54,461 nucleotides of DNA from Prolixibacteraceae bacterium (GTDB taxonomy: Bacteria; Bacteroidota; Bacteroidia; Bacteroidales; Prolixibacteraceae), in the NCBI GenBank assembly GCA_019459525.1, contig JAIBEY010000067.1, positions 1 to 54,461 of the forward strand, written 5' to 3'. Position 1 is the first letter of the stretch; each line of letters begins with the position of its first letter. The notes under the pieces were generated by a model. That model saw nothing but the letters and a program-made list of their open reading frames with translations, was not told the DNA's origin and did not search any database. Positions 1 through 54,461 of the stretch are shown here, piece after piece. The translations under genes were made by a program, and so were the position numbers.

Positions 1-126
1 ATTTAAAATAATCCGGTCGGGCCACGCTGTCGGAAAGTTCTGTTGAGCGAAAGTTACCTGACAGACAAGAAAAGTACAGCACACCAATGCAAGGCTGTAC
101 CACTTTAGTTTAGGTCGATTTTTCAT
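1..126 (-). CDS. Secreted protein, N-terminus only (possibly purple acid phosphatase-like)
   Basis: Reading the minus strand from an ATG at 126 gives 42 uninterrupted codons running off the left edge. The first ~30 residues are a signal peptide: basic start (MKNRPKLKWY), hydrophobic core, and a cut near TFAQ|QNF. The mature protein begins QNFPTAWPDRIILN. A P-D-R-I-I-L start is what I associate with the N-terminal fibronectin-like domain of Bacteroidota purple-acid-phosphatase-type metallophosphoesterases, but too little is visible to be sure. Export is well supported; the family is a guess. It is divergent from the GH172 gene at 631. Confidence 0.5.
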   Translation of the reverse strand, partial: MKNRPKLKWYSLALVCCTFLVCQVTFAQQNFPTAWPDRIILN

Positions 127-630
127 GTTAAAAGCGATTTATTATCCGGATGATCGTTATAATCGTTTTAGTCCGGAATATTTTGGTTAAAGAAAACCGA
201 AATGGATTTCAACTTCTTCTGTTATTTTAGTCAAATTACATTAATTATTAACCTTACCGCACTGCAACTATCAGTAATAAATACAATAACCAGCAACCAA
301 TCCTCCTACATAAACCAACTAAATAATACTAGTTAAAATCAAAACTAAAACATCACTCGCGACTAATTAAACCGGACCCATGAGTTAAAATACTATCTGC
401 TTTGATTAAAAAAGGAGAAGTTCGCACTTTTTGAATAGTGTTTCTTTGTTATACCGGGCAATTAACTGAGCCATAATACAAGTGCCGTCTTTGATCGCAG
501 CTACTTTTGATACCTGGCCCAGAAATACCCTTCCGGAATTTGAGGCAAAAAAATAGTAAACTTTTTTGCTAACTTAGATTAATTTTAAAACCTTATACAA
601 ACTATAACTCTAACAAATAAACCTCAATTT
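127..630. other. AT-rich divergent intergenic region
   Basis: This 504-base stretch separates two divergent secreted-protein genes and must hold both promoters. I see no credible gene, no tRNA-like fold and no long inverted repeat. It is AT-rich with several A/T runs. I could not find a convincing Bacteroidota promoter pair (TTTG near -33, TAnnTTTG near -7), so I mark no promoter. The ATG at 631 has no Shine-Dalgarno, as is usual in this phylum. Confidence 0.5.
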
Positions 631-1791
631 ATGAAAACGACCTTAGTGTTTCTGGCGTTATTCTGCCTGTTGGCTATCGATGTATTTCCTCAAAAAGAAT
701 TTAATGGACTGGATATGAATCTGGGCAACCTTTATCGGTTATCCAACGCTCAAACCCGATCGATAAGTCCGGAAAACTTTACCGGAGAAAAAGGGAAAGG
801 CGGCATGGCCATTCCCGACGAAAAAGCTGCGCCAAATACAGCCAATGCAACCAATGCTGCCCGGGATTTGGGTCAAGGCTGGAAAGTAAATCCGTATGTA
901 CGCATCAAGTCAGGCGAAACATTAACCCTGGCCGAGATTGAAGGGCCGGGCGCCATTCAGCATATCTGGATGACCCCAACCGGAAACTGGAGATTCTCTA
1001 TCCTGCGTATCTATTGGGACGATGAAACAGAACCATCGGTAGAATGTCCGGTGGGCGATTTCTTCGGAATGGGATGGAACCAGTATGCGCCGCTCAATTC
1101 GCTGGCCGTTTGTGTTAATCCGGGAAGCGCCTTCAACTGCTATTGGATGATGCCCTTCCGCAAAAAGTGTAAAATTACCATGGAGAATGTTAACGATAAA
1201 GACCCCATGACATTATACTACCAGATTGATTATACGCTAACCGAAGTGCCTGCTGATGCCGGTTATTTTCATGCCCAGTTCAGGCGTTTAAACACCAATA
1301 CCACTTCGGATTACACCATTGTTGACAACATTAAAGGAAAAGGCCAGTTTGTGGGTGTTTATCTGGCCTGGGGAGTCAACAACAATGGTTGGTGGGGCGA
1401 AGGGGAAATCAAATTTTTTATTGACGGCGACACTAAATTTCCTACGATTTGCGGAACGGGTACCGAAGATTATTTCTGTGGCTCCTACAATTTTGACCGC
1501 GATGGCCAATACAAAGAATTCTGCACCCCATACGCTGGCCTCCACCAGGTGATCAGGCCCGACGGAACCTACAAATCGCAACAGCGTTTTGGCTTGTATC
1601 GCTGGCACATTATGGATCCAGTGCGTTTTCAAAAAGATCTGAAAATTACCATTCAGGATTTGGGATGGCGACAAGGAGGAAGGTATTTAGCCCAACAGTC
1701 CGATATTTCATCGGTTTGTTACTGGTACCAGACCGACCCGCATGGAAAATTCCCCAAACTTCCGACTTGGCAAAGCCTTGAAGTAAATTAA
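631..1791 (+). CDS. GH172 (DUF2961) glycoside hydrolase, secreted
   Basis: A 386-residue protein with a signal peptide (MKTTLVFLALFCLLAIDVFPQ) and a full DUF2961 domain, the fold of glycoside hydrolase family 172. Characterised members act on fructofuranosides or arabinofuranosides, assemble as oligomers and have a jelly-roll fold. Visible family landmarks are GPGAIQHIWMT near residue 106, the diagnostic CGTGTEDYF (Glu279, expected to be a catalytic acid) and the following YAGLH. A further Glu at 296 lies about where the second catalytic residue is expected, but I did not align it. Length is typical. It stands alone on the plus strand with about 175 bases before the histidine kinase. Substrate cannot be assigned; periplasmic or surface location follows from the signal peptide. 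Confidence 0.88.
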   Translation: MKTTLVFLALFCLLAIDVFPQKEFNGLDMNLGNLYRLSNAQTRSISPENFTGEKGKGGMAIPDEKAAPNTANATNAARDLGQGWKVNPYVRIKSGETLTLAEIEGPGAIQHIWMTPTGNWRFSILRIYWDDETEPSVECPVGDFFGMGWNQYAPLNSLAVCVNPGSAFNCYWMMPFRKKCKITMENVNDKDPMTLYYQIDYTLTEVPADAGYFHAQFRRLNTNTTSDYTIVDNIKGKGQFVGVYLAWGVNNNGWWGEGEIKFFIDGDTKFPTICGTGTEDYFCGSYNFDRDGQYKEFCTPYAGLHQVIRPDGTYKSQQRFGLYRWHIMDPVRFQKDLKITIQDLGWRQGGRYLAQQSDISSVCYWYQTDPHGKFPKLPTWQSLEVN

Positions 1792-1965
1792 ACATTACTT
1801 CAATCGGCAAAAGAATAAAATTTGCGAAAATGATGTTTCACGACCATGCGATCGAAATGCATCAACTTAACAGAAAATAAAGTATCGAAAACCAAAATAT
1901 TTCGTACTTTAAGGCGCTATAGTTATTTTCTTCCTTCAGGTTAAAAGCGAACAAAACCGAACTCT

Positions 1966-4900
1966 ATGGCCGTAATCCTTCTAATAGAAAGAGAAACAGA
2001 TCAGGTAAAATCTCAACTTGATAACTTTCAACTGTTGTTGCCTGACACAACTATTTTAACGGCCAACAGCAGCCTGAAAGGAATAGCGTTGGCTGCACAG
2101 GCTGACCCGGAGGTAATTATCCTTGGAGAATTGGATCAATCGGATGACCGTATTGAGTTTTGCCACCAACTAAAGCGGGATAAACATCTTGGGGATATTC
2201 CTGTCATCTTCCTGATATACAATAAAGCCACCAAAGAAACCCGGATGAAAGCGCTGGATGCCGGAGTTGAAACATTACTTTCGTACCCAATTGATGACAT
2301 TGAATTGGTTGCCCAGGTTAAAGCAATGATTAAAATTAAATCGGCCAATCAATTGCTTCGAAAAAAACAAAACAATACAAATCATGACAATATCGGGAAT
2401 AAACGGGCTGAAATCGATCTGCAAAAAAGCAGAAATCTTTTCCAAAGCCTTGTAGAAAACCTTCCCCAACGCATTTTCATAAAAGACCTTAACTCGGTTT
2501 ACATTTCGTGCAACGAAATTTACGCCCGCGACCTTGGCATTACTCCTGACCAGATTATTGGAAAAGATGACTATGCCTTCCACCCCATAGAGTTGGCTAA
2601 TGCTTACCGCCGCGACGACCAGGAAGTAACCACCAGCGGAATACCTAAAATAATTGAAGAACAATACGTTAGCAAGGGTCAGAAATATTGGATACACATG
2701 ACCAAAACACCTTACCGTGACAACAATGGTCAAATTATTGGATTGCTGGGTATTTTTGAGGACATAACTGTACGCAAACAAACCGAAGAAGAAATTAAAC
2801 AAAGCGAATTCAAATACAGGTACATTTACGACAATGCCATTGAGGGAATGTACCGAACATCAATAGACGGGAAGGCCATAATGGCTAACGCCTCATTGGC
2901 AAATATGCTGGGCTATACTTCTGCTGATGAATATCTTAACGAAATGAATGATTCGCTACATCAGGTTTGGTTTAACGCCGAAGAACGCTCCAACTATATT
3001 GGCATTCTCGAAAAACAGGATATTATAAAAGGGTATGAGTGCCGGTTGAAACGAAAAGATGGCACACCTATCTGGGTTTTGGTTAATGCTAAATTAGAAA
3101 GGGATAAAAACGGTCAGAAAATTTACTCCGAAGGGTTTATAAGCGACATTACAGATAGGAAACTGGCTGATATTAAATTACTAAAGGCAAATCGGTTATA
3201 CAATGTAATAAGCCAGATCAACCAGGCGATTGTCCATATTAAAGATAAAGATCAACTGCTGGATAAAGTTTGCCAGATTGCCATTGAATTTGGGAAATTC
3301 CAAATGGCCTGGATTGGAATGGTCGATCCGGCCACGCAATTGGTAAAACCACATTCCATAGCCGGATTTGAGGATGGCTACCTCACGGCTATCACACAGA
3401 TTAAAGCAAGCAATACGCCTGAAGGTCAGGGTCCAACCGGCAGGAGTATCCGCGAAGGAAAATACGCGGTATGCAACGATTTTGCCAATGACCCGGACTT
3501 AACAATCTGGCGGGATGAGGCATTGAAACGCAATTACCTTTCGGCGATTGGATTGCCAATTAAACAACAGGGTAAGACAATTGGCTCGTTTACGCTATAT
3601 GCAACAAATCCCTATTTTTTCGACGATCAGGAAATTCAATTGCTCACCGAGGTATCCGATGACATTAGTTTTGCCCTGGACACCATCGATCTGGAACAAA
3701 AACACAACCAAACAGTTACTGCACTGGCCAAAAGCGAAGAACAATTTCGCGGAATATTCAACAACCTTCAGGACGCATACTTTCAAGCCAACACATCCGG
3801 AATCTTTACCTTGGTAAGTCCGTCGGCATTGCGCATTTATGGTTATCAGTCGTTGCAAGAAATGATCGGGATACCCGCGGGTGATCTATACGCGAATATC
3901 TCGGACCGTGATAGGCTGATTTCAGAACTCACAGCCAAAGGAAGTGTTGCAGATTTTATTTGCATGGGAAAAAGAAAAGACGGCTCTACGTTCTGGGTAT
4001 CGATGAATGTCCGGATTCAATATGACACTAACGGTAAGTTTTCCGGAACAGAAGGTGTCGTGCGCGATATCTCTGCGCGCATGCTGGCTGAAGAAGAAGT
4101 AAAACAAGCGAAGCAGCGTTTCCAAACCATGTTCGAGCAGGCACCGGTGGGTATTACGCTTAGCAATTCGTTAAATGACGAGCATATTGAAATTAACAGC
4201 AAGTTTGCCGAAATTGTGGGCCGTACCAAAGACGAAATAAAAATCTTAGGTTGGAAAAGCATAACCCATCCTGATGACCTGCAAGAAGACATGGAACAAA
4301 TGGCAAAGATGAATGCCGGGGAAACCAAAGGGTATCGAATGAAAAAACGCTATATCCGCCCCGATGGGAGTGCCGTGTGGGTTTACATGACTGTAGCCAA
4401 AATCAATGATGAAGACCACCTGCATCCGCAAAACCTTTGTATGATTGAAGATATAACCGACCGGATAAATAATGAGGACAAAATCAGAATCCTTTCACGC
4501 GCGATAGAACAAAGCCCTGTATCAATAGTAATTACAGATACAAAAGGAAGCATTGAATACGTAAATCCAAAATTTGCTCAAACAACCGGATACAGCCGGG
4601 AAGAGGCAATAGGCGCCAATCCTCGAATACTTAAATCCGAAACCAAATCGGGCAACGATTACATTCAATTATGGGAAACCATAAGCTCCGGAAACGATTG
4701 GCACGGCGAGTTTTTGAATGTTAAAAAGAATGGTGAATCCTTTTATGAATCAGCATCCATATCGCCTGTTTTTGATGACAATGGAAAGATTACACATTTT
4801 ATTGCAGTAAAAGAAGACATTACCGACAAAAAGAAAAATGAGGAACAAATTAAAACACTCAGCACGGTAGTGGAACAAAGCCCGTTGATGATTATTATTA

Positions 4901-5937
4901 CCGACCGCAAAGGAAATATTGAATTCGTCAATGCTGAATTTATTAATTTTATGCAATATGCGCAGGAAGAGATTATTGGAACAATCCCATGGATTTTCAA
5001 CTCGAAAAACCATACCCCGGATTCGTTCAATTCAATGTGGAAAACATTGCACTCAGGGCAAGTGTGGCAAACTGAATTCAAAAACCGAAAAAAAGACAAA
5101 ACTTCTTTCTGGGAGCATGTGGCCATTTTTCCGTTACTCAACAACGCTGGCTCAATCAGCAATTACATTATCCAGAAGGACGATATTACCGAGAAAAAAC
5201 AGTTGCTCGACGACCTGGTTGCCGCCAAAAATCAGGCGGAAGAATCGGATCACCTAAAGTCAGCCTTTTTAGCTAATATGAGCCACGAAATACGCACCCC
5301 GCTCAACAGCATCATCGGCTTTGCCGATCTTTTACTCGACCCCTTCTTCGACCCTGAACAACAAACCATATTTGTGCAAATGATAAAAACAAGCGGAAAC
5401 AACCTGCTTGCCATAATTAGCGATATCGTTGACATTTCGAAGATTGAGTCTGGGCAGATCACCCTTCATAACGCTCCTTTTTCGATAGGAAAACTCATTC
5501 ATGAAATAGCTTATGAGCAATCACGCCTGGTTCACGACAAAGGACTTGAAATTAAAGTCAACTTGCCTGAAGCCGACATGTATATGGATGGCGATGAAGG
5601 TCGGGTTAAACAAATACTCATGAACTACGTCAACAATGCCATTAAATTTACCGAAGCAGGTGTTGTTGAAATAGGGTGTACCGTATTCGATTCGGTGCAG
5701 TTCTATGTAAAAGATACCGGAATCGGGATACCCAAAGAGTTTCATGAAAAGGTTTTTGAGCGGTTTAGGCAGGTAGAAACAGCCCATACCCGAAAATATG
5801 GAGGAAACGGCTTGGGACTGGCCATTGCCCGACAATTAGCCGAATTAATGGGAGCATGGGTTTGGATGGAATCGGAACCCGGAAAAGGATCAACATTTTT
5901 CCTGTCGTTCGCTGCTACAGCTTTGCTCAATAAATAG
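1966..5937 (+). CDS. Multi-PAS/GAF sensor histidine kinase with N-terminal pseudo-receiver
   Basis: A 1,323-residue cytoplasmic sensor kinase with no signal peptide or membrane segment. Order: receiver-like domain (~1-125), PAS (~155-270), PAS (~281-400), GAF (~408-575), PAS (~591), PAS (~718), PAS (~846), PAS (~968), HisKA dimerisation domain with phospho-His1107 in SHEIRTPLN, and an HATPase_c domain with N-, G1- and G2-box motifs (NNAIKFT, DTGIGIP, GLGLAI). Many PAS domains end in the usual D-I-T-x-R/K linker. The receiver appears unable to accept phosphate: the Asp position is Gly54, the conserved Thr/Ser is Ile84 and the conserved Lys is Tyr107. There is no C-terminal receiver and no adjacent response regulator, so the kinase is an orphan whose partner lies elsewhere. 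Ligands of the PAS/GAF domains are unknown. Confidence 0.92.
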   Translation: MAVILLIERETDQVKSQLDNFQLLLPDTTILTANSSLKGIALAAQADPEVIILGELDQSDDRIEFCHQLKRDKHLGDIPVIFLIYNKATKETRMKALDAGVETLLSYPIDDIELVAQVKAMIKIKSANQLLRKKQNNTNHDNIGNKRAEIDLQKSRNLFQSLVENLPQRIFIKDLNSVYISCNEIYARDLGITPDQIIGKDDYAFHPIELANAYRRDDQEVTTSGIPKIIEEQYVSKGQKYWIHMTKTPYRDNNGQIIGLLGIFEDITVRKQTEEEIKQSEFKYRYIYDNAIEGMYRTSIDGKAIMANASLANMLGYTSADEYLNEMNDSLHQVWFNAEERSNYIGILEKQDIIKGYECRLKRKDGTPIWVLVNAKLERDKNGQKIYSEGFISDITDRKLADIKLLKANRLYNVISQINQAIVHIKDKDQLLDKVCQIAIEFGKFQMAWIGMVDPATQLVKPHSIAGFEDGYLTAITQIKASNTPEGQGPTGRSIREGKYAVCNDFANDPDLTIWRDEALKRNYLSAIGLPIKQQGKTIGSFTLYATNPYFFDDQEIQLLTEVSDDISFALDTIDLEQKHNQTVTALAKSEEQFRGIFNNLQDAYFQANTSGIFTLVSPSALRIYGYQSLQEMIGIPAGDLYANISDRDRLISELTAKGSVADFICMGKRKDGSTFWVSMNVRIQYDTNGKFSGTEGVVRDISARMLAEEEVKQAKQRFQTMFEQAPVGITLSNSLNDEHIEINSKFAEIVGRTKDEIKILGWKSITHPDDLQEDMEQMAKMNAGETKGYRMKKRYIRPDGSAVWVYMTVAKINDEDHLHPQNLCMIEDITDRINNEDKIRILSRAIEQSPVSIVITDTKGSIEYVNPKFAQTTGYSREEAIGANPRILKSETKSGNDYIQLWETISSGNDWHGEFLNVKKNGESFYESASISPVFDDNGKITHFIAVKEDITDKKKNEEQIKTLSTVVEQSPLMIIITDRKGNIEFVNAEFINFMQYAQEEIIGTIPWIFNSKNHTPDSFNSMWKTLHSGQVWQTEFKNRKKDKTSFWEHVAIFPLLNNAGSISNYIIQKDDITEKKQLLDDLVAAKNQAEESDHLKSAFLANMSHEIRTPLNSIIGFADLLLDPFFDPEQQTIFVQMIKTSGNNLLAIISDIVDISKIESGQITLHNAPFSIGKLIHEIAYEQSRLVHDKGLEIKVNLPEADMYMDGDEGRVKQILMNYVNNAIKFTEAGVVEIGCTVFDSVQFYVKDTGIGIPKEFHEKVFERFRQVETAHTRKYGGNGLGLAIARQLAELMGAWVWMESEPGKGSTFFLSFAATALLNK

Positions 5938-6005
5938 GTAGGTTCACTCCAGGAATCACTATTATTAATTAACGGAATTATCGGATATATGGTTGATTTG
6001 AATAG

Positions 6006-6129
6006 CAACGGCATTTATGCCGTTGAAAGATGAATAATCCGTATTTCGGCTTTAGCCTAAACATTCAATTATTTCGGCTAAAGCCTGGATTTGTCTGTTT
6101 CTCATTTTCCCCAGACCTAAAGGTCGGGG
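6006..6129. repeat. Cluster of four intergenic palindromes (REP-like)
   Basis: Between two convergent genes lie four hairpin-forming palindromes. They are CAACGGCAT-TT-ATGCCGTTG (6006-6025, perfect 9-bp stem), GGCTTTAGCC (6048-6057), GGCTAAAGCC (6076-6085) and GACCTAAAGGTC (6114-6125), the last extended by CCCC/GGGG flanks around a bulged A. The two GGC..GCC elements share a preceding ATTTC/TATTTC and are alternative forms of one motif. Their position after the kinase stop and before the GH31 stop fits bidirectional transcription termination. The multiplicity fits a dispersed REP-type repeat family. No transposase gene is next to them. Confidence 0.7.
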
Positions 6130-6226
6130 CTATTCATAACCTATAAACCGACAATTCAGATTATTAAAGCATAATCAACTAATAATCAACTCCTGGCCAT
6201 TTCTGCAATTTGCTTACCTTATTGGG

Positions 6227-8011
6227 TTATTTGTAGATGACATAGTTCCCTATCGAATACTGATCTGTCCGGATAACAAGTTTATTCTGCTTTTTATTAA
6301 ATTGGTAATTTAAGCTGTCTGAAAGCAGACGACCATCCAACTCAACCTTTTGGGGTGCTGCCGGCATCCGGATATTTAAAATATGAGGTTTCTGCACCCC
6401 GGTTAAAGAAACGATAGTTTTCTCGGCACCTTCGTTTACCGAAATCATCGTGTTTCCACTTTTATCGGGATGATGAACGGTAAATAAACTTTTACCCTCC
6501 GGATAAATCAGCAAGGTTAAATATCCCTCAGAATCTTTTGAGCCAATTCCGGTGTAATCGCGTTTGATGTCCATTGGGACAATAGCCCCTTCGCGAATAT
6601 AAACAGGATATTCATCCAGCGGAAATTCACGTTCGAAGGTTACCGGCCCCCGGATAACTTCCTGATCGTTAAAAAAGTAACGCCAGTTTCCTTCGGGCAA
6701 CGTAACGGTATTGGCCAACTGATCTTTGTAAATAGGTGCAACCAAAAACTGATCGCCAAACAGGTAATGATATTTTCCTTTAACCGGCCGTTGCAACAAA
6801 GTACCGCCCTGATGCGCCTCAACCACATAGGTGTACATGTAAGGAATAAGTTCGGTGTGCAGCCACGAAAACTTCCGGATAATTTCCAACTCCGGAGGTG
6901 TTCGTTTCCACAAAGCCCGTTCTCCATGTCCGCCATTCAGGAATAAACCACAGAATGCCGAAAACTGCGCCCAGCGAATATATAACCGCGGTGGAATAAC
7001 CCGGCCTGAAAATCCGGCCACATCAGAACCCACAATATTGTAACCCACTTCGGCACTTTCCAGAATATTCCGGATAGCCATTTCTATACCATCAATACCA
7101 GCCATGGCAATGTCGCTGTTCTGCTGGTCTTCCGCAGTAATTTCGCCTGTCGATTCCCAGGTGTGCTTTTGGTCGCCCACCCAGTTAACCGGAGAGGCAT
7201 CAATCGGAGCAAATCCTTCGGGATGATACCAATTGTCGATGGCACGCGATAAAGTCACAAATTCAGGATTTTGCGTTAGTCCATGCTGATACTCATCGCG
7301 ATAATAGTGATCCATATAAGTGCGGGTGGTCATCAATCCGTTGCGGGTACCTTTGTAAAACAATGGGATTGGGCCAAGCAATGTATAAAACAGGGTTCCG
7401 GTTCCATCGAGCTTCCAGCCATCAATACCCCAGTCAAAAACCTGTTGCTGCATGCCACGCCACCATTTCATCGCTTCTGGGTTGGTATAATCAATAAACC
7501 CGCCTTTCCCTTTCCACCATTTAATCTGGTCACCATTTCCGGCCACATAACCCTTTTGCGCTGCATCATTAAACCAGGCTTCGGATTCACTGATACGGGT
7601 GTCTTTGCTTTTACTGTCAACCATTGAAGTCATCCAGAGTACCACCCGGTAGCCTGAATCCTGTAAAGTACCAAACCATTCTTTCGGGTTCGGATAGCGG
7701 ACAGTATCCACCTCAAAGTCATTGTATCGCAAACTCCACGGACTATCCAGTAAAATGGTGCGCACCGGAATATCATAACTGGCATATCCTTTCAGTAACG
7801 AGTCAACTCGTTGGGCGGTATTCGAATCGTCTTCCCACAACCAGCATTCCAATGCCCAGGCTGGCGTCAGTGGCGGATCTCCATGTCGCAGGGCATTAAA
7901 CGGAGTTCCCCGAAACGGGTATTCAAATCCCAAATAATAGATAACCAGAAGGATTCCGGTAAAAATAGAAAGGGCTTTAACCCATTTCATTGTTTTTGTT
8001 GGAAGTGTCAT
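6227..8011 (-). CDS. GH31 family glycoside hydrolase, membrane-anchored short form
   Basis: I start it at the ATG at 8011 (594 residues). A longer frame to 8308 exists but would overlap the upstream protease gene, and its extra residues are that gene read in another frame; ATG 7990 is an alternative. A hydrophobic anchor (residues ~12-30) is followed directly by the barrel landmark TPAWALECWLWED. The nucleophile is Asp202 in GWKLDGTG and the acid/base is probably Asp280 in VNWVGDQ, with the conserved GSDVAGF loop further on. These are retaining alpha-glycosidase features (alpha-glucosidase or alpha-xylosidase type). The large N-terminal beta-sandwich of most GH31 enzymes is missing. The C-terminal ~200 residues form the usual beta-domains. 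It follows the CPBP protease gene by 11 bases, so the two are probably co-transcribed. Substrate unknown. Confidence 0.87.
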   Translation of the reverse strand: MTLPTKTMKWVKALSIFTGILLVIYYLGFEYPFRGTPFNALRHGDPPLTPAWALECWLWEDDSNTAQRVDSLLKGYASYDIPVRTILLDSPWSLRYNDFEVDTVRYPNPKEWFGTLQDSGYRVVLWMTSMVDSKSKDTRISESEAWFNDAAQKGYVAGNGDQIKWWKGKGGFIDYTNPEAMKWWRGMQQQVFDWGIDGWKLDGTGTLFYTLLGPIPLFYKGTRNGLMTTRTYMDHYYRDEYQHGLTQNPEFVTLSRAIDNWYHPEGFAPIDASPVNWVGDQKHTWESTGEITAEDQQNSDIAMAGIDGIEMAIRNILESAEVGYNIVGSDVAGFSGRVIPPRLYIRWAQFSAFCGLFLNGGHGERALWKRTPPELEIIRKFSWLHTELIPYMYTYVVEAHQGGTLLQRPVKGKYHYLFGDQFLVAPIYKDQLANTVTLPEGNWRYFFNDQEVIRGPVTFEREFPLDEYPVYIREGAIVPMDIKRDYTGIGSKDSEGYLTLLIYPEGKSLFTVHHPDKSGNTMISVNEGAEKTIVSLTGVQKPHILNIRMPAAPQKVELDGRLLSDSLNYQFNKKQNKLVIRTDQYSIGNYVIYK

Positions 8012-8022
8012 AGCAGAAAAGT

Positions 8023-9216
8023 TTAGCGCATCATTTTTAGCCCGAAAATTAAAACGGATGTATTGACCAACATGTGAACCAAAGCGCTGTAAAATACATT
8101 CTTTGTTTTGATGTAGGTGTAACCGTAGGCCCAACCGGCCACACAAGCCAGCCCAATATAAATTATTGATTTGGCATGATAATGAACCAGCCCGAAGGTA
8201 ACACTGGTTAAGGCCAGCGAAGTATAAATTCCGATTTCGGACTTGCCCGATTTTTCGATAAAATAAGCAAAGGCAAATAACAACACAGTAACCAATGCAG
8301 GAAACCACTTCATCTTTCCGTCAAGCGTGTAGCCAACAATAAAGGCGCAAGCCAGCAAAAGCACAAAACCGGCAGCCCAAAATATCTTCCACGATTTTGA
8401 CTGGCTTATTCTACGGGCCAGCATGTTTTGCAATATTCCCCGAAAGAAAAGTTCTTCGTACAGTGCGGTATGCAAAAATGTCCCAATCATAGTAAACAAG
8501 ATGGACTTAAATAAAATGCCAAAAGTTTTATCGTAACCAATTACCTGTATAAAACCTACCGATGTACCCAACACCAAAACCAGTGCATAAAAAGCCAGCC
8601 AGGCTCCAATGGCTATTCCCATCGACTTCCATTTCCATTCGGGAACAAAACCGACCTCTTTTATCCCTCTTACCACGGCAAATACATAAACTCCTGAAAG
8701 AATAATTATCACGTGAAAAAAAGAATCGAATCCTTCTCCACCCAAAGGCATTTCGCTGGATTGTTCTGCTTTAAAAAGTGCACCGGGCAAAAGAGTCAGC
8801 GCAAATACGGTAAAATCGAACCAGCCGATTCTAGCTGAAGGATTCCGGCGGAAAGCATAGGCGATTACCGGAAAAAAGAGAATATAAACAACCAGATAAG
8901 GATTTCCAAGCAACGGATTCTGACCATTTATCAGAAGATAAATAACATAACTAAAAAGCAACAATGCCGGAAAAAGAAAAATCCTAAACCAGTTGGGCTT
9001 AATCCATTCCTGAAATCTTTCGAAAACAGTTTCTTTTCCGATACTGAATACTGTAAAGTAGAGCAAAACAAAGAATGGCAAGGTAATCAGCCATTGTGCT
9101 ACTGAGACTTCATTCCAATTATAAAAAATTAAAAGCATGGCCAGGCATCCGGTCAGCATGAAACTACTTACGAATTCCCTGATTGTTTTATTTGCGGCAT
9201 TCACTGTATTACTCAT
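8023..9216 (-). CDS. CPBP (CAAX/Rce1-type) intramembrane metalloprotease
   Basis: A 397-residue polytopic membrane protein with about eight to ten hydrophobic segments. It carries the CPBP signature: YEELFFRG (EExxxR), then FGLVHYHAK (second motif with His) and a later SALVHMLVN (third motif, His/Asn). In this family these residues form the active site of Rce1-like glutamate/metal proteases. Bacterial members are often involved in peptide maturation or bacteriocin immunity, but the role here is unknown. It lies divergently from the SusCD operon, and its stop is 11 bases before the GH31 start. Confidence 0.85.
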   Translation of the reverse strand: MSNTVNAANKTIREFVSSFMLTGCLAMLLIFYNWNEVSVAQWLITLPFFVLLYFTVFSIGKETVFERFQEWIKPNWFRIFLFPALLLFSYVIYLLINGQNPLLGNPYLVVYILFFPVIAYAFRRNPSARIGWFDFTVFALTLLPGALFKAEQSSEMPLGGEGFDSFFHVIIILSGVYVFAVVRGIKEVGFVPEWKWKSMGIAIGAWLAFYALVLVLGTSVGFIQVIGYDKTFGILFKSILFTMIGTFLHTALYEELFFRGILQNMLARRISQSKSWKIFWAAGFVLLLACAFIVGYTLDGKMKWFPALVTVLLFAFAYFIEKSGKSEIGIYTSLALTSVTFGLVHYHAKSIIYIGLACVAGWAYGYTYIKTKNVFYSALVHMLVNTSVLIFGLKMMR

Positions 9217-9573
9217 AATTATTGAGTTTTTAAATTGGGATACTTTTCAGGCTTCAATATAAGTAGGTAATATTAGTTAATCCAGCGGAAAACTATTAAA
9301 ATAATGTAATCCATTTTTAATGCTTTTTTAACTTACAAAAAGGGTTATTGTCCATAAAACAGAGACTCAAAGGTTAAAATTCAATGTATAATGAATAAAA
9401 TACCACAAGTTTATTCATTTATTTTTTAATACTTTTTACAAAGACTAAAGCAGACGGATTAAAAAACCATAAATCACTGATATTGTTGAAATTGAAGATC
9501 GCATACCTGTTGTTTTAAAAAAAATATATTCTATTTCTATTTACATAACAAGTTTTAACCAATTTCCATTATT
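9217..9573. other. Divergent control region upstream of SusCD operon
   Basis: These 357 AT-rich bases sit between the CPBP protease (minus) and the PKD-lipoprotein/SusC/SusD operon (plus). They hold a perfect 10-bp inverted repeat at 9390-9419, listed separately. A poor promoter-like stretch, TTG near 9484 and TACCTGTTG near 9505, matches the Bacteroidota -33/-7 pattern only loosely. No small gene is evident. Confidence 0.5.
9390..9419. promoter_or_regulatory. Operator-like inverted repeat
   Basis: AATGAATAAA (9390-9399) and TTTATTCATT (9410-9419) are exact reverse complements separated by 10 bases. The dyad lies about 155 bases before the lipoprotein gene and 173 before the divergent protease gene. 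Spacing between arm centres is 20 bases, about two helical turns, as expected for a dimeric regulator bound on one face. The arms are AT-rich, so chance cannot be excluded, and no regulator gene is adjacent. Confidence 0.4.
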
Positions 9574-10524
9574 ATGAAAAAGCTAATCCGATTTTTGTTT
9601 TTTAGTTGCATCATTGGAACTACGCTATTCCAATCGTGCACAAAAGACCCCGACAAGCCAACATGGCCCCTGTCGGCCTTGATATTCCACAGCGTAAATG
9701 ACAAACAGGTAGCTTTTACTGCTTTAACCCACAGCGCCACCAGTTGGTCGTGGGATTTTGGCGATGGCAAAACCAGTTCAGAAAAAGACCCGGTACACGT
9801 TTATGAGGTTGGCGGTTATTACAAAGCAAAATTAACAGCAAGCGACGGTAGCGGGAATTCAACAACTCAGGAAGTATCGTTAGCCATTTCGTTAACACCT
9901 TATGCGCTGCTTACAGGCGACCATACCCTACCCGGCTACAAAGGCAAAACCTGGAAATTAACGACCAATCACACCACAAACACCGATTATCTGGCTAATT
10001 GCGATGCAGCCCTAACCACCGCAAAAGGCACACCGAAACCACTTCCCAATGGGGTGTTTGGTCAATTGGGAATGCCTGAGTCTTACAAAGATGAGTTTAC
10101 TTTTAATTACGATGGAAGTTATATACATAACAATACCAACAACAACGGGACATCTTTTTCGGGCCTCATTAACCAGGTAGTTTTAAACGGCGGAAAAGAT
10201 ATCACCAATATGAGTGGTAAAGATTATGGCATGTGCATCGCTAAATACACACCGGAAACTGATGCAAAATTCACCTTTGTAGCCAAAGAAGATTTAACCA
10301 TTGCTTCGGTTTACGGTGCTGGAGGAAAATTAACATTTAAAGATGTGAGTACTCTTGACTTTACCGGTACCGAATTCATTGGATTCCGCGATGTTCAACG
10401 GAAAATTATCCTGAATAAAATTACCGACAACTCCATGCAACTAATCATGTTTATGGCAGCGGGGCAAAGTTATTTCCCGGCAAATACACATGCGCTTATT
10501 TTAAGCTTTGAAGTAGTAAAATAA
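9574..10524 (+). CDS. PKD-domain surface lipoprotein, putative glycan-binding
   Basis: A 316-residue lipoprotein: signal peptide ending in the lipobox LFQSC (Cys22). It is followed by a PKD domain (residues ~35-108) with the hallmark WSWDFGDG and VYEVGGYYKAKLTASDG. The rest (~120-316) is a beta-rich domain beginning GKTWKL, seen in many Bacteroidota surface glycan-binding lipoproteins. No catalytic motif is visible. It ends 18 bases before the SusC gene, so it is almost certainly the first gene of that operon. A PKD lipoprotein before SusC is less common than an SGBP after SusD. Likely role: binding the operon's substrate at the outer membrane (inferred from context). Confidence 0.8.
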   Translation: MKKLIRFLFFSCIIGTTLFQSCTKDPDKPTWPLSALIFHSVNDKQVAFTALTHSATSWSWDFGDGKTSSEKDPVHVYEVGGYYKAKLTASDGSGNSTTQEVSLAISLTPYALLTGDHTLPGYKGKTWKLTTNHTTNTDYLANCDAALTTAKGTPKPLPNGVFGQLGMPESYKDEFTFNYDGSYIHNNTNNNGTSFSGLINQVVLNGGKDITNMSGKDYGMCIAKYTPETDAKFTFVAKEDLTIASVYGAGGKLTFKDVSTLDFTGTEFIGFRDVQRKIILNKITDNSMQLIMFMAAGQSYFPANTHALILSFEVVK

Positions 10525-10542
10525 TCTGAAAAATTTAATAAC

Positions 10543-13500
10543 ATGAAATATCCAATCTCATTTGAAAAGATAAGAGGGATTCTTTTCTCTGTGATTCTGA
10601 CACTTTCCACGCTACTATTGGCAGAGAGTGTTTTTGCAGTAGAAGGATTTACCATGCAACAAAAAATCACTGTATCAGGTACAGTAACTTCGGCAAATAC
10701 CAGCCAGGAACTCCCGGGAGTGAGTATTGCCATACGGGGGACAAGTTCAGGGACTGTAACCAATGGTGAAGGGAAATACACCCTTTCCGTTCCTGCTGAT
10801 GCAACCCTGGTTTTTTCATTTATCGGGTACACCTCAAAGGAAGTAGCTGTTGAGGGTAAAACAATCATTAACATCGCACTGGAAGAAACAACCGAAGCCA
10901 TTGAGGAAGTAGTTGTTACCGCACTTGGCATTAAGCGCGAAGAAAAATCGCTGGGATATTCGGTAGGAAAAGTTGATGGCAAAGAACTTTCCAGAGTAGC
11001 CCATGAAAACGTATTGAACTCCATGGCCGGCAAAATTTCAGGAGTAACAATTAATTCTACAGGCGGTACCGGCTCTACGGTAAGTATGATCATCAGGGGT
11101 GCAACCTCGATGAGTACCGACAATCAGCCACTTTTTGTTATCGATGGCGTACCAATGTCGAACACCGTAAATAATGTTGGCGGATTTGGCAGCGATAACC
11201 GTGTTGACTTCGGGAATGCGATCTCCGACCTTGATCCTGAAAGTATCGAAAGTGTTTCTATCCTGAAAGGGCCAAGCGCTGCTGCATTATACGGAACCCG
11301 AGCCGGTAACGGAGTTGTGCTTATTACTACCAAAAAGGCAAAAGAAAAACAGGGCATGAAAGTAGAAGTGGTTTCGAATACCGTATTTGATATTCCAAGC
11401 CAATATCTTGATGTTCAGACTCGTTTTGGATTTGGAGCCCGGAGCTATACCCCTGCCGATATTGACGGAGGAATTCTGCCCCCGTTCAGTCCGGCAGAAG
11501 CAGCCGGTGGCGGCCCTGAACTGGACAAAGGATACTGGCAGGTTCAGCCCTTCGCCCCGCTCGATGCCAATGGCGTTGCCATCCCAACCGAATTGATATC
11601 GTACCCCGATAACTTTAAGAACTTCATTAATCAAAGTGCATTTACTACAACCAATGGCGTTTCCGTTTCGAGTACCAGCGAGAAAGTTAGTTACAGATTA
11701 GGGTTTTCGAATATGACGAACAGTGGTTTAGTGCCCAATTCAGACCTGAACCGAAATGGCGTAACACTCTCTGCCTCTTCAAAAGTGCGTGATAATCTCA
11801 CCGTAACGACTGACTTAAATTATACACACAACTGGGCAGATAACAGGCCTTCAACGCAGGAACGTGGTACCAATCCATTGCAGTGGGCTGCCTTTACCCC
11901 TCCGAGCGTTGACATCCGCAAGTTGGAAAACTACAATCTGGGCGGAAACGACATTTTAACGATAGGGCCGGGTTTCGAAAATCCGTACTTTCTGGCATAT
12001 GGAATTACCAATAGTTTCAATCGGAACAGGTTAATCGGAAACATTTCTGCCAACTGGCAAATTATTCCAAAACTTAGCTTAATGGGAAGATATGCCTTGA
12101 ATAAATCCGATGAAGTCCGGGAATCGAAAATTGACCCGGGATACTCTAAAGAACCAAATAATGGTGCTTATGGTATAGTTACCAGCGAGGGGCTGGAACG
12201 GAATGTTGATGCACTGGCAACCTACAAAGACAACTGGCAGGACTTTTCGTTAACAGCATCCGTTGGTGGAAATATACTATACTCCAGAGGTTCGAGCATC
12301 AGCAATTCATCAAAGTCGGGGTCGGGTTTAAATCTCCCTTTTGTTTATACCGTCCAAAACATCAAAAACACTGCATTAAACTACACCAATTACCGCAGCG
12401 AGCGAGGGATTAACAGTGCATATGCAATGGCCAACCTGGGTTGGAAAGATATGATTTATCTTGACCTGACAGCCCGAAACGATTGGTCGAGCACCCTGCC
12501 TGCCGAAAATCGTTCGTATTTTTATCCGTCAGCTTCGCTGAGCCTCATGGTCAATAACATGATCGACCTGGGCGATGATATCAACTTATTGAAAGTAAGA
12601 GGTGGTTATGCCCAGGTTGGTAACGATACCAATCCGTACAGTTTAAATGCGACCTATTACGATGCCGGTCAATGGGGCGATGCCATCCGATTAGGAAAAC
12701 CCGGAAGTTTGTTGAACCCGAACTTACTCCCCGAGAAAGCAACTTCCTATGAACTTGGTATTGATTTTAAGGCATTCAACAACAAACTAAGGTTCGAAGG
12801 GACCTATTACAAAGAAGACAATCGCAACCAGATTCTGGGAGTACCATTGGCCGGTTCCTCTGGCTTTGGCAGCATCATGGTCAATGCCGGTTTGTTACAA
12901 AGCTCAGGTTTGGAGTTAATGCTGGGCCTGACTCCAATTAAAACACAGGACTGGACCTGGGATTTAAACCTTAATTTCACTAAAAACAAAACATATTTGC
13001 TTGAACTGTCAGACGGAGTTGACTTTGTTCAATTCTGGGATGAAGCAAGGGTTAAAAACATTGCCTATATCAAAGACGAGTCTCTCGGTCAGGATGGATT
13101 GGTTGGAAACCTTTATACCCGGAAAATTCTGAGGGTTACCGACAAAACATCGCCCTATCATAATTATCCGCTTCTTCCTGAAGGTGAAGATGCTGAATGG
13201 CAAGCTTCAGAAGAATATTCAAAAGTGGGGAATTACAATCCCGATTTTATCATGGGTCTTCAATCGAGCCTTTCGTATAAAAACTTCACCTTAAACATGA
13301 CATTCGACTGGAGGGCCGGAGGGCAATATGTTTCGCAAACCTGGAGATATCTGACTGAAAGTGTGATTTCAAACACCTGGATTAACCAGTTAGTTGCTCC
13401 TCCTTCAGGCATGGGCGGTGAACCCAGCGAAGCCCTGCGCAACTGGGTTGTAGCTAATGCCGACCAGCTTATTTACACCAATAACCCGCGTCCGGTTGGT

Positions 13501-13971
13501 GGCCCTACCTCAGCGTTTGGTGGATTTTATACTGACTATTATACCGGTATAGGAACCCATGACGGTGTATTTGCGCCTGGCGTTTACGGTCATTATGATG
13601 ACAATGGAAAATTCATTCTGGAAAAGGAAAACCTTGGAAATCCCGGAACAGAAATCAGACCATATGTGGCCAGCTACCCCTGGGATCTTGGTGAAGCCAA
13701 CATCTTTGATGCCGATTACATTAAGCTGAGAGAAATATCGTTGAGCTACAGTGTACCCAATAAGATTGCAAAAAAAATGGGAATGGAGAATATGAATGTC
13801 TCCGTTTACAGCCGCAACATTATGATCTGGGCCAAAAATGCAGGAATGGGAATCGATCCTGAAAGAGCCTATCAATCCGACAGCAATGGCAAATTTAAAC
13901 AAGGTGTTGAACGATTTAACGCCGAGCCTTGGGTCATCCCGGTGGGATTTAAATTAGGTTTTACATTTTAA
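10543..13971 (+). CDS. SusC/RagA-type TonB-dependent outer-membrane transporter
   Basis: A 1,142-residue protein with a signal peptide ending near AESVFA. A carboxypeptidase-regulatory-like domain follows (~44-112; GTVTSANTSQELPGVSIAIRG). The plug carries the SusC signature GTRAGNGVVLITTKK near residue 250, and a long beta-barrel ends in an aromatic residue (KLGFTF). There is no STN domain before the regulatory-like domain, and no ECF sigma/anti-sigma pair is nearby, so control by the trans-envelope sigma route is unlikely. It forms the importer with the SusD gene 19 bases downstream. The substrate is probably an oligosaccharide or a glycolipid head group, judged only from the neighbours. Confidence 0.96.
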   Translation: MKYPISFEKIRGILFSVILTLSTLLLAESVFAVEGFTMQQKITVSGTVTSANTSQELPGVSIAIRGTSSGTVTNGEGKYTLSVPADATLVFSFIGYTSKEVAVEGKTIINIALEETTEAIEEVVVTALGIKREEKSLGYSVGKVDGKELSRVAHENVLNSMAGKISGVTINSTGGTGSTVSMIIRGATSMSTDNQPLFVIDGVPMSNTVNNVGGFGSDNRVDFGNAISDLDPESIESVSILKGPSAAALYGTRAGNGVVLITTKKAKEKQGMKVEVVSNTVFDIPSQYLDVQTRFGFGARSYTPADIDGGILPPFSPAEAAGGGPELDKGYWQVQPFAPLDANGVAIPTELISYPDNFKNFINQSAFTTTNGVSVSSTSEKVSYRLGFSNMTNSGLVPNSDLNRNGVTLSASSKVRDNLTVTTDLNYTHNWADNRPSTQERGTNPLQWAAFTPPSVDIRKLENYNLGGNDILTIGPGFENPYFLAYGITNSFNRNRLIGNISANWQIIPKLSLMGRYALNKSDEVRESKIDPGYSKEPNNGAYGIVTSEGLERNVDALATYKDNWQDFSLTASVGGNILYSRGSSISNSSKSGSGLNLPFVYTVQNIKNTALNYTNYRSERGINSAYAMANLGWKDMIYLDLTARNDWSSTLPAENRSYFYPSASLSLMVNNMIDLGDDINLLKVRGGYAQVGNDTNPYSLNATYYDAGQWGDAIRLGKPGSLLNPNLLPEKATSYELGIDFKAFNNKLRFEGTYYKEDNRNQILGVPLAGSSGFGSIMVNAGLLQSSGLELMLGLTPIKTQDWTWDLNLNFTKNKTYLLELSDGVDFVQFWDEARVKNIAYIKDESLGQDGLVGNLYTRKILRVTDKTSPYHNYPLLPEGEDAEWQASEEYSKVGNYNPDFIMGLQSSLSYKNFTLNMTFDWRAGGQYVSQTWRYLTESVISNTWINQLVAPPSGMGGEPSEALRNWVVANADQLIYTNNPRPVGGPTSAFGGFYTDYYTGIGTHDGVFAPGVYGHYDDNGKFILEKENLGNPGTEIRPYVASYPWDLGEANIFDADYIKLREISLSYSVPNKIAKKMGMENMNVSVYSRNIMIWAKNAGMGIDPERAYQSDSNGKFKQGVERFNAEPWVIPVGFKLGFTF

Positions 13972-13990
13972 CCTTTAAAGACTGAAGATC

Positions 13991-15646
13991 ATGTATAAAT
14001 TAAAAAATAGACTTATCGTCACTTTAGCGTTAGTATTTACTTTCGTTATTTCGTGTAAAGACCTTGATGAACTAAACATCAATCCGAACGGAGTTGATCC
14101 GGCAAATGCCGACCTGAATTTCTTGCTACCTACAACCGTTACAACGCTCGGACAAACGGTTTACAACATCGGCTTTGGTACCTTTTCTGGAGTCATGCAA
14201 CAAACCCAGCAAACCGGCTGGCAGAGCGGCTACAACAATTACGACTGGAATAATTTATCGCACAGTTGGAGCGGATATTACAGCATCCTGATGAACAACG
14301 ATGAATATTTCAAAAAAGCAGTTAGTGGCAAGCTGGAATTTCATGAAGGGGTAGCCCGTGTGCTGAGGGCATATACCTTTGGCTTAATTACCGACCTTTG
14401 GGGCGATGTACCTTACTCACAGGCGCTGAAAGCAGAACAGGGATCAGCATTCTTCAAACCGGTCTTTGATCCGCAAAAGGAAATCTACCTCGGCATTCTG
14501 GCCGATCTTGACACCGCCAATACTCTCCTGTCAAAAAGCGCATCGGCATACACAAATATTGCCCCCAAACAAGATGTGTTATACAATGGTAATCCTGAAA
14601 AATGGAGGAAACTGGCCAATTCTTTGGCACTCAGGTATTACATGAGGTTGCAGGCCAAAGAGCCAGCCACTGCTGAACAAGGAATTAAAAAAATCACCCA
14701 GGATCCGTCGAAATATCCATTGATTACTGTTTCTACTGACGATGCAAACATCAGTTATATTGGTAGTTCTAAAGACAATTCCAATCCGTTAAATACGGTT
14801 TACGACGTTGATCCTGCCGGTGCTTATATGCGAGTAAAAATGGCCAAAACACTGGTTGATGCCCTTCAAAAATACAACGATCCGAGACTGGCAATGTGGG
14901 CCAATAAAGTTGAAGTGCCTTTAGTTCTGGTTGAAGGAACAGGCATCGACCGAGTTGTAAATGGAAAGCGTGAAGTTTCTCAGGATGTTGTAACCAAATT
15001 CGAAACCGACAATACGATGACAGTTGATTTTGATCCTGATTATGTAGGAGTTACCATATCACATCCGAAAGTGCAAATATTTAATTTAAACGTGGCCAAT
15101 CCTGCACAGGGAACAAAAAACCCTTATGCCTCTCAACTGAACGACCGGTACAAAAAAACATCCGATCCGCTTGTATTAATGCGATTGATGTCAGCCGCCG
15201 AGGTCAATTTTATCCTTGCTGAAGCTGCTTTTCGTGGTTGGATTTCAGGAGCTCCTGAAACGTATTATGCCGCTGGTGTTCAGCAATCGCTGAATGCATG
15301 GGATGCAGGAGCTTCTTTCAGCGGTTACATCACCCGGGCTCCATACTCCGGATTGGAAAGTATTATGGAACAAAAATGGTTTGCAAGCTGGACCTCCTGC
15401 CAGGAATCCTGGTTCGACTGGAGAAGGACCGGACTTCCTGCCCTTGTTACAGGCCCTTCAGCGGTAAGACCAGTTCTTCCGTTAAGATGGTATTATCACT
15501 ACGACAATGAAATCGCGAAAAATACAGTGAATGCCGAGGCTGCCATCAGCAAACTAGAAGCCACCCAGTATAAAGGAACCGACCAGAGCAACAACAGTGC
15601 CTGGTCAAAAATGTGGGTGCTTCAGGGTACCGGGAAACCGTATTAA
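13991..15646 (+). CDS. SusD/RagB-family nutrient-binding lipoprotein (SusD-like type 2)
   Basis: A 551-residue lipoprotein with lipobox FVISC (Cys23), followed by the family start KDLDELNINPNGVDPANAD. The sequence FSGVMQQTQQTGWQ, the central NSLALRYYMRL, LILAEAAFRGW-like (NFILAEAAFRGW) and the late EQKWFASW and SWFDWRRTGLP are typical of the SusD-like 2 subfamily. It caps the SusC channel and binds the ligand at the cell surface. The gene follows susC by 19 bases and ends just before a strong hairpin, which closes the PKD-SusC-SusD operon. Confidence 0.95.
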   Translation: MYKLKNRLIVTLALVFTFVISCKDLDELNINPNGVDPANADLNFLLPTTVTTLGQTVYNIGFGTFSGVMQQTQQTGWQSGYNNYDWNNLSHSWSGYYSILMNNDEYFKKAVSGKLEFHEGVARVLRAYTFGLITDLWGDVPYSQALKAEQGSAFFKPVFDPQKEIYLGILADLDTANTLLSKSASAYTNIAPKQDVLYNGNPEKWRKLANSLALRYYMRLQAKEPATAEQGIKKITQDPSKYPLITVSTDDANISYIGSSKDNSNPLNTVYDVDPAGAYMRVKMAKTLVDALQKYNDPRLAMWANKVEVPLVLVEGTGIDRVVNGKREVSQDVVTKFETDNTMTVDFDPDYVGVTISHPKVQIFNLNVANPAQGTKNPYASQLNDRYKKTSDPLVLMRLMSAAEVNFILAEAAFRGWISGAPETYYAAGVQQSLNAWDAGASFSGYITRAPYSGLESIMEQKWFASWTSCQESWFDWRRTGLPALVTGPSAVRPVLPLRWYYHYDNEIAKNTVNAEAAISKLEATQYKGTDQSNNSAWSKMWVLQGTGKPY

Positions 15647-15661
15647 TTGTTTTATCCCAAA

Positions 15662-15697
15662 AATAAGCAGGAATGCCTGGTGGCATTCCTGCTTATT
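15662..15697 (+). terminator. Strong hairpin after susD
   Basis: AATAAGCAGGAATGCC (15662-15677) and GGCATTCCTGCTTATT (15682-15697) are exact reverse complements with a 4-base TGGT loop, a perfect 16-bp stem. It begins 15 bases after the SusD stop and is followed by ATTAATACATATTACTATTG rather than a clean T-tract. It should end or attenuate the SusCD transcript before the hydrolase genes. Confidence 0.8.
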
Positions 15698-15735
15698 AAT
15701 ACATATTACTATTGTTTTATCAACTTAATTATAAA

Positions 15736-17097
15736 ATGAGAAAATTACTATTCAGTATTCTAATCCTGTTTTGTTCCGTTTCAATCGTTTTTTCGAATCC
15801 GCCCAAACCTGTTACGCCCGAAACTGCCCTTCAGGCTTATCTCCATAATTCCGATCAGTCTTTCAAATGGGAAATTCAGGACCAGACCAAAACAGAAGGG
15901 GCAAGTTTGTTTCGGATTCTATTTACATCACAGCAATGGCGTGGTATTAGCTGGAAACATGAAATGATTGTTATGGTTCCTGATGTAGTAAAGTACCAGG
16001 ATGCCTTGTTGTTTATTACCGGAGGCAGTGTAAAAAACGGGATGCCCAATACACACCAATGGGACGACGGTTTGGTCAGCTCGATGAGCCAGATTGCCAA
16101 AACCAATAAAACAATTGCCGCTATCATCTGGCAGGTTCCTAATCAGCCTTTATATGACGACTTAACTGAAGATGCACTAATTTCATATACACTCCACAAT
16201 TACCTGAACGATCACGACTTTACCTGGCCATTATTGTTTCCGATGACCAAAAGTGCTATCCGGGGAATGGATGTGGTACAAAACTTTGCTAAAAAAGAAT
16301 TAAAGAAAAAAGTAACCCATTTTGTTGTTTCGGGCGCCTCAAAACGTGGATGGACAACCTGGCTCACCGGAGCAAACGACAAACGCGTAAAAGCCATTTG
16401 TCCCATGGTGATTGATGTGCTGAATATGCCCGTAAATGTTGATTACCAGAAGCTGGTTTGGGGCGATTACAGCATTGAAATTGAAGATTATGTGAAATTG
16501 GGAATCGCGCAGCAACTGGGTACTGCCGGCGGGAATGACCTGACGAAAATGATTGATCCATATTCCTACCGGAAAACGCTAACCATGCCCAAAATGATTT
16601 TTATGGGCACCAATGACCCATACTGGCCTGTTGACGCAATTAAAAACTATATCGACAGTATTCCGGGCGACAATCACATTTGTTACACACCCAATGCCGC
16701 TCACGATTTAGGCGACAGAAAGAAAGCTTTCACGACTTTAAGCGCGTTCCTTGGAACAACGGTGACCAACAGCAATTATCCGGTTTGCAAGTATTCTATT
16801 TCTGAAGGAAACGGTACCATTACCTTAAAAGTAACAGCTACTCCCGAATTATTCGTTGATGCAACCATATGGAGCGCCGATTCAAAAGATCAGGACTTTA
16901 GGGACGAAACCTGGTCGAATACCTCCATAAATCCGACTGATAAAACTGAAATTATTGTGGAAATTAAAAAACCCGAATCCGGATTTAAAGCGTTCTATGT
17001 TGACCTGAAATACAAGGCTCCATTCGGCGACGACTATACGCAAAGTACCCGGATGTTTGTAACAACCGACCAAAAATTGCTGATCAAAAATCAATAA
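15736..17097 (+). CDS. PhoPQ-activated pathogenicity-related (PqaA-type) alpha/beta hydrolase, secreted
   Basis: The start ATG at 15736 gives a clean signal peptide (MRKLLFSILILFCSVSIVFS); an in-frame ATG at 15712 would add eight polar residues before it. The 453-residue mature-type protein matches the PhoPQ-activated pathogenicity-related family (PF10142): TSQQWRGISWKHEMIVMVP, then FITGGS. It has an alpha/beta-hydrolase triad: Ser in GASKRGW, Asp in GTNDPYWP and His in NAAHDLG. Biochemical function of this family is poorly known; homologues are common in Planctomycetes and Bacteroidota degradative clusters. It lies behind the SusD terminator and in front of two ceramidase-fold genes on the same strand. 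Confidence 0.88.
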   Translation: MRKLLFSILILFCSVSIVFSNPPKPVTPETALQAYLHNSDQSFKWEIQDQTKTEGASLFRILFTSQQWRGISWKHEMIVMVPDVVKYQDALLFITGGSVKNGMPNTHQWDDGLVSSMSQIAKTNKTIAAIIWQVPNQPLYDDLTEDALISYTLHNYLNDHDFTWPLLFPMTKSAIRGMDVVQNFAKKELKKKVTHFVVSGASKRGWTTWLTGANDKRVKAICPMVIDVLNMPVNVDYQKLVWGDYSIEIEDYVKLGIAQQLGTAGGNDLTKMIDPYSYRKTLTMPKMIFMGTNDPYWPVDAIKNYIDSIPGDNHICYTPNAAHDLGDRKKAFTTLSAFLGTTVTNSNYPVCKYSISEGNGTITLKVTATPELFVDATIWSADSKDQDFRDETWSNTSINPTDKTEIIVEIKKPESGFKAFYVDLKYKAPFGDDYTQSTRMFVTTDQKLLIKNQ

Positions 17098-17111
17098 TAC
17101 GCGGTAAATAC

Positions 17112-17147
17112 GAAACAGCCACCGGTTAAACGATGGCTGTTTCTTTT
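17112..17147 (+). terminator. Rho-independent-type hairpin
   Basis: GAAACAGCCA (17112-17121) pairs perfectly with TGGCTGTTTC (17134-17143) across a 12-base loop and is followed by TTTT. It begins 14 bases after the PqaA-type hydrolase stop and precedes the ceramidase-fold gene, so that gene probably has its own promoter or relies on read-through. Confidence 0.7.
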
Positions 17148-17207
17148 AATTGTTGTAATTTACCAACCAAAACACGTCCAAACCGACCAATTAACACCAG
17201 TATATTC

Positions 17208-18596
17208 ATGAAGAAATTCGGCATTATTTCAGGAATTATTATCGGAATATTCGTACTGCTCTTTTACATTTTAACCGATCCGGTTGATCATACGCCCTAT
17301 TTCGAAAGTGAATATTTCAAAAATACAAATTCGCGTATCGATAGCCTGTCGAGATCAATCGTAACTGTAAATGATTCACTTGAAGCCGGGTTTGCAAAGA
17401 TGAGTATTACTCCCAGCCTAAAAAATCCTGAAGATCGTGCAGAAGATGGAAAATTCATTGAGGTTCCGCTAGCCGGTTTTGGCGCCCGAAAAGGGAAACC
17501 TGCTTCCGGCATTCACGATAGTATTTTTGTTAAAGCCGTTGCACTGAAAGTGGGAAGGCAAACCCTCGTTATGGTTGGCGCCGATTTACTTATTATGCCA
17601 CCAAACATTATCGATTCGGTTACCAATGTTCTTTCCCGAAAAGGTATCCGTCGCGAACAGCTTGTTTTTTCGGCCACCCACACGCATTCCGGCATCGGGG
17701 CATGGGGCCCGGGATTTATTGGCGAACAGTTTGCCGGGAAAGAGAATCCGAATGTGGAAAAGTGGTTGGTTCAGCAAATATCAAAAGCGGTCATCGCTGC
17801 CATTGCCGACCTTCGTCCGGCACGACTGGGTTCTTCCGGTTTTAACGCCGGAACTTATACCCGCAACCGCCTGATTGGCGAGTTAGACATAAAAAACGAC
17901 GAATTCAGTTTTATAGTCATTGAGCAAATCGGGTATAAAAAGGCAATTATCGGTTCATTTTCGGCACACTCCACCACCATGGGTTCGGGCAATATGGAAA
18001 TCAGCGCCGATTATCCGGGTTACTGGCAACGAAAAATGGAAGCTTCGTCTTTCGATATGGCTTTATTTATGGCTGGTTCGGTCGGAAGTCAAAGTCCTGT
18101 TGGCGAAGGCCAGGGTTTCGATAAGCCCAGGCTTATTGGCGAAGCGTTGGCCGATAGCCTAAATAATCACCTGCACCAAGCCGTTTTAAACGAAAAAATA
18201 AACCTGTCAGTCGTTTCTTTACGGATGCAGTTGCCCGATTACAGGATGCGACTAACCACCAAAATTAACCTGACCACTGCCGTAAGCAAAAAACTAATGC
18301 CTTTTCCCGCAAATGTGTATCTGCAAGCTGTTCGGCTTGGAAATACCGTTTGGATTACCGCTCCGGCCGATTTTAGCGGCGAATATGCTGTCCAGATCAG
18401 GAATAACCTGGCTGCAAAAGGGTTCGGAGCCAATGTCTCGGGTTTTAACGGCAGCTATGTCGGCTACATCATTCCGGGTAAATACTTTTATTTAGACGAA
18501 TACGAACCAAAAACAATGGGCTGGTTTGGCCCCAACATGGGTGAATATACGATGGATATGATCCGTCGGATCACTGAAATTGCCATAAAAGACTAA
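17208..18596 (+). CDS. Neutral ceramidase-family hydrolase 1, membrane-anchored
   Basis: I choose ATG 17208 (462 residues). It begins MKKFGIISGI with an N-terminal hydrophobic anchor; the frame extends up to 17133 but the extra 25 residues are polar and overlap the terminator hairpin. The protein belongs to the neutral/alkaline non-lysosomal ceramidase N-terminal family (PF04734). It has FAKMSITPS at the domain start, zinc-ligand motif THTHSG, FSAHSTTMG, and MAGSVGSQSPVG at the position of the ceramidase GDVSPN nucleophile motif, which keeps a Ser-Pro. It lacks the C-terminal Ig-like domain of true neutral ceramidases. Reaction expected: amide hydrolysis of N-acyl lipids, though this short subfamily is uncharacterised to my knowledge. 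Followed 24 bases later by a second family member. Confidence 0.82.
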   Translation: MKKFGIISGIIIGIFVLLFYILTDPVDHTPYFESEYFKNTNSRIDSLSRSIVTVNDSLEAGFAKMSITPSLKNPEDRAEDGKFIEVPLAGFGARKGKPASGIHDSIFVKAVALKVGRQTLVMVGADLLIMPPNIIDSVTNVLSRKGIRREQLVFSATHTHSGIGAWGPGFIGEQFAGKENPNVEKWLVQQISKAVIAAIADLRPARLGSSGFNAGTYTRNRLIGELDIKNDEFSFIVIEQIGYKKAIIGSFSAHSTTMGSGNMEISADYPGYWQRKMEASSFDMALFMAGSVGSQSPVGEGQGFDKPRLIGEALADSLNNHLHQAVLNEKINLSVVSLRMQLPDYRMRLTTKINLTTAVSKKLMPFPANVYLQAVRLGNTVWITAPADFSGEYAVQIRNNLAAKGFGANVSGFNGSYVGYIIPGKYFYLDEYEPKTMGWFGPNMGEYTMDMIRRITEIAIKD

Positions 18597-18620
18597 ATCA
18601 CAAACTAAATCAATTGCATT

Positions 18621-19877
18621 ATGAAAATATCAATACTGGTAAGCTTTCTGCTTATTTCCTGGATAAACGCAAACGCACAAACATTTAAAGCAGGCGCTGC
18701 ATTAAGAGTTATAACGCCTGAAAAATTAATCCCCATTTCCGGCGGGATGGGTGCCCCGGTAATACCAACCGGCAAAAAAGGCGATCTTTTTGTTCGCGCA
18801 GTGGTACTCGAAAAAGGTTCAGTGCGCATAGCCATCGTAAGCATCGACAACCTGGGCTGGCCGGCCTACCTGGGCGACCGCTCGCGCAAACTCATAAAAG
18901 GTATAGCTCCTGAAAACGTATTGATTGGGGTAACACATACCCACAGCGCGACCGACGCCTATGGCTTTCCGGATGAAAAAGGAAATACAGCGGCCGACCT
19001 GAAATACCTCGATTGGTGCGTTATCCAAATAGCCGATGCCGTAAACGAGGCGGTAATCAAACTGGAACCGGCCTCGCTCAAAACGGCGGTTGGTGAGGCC
19101 AAAGGGAAAATTGCCTATAACTATTATGCCGAAAAACTGTACGATCCCCGCATGGGCATCATTCAGGCCATTGCAACTTCTGGAAAACCGATTGTCACAC
19201 TGATAAATTATGCCACCCATCCGGAAATCCTGGGAACAGGCAGAAAAACGATGAGCCCTGATTTGTGCGGCCCGCTTTACGACCGGATTGAATCGAAAGC
19301 TGGCGGAATGGCCATTTTTATGAACAGCGCACAGGGTGGAATGGTTACTGCCGATACCCGGCGCGAAAATGGCCAGGAAGCCAACGACTGGGACGAATGT
19401 ATCCGAATTGGCAACCTGATGGCCGACGAAGCGTTACGGATTGTAGAACCAGCGCCCGTTCAGGAAAATCCTGATATTTACTGCACATCTAAAACAATCC
19501 GTTTTCCGGTCGATTCAGAAATTATGCGTTATGTATTTAAACATTCGCCGGTTGCAGCCCATGCCCAAACAACTGATTTTTCAACGGTTTCAACCCGCAT
19601 AAACCTCCTGAATATCGGACAGGTACAAGTTTTAACCATTCCGGGCGAAGCATTGCCCAACATCGGGTTCTACATCAAGCGCAAAATGAAGACCAGCCAG
19701 CCCATGCTTTTCGGTCTGACCAACGATGCGTTTGGCTACATGCTCACGAAGGAAGATTTTGGTGGTTTCGAACGATACAATTACATCACCCGCACCTCGC
19801 TTGGCGAAATGACAGGCTCCATTTACGAGGAAGAAGCACTAAAGCTGATTCAGGAAAGTCCGGCGCCGAAGAAATAA
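18621..19877 (+). CDS. Neutral ceramidase-fold protein 2, secreted, divergent active site
   Basis: A 418-residue protein with a cleavable signal peptide (MKISILVSFLLISWINANAQ). Family PF04734 is recognised from LRVITPE near the start, the zinc motif THTHSATDAYGFPD, INYATHPEILG and the late FGLTNDAFGYML. The nucleophile loop reads MNSAQGGMVTAD where catalytic ceramidases have GDVSPN, so the Ser is absent and ceramide hydrolysis is doubtful. It is probably co-transcribed with the preceding ceramidase-fold gene (24-base gap). It ends at a convergent junction with a long hairpin. Confidence 0.8.
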   Translation: MKISILVSFLLISWINANAQTFKAGAALRVITPEKLIPISGGMGAPVIPTGKKGDLFVRAVVLEKGSVRIAIVSIDNLGWPAYLGDRSRKLIKGIAPENVLIGVTHTHSATDAYGFPDEKGNTAADLKYLDWCVIQIADAVNEAVIKLEPASLKTAVGEAKGKIAYNYYAEKLYDPRMGIIQAIATSGKPIVTLINYATHPEILGTGRKTMSPDLCGPLYDRIESKAGGMAIFMNSAQGGMVTADTRRENGQEANDWDECIRIGNLMADEALRIVEPAPVQENPDIYCTSKTIRFPVDSEIMRYVFKHSPVAAHAQTTDFSTVSTRINLLNIGQVQVLTIPGEALPNIGFYIKRKMKTSQPMLFGLTNDAFGYMLTKEDFGGFERYNYITRTSLGEMTGSIYEEEALKLIQESPAPKK

Positions 19878-19891
19878 GCCTCAGAAAATTT

Positions 19892-19932
19892 AATCTTCAT
19901 TCGGAAACTAATGCGGTTTCCGGATGAAGATT
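19892..19932. terminator. Long bidirectional hairpin at convergent junction
   Basis: The arms AATCTTCATTCGGAAAC (19892-19908) and GTTTCCGGATGAAGATT (19916-19932) pair over 17 positions with a single T/G wobble and a 7-base loop. It lies 14 bases after the plus-strand ceramidase-fold gene and 30 bases after the stop of the minus-strand gluzincin gene, so it can terminate both. Confidence 0.8.
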
Positions 19933-19961
19933 ATTGCCTAACGAAACACGATTAGTCCCAA

Positions 19962-21869
19962 TTAATTGTCGTACACAATCGTCTTCAGTACCACATCCGA
20001 TTTCGTCTGATCTTTCATCAGCAGATAAACATTCACCGTTTCAATGTATCCCCACTGGTAACCTTTAAATGAAAAGTTTGTACTTCGGTCGGCTGATTTT
20101 TTGAATGACTTATTATACTCCTGAAATGATTTGTGATTTCGCTGATAATTTACTTCCTGAATCTGATCGAGCATTTTGGGGTCTCCGTCCAGGTAATAAG
20201 TGTAAGCAATCGCATTTTCGCCCATTTTGTCGTTAAAATCTTTTTTTACGCGCAACGTAAGCAAATTTAAAATTTCGTTGGCGCTATATTCGGTCAACGC
20301 TTGCTGAACGACATTTAACTCATTGGGATTTTTCTCCTCAACAGGCAATTGCTGAACCATTTGCTGCACCGGTGCATTAGTTATCTCTTCCTGAGTTTGA
20401 TCAGGTCTTGCAACCGGCTGGTTCGAGATATTGGGCATACCAGCATCCAAAACCGGATTCACTTCAGGTACATGAGTTACGCCACCAGTGGGAGCACCAG
20501 GCCCGGGGCTGACTACAGGCATGTTAAGTTTAATGCGATAAGTGGCGTACAACCAGTCGTTAAATTTTCTTTCAACGTTTTCAATTCGATCGCCTAAAGT
20601 CAGTTCAATCAAATCAACATCTGAAAGAAAAACAACGGAGGAATCTCCCGTAATTTCGTTGCGGTTTTTAATCGCCCTGAATAATTCGGTAAGCTTACCT
20701 TTTTCCTGTAACCAAAGCATAAAATGTTTTCCGTAGGCATAATCGATAGAAGCTTTGCACTGATCTTTTGTATCAAAACCATCAAATTGCTGCCAGTTGT
20801 ATTCTATAAATTCACGCAGACCGGGTATTTTACTTTTCATTTCATAACTTGCCCCCAGCAAAACATCTGCCCGCCAGTTGTGTACATCGCCTACCAGGTT
20901 ATTACCAACCCACCGGCTGGTTTCATAAATGCAGGCAATACCTTCGTCCATCCACGGCGGAACATCGCCCACATCGGTGCGCACCATCAGGTGAAACAAC
21001 TCATGGGTAAGTGTTCCAATCCGGCTCACATCACTCACTCCAACCAAACTCAGGTCGCTTACGTTGGAATAACCAATGTTGGCATCCGGAACTTTCAGTC
21101 CATGTACCAGTTTGGCCGTTTGCCGAAAGATATTTTTATCGGGTAATAAATAAACGGCAAGTAATTTATCAGGTGGCCTCAGGCCATAGTGCGAAATGAA
21201 AAAGTTATATGCCTGTTCGAGCCGGGCACTTGTTTTAGCCTGTTGCTCCTTATTTAAAACCGTTGTTCCGTATGTAATCAACAGGAAGCGCCCTGATACG
21301 CCAACGTGATAATTGCTGTTGAGGATGGATTTGTATTTACTGACAGCAGATTCAGCCTGATTAATATTAAACAAGCGTGATTCCAGTTCTTCCATGCTTA
21401 CGTTGCGCACATAGGTCATTTCCTGAGGCGGCATTTTACAGTTCGAAATCATGCCCATTTTGCCCCGAACAGCTGCTTCCGGCAAGGTCATGGCCATAAT
21501 GTTGCTAAAATCGCGCATATTCAGGTTTAGGCCGCGGCGTGAAGCAGGATCAGCGCTGACAGTACAACCATCCCTTTCGCTGCTGATAAAAACCCGGTTT
21601 TCGTCGCTAAGCTTATAATTCTTCAGGATAGTTGAAAATTTGAGGGTAGCTTCCTTGTTGTATCCATCGCCGCACAAAGCTTTCGCGATGAAATAATCAA
21701 TCATCAGGCATTTCCCGTATTCCTTTTTCCGGATTTCACTGGCCTCGCGAAAAACATCGCCATAACGGCCTTCCGAAAGCAAATCAACAAAATGTTGTTT
21801 GTCAATCTTAATCTGCGCCTGACCCACAAAACCAAACAACAACAGAAATAAAACCAATTTCGTCTTCAT
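19962..21869 (-). CDS. Secreted HExxH metallopeptidase-like protein
   Basis: A 635-residue protein with a signal peptide (MKTKLVLFLLLFGFVGQAQ). An N-terminal helical part (~30-190) is followed by a peptidase_MA-like gluzincin domain: zinc motif HELFH in GTLTHELFHLMV, with the third ligand likely the Glu of WMDEGIA about 20 residues on. A Pro/Gln-rich linker (~450-515) leads to a C-terminal segment of unknown fold. These features indicate a periplasmic or extracellular zinc peptidase; the substrate is unknown. The membrane protein gene 91 bases upstream on the same strand is probably its operon partner. Confidence 0.78.
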   Translation of the reverse strand: MKTKLVLFLLLFGFVGQAQIKIDKQHFVDLLSEGRYGDVFREASEIRKKEYGKCLMIDYFIAKALCGDGYNKEATLKFSTILKNYKLSDENRVFISSERDGCTVSADPASRRGLNLNMRDFSNIMAMTLPEAAVRGKMGMISNCKMPPQEMTYVRNVSMEELESRLFNINQAESAVSKYKSILNSNYHVGVSGRFLLITYGTTVLNKEQQAKTSARLEQAYNFFISHYGLRPPDKLLAVYLLPDKNIFRQTAKLVHGLKVPDANIGYSNVSDLSLVGVSDVSRIGTLTHELFHLMVRTDVGDVPPWMDEGIACIYETSRWVGNNLVGDVHNWRADVLLGASYEMKSKIPGLREFIEYNWQQFDGFDTKDQCKASIDYAYGKHFMLWLQEKGKLTELFRAIKNRNEITGDSSVVFLSDVDLIELTLGDRIENVERKFNDWLYATYRIKLNMPVVSPGPGAPTGGVTHVPEVNPVLDAGMPNISNQPVARPDQTQEEITNAPVQQMVQQLPVEEKNPNELNVVQQALTEYSANEILNLLTLRVKKDFNDKMGENAIAYTYYLDGDPKMLDQIQEVNYQRNHKSFQEYNKSFKKSADRSTNFSFKGYQWGYIETVNVYLLMKDQTKSDVVLKTIVYDN

Positions 21870-21960
21870 TCGAAAATATTTAAGTTATTAATTTGATTAT
21901 CGGTACGTTATTCAGAATTCATCGAGCCAGAAATTTCAGGATTCGAACCATTTTGTTGCT

Positions 21961-22689
21961 TCAGTGGGTGTCATCAGCTTCGAGTCCTTCAATATCTTTC
22001 AGGTCAATCTGGTGTTTTTTAGGTTCCGCTGCCGAGTCTGCATCCAACGTTTGGCCGCTGTTTAAAAGCACATTGGCCGGATTTAAAAATAAAGGCTGAT
22101 CTTTAACCGATATTTCGGCATGTTGCAAGATGGTAGAAAGCATAAGCACGGTGCCCAACACTCCGAAAATAATACCGGGCGACGACGATACAATTTTGAG
22201 CTTCATCTGCTCACCTATGGCACCTTCAATGTCTGATGAACTCTCCTGCAATTTACCAATGATAAAAACGGCACCTACAATGGCAAGTATCATTCCGGTA
22301 AAAAAACCAAGGTATTTGGTGAAAATACGCGATACCAGCAACAAACCACCCTGACTGTACCGGCGATCCAGACTTTTTTCTTCCAGTCGGGCAAGTGTAA
22401 TCCAACGAATGTAATCCAGATCACCTTTGAGCTTCGCGTTCAGCGCAGAATCGGCTTTAGTAGGTATCAGTTTTTCAATAACTGATTCTTCTTTGGCGTC
22501 AATTACGGCATTAAATCGCTGCATTTGACTGGTTGCCAAATAAATAAACAAAAGAATGAGTATGGTGGGCATAATTACCAGCCAGGGGAGTAACCTGTTC
22601 TGCCATGTGGCCAGTTGAATAATTTGTTTGGTAGTTTTTTCAGGTTTGCCGGAGGTTTTGCCAGCCTGAATAAGGTTCGGTTCTTCCAT
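21961..22689 (-). CDS. Unknown three-helix membrane protein
   Basis: A 242-residue protein I do not recognise. It has three predicted membrane segments: ~LPWLVIMPTILILLFIYLA (residues ~33-52), FTGMILAIVGAVFIIG (~130-147) and GIIFGVLGTVLMLSTIL (~172-190). Between the first two is a charged stretch with KEESVIEKLIPTK, consistent with a periplasmic loop. The tail is acidic (DLKDIEGLEADDTH). It precedes the HExxH protein gene on the same strand, suggesting a membrane/secreted pair. Confidence 0.7.
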   Translation of the reverse strand: MEEPNLIQAGKTSGKPEKTTKQIIQLATWQNRLLPWLVIMPTILILLFIYLATSQMQRFNAVIDAKEESVIEKLIPTKADSALNAKLKGDLDYIRWITLARLEEKSLDRRYSQGGLLLVSRIFTKYLGFFTGMILAIVGAVFIIGKLQESSSDIEGAIGEQMKLKIVSSSPGIIFGVLGTVLMLSTILQHAEISVKDQPLFLNPANVLLNSGQTLDADSAAEPKKHQIDLKDIEGLEADDTH

Positions 22690-22819
22690 AGATAATCCTG
22701 TTTTTAGGTGTAGTTAAATCAGCGCTGCAATTTTTATTTAACGCAGTGATTAACTAATTGTTCATCCGTAATTTACGAAGATGAAAACACCCCATGCAAA
22801 CAGTTATATCGAAGTGGAT

Positions 22820-23809
22820 TTATTTCAGGTGTTCTTCAAAAAAATCATTCATTTTTTGTTTGGAAAAATCATTAACCCGTTGAGCCAGGTCCATGGTGTG
22901 CGGCCAACCCGGAAGGCGACAATATACATTGGGGATTCCAAGTTTGTCAAGATGTACTTTCAAAGTATCCGACTGGCTGACCGGAACCAGATTATCAGCC
23001 GTTCCATGCAAAATCAGGGTCGGTGGATCATTTTTATCCAGGTATTTCATGGGTGATGCCTCCAGATACAGCTCGGGCTTTTCTTCGTATGAATGACCGA
23101 TCAATCGGGTTACCAGCCTGTGGGTCCGGCTGTAAGGTGTAGTCAAATCGTAAGGTCCGTAAATATCAACAACCGCTTTTATTTGGTGTTGCGGCCTAAC
23201 AACCGAATCCTGGTTTTCTTGTGCAGGATGCCAGCCATAAGCGCCCAAAAGCGACAAATGGCCGCCAGCCGAACCGCCAATAAGTGCAATCCTGTCGGGA
23301 TCGTAATCGTATGTTTCGCCGTGGCTGAAAAACCATTGAACGGCATCACGAATGTCTTCAGCACAAGCCGGATAAATAGTCAGGCTGTCTTGTACCAGGC
23401 GATACGAAACAGTTGCTGTAATGTAACCTTTTTGGGCAAACGGAATCAGGTAGGTCAGATAATCCGACCGCTTTCCGTGCGCCCATGCCCCACCGTGGAT
23501 AAATACAAGCAAAGGGGCAGGCTTCACCATGTTTTTCGGTACATACATATCAATTTGCAATGACTTGCCATATATGTTTTTGTACTCAATATTTTTAATT
23601 TCCTGAATGTCAGCCGGAACGGCAGGCTCCCGGTCGATCATTTTTTCGAGCCCGGCGTACAACGCCAGATACGTTGGCGCTTCGAAATAATAGCCCAGCG
23701 GTGGACGGTCAGGATTTAAAGCTGACCATAAACGCGGTGTTGCCAGCAAAAGGCCACCCAAAACCAAAAGAATCAACAATCCTTTTAAACCCTTTTTAAG
23801 CACCTTCAT
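22820..23809 (-). CDS. Alpha/beta-hydrolase esterase/lipase, membrane-anchored or secreted
   Basis: A 329-residue protein with an N-terminal hydrophobic segment (GLLILLVLGGLLLATP). It is a hormone-sensitive-lipase/BD-FAE-like hydrolase: oxyanion motif HGGAWAHG, nucleophile elbow GGSAGG, Asp in LHGTADNLVP and His in GWPHTMD. Such enzymes cleave acyl or acetyl esters, often on carbohydrates. It ends the run that starts at the beta-propeller phosphoesterase (28192), following the third ceramidase-fold gene by 11 bases. Confidence 0.87.
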   Translation of the reverse strand: MKVLKKGLKGLLILLVLGGLLLATPRLWSALNPDRPPLGYYFEAPTYLALYAGLEKMIDREPAVPADIQEIKNIEYKNIYGKSLQIDMYVPKNMVKPAPLLVFIHGGAWAHGKRSDYLTYLIPFAQKGYITATVSYRLVQDSLTIYPACAEDIRDAVQWFFSHGETYDYDPDRIALIGGSAGGHLSLLGAYGWHPAQENQDSVVRPQHQIKAVVDIYGPYDLTTPYSRTHRLVTRLIGHSYEEKPELYLEASPMKYLDKNDPPTLILHGTADNLVPVSQSDTLKVHLDKLGIPNVYCRLPGWPHTMDLAQRVNDFSKQKMNDFFEEHLK

Positions 23810-23820
23810 AACCGTTCTAT

Positions 23821-25380
23821 TTAGTTTTTATTCAGTTCTTCCAGCATTTCACGGATATTCCGGTGAAGTATGGATGCCGTTTCCACACCCAGCGAATTTT
23901 CCTCGCCATACGGCGAATCCTTTCGATTGTAGGTATAAGGCGCTTTTACATCCCACTGACTTTTCGGGATAATATACCCGATTTCATCGTTGGCCAATCC
24001 CAATACAAATTTATATTTGCCTGGCATCAGGTCTCTTACCGCAGGCACTTCTAGGGGTTCGACATCAAAATCACGCCCTTCAGGAGCTTCAATTCCTCCG
24101 TTTATTAATTCAGGATAAGCTTCACCGGGAATGGTCACCATTGAAATGGGGCCGATTTTAAGCACCGAAAGCTCGGAACGCATATTCATCCACCCGGTAG
24201 TTCCCCGATCTAAAACCCCCAGGGCTGTTGCCAACTTAAACAGGTTGTTATCAATAGGCAGCAAAAGCGTTCGGGCAACCAGAGAAATTCCGGCGGAATC
24301 AATCACTTCTGTAGGTTGATCCATTGCATTTAGCGCCAGCATTGCCAAATGTTTCCCCTGGGCTTCGGCTTTCGCAAACGAAGGTTCCTGATACTCTTGC
24401 CCAGTAAACGGATCTTTCACGGCCAGGCTCGGATGGGTACACATTAACCCGCCCAAGGCTCCATTCACAAAAACAGCAACACCGCCAATCCCGGGTTTCA
24501 CCAGGCTGTCACCATGAAACACACCTTTTTCAATTCCCTCGCGCACAAAGTGCGGATAATCAGACGAAATCAGCAGGTTTTTACTCCATAACGTTTCCGG
24601 ATGATCAGCCCAGGCAATCAACGATCCGAGCGTTGCGCCATTTTCTTTGTCAATGGCTTTTATTATTCTCAAACCCGAATCAAATACTTCAGGAGCACGG
24701 GTGTCTTTTACCAGTGGAATGGCTCCGGTCAGGTCTTCGGATACAGCTAAACTTGCCGGGCGCAGATTCTTCACGGCCGCAATTACCGAATTCACAATCT
24801 GATTTTTAACGTACTCCATATACGCCTTGTTGATTCCGCTTTTAAAGGGAGTTTCGCCCCACAGCCCTAACAAATCAGGGCCCTCATGGGTATGGGTTGA
24901 GCAGACCATCGTATAAGTTACGCCCGCATCGGCAGGAATCCGGTTTCTGACATCGATCACATCATCGTTCATAAACCCCACGGCATCAATTGCCACCACT
25001 GCCAAACGGGTTTTGCCATCGTCAACCACCATGGTCCTGGCCCACAAATCGTCGTGAATGCCATTTGCAGGTTTGTTGTTGCTAAATCCTGCTATCCACA
25101 CCGGATCAAAAACACCGTTCCCGTTTCCGTCGGTAAAAGTATCGCCGTCTTTGGGGTTGTATTTGGCATCCTCGTTTTTATCCGTCCAACGGTCATGCAC
25201 TTCCGGAGTAATAGCAATAGCTGCAAACCCAGCTTTTATTACCGAAGCATTTTCATTGATTATTTTTACATCCACTTTATAGCCGGGATTACGGTCTTTG
25301 AGGTTTGAATTTACCCAAACAAAAACACCGATGAGCAATACCAACAGCACTATTCCGAATATTTTAAAAAACTTTTTCAT
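23821..25380 (-). CDS. Neutral ceramidase-fold protein 3
   Basis: A 519-residue protein with an N-terminal hydrophobic anchor (FFKIFGIVLLVLLIGVFVWV). PF04734 features: AGFAAIAITPE, WIAGFSNNKPANGIHDDLWAR, the zinc motif CSTHTHEGPD, IAWADHPETLW and LGLANDEIGYIIP. The segment DAKYNPKDGDTFTDGNGNG near residue 70 looks like a calcium-binding insertion. The nucleophile loop reads FVNGALGGLMCTH instead of GDVSPN, so the usual catalytic Ser is missing, as in protein 2. It sits between the phosphoesterase (37-base gap) and the esterase (11-base gap), so it is part of one transcript. Confidence 0.82.
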   Translation of the reverse strand: MKKFFKIFGIVLLVLLIGVFVWVNSNLKDRNPGYKVDVKIINENASVIKAGFAAIAITPEVHDRWTDKNEDAKYNPKDGDTFTDGNGNGVFDPVWIAGFSNNKPANGIHDDLWARTMVVDDGKTRLAVVAIDAVGFMNDDVIDVRNRIPADAGVTYTMVCSTHTHEGPDLLGLWGETPFKSGINKAYMEYVKNQIVNSVIAAVKNLRPASLAVSEDLTGAIPLVKDTRAPEVFDSGLRIIKAIDKENGATLGSLIAWADHPETLWSKNLLISSDYPHFVREGIEKGVFHGDSLVKPGIGGVAVFVNGALGGLMCTHPSLAVKDPFTGQEYQEPSFAKAEAQGKHLAMLALNAMDQPTEVIDSAGISLVARTLLLPIDNNLFKLATALGVLDRGTTGWMNMRSELSVLKIGPISMVTIPGEAYPELINGGIEAPEGRDFDVEPLEVPAVRDLMPGKYKFVLGLANDEIGYIIPKSQWDVKAPYTYNRKDSPYGEENSLGVETASILHRNIREMLEELNKN

Positions 25381-25417
25381 GAACTGATATTTTTTAATCC
25401 ATCGTATTTAAAAGCTC

Positions 25418-28192
25418 CTATTTATTCTTGTAAAGTGCCTTGCGCTGTGTTTCTTCATTGTCGTATTCGTTTCGGTACAGCACCTTGCGCTCCACTTCCT
25501 CATTATCCAATTCCGGGCCTTGTTCTATTTTGCGCCAGTCAATGGTTTTGTTATACTTTTTCATAGCCTTTTCAGCATCAAACACACGGCTGTCGTGCAT
25601 CTCCAGGGTGTAAGGCTTATAATCGGGCACGGGAGTTAAAAAATCCTGAAGTAATGAGGCTGTTACATCAAACTGATTCACATACGGCACATTCAGTATG
25701 TTGTAAATGGTTTTCAGGATAGAACCAAAATTGGCATGATTGTGAGAAACATACCCTCTTTTCACGTAAGGGCCTGCCATCATCAGTACCGAACGGTGCC
25801 CGTCAACATGGTCAACCCCACCTTGCGGATCATCTTCGGTAATAATAACCAGCATATCTTTCCAGTATTTGGTCCGCGAGAGAAAATGCAAAATCCGACC
25901 GACAGCCAAATCGTTATCCACCATAAACGAATGTGGATACGGATAACCATCTTCGGGACGAATACCGGCGCCATGATCGTTGGGAACCTGCATGGTAATC
26001 AGGGCAGGCAACTTCTCTTTTCCACTGATCCATTTAGCTGTAAACTCCCGTTCGAACTGATCCATCCGGTACTGATCAGGAATATTCATGTTAAAACCGG
26101 CATAATCATGACTGGTCCTCTTGAACAGTGCGCTTTGCATAGGAACCATAACACCATGAGCCGCACCGGTATTGGTATCGAACCATTCTTCGCGCACGTG
26201 GGCCGTTTCGTTTGCCTCGCCAAAGTTGTAAAACGATACTTTCCTGCGTTCTAGTGCTTCCCAAAGGCCTCCTATTTCCGCATAATCTTCCGGATCGATA
26301 CTCCCTGTAGAGCCTGGATGCCTTCGCCCCGGGGCCTTTGAGAAGATCCGCGCCGACTTGGTCACGCTCGAATTGGCTTCCACCCATTCGTTAGGTATTA
26401 CGCCCACCATCCAATGGTGCCCATGAATAGAGGCATCGCTGTCGCAGTAATAATTATCGGAAAACGAAAATTGCTTAGCTGCCTTAATGTGGTTGGGGCT
26501 TATCCGAAGATTTGGAAATTTATTTTGCAGCGAATCTGGTAATGTATAGGTATTGTTTACACCATACCGGGCAAGTGTACTGTCGCCCCTGGCATTCTTC
26601 ATCTGTCCAAAAATTTCGTCGTAAGTTCGGTTTTCCTTGGTAATATACACAATGTGCTTAATGGGAGATTTTCGTAAACCCGGCAAGGCCGGCAAAGGAT
26701 TCGTTCCATCATCAACCACACTTATACTTTTAAACGTATTTTCAATAGCTTGTTTGGTATAAGCGGCCAATTGTGCCGCATTGGGCATGGTCACTTTCTG
26801 GAAACTCCCCAACTGAATGTCGCCGACATAATATCCCTGCTCGGGCGAAATAAAATCTTTACCTCCATTGGGTCCTGCGCCCAAACCCCTGCAAGTAATG
26901 ATGTACATTTCTTTTTCATCATTCGACAACCGAACCCGGGTTGGCCCCCAGCCTGACGGAATTAAGCCTTTCGTAGTTTTGGAATCCACATCGATAATGG
27001 CTACCGCATTAAAACCGAGCAAGGCCACATAAAGCGTTTTTTCATCTTTACTTAAAGTCAGGCCAAAAGGCAACAGGCCACGATATTTATCAATTCGTTG
27101 ATCGACCTGGATTGGGATATGCCCCAGAAGCCGGTGATTCCTGTAATCGATAATTGAAATATTGTCGTTAGTAGCGTTGGATACATAAGCAAACTGTTTC
27201 CCTACAACAATTGAGTTCGGACTGGCGCCGCCCACCACTTCGGCATCTTCAATCATTTGTCCGATCTGATGACCAGTCTTGAATTTATCAATTACCTTAT
27301 TCGATTGTAAATCAATAGTAAATACACTCATGGCATCCGGATGATGCGGACTTCCAACCCCCGGAATTTTACGTCCTTCCACCATCGTTCCTTTAATCGA
27401 CTCCCGGGTATTGTTTCCATACGGATGCCGCGAAATCAGAAGCGAATCGTAATTTTCAGGAGTTGCCCCGGTTATCAACGGATATTCGTACATACCAACA
27501 TTGGCAACAAACGCAGTTTTTTGGTCGGGACTCAGGGACAAGCCGAATGGTTGTCGGCCTACTTTAATGGAAGCCGTGATTTTTCTGCTGGCCAGATCAA
27601 TGCGGACCATGCGAAAGTTTCCACGATCCAACACCAAAAGTTCATTGGTTGATTCGTTAAGGACAAGGTCTGAGGTAAAACTGTCGCCATATTCAGTGCC
27701 ATTAATGTTGCCATTCAACGAAATGGAATCGAGCCGCGCAAAGTTTTCAATGTCATAAACAATCACTGCGCCATTGTCGCCCCCGCTTAAATAAACGGTT
27801 TTTGAATCGGGAGAAAAAGCTACACCCAGATAAGATCCCCTGGATAACGGCGATTTAATTTTATTGTCGTAACTCGGAACCCGTATTGGCTTTAAAGCCT
27901 GAAGATCAACCACGGTGAAAACCCCGTCGTGAAGTGTTACTGCCTTTTTTCCATCTGGTGAAACGGCCAATCCGAACGGATCGTCGGTAATCCGGATAAA
28001 ATCACCTGCCGGAGTCAAAAAACGTCCGCTGGGCAAAATTGTAGTTCCCGAAGGATTAATTTTAGCAAATTCGTTCCCGGCAGGAACAACCAGAATATCA
28101 ACATTGTGTTGTGCCAAAACAACATTCATTCCGAATGCAAGCAAGGCAATTATTGCACATTTACGAATCAAATTCATAGATTTATTTTTCAT
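25418..28192 (-). CDS. Beta-propeller/phosphoesterase (phospholipase-C-like) fusion, secreted
   Basis: A 924-residue protein with a signal peptide ending near NVVLAQ. Residues ~30-470 form a YncE/YVTN-type seven-bladed beta-propeller (SPDGKKAVTLHDG, SPDSKTVYLSGGD, SPDQKTAFVANVG, SNDEKEMYIITC). Residues ~500-880 form a PF04185 phosphoesterase domain: KHIVYITKENRTYDEIFGQM, the metal-binding HGHHWMVG, VPNDHGAG and ITEDDPQGGVDHVDGHRS. PF04185 includes bacterial phospholipase C and acid phosphatases; propeller fusions are known in Bacteroidota but poorly characterised. The C-terminus holds a 15-residue tandem duplication rich in DNEE..RK.LY. It is the first gene of a run with ceramidase-fold protein 3 and the esterase. 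Confidence 0.86.
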   Translation of the reverse strand: MKNKSMNLIRKCAIIALLAFGMNVVLAQHNVDILVVPAGNEFAKINPSGTTILPSGRFLTPAGDFIRITDDPFGLAVSPDGKKAVTLHDGVFTVVDLQALKPIRVPSYDNKIKSPLSRGSYLGVAFSPDSKTVYLSGGDNGAVIVYDIENFARLDSISLNGNINGTEYGDSFTSDLVLNESTNELLVLDRGNFRMVRIDLASRKITASIKVGRQPFGLSLSPDQKTAFVANVGMYEYPLITGATPENYDSLLISRHPYGNNTRESIKGTMVEGRKIPGVGSPHHPDAMSVFTIDLQSNKVIDKFKTGHQIGQMIEDAEVVGGASPNSIVVGKQFAYVSNATNDNISIIDYRNHRLLGHIPIQVDQRIDKYRGLLPFGLTLSKDEKTLYVALLGFNAVAIIDVDSKTTKGLIPSGWGPTRVRLSNDEKEMYIITCRGLGAGPNGGKDFISPEQGYYVGDIQLGSFQKVTMPNAAQLAAYTKQAIENTFKSISVVDDGTNPLPALPGLRKSPIKHIVYITKENRTYDEIFGQMKNARGDSTLARYGVNNTYTLPDSLQNKFPNLRISPNHIKAAKQFSFSDNYYCDSDASIHGHHWMVGVIPNEWVEANSSVTKSARIFSKAPGRRHPGSTGSIDPEDYAEIGGLWEALERRKVSFYNFGEANETAHVREEWFDTNTGAAHGVMVPMQSALFKRTSHDYAGFNMNIPDQYRMDQFEREFTAKWISGKEKLPALITMQVPNDHGAGIRPEDGYPYPHSFMVDNDLAVGRILHFLSRTKYWKDMLVIITEDDPQGGVDHVDGHRSVLMMAGPYVKRGYVSHNHANFGSILKTIYNILNVPYVNQFDVTASLLQDFLTPVPDYKPYTLEMHDSRVFDAEKAMKKYNKTIDWRKIEQGPELDNEEVERKVLYRNEYDNEETQRKALYKNK

Positions 28193-28347
28193 GTGTTTAT
28201 TTTTTCAATATTGACCGTATTTAACAACAAGAATTTTAGTGAGAATGTTTCTGCAATATCCCCTTTTCCTTCTATTTATCGCCTTGATATCCATTAATTA
28301 ATCATTACAAAACCAGATATAACACATTCTTAAAAGAGAAGCCAAAA

Positions 28348-29727
28348 CTATTTCAGGCTTATACAGAAGATTTGTTTTTTACCCTCATTGCTGCCTTCTG
28401 CCTGAACCGTACGGTTAAACGCAATGGTTTTTCCGTCGTTAGACCAAACGATATTCGAAGGGGTGTCCTCCGTCCGGGCTGTCAGTCTCCGGAATCGTTT
28501 TTCAAACGGGCGTTCCGAAACTTCACAAATCATAATGCTATTATCACAGATATAAATAACCGACTGATTATCCGGACTCCAGCGCACACCAGTTTGCACA
28601 TCCGAAGTATGTTCGGTTAGCTGAACCGGATTTTCCCCAAGCGGAGAAATCAGGAATAACTGCTGAATACCGTTCCTGTCTTTTGCCAGATAAGCAATCC
28701 GGTTTCCGTCAAACGAGGAGCGCACAACACCTGCACATCCTGGGAAATTAGTTTCAGCGGTAAAAGTTAATCGCCGTTGAACCGCTCCCAGAGGTGGCAT
28801 TGGAAACGAATTCAATGTCCCTTCCAGCGGCCCGTGTTCGCCGGGAACATGAATTGAATCTGGAATATCAACCACAAAAAGCTCTTCCACAGGTTTACCA
28901 TTCTTACTGATTACTTTTCCTAAAAAAGCCCGGGCAACCTGCAGGCTTCCATCCGGTTTTTTATACCCGCCTGAACCAATCCAACTGTCGAATGCCGCAT
29001 TGCAGATTTCATCGCTTCCCGGCTCCGGATGGGGAACCACCCGAACAACAACGGCACTGAACCAATCGCCCTGCACATTTTCCCGAGCTTCATCCTGATC
29101 AACTTGAACCCGAGGATTGGGGAAGGAAACGGCAATTGTCCGCAGATTCCATTTCACACCGGTCGAATCTTCCAGTTTTTTCATGATGGCATCATTGTAG
29201 GTATAACCCACCCATTTTCCGTCCCGGCTCCACTCGTGACGATGTGTTCCACCGCGTAAAGCTCCGGCAGTAAACGGGAAAGTAATATCGCGTGAATCCA
29301 TCAGGATAGGAACATCAGGATGCCCGACATTGACGATTACGCCCGTTCGGCGCCATTGCTGGTAGGGATTTTCAGCGGTGCAAACAGGTAATCCGTGAAT
29401 AAAAATCACCTTATTTTCAGTCGGATGATAACTGGCAGCCCCTGCGCCAGGGCCATAATCCTGATTATCCGGAATACGAAACAACACCTCGGTTTTACCA
29501 GTTTCAATATTTACGTGCTCTATCGACGGGTTTCCGCCAATGCCACCAGCTGCGGTTCGGGTGTCGTAAACCAACCATTTTCCGTCGGGCGAAAAATTGT
29601 CGTTATTGTCCAGATCATGATTTTTAGTGGTGTCGTGAGTGACCTGAATTTCTTTCAGGTAGGTTTCGGATGAAGTGCACGACCCCAAAACCAGCAGTCC
29701 CAATATCCATTTGCGATTCACCGTCAT
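28348..29727 (-). CDS. DUF3748 (YidR-like) TolB-type beta-propeller lipoprotein
   Basis: A 459-residue protein with a short signal and lipobox LVLGSC (Cys17). The body is a TolB/PD40-like propeller. Several features match the DUF3748 family, to which E. coli YidR belongs: NFSPDGKWLVYDTR, KVIFIHGLPV, MDSRDITFPFTAGALRGGTHRHEWS and VGYTYNDAI. Function of that family is unknown; a role in binding a periplasmic or surface ligand is possible. Its ATG abuts the stop of the upstream metallophosphoesterase (TAAATG), so the two are translationally linked. Confidence 0.83.
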   Translation of the reverse strand: MTVNRKWILGLLVLGSCTSSETYLKEIQVTHDTTKNHDLDNNDNFSPDGKWLVYDTRTAAGGIGGNPSIEHVNIETGKTEVLFRIPDNQDYGPGAGAASYHPTENKVIFIHGLPVCTAENPYQQWRRTGVIVNVGHPDVPILMDSRDITFPFTAGALRGGTHRHEWSRDGKWVGYTYNDAIMKKLEDSTGVKWNLRTIAVSFPNPRVQVDQDEARENVQGDWFSAVVVRVVPHPEPGSDEICNAAFDSWIGSGGYKKPDGSLQVARAFLGKVISKNGKPVEELFVVDIPDSIHVPGEHGPLEGTLNSFPMPPLGAVQRRLTFTAETNFPGCAGVVRSSFDGNRIAYLAKDRNGIQQLFLISPLGENPVQLTEHTSDVQTGVRWSPDNQSVIYICDNSIMICEVSERPFEKRFRRLTARTEDTPSNIVWSNDGKTIAFNRTVQAEGSNEGKKQIFCISLK

Positions 29728-30699
29728 TTAGTTCAGTTTAAACTTTAGTGTCCGTTTGGTAATTGCGGGCCGGATAAAAAGTTTCATCTTATCCGGATAC
29801 CCGAGTTCAAAAGGGGTAGGCCCAACCCATTCCGATTTTTTACCTGCTATTTTTATCCAACCTTTGGTCGAAATTTCAATCGTGGTAAACAGCGGATCTT
29901 TGAAAGGGGCCGTATATTTAATCCATTTGAAATTTTTATCCACTTCAGCGCTATACCTAATTTTGGTATAGGCATCGCCCAGCCAGTTGTACGACATCGA
30001 ATTGATGTGAATGTACCAGACATCCTTAATTTTTTCGACATAATCCCAATGCGTATGCCCATTAAAACAGGCAATTACCTTTTTATCGGGATGACCGGAA
30101 TTGTGGTTGTCTATTATTTCGCGAACCTGAGTTGCATTTTCAATTCCATAGTCTTCGTCAACCCCATGATATACCACAAGTCCCTGATGCGAAAAAATAA
30201 CGACAGGGAATTCGGTTCCGGATAAATCCGCTTTGAACCATTCCATCTGCGGCGCCCCAATAAATTGTTTGTATCCTTTGGCGTTCGGATCTTTCTTATC
30301 ATTCCCGTCCAAAACAATGAAATGGAAACCGTTTTTATCAAAAGAATAGTACGAACTACTCATGTTTCGGTAGGCAACGGCCTGTTCCCTGGAATGTCCG
30401 CCGTCCATTTCATGGTTTCCAATCACATGATACTTATCTCCGGGGAAAGAATTCCAGAGTTTGTAATAATTGTCAAACTTTTCGGAGGCTTCAGCATAAT
30501 CGCCCAACTCGATAATAAAATCAGGTTTTTCAACCTTCATCTGATTCAGAAAAGTGGTAATCCGGAACTCTGCGTCGTGCATGGTTGGAAGGTGAACATC
30601 TGAGCACATGCCGATTTTTACGTGGCTGTATTTTTTCTGCGAATAACCCGGAATCAGCAGGATAATCAGGAGAAGGAATAGTAAACTTGGAATTTTCAT
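29728..30699 (-). CDS. Calcineurin-like metallophosphoesterase, secreted
   Basis: A 323-residue protein with a signal peptide (MKIPSLLFLLLIILLIPGYSQ). All metallophosphoesterase blocks are present: GMCSDVH, ELGDYAE, GNHEMDGGH, FSHQG and NGHTHWDY. These bind two metal ions for phosphomono- or diester hydrolysis. The N-terminal DVHLPTMHD replaces the more usual DxH-(L/F)G. It lies 14 bases behind the esterase gene at 30714 and directly abuts the DUF3748 gene, so the three form one operon, probably acting outside the cytoplasm on the same compound. Confidence 0.9.
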   Translation of the reverse strand: MKIPSLLFLLLIILLIPGYSQKKYSHVKIGMCSDVHLPTMHDAEFRITTFLNQMKVEKPDFIIELGDYAEASEKFDNYYKLWNSFPGDKYHVIGNHEMDGGHSREQAVAYRNMSSSYYSFDKNGFHFIVLDGNDKKDPNAKGYKQFIGAPQMEWFKADLSGTEFPVVIFSHQGLVVYHGVDEDYGIENATQVREIIDNHNSGHPDKKVIACFNGHTHWDYVEKIKDVWYIHINSMSYNWLGDAYTKIRYSAEVDKNFKWIKYTAPFKDPLFTTIEISTKGWIKIAGKKSEWVGPTPFELGYPDKMKLFIRPAITKRTLKFKLN

Positions 30700-30713
30700 T
30701 TTAAACGGTCTAT

Positions 30714-31886
30714 TTATCTTAAGTTCAGGGCTTTCAGCACGGCATCATTCCCTTGTAAGGCATTTGCAGGCATCGGATATTCTTTTGTAAAGACGCCTAA
30801 GTCTTCCTCCGGAAGAAAGGTGATAAAACTCTCATCAAAGCCATTTTTATAAGGAAGTTTATTGATTTGAAGTTTCAGATGGTGCGCTAAAAAAGTGTAG
30901 GCAGCAGCGCGTTTATTCACCCCATAATCGTGAACTTCTGCTGGAAAATGTACATTTTCAACTTTATGCTCAGCGTTGTACAGCGCATACACTTTTTGCA
31001 AATACGGATATTCTATTCTTGGCGTGTTTCTCGTCCAGTCAGATCCATCAGAAATCAGCAACATCGGCCTGGGGGCACAAAGCGCAGCAATCTCCACATT
31101 GTTGGTCTGATGGTTTTCACTGCGGTGGATCGGCATTCCGCTTTCGCAGACACAGCCTCCGAAAAAATGCGCTGAAACCTGCACTACCGGAACTGAAACT
31201 TTAATCCGTTTATCAATGGCCGTTAAAATAAAGGTTTGCGTTCCCCCACCCGATTCGCCGGTAATTCCGATCCGTTCGGGATCGACATCCGGGCGCGAAA
31301 GCAAATAATCGAGTGCCCGTTTGCTGTTCCAGGTCTGAAGCAGCAAGGCAATGGGAATGTCGTGAGTAACCTGTTTCGAATCGGTATAACCAACCATATC
31401 ATACACCAATACGATGGCTCCCATCCGGGCTAAGGCAGCACATCGGGCCTGAACCTCGGCCGTCAACCGGCGGTTAGCCCAATGTCCGTGCGGACTTAAA
31501 ATAGCTGCACATTTTTTATCCGGATTGACCGGACGATAAATGTTGCCGGTTACATAAAATCCGGGAAAACTTTCAAAAGCAACATTTTCAACAACATATC
31601 CATCTCCCTGGTGGGTTTTGGTAACAATCAGTTTAATATCGCCGGTAACCTTCGGCATCTGGTCCAGTTTCATGCCTGTGATTATTCCCTTGCGGATAAC
31701 ATCGGCCCTTTTTTCCCATGAATCAAGACTATTCCATTCCGAAGCAAACTTTTTCATCATCAGATTTCCCTGATCTTCTGTCCAGTATTTACCCTGGCAC
31801 AGGAAATTTTCCTGACTGAATCCAGCTATTTCAATGACTGACAACACCAATAACAGGACTAATTTTATGATTTTCGATTGTTTCAT
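30714..31886 (-). CDS. Acetyl-xylan-esterase-like alpha/beta hydrolase, secreted
   Basis: A 390-residue protein with a signal peptide ending near AGFSQ. An N-terminal ~90-residue region (FASEWNSLDSWEKRADVIRKG) is typical of Abhydrolase_7/acetyl-xylan-esterase-like proteins. It is followed by the hydrolase core: oxyanion motif PHGHWANRR, nucleophile elbow GESGGG, acid likely in LISDGSDWT and His in EVHDYG. It may remove acetyl or other acyl groups from sugars; the exact specificity is unknown. First gene of a three-gene run with the metallophosphoesterase and DUF3748 protein. Confidence 0.87.
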   Translation of the reverse strand: MKQSKIIKLVLLLVLSVIEIAGFSQENFLCQGKYWTEDQGNLMMKKFASEWNSLDSWEKRADVIRKGIITGMKLDQMPKVTGDIKLIVTKTHQGDGYVVENVAFESFPGFYVTGNIYRPVNPDKKCAAILSPHGHWANRRLTAEVQARCAALARMGAIVLVYDMVGYTDSKQVTHDIPIALLLQTWNSKRALDYLLSRPDVDPERIGITGESGGGTQTFILTAIDKRIKVSVPVVQVSAHFFGGCVCESGMPIHRSENHQTNNVEIAALCAPRPMLLISDGSDWTRNTPRIEYPYLQKVYALYNAEHKVENVHFPAEVHDYGVNKRAAAYTFLAHHLKLQINKLPYKNGFDESFITFLPEEDLGVFTKEYPMPANALQGNDAVLKALNLR

Positions 31887-32060
31887 AGGACGTATATGAT
31901 CTGTTTATATACCATTTTTACTGGCACATAAATATACAATTACCTGATCAGGTTTCCAGCTAAAAGTATAACTGACTGATGCCAAATACTTCGGTTATTT
32001 TGAATAAAGCACGTTAAAAATTAACCCTTCCGGAAATTGAACCCAGATTGGGTGTTCGGC

Positions 32061-33101
32061 TTAACGACTGAAATAGGCATCAATGCGCTGCTTTACATTT
32101 TCCCTGATATTCATCCAGAAAAGATTGTAATCCCAAACATGATAATTTTTAAGCCTGCCCTTTTTCTCGTCCAGCACAACTGGAGTATCAATCCACAAAA
32201 TCTTCGATGAGGGTTCAATTCCTGCCCCAACAGTGTGCGGGACAATCGATTCAAAACCAGCCATAATCCCCTGATGGAGTTCGGGCGAAGACCATTCTTC
32301 AGAAGCCGTCCAGGTAAGCGGATTGATGCAAACCGAGTTTCCGTTTTCGGCCGCAATACCTTTCGCGATTTCCCCTTTGGCATAGGCGCGCCACCCAACC
32401 CAACAGCCCGTTTGATCAGGCCGTACTCCTACCGGTAGTTTCTTAAACGCATCTTTTTTGACTTGATAACCGACCACATAAGCACAAACCAATCGTTTTT
32501 GCAACGGTTTTCCATCGAAGAACTCCTGCAACAACCGAATGGCATGAAGGCTTCCCTGGCTATGTGAAGCAATAATAACCGGACGGTTTTTGTTCTCGTG
32601 TTTCAGAAAATATAGAAAAGCAGCTTTCACGTCGTTGTAAGCCAGATCAAATGCCGCTTTGGCTTCAGGCGTATCGAAAACATAAAAAGCTTCCATATTT
32701 CCCTGACGGTAGCGGGGTGCAAAAACCCGGCAACTGCCATTAAATACGGTCGCCTGCATCAATATCGACAAGTTATCGGTGGTGCTGTTAACAGTGGTAT
32801 CACGCAGATCGGCGTTCCACGGCGAAGTTTTTTCCTCCCCAAAATAGGATGTTGGATGAATAAAAAATACATCAGCGCGGGCATCTCTGGTTTTGTCTTT
32901 CAAAAAATCAGGAATTTTATCACTGGTATCATCCTTAAACGGAGATGCCGCCCAATAATTTAAATCGCTGTAATCGGGTGCGGGAGCTGTTTCGCTATCC
33001 AATCGCTGTTTAATCCCTTTCCGGAGTATGTTTTCGTTTTGCGCCTGGGCTAAAACGGCCAAAGCAACAAGTACGATCAACATCAAATTAAATTTCGTCA
33101 T
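32061..33101 (-). CDS. DUF3089 family alpha/beta hydrolase, secreted
   Basis: A 346-residue protein with a signal peptide ending near LAQAQ. It matches DUF3089: DYSDLNYWAASP, ARADVFFIHPTSYF, CRVFAPRYRQ and the nucleophile elbow ASHSQGS. The family is lipase-like by sequence, but its substrate is not established as far as I know. It is the last gene of the minus-strand run that starts at 44163, following the PHP gene by 40 bases. Confidence 0.85.
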   Translation of the reverse strand: MTKFNLMLIVLVALAVLAQAQNENILRKGIKQRLDSETAPAPDYSDLNYWAASPFKDDTSDKIPDFLKDKTRDARADVFFIHPTSYFGEEKTSPWNADLRDTTVNSTTDNLSILMQATVFNGSCRVFAPRYRQGNMEAFYVFDTPEAKAAFDLAYNDVKAAFLYFLKHENKNRPVIIASHSQGSLHAIRLLQEFFDGKPLQKRLVCAYVVGYQVKKDAFKKLPVGVRPDQTGCWVGWRAYAKGEIAKGIAAENGNSVCINPLTWTASEEWSSPELHQGIMAGFESIVPHTVGAGIEPSSKILWIDTPVVLDEKKGRLKNYHVWDYNLFWMNIRENVKQRIDAYFSR

Positions 33102-33141
33102 GTGCGCTTTTTAAAGTCAGTATAAGTTGGTTCGATCAAAG

Positions 33142-34590
33142 CTACTCCACCTTTTTTTTGAAAACACTGAAATACCAAACGACTCCCGAGAAAATCAGTA
33201 GTGCGAAGCCGGAAAGGCACAAGATTCGTCCATAAACCAGGTACATTTCAGTAAAATCCGCCAACTGTTGGTTCCTGAAAAAATAAATGAATCCGAGACT
33301 GATCAGAAATATAGCGGCCACCATTCCGGCTAACGGCAAAACGCGCCAGCAAGTCATTTTTCGGGTAAGTTCAGGGGTTGAAGTTATCCGGATATAAACG
33401 AATGCAATCAGGAAAATCCAGCAAACCCACGAAATAACCTGTAAAAAATTCAGTGTCCTGAAGTAATTGAAACTGGTTACAACCGGGCTAAAAAGCAGGT
33501 TTTCCTTGTCGTAATAAGGCCGGTCGTTCAGCAAAAGTATTTTCAGTTTATTTTGGTCGCGGGTTCTGATGCTATTCAGAATAGCTTCCTCTTTAGCCTG
33601 ATCATCCAGGTTCTTCCAGCCCGGGATTTCAAAAGCATTCCACAGGGTACAGGCGCTTCCGTAACCATGAAAATCGAGGCCCCCATTCAGGATCAGCCCG
33701 TTATTTTCGCAAAAGGTTTTAATCCGCCGATAAACCTCGCGGTTGTATCGTTTATCGCTTGCGGTGTTTTCAATTTCGAAACCATCAACGCCAAGGTCGC
33801 GGTAATATTCAAGTGTTTTTCGTTCGCCATCGAACCAGTGATTAACGAGAACAACAGCACCTTCGGAACGGGCTTTGGCTACCACCACCGAATCGGGCAA
33901 CCCTTTGGTGCCGAAATCGGTTTTTAATCCCAGCAAACTCAAATGATTACTCCCCGAAAACTCCTCGCCGCAAAAAACTACCGGTTCGCCCGGCAAATTT
34001 CGGTTCAGGCGCGAATTTACAAACTCCAGGGTGCGGTTGTGGTTGTTGTGTTCGGTAATAAAAAATGCGTCGAACCCATTTCGCTGATGCCATTTAAGCA
34101 ACCCTTCCTGAGAAATCAGTCCATCGTGGCTAAATTCGGTATGCGCATGAGTTGTTACCAGCACCCAATTGGTGGTTTTATTTACAATCCGGTCGTTGGG
34201 CAGTGGAATAAAAATGATAAGCACAAAAACCGCAAACCACAAGCCAACCAGGGTGATGAGGCTAATCAGTCGGCCTGCAAAAAACGGTTTCAACTGCTTT
34301 TTATCTTTCAGGCTGAAACCCTGAACAAACGCAAAAACCACAAAAAGGCCAACTAACCAGTAAAGTAAAACGATGAATTCCTCAATCGCATAAAAAGCCC
34401 GGTTGAAATACAGCAAAACACCCAGAAATGGCTCAAAAAACGTACGCCAGCCAGAAACGTGAACATCAAAGCCGGGTTCAGGTTGCATGGTCAGTGCATT
34501 CTGGATATGCACGGGATAATGAAAAAGAACTGCGGTCAGTGCAATAAAAACCGACAGTGCCAAAGCAACAAACCAAGTCTTTTTATTCAT
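33142..34590 (-). CDS. PHP-domain phosphoesterase embedded in a membrane protein
   Basis: A 482-residue protein with three N-terminal membrane segments (~5-25, ~50-92, ~105-132), a PHP domain (~145-345) and three C-terminal segments (~375-475). PHP metal-binding motifs: THAHTEFSHDG (~147-157), FITEHNNHN, CGEEFSGSNHLSLLG, VNHWF, ENTASD and GLDFHGYG. PHP domains hydrolyse phosphoesters using two or three metal ions; most are soluble. Flanking helices place the domain on one face of the membrane, probably periplasmic because the N-terminus begins with a signal-like helix. It follows the GDPD gene by 18 bases; a joint role in hydrolysing exported phosphodiesters is an inference. Confidence 0.83.
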   Translation of the reverse strand: MNKKTWFVALALSVFIALTAVLFHYPVHIQNALTMQPEPGFDVHVSGWRTFFEPFLGVLLYFNRAFYAIEEFIVLLYWLVGLFVVFAFVQGFSLKDKKQLKPFFAGRLISLITLVGLWFAVFVLIIFIPLPNDRIVNKTTNWVLVTTHAHTEFSHDGLISQEGLLKWHQRNGFDAFFITEHNNHNRTLEFVNSRLNRNLPGEPVVFCGEEFSGSNHLSLLGLKTDFGTKGLPDSVVVAKARSEGAVVLVNHWFDGERKTLEYYRDLGVDGFEIENTASDKRYNREVYRRIKTFCENNGLILNGGLDFHGYGSACTLWNAFEIPGWKNLDDQAKEEAILNSIRTRDQNKLKILLLNDRPYYDKENLLFSPVVTSFNYFRTLNFLQVISWVCWIFLIAFVYIRITSTPELTRKMTCWRVLPLAGMVAAIFLISLGFIYFFRNQQLADFTEMYLVYGRILCLSGFALLIFSGVVWYFSVFKKKVE

Positions 34591-34608
34591 CTTTTCCGGT
34601 TTACCAAG

Positions 34609-35445
34609 TTAATGCTTCCGCTTTTCCAGGAATGAAATCAGTTTCTCAGGTTGGTCGGTTTGTATGCCATCGGTTTTCCATTCCATGATCCGGGCCCATT
34701 CCCCTTCCGTCCCCTCCTTTTCATCAACAAAAACCATGACGTTGTGCTGGTGCGCTTTTTCGACAAAACTACTGGTTAATTCATCCATATCGGTGGCAAT
34801 TGCTGATGTTTTAACCTGACTTAAAACAACATCCACATTCTTCTCCGAACCGGGATCTGGCATCAGAATACATTCCGGACAAATATCGGTAAGCTGTTTG
34901 ATTACAGCTATGTAAGATGCCGGAATGTACCAGATAATATCGCGTTCCATCTCATACTTCCGGATGAGCCCGACCAAGGCAGGGACAGGTGCATCTTTCA
35001 GGTCGAGATAAATGCCTATTTTCCCTTTGCACAAGTGCAGTATTTCTTCGAAAGTCGGAACCTGTGTCCCCTTCCACTGTTCGCCCACCCGACTACCAAC
35101 GTCAAGCGACCGGATTTCGGCCAGAGTCATTTCGTTGACTTTACCAGTTTTGCCATCGACATAACTATCGATTGTTGAATTGTGCATGCTTACGAACTGA
35201 CCATCTTTGGTCGTACGGACATCAATCTCTACAAAATCGCAACCCAGATCGATGGCCTTCTGGTAGGCGGCAAGTGTATTTTCGGGGATGCCGTTGTGAG
35301 CGCCCCGATGAGCCAGCACATAAACGCCATGCCGGGCTTTTCTGAAATCCGGTTCCTGATTTTCTTTTTGAGCTAAACCGAGAAAAGGATTACTGAAAAT
35401 CAGGAATACTAAGCATAAAACAAATCCAAATCCTGATTTTTTCAT
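34609..35445 (-). CDS. Glycerophosphodiester phosphodiesterase, secreted
   Basis: I choose the ATG at 35445 (278 residues), which gives a clean signal peptide (MKKSGFGFVLCLVFLIFSNP); an upstream ATG at 35469 would overlap the previous gene. The GDPD domain is complete: AHRGAHNGIPENTLAAYQKA, DFVEIDVRTTKDG, the catalytic His in SMHNSTID, and late TDGIQTDQPEKL. Reaction: hydrolysis of glycerophosphodiesters (or related inositol/alkyl phosphodiesters) to glycerol-3-phosphate and an alcohol. It sits in the middle of the GH2-to-DUF3089 run. Confidence 0.92.
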   Translation of the reverse strand: MKKSGFGFVLCLVFLIFSNPFLGLAQKENQEPDFRKARHGVYVLAHRGAHNGIPENTLAAYQKAIDLGCDFVEIDVRTTKDGQFVSMHNSTIDSYVDGKTGKVNEMTLAEIRSLDVGSRVGEQWKGTQVPTFEEILHLCKGKIGIYLDLKDAPVPALVGLIRKYEMERDIIWYIPASYIAVIKQLTDICPECILMPDPGSEKNVDVVLSQVKTSAIATDMDELTSSFVEKAHQHNVMVFVDEKEGTEGEWARIMEWKTDGIQTDQPEKLISFLEKRKH

Positions 35446-35455
35446 GTGTTGTAAC

Positions 35456-36847
35456 TTAGTTTGATTCATTCATTTTTTTGATCGAAACCCAGGAAATATA
35501 CCAGGCTGACAAAGCAAACACGATATGAACAAAGAACTTACCTACGATTAGTTTTGTAACTGATAATCCTGAAATAGCTGAAGCCTTTTCAAAAAATCCG
35601 AGCCGCAAAAAGGCAACGACCATACACGACCAAACCAGCAGCAAAAACATATGCCGAAGCATCTGGCGATGACGTTGGAAATAAGCTGTTAAAAGCCCAA
35701 CGATCCAAACCATCAGGAAAATCAGTAAGAAATAGCTTGTGAAAGGTGAATTGGCAGGAACTTCAGGGTAAAATTCCTGCATAAAATCAATGGAGGCATA
35801 ACAAAAAGTAAGTGTGATACCCACCTGCCAGGCCAGGTTTGGGAAACGGATGACGGCCAAAATCAGGATAAAACCATAAAAAGCAAAGTTGCTAAGCATT
35901 TTAGCCAGATCAATTCCATTGAGCATGACAAAACTGCCTTGCGTGTATCCTTCATCAACAATCTGATCCAAATATTCAGGCATAACCCAAAAGATTAGCA
36001 ATGCCAGCAAAAGCGTTAGTACAGCTTCTTTCCAGATCTGTCCTGAAGTAAAAGATGGCTCAGCAGAAGGACTGGCTCCTTGTAAATCCATTTCCTTCCG
36101 GCTGAGCCATACAGCTAAACCCAAACTTGCCCCAAACAGCATTCCGAAGGTAAATTCCATAGCTTTCCAACTGTCAAAAGTCACATCTTTTGGCAAATAA
36201 CTACCCATTACCATCCAGAAGCCGCCGAGCCCAAAACCTAATCCACCTCCTATAAGCCCCCATAAAGCTATACGGGCAATAATCTTAAAATCAACTGATT
36301 CAAGTTTATATTTCAAATAAGCCAACATGGCTAGAGCCCCAATAAGCAAAGCGCCCCACGATTCGGGCCGGGGTTTTGCCGGGTCCGAAAAATAAACCAA
36401 CATGGGCTGGTTGATCAGCTTGAAACCGGCCAGCATCCCGGCCAGCATTAGTAAATAAGCAACAATTACGGTCTTTTTCGGCAGTTTTTTATAAATTAAT
36501 CCTAACGCCAAAACAGTTCCGCCGAGTAATCCCCAAACAGCACCTTTTACCGTAGTTCCTAAAGTCCCCCACCACATGGTTTCCTGATTACGAAGAAAAC
36601 CAAGCGTTTGTCCGTAAGTCATTTCACCACCGAGGCCAATTCCAACAGCGGCAAAAACGACCAGAACCGAAGTCATTTCTACTGAAAGTTTAAGTAACAT
36701 AGCCAAACTCAGGGCAACCATAGCCCCGGGAATCATAGCGCCAAAAGGGCCGCCACCAATGTAACCCCGAAGGCCCCAGCCCAGCAACATGGTTATCGCT
36801 GGGAAAAGGATAAATAGCCAAAGTGGATATTGTTTTTGGTTAGTCAT
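35456..36847 (-). CDS. Unknown polytopic membrane protein (12-14 segments)
   Basis: A 463-residue, very hydrophobic protein with 12 to 14 predicted membrane helices. I do not recognise a transporter family. Distinctive features are a Gly-rich first loop (GWGLRGYIGGGPFGA followed by PGA), GLGGEMTYGQTLGFLRNQETMWWGTLG, and GGGLGFGLGGFWMVMG near residue 205. A charged central loop (~255-270) splits two halves that both contain LLFG/GAxxGL-type packing motifs, suggesting possible internal duplication. Its place between the Gfo/Idh dehydrogenase (37-base gap) and the GDPD gene (10-base gap) suggests it moves or processes the operon's substrate. Confidence 0.75.
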   Translation of the reverse strand: MTNQKQYPLWLFILFPAITMLLGWGLRGYIGGGPFGAMIPGAMVALSLAMLLKLSVEMTSVLVVFAAVGIGLGGEMTYGQTLGFLRNQETMWWGTLGTTVKGAVWGLLGGTVLALGLIYKKLPKKTVIVAYLLMLAGMLAGFKLINQPMLVYFSDPAKPRPESWGALLIGALAMLAYLKYKLESVDFKIIARIALWGLIGGGLGFGLGGFWMVMGSYLPKDVTFDSWKAMEFTFGMLFGASLGLAVWLSRKEMDLQGASPSAEPSFTSGQIWKEAVLTLLLALLIFWVMPEYLDQIVDEGYTQGSFVMLNGIDLAKMLSNFAFYGFILILAVIRFPNLAWQVGITLTFCYASIDFMQEFYPEVPANSPFTSYFLLIFLMVWIVGLLTAYFQRHRQMLRHMFLLLVWSCMVVAFLRLGFFEKASAISGLSVTKLIVGKFFVHIVFALSAWYISWVSIKKMNESN

Positions 36848-36884
36848 ATTGATTTTTTGGGTTAAAGGTGTTAAAAGTTAATTA

Positions 36885-37889
36885 TTACAGATTCACAACT
36901 TCGCCGGTTTCCGATGACTTGTAAGCCGCATCAACAATCCGGAGTATGATTAAACCTTCTGTCATTCCGGGAGCTGGTTCCTTACGGGTTTTAACCGAAT
37001 GGATGTAATGCTCCATTTGACGGGTGTACATGCCTTGTTCGCAATGTTCAGTTCGAACCGGTAATTTGGCATCGAAACGTCCGGGGGCATCGCCCACTTT
37101 CATCTTCAGGAAAGTTGGGAAAACACTTCCATAGCCTTTCGTTCCGTAAAATCCGGTTCCAGCTTCTGGGCCATCCATGTGAGGTTGCCACCAGCCACTT
37201 TCAACGATTGATTCAGCCCCATTGTCCCAGGAAATCATCACGATACCAGAATCATCCACGTCGTAATTTCCGTAGTATGTACCAATTTTTGCGTAAACTT
37301 TTGTGGGCTTGGGATCACCCAAAACGTAACGGGCTGTGTCGATGGCATGAACGCCCATATCGGCCAAAGCGCCTCCTCCGGCCAGTTCTTTATTCGAGAA
37401 CCAACCTGCCGGCCCCCAGTTTTCATGAATTCCGTAACCTTTGGTTTTTAAGATGCGGCCAAGTTGACCGGCATCAACAATTCCTTTGATGTAATTTACA
37501 TCGGTATCGAACCGCCACATGTGTCCAACCATCACCACGCGGCCGTTGGACTCAGCATTTTCTTTCACCGTCAAACCTTCTTCGTAACTCATGGCCATGG
37601 GTTTTTCCAAAAAAACGTCCTTGCCGCTTTTCAGAAAATCAATGGCATACGGCGCATGAAATTTATTGGGCGTGGCAATAACCACTGCGTCAATATCCGA
37701 GCGTTCCACAACCGGGTCAATGCTGTCGAAAGCCCTGTCAATATTGTATTTGGCTGCAAAATCCTGAGCCGTCTGTAACGAACCGGCAACCACTGCAGCA
37801 AGCTCTACCCCGGGAATAGATTGAAGCCCGCGGGCATGGTAATTGGCTATATAACCGGCTCCTACAAGAGCTACTTTTATCTTTTCCAT
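36885..37889 (-). CDS. Gfo/Idh/MocA-family NAD(P)-dependent oxidoreductase
   Basis: I start at ATG 37889 (334 residues: MEKIKVALVGAG); the open frame reaches a TTG three codons earlier. N-terminal Rossmann fold with GxGxxA-like GAGYIANYHARG, IATPNKFHAPYA and the conserved EKPMAMS catalytic-Lys motif. The C-terminal domain has GGGALADMGVHAID, the Asp/His pair that contacts the sugar or inositol. The family oxidises or reduces pyranoses and inositols. It follows a DegT aminotransferase by 18 bases: a ketone made by one is the natural amine acceptor of the other, which suggests a keto-sugar or keto-inositol intermediate. Confidence 0.92.
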   Translation of the reverse strand: MEKIKVALVGAGYIANYHARGLQSIPGVELAAVVAGSLQTAQDFAAKYNIDRAFDSIDPVVERSDIDAVVIATPNKFHAPYAIDFLKSGKDVFLEKPMAMSYEEGLTVKENAESNGRVVMVGHMWRFDTDVNYIKGIVDAGQLGRILKTKGYGIHENWGPAGWFSNKELAGGGALADMGVHAIDTARYVLGDPKPTKVYAKIGTYYGNYDVDDSGIVMISWDNGAESIVESGWWQPHMDGPEAGTGFYGTKGYGSVFPTFLKMKVGDAPGRFDAKLPVRTEHCEQGMYTRQMEHYIHSVKTRKEPAPGMTEGLIILRIVDAAYKSSETGEVVNL

Positions 37890-37907
37890 ACGATTCAAAA
37901 TTTCAGG

Positions 37908-39185
37908 CTAGAGTAGCTCTGCATTATCGTAAACTTTTCGGATGGCGGCAGCAATTAAATCCATATCAGCTTTGGTTCCCATCAGTATTTTATGGTGGAT
38001 ACAGGCCGAACTTTCGAAATGAATTTTGTCGCAAACGGGTAAATCAAACCTCGCCGGATCGATAGCTGCCCAGTATTCGTCGCTGAGTTTGTGGCGCGCC
38101 GGTTTAGTCAGAGGCACATACAACGAACATTTATTGAGCGGGATATAACTTGCGGCAACGTCGATGCCCAACTCTGCCGTTAATGCAGTACGGAATTTTT
38201 GCACCGGAAGGCCTTTAAATTCAGCCTGATTGTACCGGAATGAAAAATTGAAATAAGCTTCCTTCGTTTCGCGGGCATCGCGTTTCATCGGCATTACCCC
38301 GGGGATACCAGTCAATAAAGAGTTCAGGTAAATACCATTTTCATCGCGGACTTTATTCTGCTCCGGCAACCGCTTCAACGCTTCAATCAGGATAGCAGCC
38401 TGGAATTCGGTTATCCGATAGTTTCCCGATTGCAGAAAATTTCCGGCATCAAAATATTGGCCTTCGCCCTTGTCGGCACCCGAAGCATTTTGAGGTTCGG
38501 GGCGGCGGCCACAATTGCGAAGCGCATCCAGCCGTTCAAACAACTCGAAGCTGTTTGTGGTCAAACTTCCACCTTCGCCAGCAGTCAGGTGCTTCGATAA
38601 CTGATGGCTGAAACTGCCGATATCGCCAATGCTACCAGCTTTCTGGCCATTCCATTCGCCACCATGTTTGTGGGCGCAATCTTCAATCACATACAGGTTG
38701 TGCTTTCTGGCAACGCGCATCACCTCATCCATATCGGCAAAACAGCCATACAAATGAACCACCACAATGGCTTTTGTCCGCGGTGTAATGGCTTTCTCCA
38801 TTTCTTTCGGATCAATACACCAGGTATCCTCACAAACATCAACCAGGATTGGGGTTGCATTCACATCCAAAATGGTTGCTGCCGTAGCCTGCCAGGTAAG
38901 TCCGGGCAAAATCACTTCGTCGCCAATACCCACGCCACAGGCCTCCAACGCCATTTGTAAGGTTACGGTTCCATTGGCGGCAGAAAGTGCATACCTGGTG
39001 CCGGTATATTCAGCAAAGTTTTTATTGAATTCGGTTTCTTTTGGTCCGTTGTACGACCACACGCCGCTATTTAGTACCTCTAATAAAGCTTTTTCTTCTT
39101 TTTCGTCCCATACCGGCCACTTGGGCCACGGATGGGTTTTCGTGTCACGGGCCGGACTTCCGCCCAAGATTGCTAATGTTGTCAT
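37908..39185 (-). CDS. DegT/DnrJ/EryC1/StrS aminotransferase (scyllo-inosose/AHBA-synthase-like)
   Basis: A 425-residue PLP enzyme. Landmarks: ILGGSPARDT start, GVWSYNGPKETEFNKNFAEY, SAANGTVTLQMAL (phosphate grip), GDEVILPGLTWQATAATIL, Asp169 in VIEDCAHKHG (cofactor ring nitrogen), Lys198 in SFSHQLSKHLTAGEGG (Schiff base). The overall pattern, especially PGLTW and the N-terminal GGxPxR..PWPxWP, is closer to L-glutamine:scyllo-inosose aminotransferases and AHBA synthases than to nucleotide-sugar aminotransferases. There are no nucleotide-sugar genes nearby. It may therefore aminate or deaminate an inosose or free keto-sugar; direction is not knowable from sequence. Gene 18 bases upstream of the Gfo/Idh dehydrogenase. 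Confidence 0.9.
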   Translation of the reverse strand: MTTLAILGGSPARDTKTHPWPKWPVWDEKEEKALLEVLNSGVWSYNGPKETEFNKNFAEYTGTRYALSAANGTVTLQMALEACGVGIGDEVILPGLTWQATAATILDVNATPILVDVCEDTWCIDPKEMEKAITPRTKAIVVVHLYGCFADMDEVMRVARKHNLYVIEDCAHKHGGEWNGQKAGSIGDIGSFSHQLSKHLTAGEGGSLTTNSFELFERLDALRNCGRRPEPQNASGADKGEGQYFDAGNFLQSGNYRITEFQAAILIEALKRLPEQNKVRDENGIYLNSLLTGIPGVMPMKRDARETKEAYFNFSFRYNQAEFKGLPVQKFRTALTAELGIDVAASYIPLNKCSLYVPLTKPARHKLSDEYWAAIDPARFDLPVCDKIHFESSACIHHKILMGTKADMDLIAAAIRKVYDNAELL

Positions 39186-39238
39186 AATTTATTAAGGTTA
39201 AGTTGTTTACGCCAGCGTATTTGTTTATCCGAATACCA

Positions 39239-40495
39239 TCACGATTTATTTTCAGCTTTAAGGCTGATCGTTTTGTTATTAATCAGCGGACGCGCCCAAA
39301 AGCCAATACTGAAAATGTATAAAAGAGTAAGAAAGACGAAAGACATACCAATACGAAGACCAAAAGCATCGCCTATTAGCCCAACGATGAGCGGCACCAC
39401 CGCGCCACCAAGAATCCCCGAACAGAGTATTCCGGAAAAAGCACCATGATTATTTTTCAGCGAGTTGAGGGCCAGAGAGAAAATGACCGACCACATCACT
39501 GACGCAAAGAATCCTACCCCGATAAAACCGTAGTAGGCAACCATTCCATTGCTGGTAATCAATGCCGTAGCAAGCGAAATCATAGCTCCTAGAGAAAAGA
39601 TGCGTAAAACCAGTTTACTGTCCATCAGTTTCAGTAAGCCAAGCCCTAAGATGCAACCCAGCGTAAGTAACAGCCAAAACTGCGAAATAGCCTTTGCGCC
39701 CTCAACTTCCGGGTTCATGCCGTGGTAATCAGACAAAAATTGCGAAATCCAACTGGCAACTCCCTGCTCGGTTCCCACATAAGCCATAATCCCAAAGAAA
39801 AAAAGCACCACATGTCTGTTCTTAAAAAGCTCGACAATGGTGCTAAAATTACCGACTTTCTCCTCTTCATTCAGATCGACTTTGGGAAGCCGGACAAGTG
39901 AAACCACCACAACCATAGCAATAGCGATGATGGCAAAAATCCAATAAATGGACACCCATTTCAGATTTTCGGGAACCAGCCCGTTCATGGTCGAAAGCAA
40001 TATATTCGACGTATTACCGGCATTCAGGTTTGTGATCAGGTAGGAATACAGAAGCGGACTCAGAAAAGATGCCCCACCAAAGAACAACTGTGCCAGCACC
40101 GAAGTAAACGCAAAATTTTCCTCACCTCCGGAAACCCGGAGCAATGGATTTATGGCCACCTGAAGAATGGACATTCCCATCCCAATCAGGAACAACGAAA
40201 TAAGGTAAACCGGAAAGCTTGGAAAAAAGGAAAATAGGAACGCCCCGATTGTTGCCAGAATAAATGCCAGAGTTAAAACCTTTTTTTCCTTGTATTTTTC
40301 GGTCAGCATCCCTGCCGGGATCGACATGACACCGTAAGCAATAAAAAATGAAAAATTGAGCAATCCGGCCATTCCCTTACTCACGCTAAATCCTTTGATA
40401 ACTTCGGGAACCAAAGGCCCGATAATATTGGTAAGAAAGGAGATCACGAAAAAAATAAACATGATCAACAGTACAATTCCATAGTTTCTCTTCAT
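39239..40495 (-). CDS. FucP-type MFS sugar transporter
   Basis: A 418-residue, 12-helix major facilitator of the FucP/glucose-galactose permease group. Evidence: GPLVPEVIKGF after helix 1, FFIAYGVMSIPAGMLTEKYKEKK (signature loop 2-3), GMGMSILQVAINPLLRVSGGEENFAF (family motif in helix 4-5) and GILCSGILGGAVVPLIVG late. It would carry a monosaccharide or related polyol into the cytoplasm by proton symport. It lies between the ROK kinase (31-base gap) and the DegT aminotransferase (53-base gap), so its solute is likely the substrate of those enzymes. Confidence 0.92.
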   Translation of the reverse strand: MKRNYGIVLLIMFIFFVISFLTNIIGPLVPEVIKGFSVSKGMAGLLNFSFFIAYGVMSIPAGMLTEKYKEKKVLTLAFILATIGAFLFSFFPSFPVYLISLFLIGMGMSILQVAINPLLRVSGGEENFAFTSVLAQLFFGGASFLSPLLYSYLITNLNAGNTSNILLSTMNGLVPENLKWVSIYWIFAIIAIAMVVVVSLVRLPKVDLNEEEKVGNFSTIVELFKNRHVVLFFFGIMAYVGTEQGVASWISQFLSDYHGMNPEVEGAKAISQFWLLLTLGCILGLGLLKLMDSKLVLRIFSLGAMISLATALITSNGMVAYYGFIGVGFFASVMWSVIFSLALNSLKNNHGAFSGILCSGILGGAVVPLIVGLIGDAFGLRIGMSFVFLTLLYIFSIGFWARPLINNKTISLKAENKS

Positions 40496-40526
40496 AGCAA
40501 AACCGATTTAGCAATGTTTGAAATTT

Positions 40527-41456
40527 TTAGCAATTTTTAAATATGAGCGATGCTGCGCCCAGACACCCTGCCTGATTTCCCAAAGTGGCGCCAACCACAT
40601 CGGTATTGGCAGCACAATCGGGCATGGCATAACTCATTGCCGATTTTTTAATCATATCCATATAAAATTGGCCCGATTCTGAAATACCGCCACCAATAAC
40701 CACCTTCTGTGGGGCAAACGTATTGATGAATCCTGCGATTCCATGCCCCAGATAATCGGTATGTTCTTCCATACATTTTACGGCAGCCTCCTCTCCTTCC
40801 TTAAATTTCTGAACCAGGTAAAATCCATCGAGTTCGCTTTCATTTTTTCCGGAAACTTCGGCATACCGACGAAGCAAAGCCGCGGTTGAAGCATAAGCTT
40901 CCAGACATCCTCTTCCGCCGCAGTTGCAAGCTATCCCTTTGTGATCGATGGTAACATGGCCCATTTCGGTGCCACGGTTTTTGTAACCACCGTAGAGTTT
41001 TCCGTCGGCCACAATGGCGCCGCCAATTCCGGTACCCACAGTCAGGAAAATCACATCCGAACAATCTTTGGCGGCCCCGTAAACAGCCTCGCCCAATCCC
41101 ATCACATTGGCATCGTTATCAATAAGGACAGGCAACTTAAATTCGGCTGAAAATATTTCTGACAGATGAACGTCCACCCAACCATTCAGGTTGTCGGCGC
41201 CGCCAACGACAATCCCTTCGCAGCAAACTCCGGGCGAACCGATCCCAATTCCGGAAACGGAAATCCCGTTTTGAGTGGCATTTGCAATCGTCAATTCAAT
41301 GGCTTTGCGAATCGTCGCTAAAATATCGTCGCGGGTGGCCGAAGCGCCAATTGAAAGCTTACTGGTAAAACTAATTTCCCCTGTCTCGGCAACCAGGGCG
41401 AACTTGATGAACGTTCCGCCCAGGTCAATCCCTACTGCATATCTGCTGTTCTCCAT
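40527..41456 (-). CDS. ROK-family sugar kinase
   Basis: ATG 41456 is chosen (309 residues, MENSRYAVGIDLGG). The frame continues to 41489 but would overlap the GH2 gene end. ATP-binding DLGGTFIKFAL, IGIGSPG, catalytic Asp in LIDNDANVMG, GTGIGGAIV and the ROK zinc motif region EMGHVTID..CNCGGRGCLEAYAS are all present. It phosphorylates glucose, mannose, N-acetyl-aminosugars or similar hexoses; specificity is open. No DNA-binding domain, so it is a kinase and not a repressor. Seven bases separate it from the upstream GH2 stop. Confidence 0.93.
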   Translation of the reverse strand: MENSRYAVGIDLGGTFIKFALVAETGEISFTSKLSIGASATRDDILATIRKAIELTIANATQNGISVSGIGIGSPGVCCEGIVVGGADNLNGWVDVHLSEIFSAEFKLPVLIDNDANVMGLGEAVYGAAKDCSDVIFLTVGTGIGGAIVADGKLYGGYKNRGTEMGHVTIDHKGIACNCGGRGCLEAYASTAALLRRYAEVSGKNESELDGFYLVQKFKEGEEAAVKCMEEHTDYLGHGIAGFINTFAPQKVVIGGGISESGQFYMDMIKKSAMSYAMPDCAANTDVVGATLGNQAGCLGAASLIFKNC

Positions 41457-41463
41457 ATTCAGA

Positions 41464-44163
41464 TTAGTTAACGGTTGTTTTATCCACATTCCAGCCCCGA
41501 ATTTCCAGCATAGGTTTTTCGCCCTTAAAGTCGGAAAGGAAAAATTTGGCTTCGTAAGTGCGGCTTTCTCCCGGCAACAAAGTCACATAATTGTCGTCCC
41601 AATAAATGGGCAAAATGGGAGATTGAGTTTGCGGATCAATCACATCCATGAAGTTAAAAAACGCAATCGCTTCGGATGGATTTTTTACTGCCAGTTTAAT
41701 TTTACCGAACTGGTCATCTTTCGTGTAATCATATTGGTATTCCATCTTCACTTTGGGCAGACGGTCCAGCGCCGTATAATCAGCAAACTGGCTGGTTGGC
41801 GTGTAGAATGGCCATTCCAGTTTTTTGGAAGCTTCATAATCCAGCACATCTTTCTTTTGCGACAACCAGTAAATGCTGTTATCCAACTCTTTATTTTCCT
41901 GATTGAAAATCCGTAAATCGAGGAAATAAACCGCGGTCAGGTTTTTAATTTCAGGAAGTTTATAAATGAACTTCGAAATGTTGGAAGGAATTTCACCCTG
42001 CCACTGATCGGCAAAAATTTCTTTCGAATTAATATCGAATATGCGGATTTTAACTGTCAGGTTTTTGACAGTCTGTAAATCTTCGTTAGCCAGATAAATA
42101 TCGTCGAACCCGTAGCGGTAGATGGCATGGAGCGGGTTACAGGCTTTTTTTACGCCGTAGAATGAACCGTTCGGTTGCAAATATGTATCGTACAATTGCC
42201 AGATTAGTTTGGGCCAGGCCGAGTTCAGTTGCCATTGCACCAAACCGGTACTTTTAGGTTTGTGGGCAATAAAAGCCTCGAACTGCGGACGCATAATTTC
42301 GTAATTATTGACCTGCGCTTTGTAAGCAAATTCTTCAACATCAGATGATTTTCCGTAACGGGCATTGATGGCATTGATATCGCGGTCGAGCGAAGTAAAC
42401 TGGTTACGCCCGGTGTGGTATTCCCAATATTTTCTGTCGATGGGCCAAAGGGCTTCTTCGGGCATCATTTTCTTCAGCGACGCTAACGGCGCAATGCTTG
42501 CTCCCGGACAGGTTTCGGTGTTGAAGCCATAAGCTCCCCCCAGATTGGTATCGGTGAACCAGTAATGAGGCGGGGTCCAGGCGTAGGGTCCTAACATTTT
42601 CATACCGGTTGGCCCGCTGATATCGCTGACCAGCGGAACCTCGGCAACAATGTTGTTGTTTTCGGTACCGGCACCACCGGCAGAAGTAATGTAGGTACGC
42701 GATGGATCATATTTGGCAAATAAATCGATGTATTTTCGCTCCAGGTCAGGGTGCGGGAGCTTGTCGCTGCCCAGCATCCACACATAAATACTCGGATGGT
42801 TCCTCAGCCACAGCATCTGGTCTTTCCATGATGCTGCAAGCAAATCAATGTCTTCAGGAGTAACGGCGCCGCCGTATTTTTCATGGGTTGGTTTTAGCAG
42901 GTATTCCTCCCATTCCCAATGGCAATTCCAGCCAATCATCACCAAAACGCCGTATTCATCACACAATTCATACAGGTTTTCATCTTTCCCCCAGAAGCCT
43001 TCGCAACGAATACTGTTCAGTTTCATGTGTTGAATGTACCGCATCTGCGATTCAACCGATTTACGTGTATCGCGTAAGAATATATCATCAGCCCAACCAC
43101 CGCCTTTTAGCAACACAAATTTGCCATTGATTTCAAACGTGCGATTTTTATCGGCATTCAGATAACTTCGTATTTCGCGGATTCCATATTTTTTCTCCAC
43201 CCGATCCATTGTTTTATTTCCGGCAATAAACTCGGTTTTGAGCTGATACAATTTCGCCTTACCCATCCCGTTGGGCCACCAGAGTTCTACATTTTTTACT
43301 GAAAGCTGACTAAAATCTTCTGGATTAAACACGCAGTGCAACGTGTCGTTGGCCGGAACAGTAACCTTTTTTTCAACCTGACCAACCTCAAAATCAACAC
43401 GCACAATCCCGTCGATTGGTTGATCGGAACTGTTCACAATTTCAGTTTGAATGAACAGGTCGGCGGCACTTTTACTTACAGTATCAACCTTTGAATAAAC
43501 AAACGGATTACGGATTTTTATGCCATCGTTGATTTCAAGAAAAACTTCGCGGTAAATACCCAGATTCCGGTCAAGTGGCAGAGGGTTCCAGTCAACAAAG
43601 CCAATAGAATATTCACCGTCAGCATGTTGCAGCATTTTCAAGGCCACCGTATTTTCGCCTTCCTGAATGTAGGAATTGATGTTAAACGAAAACATCCGGT
43701 AAGTTCCGGCAAAGGTATCCATGCCGACCACTTTTTTCCCGTTCACCCATAAATCAGCGCGGTAGTTGATCCCGTTAAAGCGAAGCGAAACATCTTTTTT
43801 CAGCTCGTCGGCAGTAAGTTTGAAGGTCGTGCTGAACCACCAGGGTTGTTTGAACTGTGCGACGTCAACCTTCTGCATGTTGATACCAAAAGTGGCATCC
43901 TCAATTAGCTTATTGGTTGACAGGGCGCCCATCACTGTTCCGGGCACCATGGCATCGTACCACGATTGGGTGTCGAACCCGTTTTCGGCAATTAACTTTT
44001 CGTCCATCCCCGTCAGCTTGTCGGCGGGTTGCATTTTCCAGTCCGATGATAAAACCTTTTCGGTTGAGGTAAGCTGCCTCTCCGATTTTTTGCAGGCACC
44101 TGTAAATAAAAAAGGAACGATAAAAATGCAAATGGCAATAGTGGAATAAAATTGTCGTATCAT
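41464..44163 (-). CDS. GH2 exo-beta-D-glucosaminidase/mannosidase-like lipoprotein
   Basis: An 899-residue lipoprotein (lipobox FTGAC, Cys24) with the GH2 order: sugar-binding jelly roll (~35-215), Ig-like (~220-330), TIM barrel (~345-600), C-terminal beta-domains. LLKGGGWADDIFLRDT is characteristic of the clade containing exo-beta-D-glucosaminidase CsxA and endo-beta-mannosidases. The predicted acid/base is Asp467 in WMLGSDK, where most GH2 enzymes have Asn-Glu, and the nucleophile is Glu550 in FNTETCPG; both match the CsxA arrangement. Expected action: release of non-reducing beta-linked GlcN (or Man) in the periplasm or at the surface. It is the first gene of the 12-kb minus-strand run. 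Confidence 0.9.
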   Translation of the reverse strand: MIRQFYSTIAICIFIVPFLFTGACKKSERQLTSTEKVLSSDWKMQPADKLTGMDEKLIAENGFDTQSWYDAMVPGTVMGALSTNKLIEDATFGINMQKVDVAQFKQPWWFSTTFKLTADELKKDVSLRFNGINYRADLWVNGKKVVGMDTFAGTYRMFSFNINSYIQEGENTVALKMLQHADGEYSIGFVDWNPLPLDRNLGIYREVFLEINDGIKIRNPFVYSKVDTVSKSAADLFIQTEIVNSSDQPIDGIVRVDFEVGQVEKKVTVPANDTLHCVFNPEDFSQLSVKNVELWWPNGMGKAKLYQLKTEFIAGNKTMDRVEKKYGIREIRSYLNADKNRTFEINGKFVLLKGGGWADDIFLRDTRKSVESQMRYIQHMKLNSIRCEGFWGKDENLYELCDEYGVLVMIGWNCHWEWEEYLLKPTHEKYGGAVTPEDIDLLAASWKDQMLWLRNHPSIYVWMLGSDKLPHPDLERKYIDLFAKYDPSRTYITSAGGAGTENNNIVAEVPLVSDISGPTGMKMLGPYAWTPPHYWFTDTNLGGAYGFNTETCPGASIAPLASLKKMMPEEALWPIDRKYWEYHTGRNQFTSLDRDINAINARYGKSSDVEEFAYKAQVNNYEIMRPQFEAFIAHKPKSTGLVQWQLNSAWPKLIWQLYDTYLQPNGSFYGVKKACNPLHAIYRYGFDDIYLANEDLQTVKNLTVKIRIFDINSKEIFADQWQGEIPSNISKFIYKLPEIKNLTAVYFLDLRIFNQENKELDNSIYWLSQKKDVLDYEASKKLEWPFYTPTSQFADYTALDRLPKVKMEYQYDYTKDDQFGKIKLAVKNPSEAIAFFNFMDVIDPQTQSPILPIYWDDNYVTLLPGESRTYEAKFFLSDFKGEKPMLEIRGWNVDKTTVN

Positions 44164-44560
44164 TAGCTATTGGTTTGGTTTAAAAATTCAAGCAGTGCAC
44201 CATCCTCAATTTTCAACAAATCGGGAGTACTCCTGTGGAAGCCTGTTACGCAGTTATTCCCATATGGATTCCTGAACGAACAAACTCCGACTGCTATGAA
44301 CAAAGGAAAAAAAACAGGGTAGGAATAACTTCCGGTATTTTATTCTTTTTGCATTTTATTTTAACCCGAATGCTCGAAATCGACATCCAATAGGACAAAA
44401 GAGGTTAAAATTCTTAGACCTCTTGTAACTAAACACCACAAAATTACCTGATTTGCTTACCGCCTGTTTTTGATTTTTTTTTACCCGCCAGGATGCACAA
44501 GGACCATGATCCTTTGGGGTTTTAAACCAATCGTCAGTCTTTATGCCTAAACACAAATAA
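44164..44560. other. Intergenic region upstream of the GH2 operon
   Basis: These 397 bases separate the MOSC gene and the GH2 gene, both on the minus strand, and must hold the operon's promoter. They contain a hairpin listed separately (44399-44424) and a 10-bp palindrome GGAGTACTCC at 44223-44232, about 60 bases before the GH2 start. A minus-strand open frame runs from 44340 to the GH2 start but has no ATG, and I do not call it. No promoter could be fixed with confidence. Confidence 0.45.
44399..44424 (-). terminator. Possible terminator after the MOSC gene
   Basis: AAGAGGT (44399-44405) and ACCTCTT (44418-44424) pair perfectly across 12 bases. Read on the minus strand the stem ends in CCTCTTTTG, a short T-run. 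It lies 137 bases past the MOSC stop, which is rather far, so confidence is moderate. Confidence 0.45.
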
Positions 44561-45211
44561 CTAATTCTGCTGCAATATTTTCCGAATATTCTTCCGGCAC
44601 GATTCAGCCAGAAACGGTTCTTCAAGCGCTTTATTCATTAACTCAACATTTGTTCGGTTGGCTCTAAAAATGGAGAAAATCTGGCTAAGGGAAAGGCTTT
44701 CTTCGTTCCGCTCAAGTAAACGCAGCGTATCGCCTTTGTTCACTTGACCTGCCTGAATAACACGAACATAAACACCGGGGAACGGAGCGTTCCAAAAATC
44801 ATCAACTACCGTCTGGTCGCCAAACCGGACACCCAATTTAAAACAAGGCTGCCGTGGCTGGGTAACCTGAACAACAGCTTCACCAATCTGAAAACGATCA
44901 CCAATCCTGATTTCAGCCTCATTCAATCCGCTGACGGTTAAATTCTCACCAAACATTCCCCATCTCCATTCCAAATCGGGGTATTTCTCTTTCCAGAACG
45001 GATAATGATCGGCAGAATACAAGTAGCAAGCTTTATCGGCCCCGCCATGGTACCGGCGATCGAGCACATGATCGTTTTCAACATCTTCCGGACCCAGAAA
45101 GATTGGTGTTTCAACAGCATATTTATAAATGCCGGTCTCAACCTCCTCACCAAGCCACTGAATGATAGCAGGTTTTGCAATATTTGTCGAAATAACTTCC
45201 ATAAAATCCAA
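44561..45211 (-). CDS. MOSC-domain protein (YiiM-like)
   Basis: A 216-residue cytoplasmic MOSC-domain protein of the YiiM type. It has DRRYHGGADKACYLYSADHY, WGMFGENLTVSGL, IGDRFQIGEAVVQVTQPRQPC with the conserved Cys, and a C-terminal three-helix tail (LSLSQIFSIFRAN). MOSC domains handle sulfur or molybdenum-cofactor-linked reactions; YiiM-type proteins reduce N-hydroxylated compounds. A second ATG three codons later (45202) is possible. It stands apart from the neighbours in function. Confidence 0.9.
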   Translation of the reverse strand: MDFMEVISTNIAKPAIIQWLGEEVETGIYKYAVETPIFLGPEDVENDHVLDRRYHGGADKACYLYSADHYPFWKEKYPDLEWRWGMFGENLTVSGLNEAEIRIGDRFQIGEAVVQVTQPRQPCFKLGVRFGDQTVVDDFWNAPFPGVYVRVIQAGQVNKGDTLRLLERNEESLSLSQIFSIFRANRTNVELMNKALEEPFLAESCRKNIRKILQQN

Positions 45212-45253
45212 TCGTACAGGTAATTTTAGTCCCTGATTTATATGGTTTGAATG

Positions 45254-45454
45254 CTATTCTTCATCCAGAATTTCCTGAACCCGGCCAACTTCACCGGTTT
45301 CGAGCCTGACTTTTATTCCATGAGGGTGATTCGGAGAATTGGTCAACAGTGTTTTCACTATCCCTTCTGTTAATTCTCCTGTGCGCTGGTGGTGCTTCTG
45401 CACAATATTCACCAGCAAGCCCGGTTTTACATCCGATCGTTTTCTTCCGTCCAT
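45254..45454 (-). CDS. ywbE: YwbE family protein (DUF2196)
   Basis: A 66-residue protein (MDGRKRSDVKPGLLVNIVQK) matching the YwbE/DUF2196 family almost end to end: KPG..V.IV.K..QRTG.LTEG.VK..LT.S..HPHGIKVRL..G.VGRV. An ATG two codons earlier (45460) is an alternative. The function of YwbE is unknown; it is a small, OB-fold-like conserved protein. It lies 42 bases upstream of the MOSC gene on the same strand. Confidence 0.88.
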   Translation of the reverse strand: MDGRKRSDVKPGLLVNIVQKHHQRTGELTEGIVKTLLTNSPNHPHGIKVRLETGEVGRVQEILDEE

Positions 45455-45510
45455 CTTCAATTCGTTTTAGAAAGGGCAAATGAACAAAAAATTCCGGCTT
45501 GCCCTATTGG

Positions 45511-45545
45511 TAAAAAAGAAAAAGCCAATCCGGGGAAAGGCTTTT
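45511..45545 (-). terminator. Hairpin terminator after folE
   Basis: AAAAGCC (45520-45526) pairs with GGCTTTT (45539-45545). On the minus strand the stem is followed by TCTTTTTTA, a proper T-tract. It begins 50 bases after the folE stop and precedes the YwbE gene, so the two are probably separate transcripts. Confidence 0.7.
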
Positions 45546-45595
45546 GTTGTCTAAACGTATGTCTGTTTCACAATGAATGGTCTGTTCAAATAAAC

Positions 45596-46327
45596 CTAAA
45601 CACTCAACGATAAATATTTCAGAAACTCCTCTTTGCGGCGCGGATCTTTAAAAACGCCACCATATTCAGCGGTTATCGTTGAACTTCCTTCATCTTTAAT
45701 TCCCCTGGAGGAAACGCACAAATGGCGGGCATCTATCACCACTGCTACATCCTCCGTTTTCAGGATTCGCTTTAATTCGTTGGCAATTTGTACAGTCAAT
45801 CGCTCCTGTACCTGCGGGCGACGTGCAAAATAATCGACTACCCTGTTTATTTTCGACAAGCCAACAACCTGTCCGCTCGACACATATGCCACATGCGCTT
45901 TCCCGATAATCGGCAAAAAGTGATGTTCGCAGGTCGAATTCAGGTTAATATTTTTTTCAACCAGCATTTCGCCATACTTAAATTTATTATCGAATACCGA
46001 AATTTTTGGCTTATTTTCAGGATTAAGACCCGAGAAAATCTCTTTCACAAACATTTTAGCAACCCGGTGAGGCGTTCCGTTCAGGCTGTCGTCGGTTAAA
46101 TCGAGACCTAAAACGTTCATGATATCGCGAAACCGGTCTTCAATCAAAACCATTTTCTGCTCATCGCTAAGTAAAAAAGCATCATCACGCATCGGAGTTT
46201 CCAGCGAAGTAGCAACATGGTTATCACCAATCAATTCGTGTCCGTTGTAATCATTATTTAAAGGCAAATGTGTACCATTCAATCTTGGTTTCGCCGTTTC
46301 TGTTTTCAAAAATCCGTTAACTTTCAT
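45596..46327 (-). CDS. folE: GTP cyclohydrolase I
   Basis: A 243-residue protein; the FolE domain starts near residue 60 (LLSDEQKMVLIEDRFRDIMNVLG). It contains HRVAKMFV, the zinc-site Cys and His pair in TCEHHFLP, the IGKAHVAYV core, QERLT, and the second zinc Cys in ARHLCVSSRGI. Reaction: GTP to 7,8-dihydroneopterin triphosphate, first step of tetrahydrofolate/pterin synthesis. The ~58-residue N-terminal extension (MKVNGFLKTETAKPRLNGTH) is longer than usual. The start is supported by a strong Shine-Dalgarno six bases upstream. Confidence 0.95.
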   Translation of the reverse strand: MKVNGFLKTETAKPRLNGTHLPLNNDYNGHELIGDNHVATSLETPMRDDAFLLSDEQKMVLIEDRFRDIMNVLGLDLTDDSLNGTPHRVAKMFVKEIFSGLNPENKPKISVFDNKFKYGEMLVEKNINLNSTCEHHFLPIIGKAHVAYVSSGQVVGLSKINRVVDYFARRPQVQERLTVQIANELKRILKTEDVAVVIDARHLCVSSRGIKDEGSSTITAEYGGVFKDPRRKEEFLKYLSLSV

Positions 46328-46333
46328 GTCTAA

Positions 46334-46341
46334 CCCTCCTT
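46334..46341 (-). promoter_or_regulatory. Strong Shine-Dalgarno of folE
   Basis: AAGGAGGG ends six bases before the folE ATG. A full anti-SD match is unusual in this window, where most genes have none, and it fixes the distal ATG as the real folE start despite the long N-terminal extension. Further up, TTTTG at 46396-46400 and TATTTTCC at 46367-46374 (21 bases apart) vaguely resemble a -33/-7 promoter. Confidence 0.7.
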
Positions 46342-46426
46342 AATTAAAACTTTAATGTAGAAACAAGGAAAATATCTTTTTGTTTAAGCATATATCAAAA
46401 TAGATAAACAAAAATTAAAATGATTA

Positions 46427-46449
46427 CCTGTTTCTTCTTTATAAACAGG
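46427..46449 (-). terminator. Possible hairpin terminator after kup
   Basis: CCTGTTT (46427-46433) and AAACAGG (46443-46449) pair perfectly with a 9-base loop, 108 bases past the kup stop. No good T-tract follows at once, so it may be a weak terminator or chance. Confidence 0.35.
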
Positions 46450-46557
46450 ATAAAACCAGATTGGTTCAGTAATAGGAATAAGCTTTAACGGTCGTGTACT
46501 CCAAAATTTCACATCAGTTATTGAACAAACTTGCCTTGGTCAATTCTCAACAACTGC

Positions 46558-48513
46558 TTATTCCGCCTGTTCCATCCGCCTGATATTTCGGTTGAGTGGC
46601 CGTTCAATGGAAATAGGTACTTTTTCTTCAATCACACAACTGCTGTCAAGTCCAAGAGCTTTTACATCGTTAATGCTGATCCAGCGGGTAAATTCGTGCA
46701 GTCCCATAATAATGGTTTCCCAGGGCGACAGTTCATAATCCTGGGTCATGATACGATCCAGATTTACGAACAGGAAATCCCCGGGATAAAAATGTTTCTT
46801 CAGCGATTCATAAGAACTGGTCAGTTTAATTTCGCCGTTGGCGACCATATCTTTTAAAACTTCTTTGAAATAAAGGTTTATTCGCGGCTCAATCTTAAAT
46901 CCCAGATGGAAATCAACGCGGATTAAAGTACCGGTAATTATTTGGGTAACCTCGTAGCTAAAAGTTTCCGGTTCGTTGGTGTTGTCAACATGCAGCAACC
47001 AATACGTCTGGGCACGTTTGGGCTGCTTGCTGAAAATAGAATACATGATTTTCGACTCAATCTGATAGGTATGGTTCGCTTTGATAATATAAACCAGGTT
47101 GGTAGCCATTGGCGGAATTGAATTGTCTTTACTGAGGTCTTCGAATAAATGCAGGTATTTGTTGAGGTTTGAAAAACTGATGTGCCTGTTTTTAATTTTG
47201 CGGCCGAAAAACCATCCAACCATAATCAGGGAAAATACGAATGCGAGCATCAGGGAAAACCAGCCTCCATGAGAAAATTTATTCAGGTTGGCCAACAGGA
47301 AAGAACCTTCTATTGTTCCAAACAACATAAACAGCGGAATAAGTAATACTAATCTGACTTTTCGCTGATGCAAATAATGCAGCAAAAGCATGGAGGTCAT
47401 AATCATCGTAATGGTGATGGAAAGGCCGTATGCCGCTTCCATACTCGATGATTCCTGAAAAAACAGGACCACAAAACAACAGGAAACCCACAGCAACCAG
47501 TTAATAAATGGAATATAAACCTGGCCTTTAATTTCGGTTGGATGTAATACCTTGATTTTTGGCCAGAAATTGAGTGACACCGCCTCGCTGATTAACGTAT
47601 ATGAGCCTGTAATTAAGGCCTGGCTGGCAATTACTGCGGCTGCAGTTGAAATTAAAATACCGGGAATAAGAAACCATGTTGGCATCATGGAATAAAATGG
47701 ATTCAAGTCTTCCACCGGAATGGGGTGGTTCATTAGCCAGGCTCCCTGCCCGAAATAGTTCAGGAGCAGCGAAATTTTTACGAAAATCCACGAAATGCGT
47801 ATGTTTTTTATCCCGCAATGACCCAAATCAGAATAGAGTGCTTCGGCCCCGGTCGTACACAGGAATACTGCACCCAGAAGAATAAAACCCTTGGGGTAAT
47901 TGGTCAGGAAGTCAAAAGCATAATAAGGATTAATGGCTTTCAACGCTTCCGGATAGTTTATAATTTGGGTAAAGCCAAGCGTTGCCAGCATCAAAAACCA
48001 GATTACCATCATTGGGCCAAACGATTTCCCGATGAATTTGGTGCCAAATTGCTGAATGAAAAACAGGGCGGTCAGAATAGAAAGAACTACCGGAATAACC
48101 TGTATTTCAGGATTTATCAGCCGCAATCCTTCGATGGACGAAGTTACTGTAATTGAGGGAGTAATTACCCCATCGGCCAAAAGTGCGCAACCTCCAATCA
48201 GGGTGATTATAGCTGCCCAGGTCGTCTTTTTCTTCATCAGCGCATACAGCGCAAAAATCCCACCTTCGCCATGATTATCAGCACGAAGCGTAATCAGAAT
48301 ATACTTCAGGGTCGTTTGCAGGGTAAGTGTCCAGAAAACCAGGGATAAACCTCCGTAAACCAGAAGTTTATCAAACATTTCGGCTCCGGAAGTAATGGCT
48401 TTAACCACATACAAAGGGCTGGTGCCAATATCACCGTAAACGATTCCAAGTGTTATTATTAATCCGGCAAAGGTTACCTTGTTTAAGCTTGAATGAGAAG
48501 AAGATTCTGGCAT
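46558..48513 (-). CDS. kup: Kup-type potassium uptake transporter
   Basis: A 651-residue protein with the KUP/HAK/KT signature at the N-terminus (TLGIVYGDIGTSPLYVVK). About 12 membrane segments lie in the first ~435 residues, with EGGIFALYAL, GCALLADGVITPSITVTSS, GTKFIGKSFGP and YSDLGHCG landmarks. A soluble C-terminal domain of ~215 residues follows. It imports K+ with protons at low affinity and does not need ATP. It lies 95 bases downstream of kdpE on the same strand, so low-affinity (Kup) and high-affinity (Kdp) uptake are next to each other. Confidence 0.96.
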   Translation of the reverse strand: MPESSSHSSLNKVTFAGLIITLGIVYGDIGTSPLYVVKAITSGAEMFDKLLVYGGLSLVFWTLTLQTTLKYILITLRADNHGEGGIFALYALMKKKTTWAAIITLIGGCALLADGVITPSITVTSSIEGLRLINPEIQVIPVVLSILTALFFIQQFGTKFIGKSFGPMMVIWFLMLATLGFTQIINYPEALKAINPYYAFDFLTNYPKGFILLGAVFLCTTGAEALYSDLGHCGIKNIRISWIFVKISLLLNYFGQGAWLMNHPIPVEDLNPFYSMMPTWFLIPGILISTAAAVIASQALITGSYTLISEAVSLNFWPKIKVLHPTEIKGQVYIPFINWLLWVSCCFVVLFFQESSSMEAAYGLSITITMIMTSMLLLHYLHQRKVRLVLLIPLFMLFGTIEGSFLLANLNKFSHGGWFSLMLAFVFSLIMVGWFFGRKIKNRHISFSNLNKYLHLFEDLSKDNSIPPMATNLVYIIKANHTYQIESKIMYSIFSKQPKRAQTYWLLHVDNTNEPETFSYEVTQIITGTLIRVDFHLGFKIEPRINLYFKEVLKDMVANGEIKLTSSYESLKKHFYPGDFLFVNLDRIMTQDYELSPWETIIMGLHEFTRWISINDVKALGLDSSCVIEEKVPISIERPLNRNIRRMEQAE

Positions 48514-48608
48514 ATTGATTAAATTTTCATTGATCTTTTGCTATTTTAAAGTCAATTTCTACTATTCTATTTTGTTTAAATCCTGAATAATGGTAATCGT
48601 ATTTTTCC

Positions 48609-49292
48609 TTAATTTCCAAACCGGTACCCAATTCCCGATTCGGTAATCAGCAATTTGGGTTTCGCCGGATTGTCTTCAATTTTTTTCCGCAACTGGGCTA
48701 CAAAAACTCTCAGGTATTGGGTTTGATCGATATACCCCATTCCCCAGACCTCTTTCAAAATGTAATGATGGGTCAACACCCGTCCTTCATTCCTGGCAAA
48801 TAAGGACAGCAGCGAAAATTCAGTCGAAGTCAGTTTCAGAATTTCATTGTTTTTCCGAACCAGATGACTCGACAGATCAATTTCCAGCGAGCCGAAACTG
48901 AATCGTGGATTTTCGCCATTCCCCTGATTCTGGCGAATAGCCACCCGAATGCGGGCCAGTAATTCGCCCGTTCGGAAAGGTTTGGTGAGATAATCGTTCG
49001 CCCCGGTATCGAGCGCCTTGATAATGTCGTCTTCCGAACTCCTGACAGAAAGAATAATGATGGGTTTCTGGTACCATTCTCGGAGTTTTTTCAGGACGAC
49101 AAAACCATCGGTATCCGGAAGCCCCAAGTCCAGAATGATCAAAACAGGCGCGTGGGATGCGGCCTGCGAAATTCCTTCATGGCCATTGGCAGCCGACAGG
49201 ATTTTGTAACCATTGGATGAAAGTGTAATTTCCAGCAACCGCCGGATTTGAACCTCATCGTCTATAATTAAAATTGCTTCTTTATCTGCCAT
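48609..49292 (-). CDS. kdpE: KdpE response regulator
   Basis: A 227-residue OmpR-type regulator. The receiver has DDE at 11-13, phospho-Asp55 in LIILDLGLPDTDG, Ser in ILSVRS and Lys in LTKPF. The winged-helix DNA-binding domain (~130-225) has LTSTEFSLL, ILKEVWGMGYIDQTQYLRVFVAQLRKKIE, typical of KdpE. It activates kdp transcription after phosphorylation by KdpD. Its start is separated by one base from the kdpD stop, so they are co-translated. Confidence 0.95.
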   Translation of the reverse strand: MADKEAILIIDDEVQIRRLLEITLSSNGYKILSAANGHEGISQAASHAPVLIILDLGLPDTDGFVVLKKLREWYQKPIIILSVRSSEDDIIKALDTGANDYLTKPFRTGELLARIRVAIRQNQGNGENPRFSFGSLEIDLSSHLVRKNNEILKLTSTEFSLLSLFARNEGRVLTHHYILKEVWGMGYIDQTQYLRVFVAQLRKKIEDNPAKPKLLITESGIGYRFGN

Positions 49293-49293
49293 A

Positions 49294-51984
49294 CTAAATT
49301 TTATTTTCGGGTTGCAGGTTCGTCAGGTCAGACGTATTTGTTGGAATTTTAATTGTAAACAGAGCGCCGCCGTTGGCCCGGTTTTCAGCAGTGATTGTTC
49401 CTTTGTGTGCCTCAACAATACCTTTTACAATGGATAATCCCAGTCCTGTACCTCCGGCAACGGCCAGTTCGCCCCGGTAAAATTTATTGAAAACCATCGG
49501 CAAATCGGAAACCGAAAATCCGGGGCCCCGATCCATCACCTGGATAAAAAGGAAACCGTTATCGTAAAAGAACTTGACACGCAGGCTGCTGCCTTTCGGG
49601 GCAAGCTGGGTTGCATTGAGCAACAGGTTGTGAATGACTTGTTCCATTAATCCAAAATCGAACTGAACCAACGGCATGTCGTCGGGCAAAACCACATCAA
49701 CATTGAAATCATTTAATTCGGTCGATAAACTTTGAATGACTTCATTGATCAGATCGTGTAAGTCGCACCAGTCAATTCGAGGAGTCAACCGGCCAGAATC
49801 GAGCCGCGACATGTTCAGTAGATTTTCAATCAGCCGGTTCAACCGTATCGCGGCCTGATTGATTTCTTCGTGCAGCATTTTCCTCGATTCAGGCGAATAA
49901 TCCTGGGCAATCAACGTATCCGATCCACCGAGGATGGTAGCAACCGGAATCCGCAACTCGTGCGAAATTGAGTTAAAGAGTGTTTTGTAAAGTTTATCCG
50001 ATTCATTCAGGATATAAGCGGTACGGGCAGTCATCCGTAAAAATTCACGTTCGATTTTTCCGGAGATTTGAGGTAAAAAACCTTCCCAGAATTGTTCCTC
50101 GCCCTGGGTAAATACCCGCAGATGCTGAACTGCGATAACACCCATATTATCGTTATTGCCTCTCAACGGGTAAAAAGTATAATTGCTCGACGGTAACGTA
50201 TCGCTAAACTTTCCGGCTTTGGCCGAATGCCTGAATGTCCATTGGGCAATGCTGATGTCGTTTTCGGTTAAGTTTAGTGCTGATGGATGTCGTGGTTGCC
50301 TTTCCAGACGATCACTTTCATCTTTCAGAAAAACAGCACTTTCAAGCCCGAAATATTTTTGGATATCTCTGAATGCCAAATCCAAAACCTCATTAATTCC
50401 TGAAACGGTTGACAGCTCTTTGGCCAACTGGTAAAGGGCATGGGTCCTCTCTTCCCTGATCCTGATTTTCTTTTCCTGTCTGCGAATCCGCGATGTTAAT
50501 ACGCCATTTAACAGTGCGATGATAAAAAACATGATCAGCATGAGCATGTCCTCTGTCTTTTCAACATGAAGCGTATAAAAAGGAGGAATGAAGAAATAGT
50601 TCCAGATGAGTGCGCTTAAAGTAGATGCCAACAGGATTGGCCCCGTTCCCAGAAAGAATGCAAGAATCGAAACGGCAAACAAAAGGACAAACGAAACCAC
50701 CTGGTAACCAACCAGACTTTTAATCAGGTAACAAACTAATGCAGTAAAAGCAACAATTGCGGTCGAGATCAGGTACTGACTTATACTTGACGTAAATGAA
50801 GGTCGCGCGGCTTTTCGTTTGTACTTGTCATCAACGGTGTTGTCTGATCCTAAAATATACACATCGATGTTTCCGCTATACCTGATGAGGCGATTCACAA
50901 AATTACCCAAACGAAATAAGGCGATCAGATTCCGTTCGCGTGGTTTACCAATGATGATGTGTGTGATATTTTCCTTTTGTGCAAAATCGACAATCGCCTT
51001 TACCAGATCATAATTGGTCACAATCCGCAATGAAATGCCCAACTGCTTGGCCAGGTTGATGTTTTTGTCCAGGGCTTCGCTTTCTTTGGGAGTAAGTTCG
51101 TGCGAAGTTTCCACATAAATAGCCTGTAAACTTCCGCCCATCATATCGGCCAGATTCTTTGCCCAACGCAACAATTTGGTCGATTGCTCGGTGTAGGTAA
51201 CAGCCACCAGCAAATGTACGCCCGATTTCCAAGGCCCTTTTATTCGTTTGAGCTGCATATAATCGTGCAACTGACGATCGACCCGGTCGGCCACAATACG
51301 CAGGGCCATTTCGCGCAAAGCGGTAATATTCCCTTTCCTGAAAAAATTCTGAACGGCTTCTTTCGAGCGCTCTGTGGCATAAACCTTTCCTTCCGAAAGC
51401 CTTTGCAACAGTTCATCGGGAGTTAAATCAACCAGTTCAACATCGTCGGCACGTTCAAACACATCATCCGGAATCGTTTCCCGAACAATTATTCCGGTAA
51501 TCTGCGCGACTATTTCCGACCTGCTTTCGAGGTGCTGAACATTTACAGTGGTATAAACATGAATGCCATGATCCAGAATTTCCTGTACATCCTGAAACCG
51601 TTTTAGGTGGCGGCTTCCGTGAACATTGGTGTGTGCCAGTTCGTCAACCAGCACAATCTGCGGTTTCCGGGCAATAATGGCATCCAGGTCCATTTCTTCC
51701 AGCGAGGTTGATTTGTACGTATAGGATTTCCTTGCAACCAGCTCAAAACCTTTCACCAGCTCATTGGTTTCTTTCCGGTTGTGAGTTTCCACATACCCGA
51801 TCACAATGTCGGCACCTTTCTTTTTTTCGATGTGTGCAGCTTCCAGCATCGAATAAGTTTTACCCACACCGGCACACATACCAAAAAAGATCTTCAGTTT
51901 ACCCCGTTTGCCTTTTTCTTCATCCACCTTCAATGAAGCAAGTAAATCATCTGGATTTGGGCGGTTGTCATCAAAATTATTCAT
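49294..51984 (-). CDS. kdpD: KdpD sensor histidine kinase
   Basis: An 896-residue kinase with the usual KdpD order: N-terminal KdpD domain with Walker A (GVGKTYSML, Lys42) and LVDELAHTNVHGSRH, universal-stress-protein-like domain (~250-370), four membrane segments (~400-500, DUF4118), GAF (~530-640), HisKA with His675 in SISHELRIPVATI, HATPase_c (VIHNLLLNA, DRGPGFSV, GTGLGLSIVKG). It senses K+ limitation or ionic strength and phosphorylates KdpE. Its start overlaps the kdpC end by 8 bases. Length is typical. Confidence 0.96.
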   Translation of the reverse strand: MNNFDDNRPNPDDLLASLKVDEEKGKRGKLKIFFGMCAGVGKTYSMLEAAHIEKKKGADIVIGYVETHNRKETNELVKGFELVARKSYTYKSTSLEEMDLDAIIARKPQIVLVDELAHTNVHGSRHLKRFQDVQEILDHGIHVYTTVNVQHLESRSEIVAQITGIIVRETIPDDVFERADDVELVDLTPDELLQRLSEGKVYATERSKEAVQNFFRKGNITALREMALRIVADRVDRQLHDYMQLKRIKGPWKSGVHLLVAVTYTEQSTKLLRWAKNLADMMGGSLQAIYVETSHELTPKESEALDKNINLAKQLGISLRIVTNYDLVKAIVDFAQKENITHIIIGKPRERNLIALFRLGNFVNRLIRYSGNIDVYILGSDNTVDDKYKRKAARPSFTSSISQYLISTAIVAFTALVCYLIKSLVGYQVVSFVLLFAVSILAFFLGTGPILLASTLSALIWNYFFIPPFYTLHVEKTEDMLMLIMFFIIALLNGVLTSRIRRQEKKIRIREERTHALYQLAKELSTVSGINEVLDLAFRDIQKYFGLESAVFLKDESDRLERQPRHPSALNLTENDISIAQWTFRHSAKAGKFSDTLPSSNYTFYPLRGNNDNMGVIAVQHLRVFTQGEEQFWEGFLPQISGKIEREFLRMTARTAYILNESDKLYKTLFNSISHELRIPVATILGGSDTLIAQDYSPESRKMLHEEINQAAIRLNRLIENLLNMSRLDSGRLTPRIDWCDLHDLINEVIQSLSTELNDFNVDVVLPDDMPLVQFDFGLMEQVIHNLLLNATQLAPKGSSLRVKFFYDNGFLFIQVMDRGPGFSVSDLPMVFNKFYRGELAVAGGTGLGLSIVKGIVEAHKGTITAENRANGGALFTIKIPTNTSDLTNLQPENKI

Positions 51985-52564
51985 CGTGATTTTTGATTTT
52001 ATCCAACTTCATATTCAGGTTTAGTACGTTTATCCGTTCCTCGCCAAATAACCCAAACTGGGGTGCTTCCGTTAATTCCGTAATCAAATTCAGAAGTTGT
52101 TGTTTTTGGCTGCTATCCATTTGCCTGGCCCTTACAATTCGTTCCACCTGCATTAAAGCGGCTTTTGGCGATATATGCGGATCCAATCCACTGGCAGAGC
52201 TCAAAAGCATTTCGGAAGGCACCTCTTCAGAATCTGGTAATTGATTAAACTCAACGAATTGTGCTTGGCGTTCTGCCACCAGTTGCCGGAGCTTTGAGCT
52301 TGTTGGTCCAAGATTAGAACCTCCCGAAGGCATTGGGCTGTAATCGGTTGCTGAGGGACGTGATGAAAAATACACCACGCTATCGAACTTTTGGCCAATC
52401 CATTCGCTGCCAACTACTTTATTTTCCTGAACGATTAAACTTCCATTGGCTTTTTCCGGAAATGCGAGTTGAGCTATTCCTGTTATCACCAGTGGATAAG
52501 CTACACCGAGCAGGATGGTAAGCAGCGAAAATATCTTTATTGCAATCAGTATCTGTGTTTTCAT
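51977..52564 (-). CDS. kdpC: KdpC subunit of the potassium-transporting ATPase
   Basis: A 195-residue protein with one N-terminal membrane segment (LLTILLGVAYPLVITGIAQLAF). Family motifs: GSLIVQENKVVGSEWIGQKF, YFSSRPSATDYSPMPSGGSNLGPTS, LLSSASGLDPHISPKAALMQVERI. The C-terminal soluble part stabilises the KdpFABC complex. It overlaps kdpD by 8 bases. A short gene lies between it and kdpB, which are normally adjacent. Confidence 0.95.
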   Translation of the reverse strand: MKTQILIAIKIFSLLTILLGVAYPLVITGIAQLAFPEKANGSLIVQENKVVGSEWIGQKFDSVVYFSSRPSATDYSPMPSGGSNLGPTSSKLRQLVAERQAQFVEFNQLPDSEEVPSEMLLSSASGLDPHISPKAALMQVERIVRARQMDSSQKQQLLNLITELTEAPQFGLFGEERINVLNLNMKLDKIKNHDE

Positions 52565-52569
52565 TGTTA

Positions 52570-52764
52570 CTAGTTTTTAGTTTTTGAATTGTATTTGAGC
52601 ATTTCTTCCAAATCACGGATCAAATATTCCAGCTCCATTACTTTTCCTGCTGAAATCAGGAGCAAATCGTGTAAGTTTTCGTTCTTGTATTTCTCAACTA
52701 AATCTATTTCCTTGACCTTCCGTGCCGAAAGCCGCACGATCAGATCTTTAATCAGGTATTCCAT
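52570..52764 (-). CDS. Unrecognised 64-residue protein between kdpB and kdpC
   Basis: An ATG two bases past the kdpB stop opens a 64-codon frame that ends 5 bases before the kdpC ATG, so it fills the whole gap in operon-like fashion. The protein starts MEYLIKDLIVRLSARKVKE and is highly charged (rich in Lys, Glu, Asp) and helix-forming, with no membrane segment, so it is not KdpF. EYLIKDL (residues 2-8) recurs as EYLIRDL (46-52), a possible internal repeat, and Leu/Ile spacing in between suits amphipathic or coiled-coil helices. It might be a cytoplasmic modulator or assembly factor of the Kdp pump, but that is inference. I know no family for it. Confidence 0.65.
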   Translation of the reverse strand: MEYLIKDLIVRLSARKVKEIDLVEKYKNENLHDLLLISAGKVMELEYLIRDLEEMLKYNSKTKN

Positions 52765-52766
52765 AA

Positions 52767-54461
52767 TCAGGCAAATAAATTGATAAGCAGATCAATAAGT
52801 TTGATTCCCACAAACGGTGCAAGAATACCGCCAAACCCATAAATAACCAGATTACGGATTAGCGCAGTATTTGCTGATACCGGACGATACGGAACGCCTT
52901 TTAAGGCAAGTGGAACCAACAGGATAATGATGAGTGCATTAAAAATCACCGCACTCAAAATGGCGCTTTCAGGAGAACCCAAATGCATCACATTTAATGC
53001 CGACAAAGGGCCAATCCCATTTTTCCCTGCATAAAGCGAAACAGCTATGGCCGGAATAATGGCAAAATATTTAGCCACATCGTTGGCAATACTGAACGTG
53101 GTCAAGGCACCCCTGGTCATCAGCAATTGTTTCCCAACCTCAACCACTTCAATCAGTTTAGTTGGGTTGCTGTCGAGGTCAACCATGTTTCCGGCTTCGC
53201 GGGCCGCCTGAGTGCCAGAGTTCATGGCAATACCAATATCAGCCTGGGCCAGTGCGGGTGCGTCGTTGGTTCCATCGCCAATCATTCCGACCAAATGGCC
53301 ATTGGCCTGTTCTGCACGGATACGGCGGAGTTTATCTTCAGGGGTCGCTTCGGCCATAAAATCATCGACCCCGGCTTCTGCGGCAATGGCTGCCGCGGTA
53401 AGGGCATTGTCTCCGGTAATCATCACGGTGCGGATTCCCATCGTTCGCAACTGTGCAAACCGCTGTTTAATCCCACCTTTCACAATGTCTTTGAGCTGAA
53501 TGATCCCTAACACTTTATTGTTTTCGGCAACGACTAGCGGTGTAGCACCCATCCGGGCTAATTCTGCCACTTTTTCTTCCATCTTTTTTGGGAAAAAACC
53601 GTTGCCATTATGGACAAACGAACGAATAGCCTCTGACGAGCCTTTACGAATCTGATGTATAACTCCGTTCGCATCAGTCAGATCGACCCCGCTCATTTTC
53701 GATTGAGCGGTAAACGGAATAAAAACAGCGTTTTTCTGATGGACATCACGCCCCCTGAAATCGAATTTTTCTTTGGCCAGAATCACTATCGAACGTCCCT
53801 CCGGGGTTTCATCCGACAGGGAAGAAAGTTGCGCGGCATGTGCCAAATCGGTCTCAGTTACGCCATCGGCTGGAAAAAAATTGGTGGCCATCCGGTTTCC
53901 CAGAGTGATGGTTCCGGTTTTATCCAATAAAAGTACATCAACATCACCGGCAGCCTCAATGGCTTTTCCACTGGTAGCGATAATGTTTCGTTGCAAAAGC
54001 CGGTCCATCCCGCTGATGCCAATGGCGCTCAGCAAACCGCCAATGGTGGTCGGAATAAGGCAAACCAGTAAGGCAATCAGTACCGGAATAGTCAGGTTTT
54101 GCGACATTGGCAATCCTGAAGCCGTCAAACTATATCCGAAGAAAGCCGGAAGGGTTACCACTGCAAGCAAAAAGATGATAGACAAGCCTGCCAGTAAAAT
54201 TGACAGTGCAATTTCGTTGGGTGTTTTCTGCCGTTTGGCGCCTTCAACCAGGGCAATCATGCGGTCGATAAAGTTATCGCCCGGTTCCGAAGTAATCTTA
54301 ACCAGAATTCGGTCGCTGATCACTTTGGTTCCCCCGGTAACCGCCGAACGGTCGCCTCCACTTTCGCGGATTTCCGGGGCCGATTATACGGTTATTGCCG
54401 ATTCGTCAACACAGGCAATACCTTCAAGCACATCAACCACCCAGGGGTTGACATCGCCGGC
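52767..54461 (-). CDS. kdpB: KdpB ATPase subunit, N-terminus beyond window, interrupted by in-frame stop
   Basis: The KdpB frame is readable from the right edge (54461) to its stop at 52767. It includes [41 protein letters not shown], the phosphorylation motif [25 protein letters not shown] and the C-terminal helices ending [10 protein letters not shown]. The visible part is about 565 codons; the first ~150 residues lie outside. At 54384-54386 a TAA replaces the Glu codon of the actuator TGES motif (reading ITV-stop-SAPE). The run up to the edge reads [20 protein letters not shown], unlike the usual GDVIPxDGEVIEGIASVDES. Downstream of the stop the sequence is fully normal. KdpB hydrolyses ATP to drive K+ uptake with KdpA/C. 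The stop may be an assembly or read error at a contig end; if real, the gene is broken. Confidence 0.9.

Follow-up and report, generated by a model that had tools for sequence, protein, structure and literature searches.

Histidine kinases can be restrained by very small proteins, and one of the closest comparisons for the gene described here is Sda, a 46-residue protein of Bacillus subtilis that, in the portion of the source drawn on here, is described as a helical hairpin inhibiting the kinase KinA via its DHp domain (PMC7430163). For kinases of the KdpD type, the sections consulted of a second source describe split systems in which serine kinase and histidine kinase form separate chains, several inputs including the Usp domain and UspC, and kinase chains that have no N-terminal part and show the composition TM/GAF/DHpCA; those sections make no mention of a small protein of the kind reported below (PMC11018627). 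Our small protein resembles Sda in that it is predicted to be a small two-helix hairpin and that its proposed target is a histidine kinase, but differs in being encoded inside K+-uptake loci and in lacking detectable similarity to Sda in Pfam scans. With KdpF, a membrane peptide, it shares its small size and its place in a kdp operon; KdpF, however, is encoded ahead of kdpA, whereas charged residues make up a high share (38%) of the small protein, which is also present in genomes without a KdpB above the family cut-off. Like the Usp domain and UspC, as presented in the sections consulted, it would supply an extra input to a KdpD-type kinase, but judging from the AlphaFold2 model it would do so as a two-helix hairpin and not as a Usp fold (PMC11018627).

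The window, by which we mean the whole stretch of 54,461 nucleotides that was analysed, spans the whole of contig C19 from a genome of 5.5 Mb assigned to a Prolixibacteraceae bacterium. The genes that matter here lie at its end, in transcriptional order:

52767 to 54461, minus strand: 3' part of kdpB, running off the end of the window and contig (TIGR01497)
52570 to 52764, minus strand: small gene, 64 amino acids, MEYLIKDL... (open reading frame, relatives, dN/dS, AlphaFold2 hairpin)
51977 to 52564, minus strand: kdpC (PF02669 / TIGR00681)
49294 to 51984, minus strand: full-length kdpD with KdpD, Usp, DUF4118, HisKA and HATPase domains, and GAF_3 below its cut-off (domain scan)
48609 to 49292, minus strand: kdpE-like response regulator with receiver and Trans_reg_C domains (domain scan; the name KdpE is taken from its position)
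46558 to 48513, minus strand: kup K+ transporter gene, downstream of kdpE (PF02705, E 2.2e-157)

A preliminary description of this stretch had placed a 64-codon frame with its own ATG between kdpB and kdpC, and we found exactly this arrangement: the frame opens with an ATG at 52764, ends with a TAA at 52572 to 52570 that is directly followed by a second in-frame stop codon, and is separated by 2 bases from the kdpB stop and by 5 bases from the kdpC start at 52564. Both neighbours were identified by clear family matches (kdpC, PF02669, E 5.5e-67, and TIGR00681; visible part of kdpB, TIGR01497, E 1.5e-235). The 5' part of kdpB of the same genome is located on contig C24, where kdpA and a KdpF-like frame, recognised by eye rather than by scan, lie upstream of it. 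Within the last ~75 bases of the window, kdpB contains an in-frame TAA at 54384 to 54386; since the end of the window aligns with the end of C24 over 74 bases at only 85% identity, and no stop interrupts the frame in this part of C24, the TAA seems to stem from faulty assembly at the contig end and not to mark a broken gene.

Protein and profile searches together yielded full-length relatives of the small protein in 18 genomes. Searching with the window protein recovered this frame in 7 of the 23 genus-level genomes, its own included, and in 11 of 149 relatives, while profile searches matched 9 of 100 genomes of the family and gave 9 strong and 7 weak matches among 393 genomes of the order. 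In the class and phylum samples (395 genomes each, both also including genomes from the window's own order), the window's own genome alone gave a match; in the order, class and phylum searches at most 15 first-look candidates were scored per genome, so that a distant relative could be missed. The viral contigs and plasmids that were searched gave no match. Within the samples searched, the family is restricted to the window's order. None of the seven weak order-level matches (E 2.3e-4 to 0.0084) was counted as a relative: six (G386, G306, G398, G172, G105 and G294) were dropped as frames with stops or as matches inside or across unrelated frames, and G279 was retained as a decayed copy. The one locus from a single-protein search of named genomes, in a Pacearchaeota record (L041), was rejected because the similarity is accidental and falls within a longer frame unrelated to the family, which from its reading we take to be a transaldolase.

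Substitutions between relatives are mostly synonymous, and frame, start, length (62-70 amino acids across 17 aligned members) and place recur. Nei-Gojobori counts for nine pairs, which share genomes and hence are not independent, gave dN/dS values of 0.05-0.22 in seven and saturated dS in two; in the pair G357/G266, for instance, the 42 synonymous sites carry 19 changes and the 156 non-synonymous sites 12. The preliminary description had made its gene call depend on homologous frames between kdpB and kdpC of relatives, on conservation of the frame and on the absence of stops and frameshifts in near relatives. Such frames were found, and the dN/dS values speak for a conserved frame; one distant genome (G279, beside kup) has a copy decayed with a stop, and 14 of 22 kdp loci of the family simply lack the gene. 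A chance open frame in a spacer would be expected to be short and without a match in curated families, as this one is, but such a frame would hardly keep its start, frame and length in 18 genomes or be predicted to fold confidently, and dN/dS well below 1 refutes it, which leaves this explanation with a negligible probability. We conclude that the small frame is a protein-coding gene under purifying selection and the representative of a new small family.

Neither Pfam nor NCBIfam contained a tenable match for the window protein or the 17 aligned members, and the best hit of a sequence search against the PDB (E 0.26) was no relative, in agreement with the earlier statement that the gene is unrecognised. 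DUF4635 (E 0.0099 for the window protein, below the cut-off of that family) and scattered weak family matches of aligned members were rejected as chance. We found no description of such a protein in open-licence PubMed Central text, and regard the family as a new one that belongs, broadly, with the small proteins regulating transporters and kinases. KdpF was considered and rejected as an identity: PF09604 was not matched by the window protein at E up to 10 or by the 17 aligned members at E up to 1, while the KdpF proteins of three scanned relatives do match it. Spo0E-like phosphatases are marked by the motif SQELD; this reading was rejected as well, as no such family appeared in the Pfam scans, and column 46 of the small protein carries an acidic D or E in all but two of the 17 members, which have T or K. 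Pfam also holds an Sda model, which gave no match at E up to 10 for the window protein or up to 1 for the 17 members, in a setting in which HMMER filters hide most weak matches.

AlphaFold2, run on 17 sequences, returned a two-helix hairpin with helices at 2-28 and 32-63 (mean pLDDT 95.9, pTM 0.77), and we therefore predict the small protein to be a soluble two-helix hairpin. The earlier portrayal of the product as charged, helical, soluble and unlike KdpF agrees with its share of charged residues, the predicted fold, the missing PF09604 match and the separately encoded KdpF. M1, G40 and I49 are invariant across the 17 sequences. Counting A, I, L, M, F, V, W, C, Y and T as hydrophobic, columns 1, 4, 5, 8, 12 and 23 of helix 1 and columns 35, 36, 37, 42, 43, 45, 48, 49, 52, 55 and 56 of helix 2 are hydrophobic in 16 or 17 of the 17 members. 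Because the conserved hydrophobic positions of helix 2 exceed the need of one packing face, the alignment suggests a surplus hydrophobic face on this helix that may serve a dimer or a bound partner. The internal repeat proposed before from EYLIKDL and EYLIRDL is visible in the window protein and two close relatives, where its score was reached by 6 of 500 and by 2 and 3 of 500 shuffles, respectively, but does not extend to the family: in the other 14 of 17 members the best self-match was reached by 30 to 498 of 500 shuffles. In favour of a repeat, an offset of 44 was also the best for self-matches averaged over the family, a value that comes without a control. At best, the repeat is weak and a feature of one lineage.

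All 18 full-length relatives are set in a K+-uptake locus, each combining the full-length match with an importer or KdpD-kinase locus, and 17 of them stand next to a K+ importer gene. Ten lie between kdpB and kdpC (G000, G001, G008, G014, G017, G019, G024, G065, G487 and G271), six follow a KimA-like permease and precede a short KdpD-type histidine kinase (G143, G154, G350, G357, G163 and G266), one is located directly upstream of trkH (G015), and the remaining one directly upstream of a short kinase (G106). Of the 18 clusters, 16 were seen to include a KdpD-type kinase, the other two being G487, whose cluster was left out, and G015, which has kdpD on another contig; among the kdpB-kdpC cases this corresponds to a kdpD in 9 of 10, some identified from the first residues of the frame alone. 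Spacing to the upstream importer is 2-10 bases for kdpB and 6-24 bases for KimA (five loci each), and from a 5-base gap to a 4-base overlap with kdpC in five loci; looser spacing occurs in G014 (about 85 bases to kdpC) and in G357 and G163 (93-96 bases between small gene and kinase).

In G143, the permease has a PDB match to the KimA K+ transporter (6s3k, E 1.2e-62) and also matches PF13520, of the amino-acid-permease type, and the permeases of the other five KimA-context genomes are 60-81% identical to it. In the six KimA-type loci and the kinase-only locus, the next downstream gene is a short DUF4118 kinase (7/7); DUF4118 was located in all seven loci, and the two kinases scanned (G143 and G106) consist of DUF4118, HisKA and HATPase, with no KdpD, Usp or GAF match in the scan. 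They differ in this from the kinase chain of split KdpD described in the sections consulted, which has GAF (PMC11018627). At the six KimA-like loci (L014, L035, L036, L037, L038 and L039), the short DUF4118 histidine kinase is accompanied by a KdpE-like regulator. Both a KdpB above the family cut-off and the KdpD serine-kinase domain are lacking in the six KimA carriers and in G279; two of these seven genomes are 79% and 90% complete, the KimA carrier G350 being at 79%. In G279 (L101, about 2993-3103), the order is kup, decayed copy, short kinase and response regulator, and what is left of the copy, behind a stop, is the C-terminal half (profile positions 28-64).

The small gene of G106 overlaps that of the kinase and lies outside the divergent neighbouring kdp operon, which on the opposite strand comprises frames resembling kdpA, kdpB and kdpC together with a KdpD chain that lacks the kinase part. 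KdpD is split in an unusual way here (L013, 2602-3696 and 8750-10750), with a 666-residue chain of KdpD, Usp and DUF4118 without a kinase core and another chain of DUF4118 plus kinase core. In G015, the trkH frame behind the small gene (L012, 8480-9920) covers profile positions 63-340 and breaks off close to the end of its contig, and a second contig (L055, G015:C138, 1-2933) opens with the rest of trkH (345-488), followed by kdpF, kdpC and kdpD; we infer that these contigs adjoin each other. The search of this genome gave no kdpB, no kdpA was seen in the kdpF/kdpC/kdpD cluster, and possibly TrkH takes the place of KdpAB at this locus. Several relatives also encode a protein of about 300 residues between kdpC and kdpD (L015 7350-8261, L016 7759-8661, L018 8299-9210, L042 575-1474 and L060 2080-2970), an MCP-like four-helix-bundle sensor with HAMP according to the scan of the L015 copy, which is absent from the window. 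Collectively, the small family is associated with K+ uptake and KdpD-type kinases rather than specific to the Kdp pump. The idea of a lineage-specific accessory or regulator of that pump hence survives in its restriction to the lineage but not with respect to Kdp as such, as 8 of 18 relatives lie outside kdpB-kdpC.

In the family, kdpC is present in 23 of 100 genomes and kdpB is readable in 22 of them. Eight of these 22 loci carry the small gene, 12 have a kdpB-kdpC gap of 4-35 bases, which bears out that the two genes are usually adjacent, and two (G013 and G492) have a gap of 96-100 bases in which the small frame is absent. In a tree of KdpB and KdpC, in which several inner nodes are weakly supported, carriers fall into three groups and G013 and G492 are found inside carrier groups, which suggests that the two long-gap loci may have lost the gene; the three groups are compatible either with one gain and many losses or with several gains. 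In the order, 16 KimA-like loci were present in 15 of 386 genomes, and the small gene follows in six of them, with the short kinase next in 6/6. Among the nine KimA genomes without the small gene, seven have a DUF4118 protein somewhere and two (G228 and G250) have none. G349 has KimA with a short kinase directly behind it and no small gene, and since its kinase groups beside that of carrier G106 in the kinase tree (from which the G207 short kinase was left out), loss is suggested here as well. As 14 of 22 family kdp loci and KimA/DUF4118 genomes exist without it, the small gene is optional and dispensable.

A conserved gene that accompanies unrelated K+ importers and a sensor kinase is a probable regulator of K+ uptake. 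Considering that the contexts have the KdpD-type kinase and its response regulator in common but differ in their transporter (KdpFABC, KimA-like or TrkH, with Kup at the decayed copy), we favour, at a probability of roughly 0.4, the reading that the soluble hairpin binds and tunes a KdpD-type kinase in a manner analogous to Sda and KinA. The model does have the Sda-type hairpin, a likeness of little weight given how widespread hairpins are among proteins. Some of the genomes that encode the small protein have the KdpD serine-kinase domain and others lack it, and this points to the common core of DUF4118, HisKA and HATPase as the putative partner. Being co-produced with the importer, the hairpin would bind the helical dimerisation and phosphotransfer region of the kinase, or the cytoplasmic helices leading there, and would bias the enzyme between its kinase and phosphatase states, either inhibiting or activating it; production of the importer would thereby feed back on its own expression. 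Taken further, the hairpin could be a plug-in regulator of KdpD-type kinases that is independent of the transporter, passed among the operons of a P-type pump, of KimA, of TrkH and, probably, of Kup, where it would signal importer synthesis to the kinase and possibly replace the missing N-terminal input domains of the DUF4118-HisKA-HATPase kinases, a broader proposal that we put forward tentatively and with some doubt.

Several observations stand against binding to the kinase. In the Kdp loci the small gene lies between two pump subunits and away from kdpD, a position that would suit a partner of the pump too; in G015 its neighbour is trkH, with kdpD on a separate contig; spacing is not always tight (G014, G357 and G163); many KdpD-type kinases do without the small gene, as in the 14 kdp loci of the family and the seven KimA genomes with a DUF4118 protein mentioned above; and Sda similarity is lacking in the Pfam scans. 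The main rival, which we consider rather unlikely, is that the small protein binds the importers themselves (KdpB/KdpC, KimA or TrkH), for example shutting or assembling them, and that the kinase is nearby through operon layout only. Its position beside an importer gene in 17 of 18 genomes and the tight upstream spacing would be explained in this way, but the importers are unrelated, so that a single hairpin of 64 residues would need to recognise every type, and in G106 the small gene goes with the kinase gene, outside the pump operon.

The narrower variant, in which the small protein serves KdpFABC alone as an additional subunit or assembly factor comparable to KdpF, fits the ten kdpB-kdpC cases and the close spacing seen in five loci on either side. 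It is quite improbable when set against the roughly 85 bases to kdpC in G014, the eight relatives elsewhere, the separate gene for KdpF and the family kdp loci that manage without the small gene; occurrence with kdpFABC only, as expected of a pump subunit, is contradicted by the six KimA-context genomes without a KdpB over the cut-off. Finally, the contexts would suit any role in K+ homeostasis, and together with the patchy pattern of presence they are compatible with a soluble adaptor for another K+-linked input, be it the response regulator, a second-messenger protein or a transcript. We regard such an adaptor as unlikely, since the family scans recognised no nucleotide- or DNA-binding family and nothing points to any particular partner of this sort. 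On balance, we retain tuning of the KdpD-type kinase as the preferred, though tentative, reading.

How KdpD-type kinases sense low K+ is still disputed, and the short kinases without the serine-kinase and Usp part sharpen this question. The small gene adds a new family where the annotation libraries searched (Pfam and NCBIfam) have none, and, as its product accompanies such kinases beside varied importers in genomes with and without Kdp, it offers a simple handle on K+ sensing.
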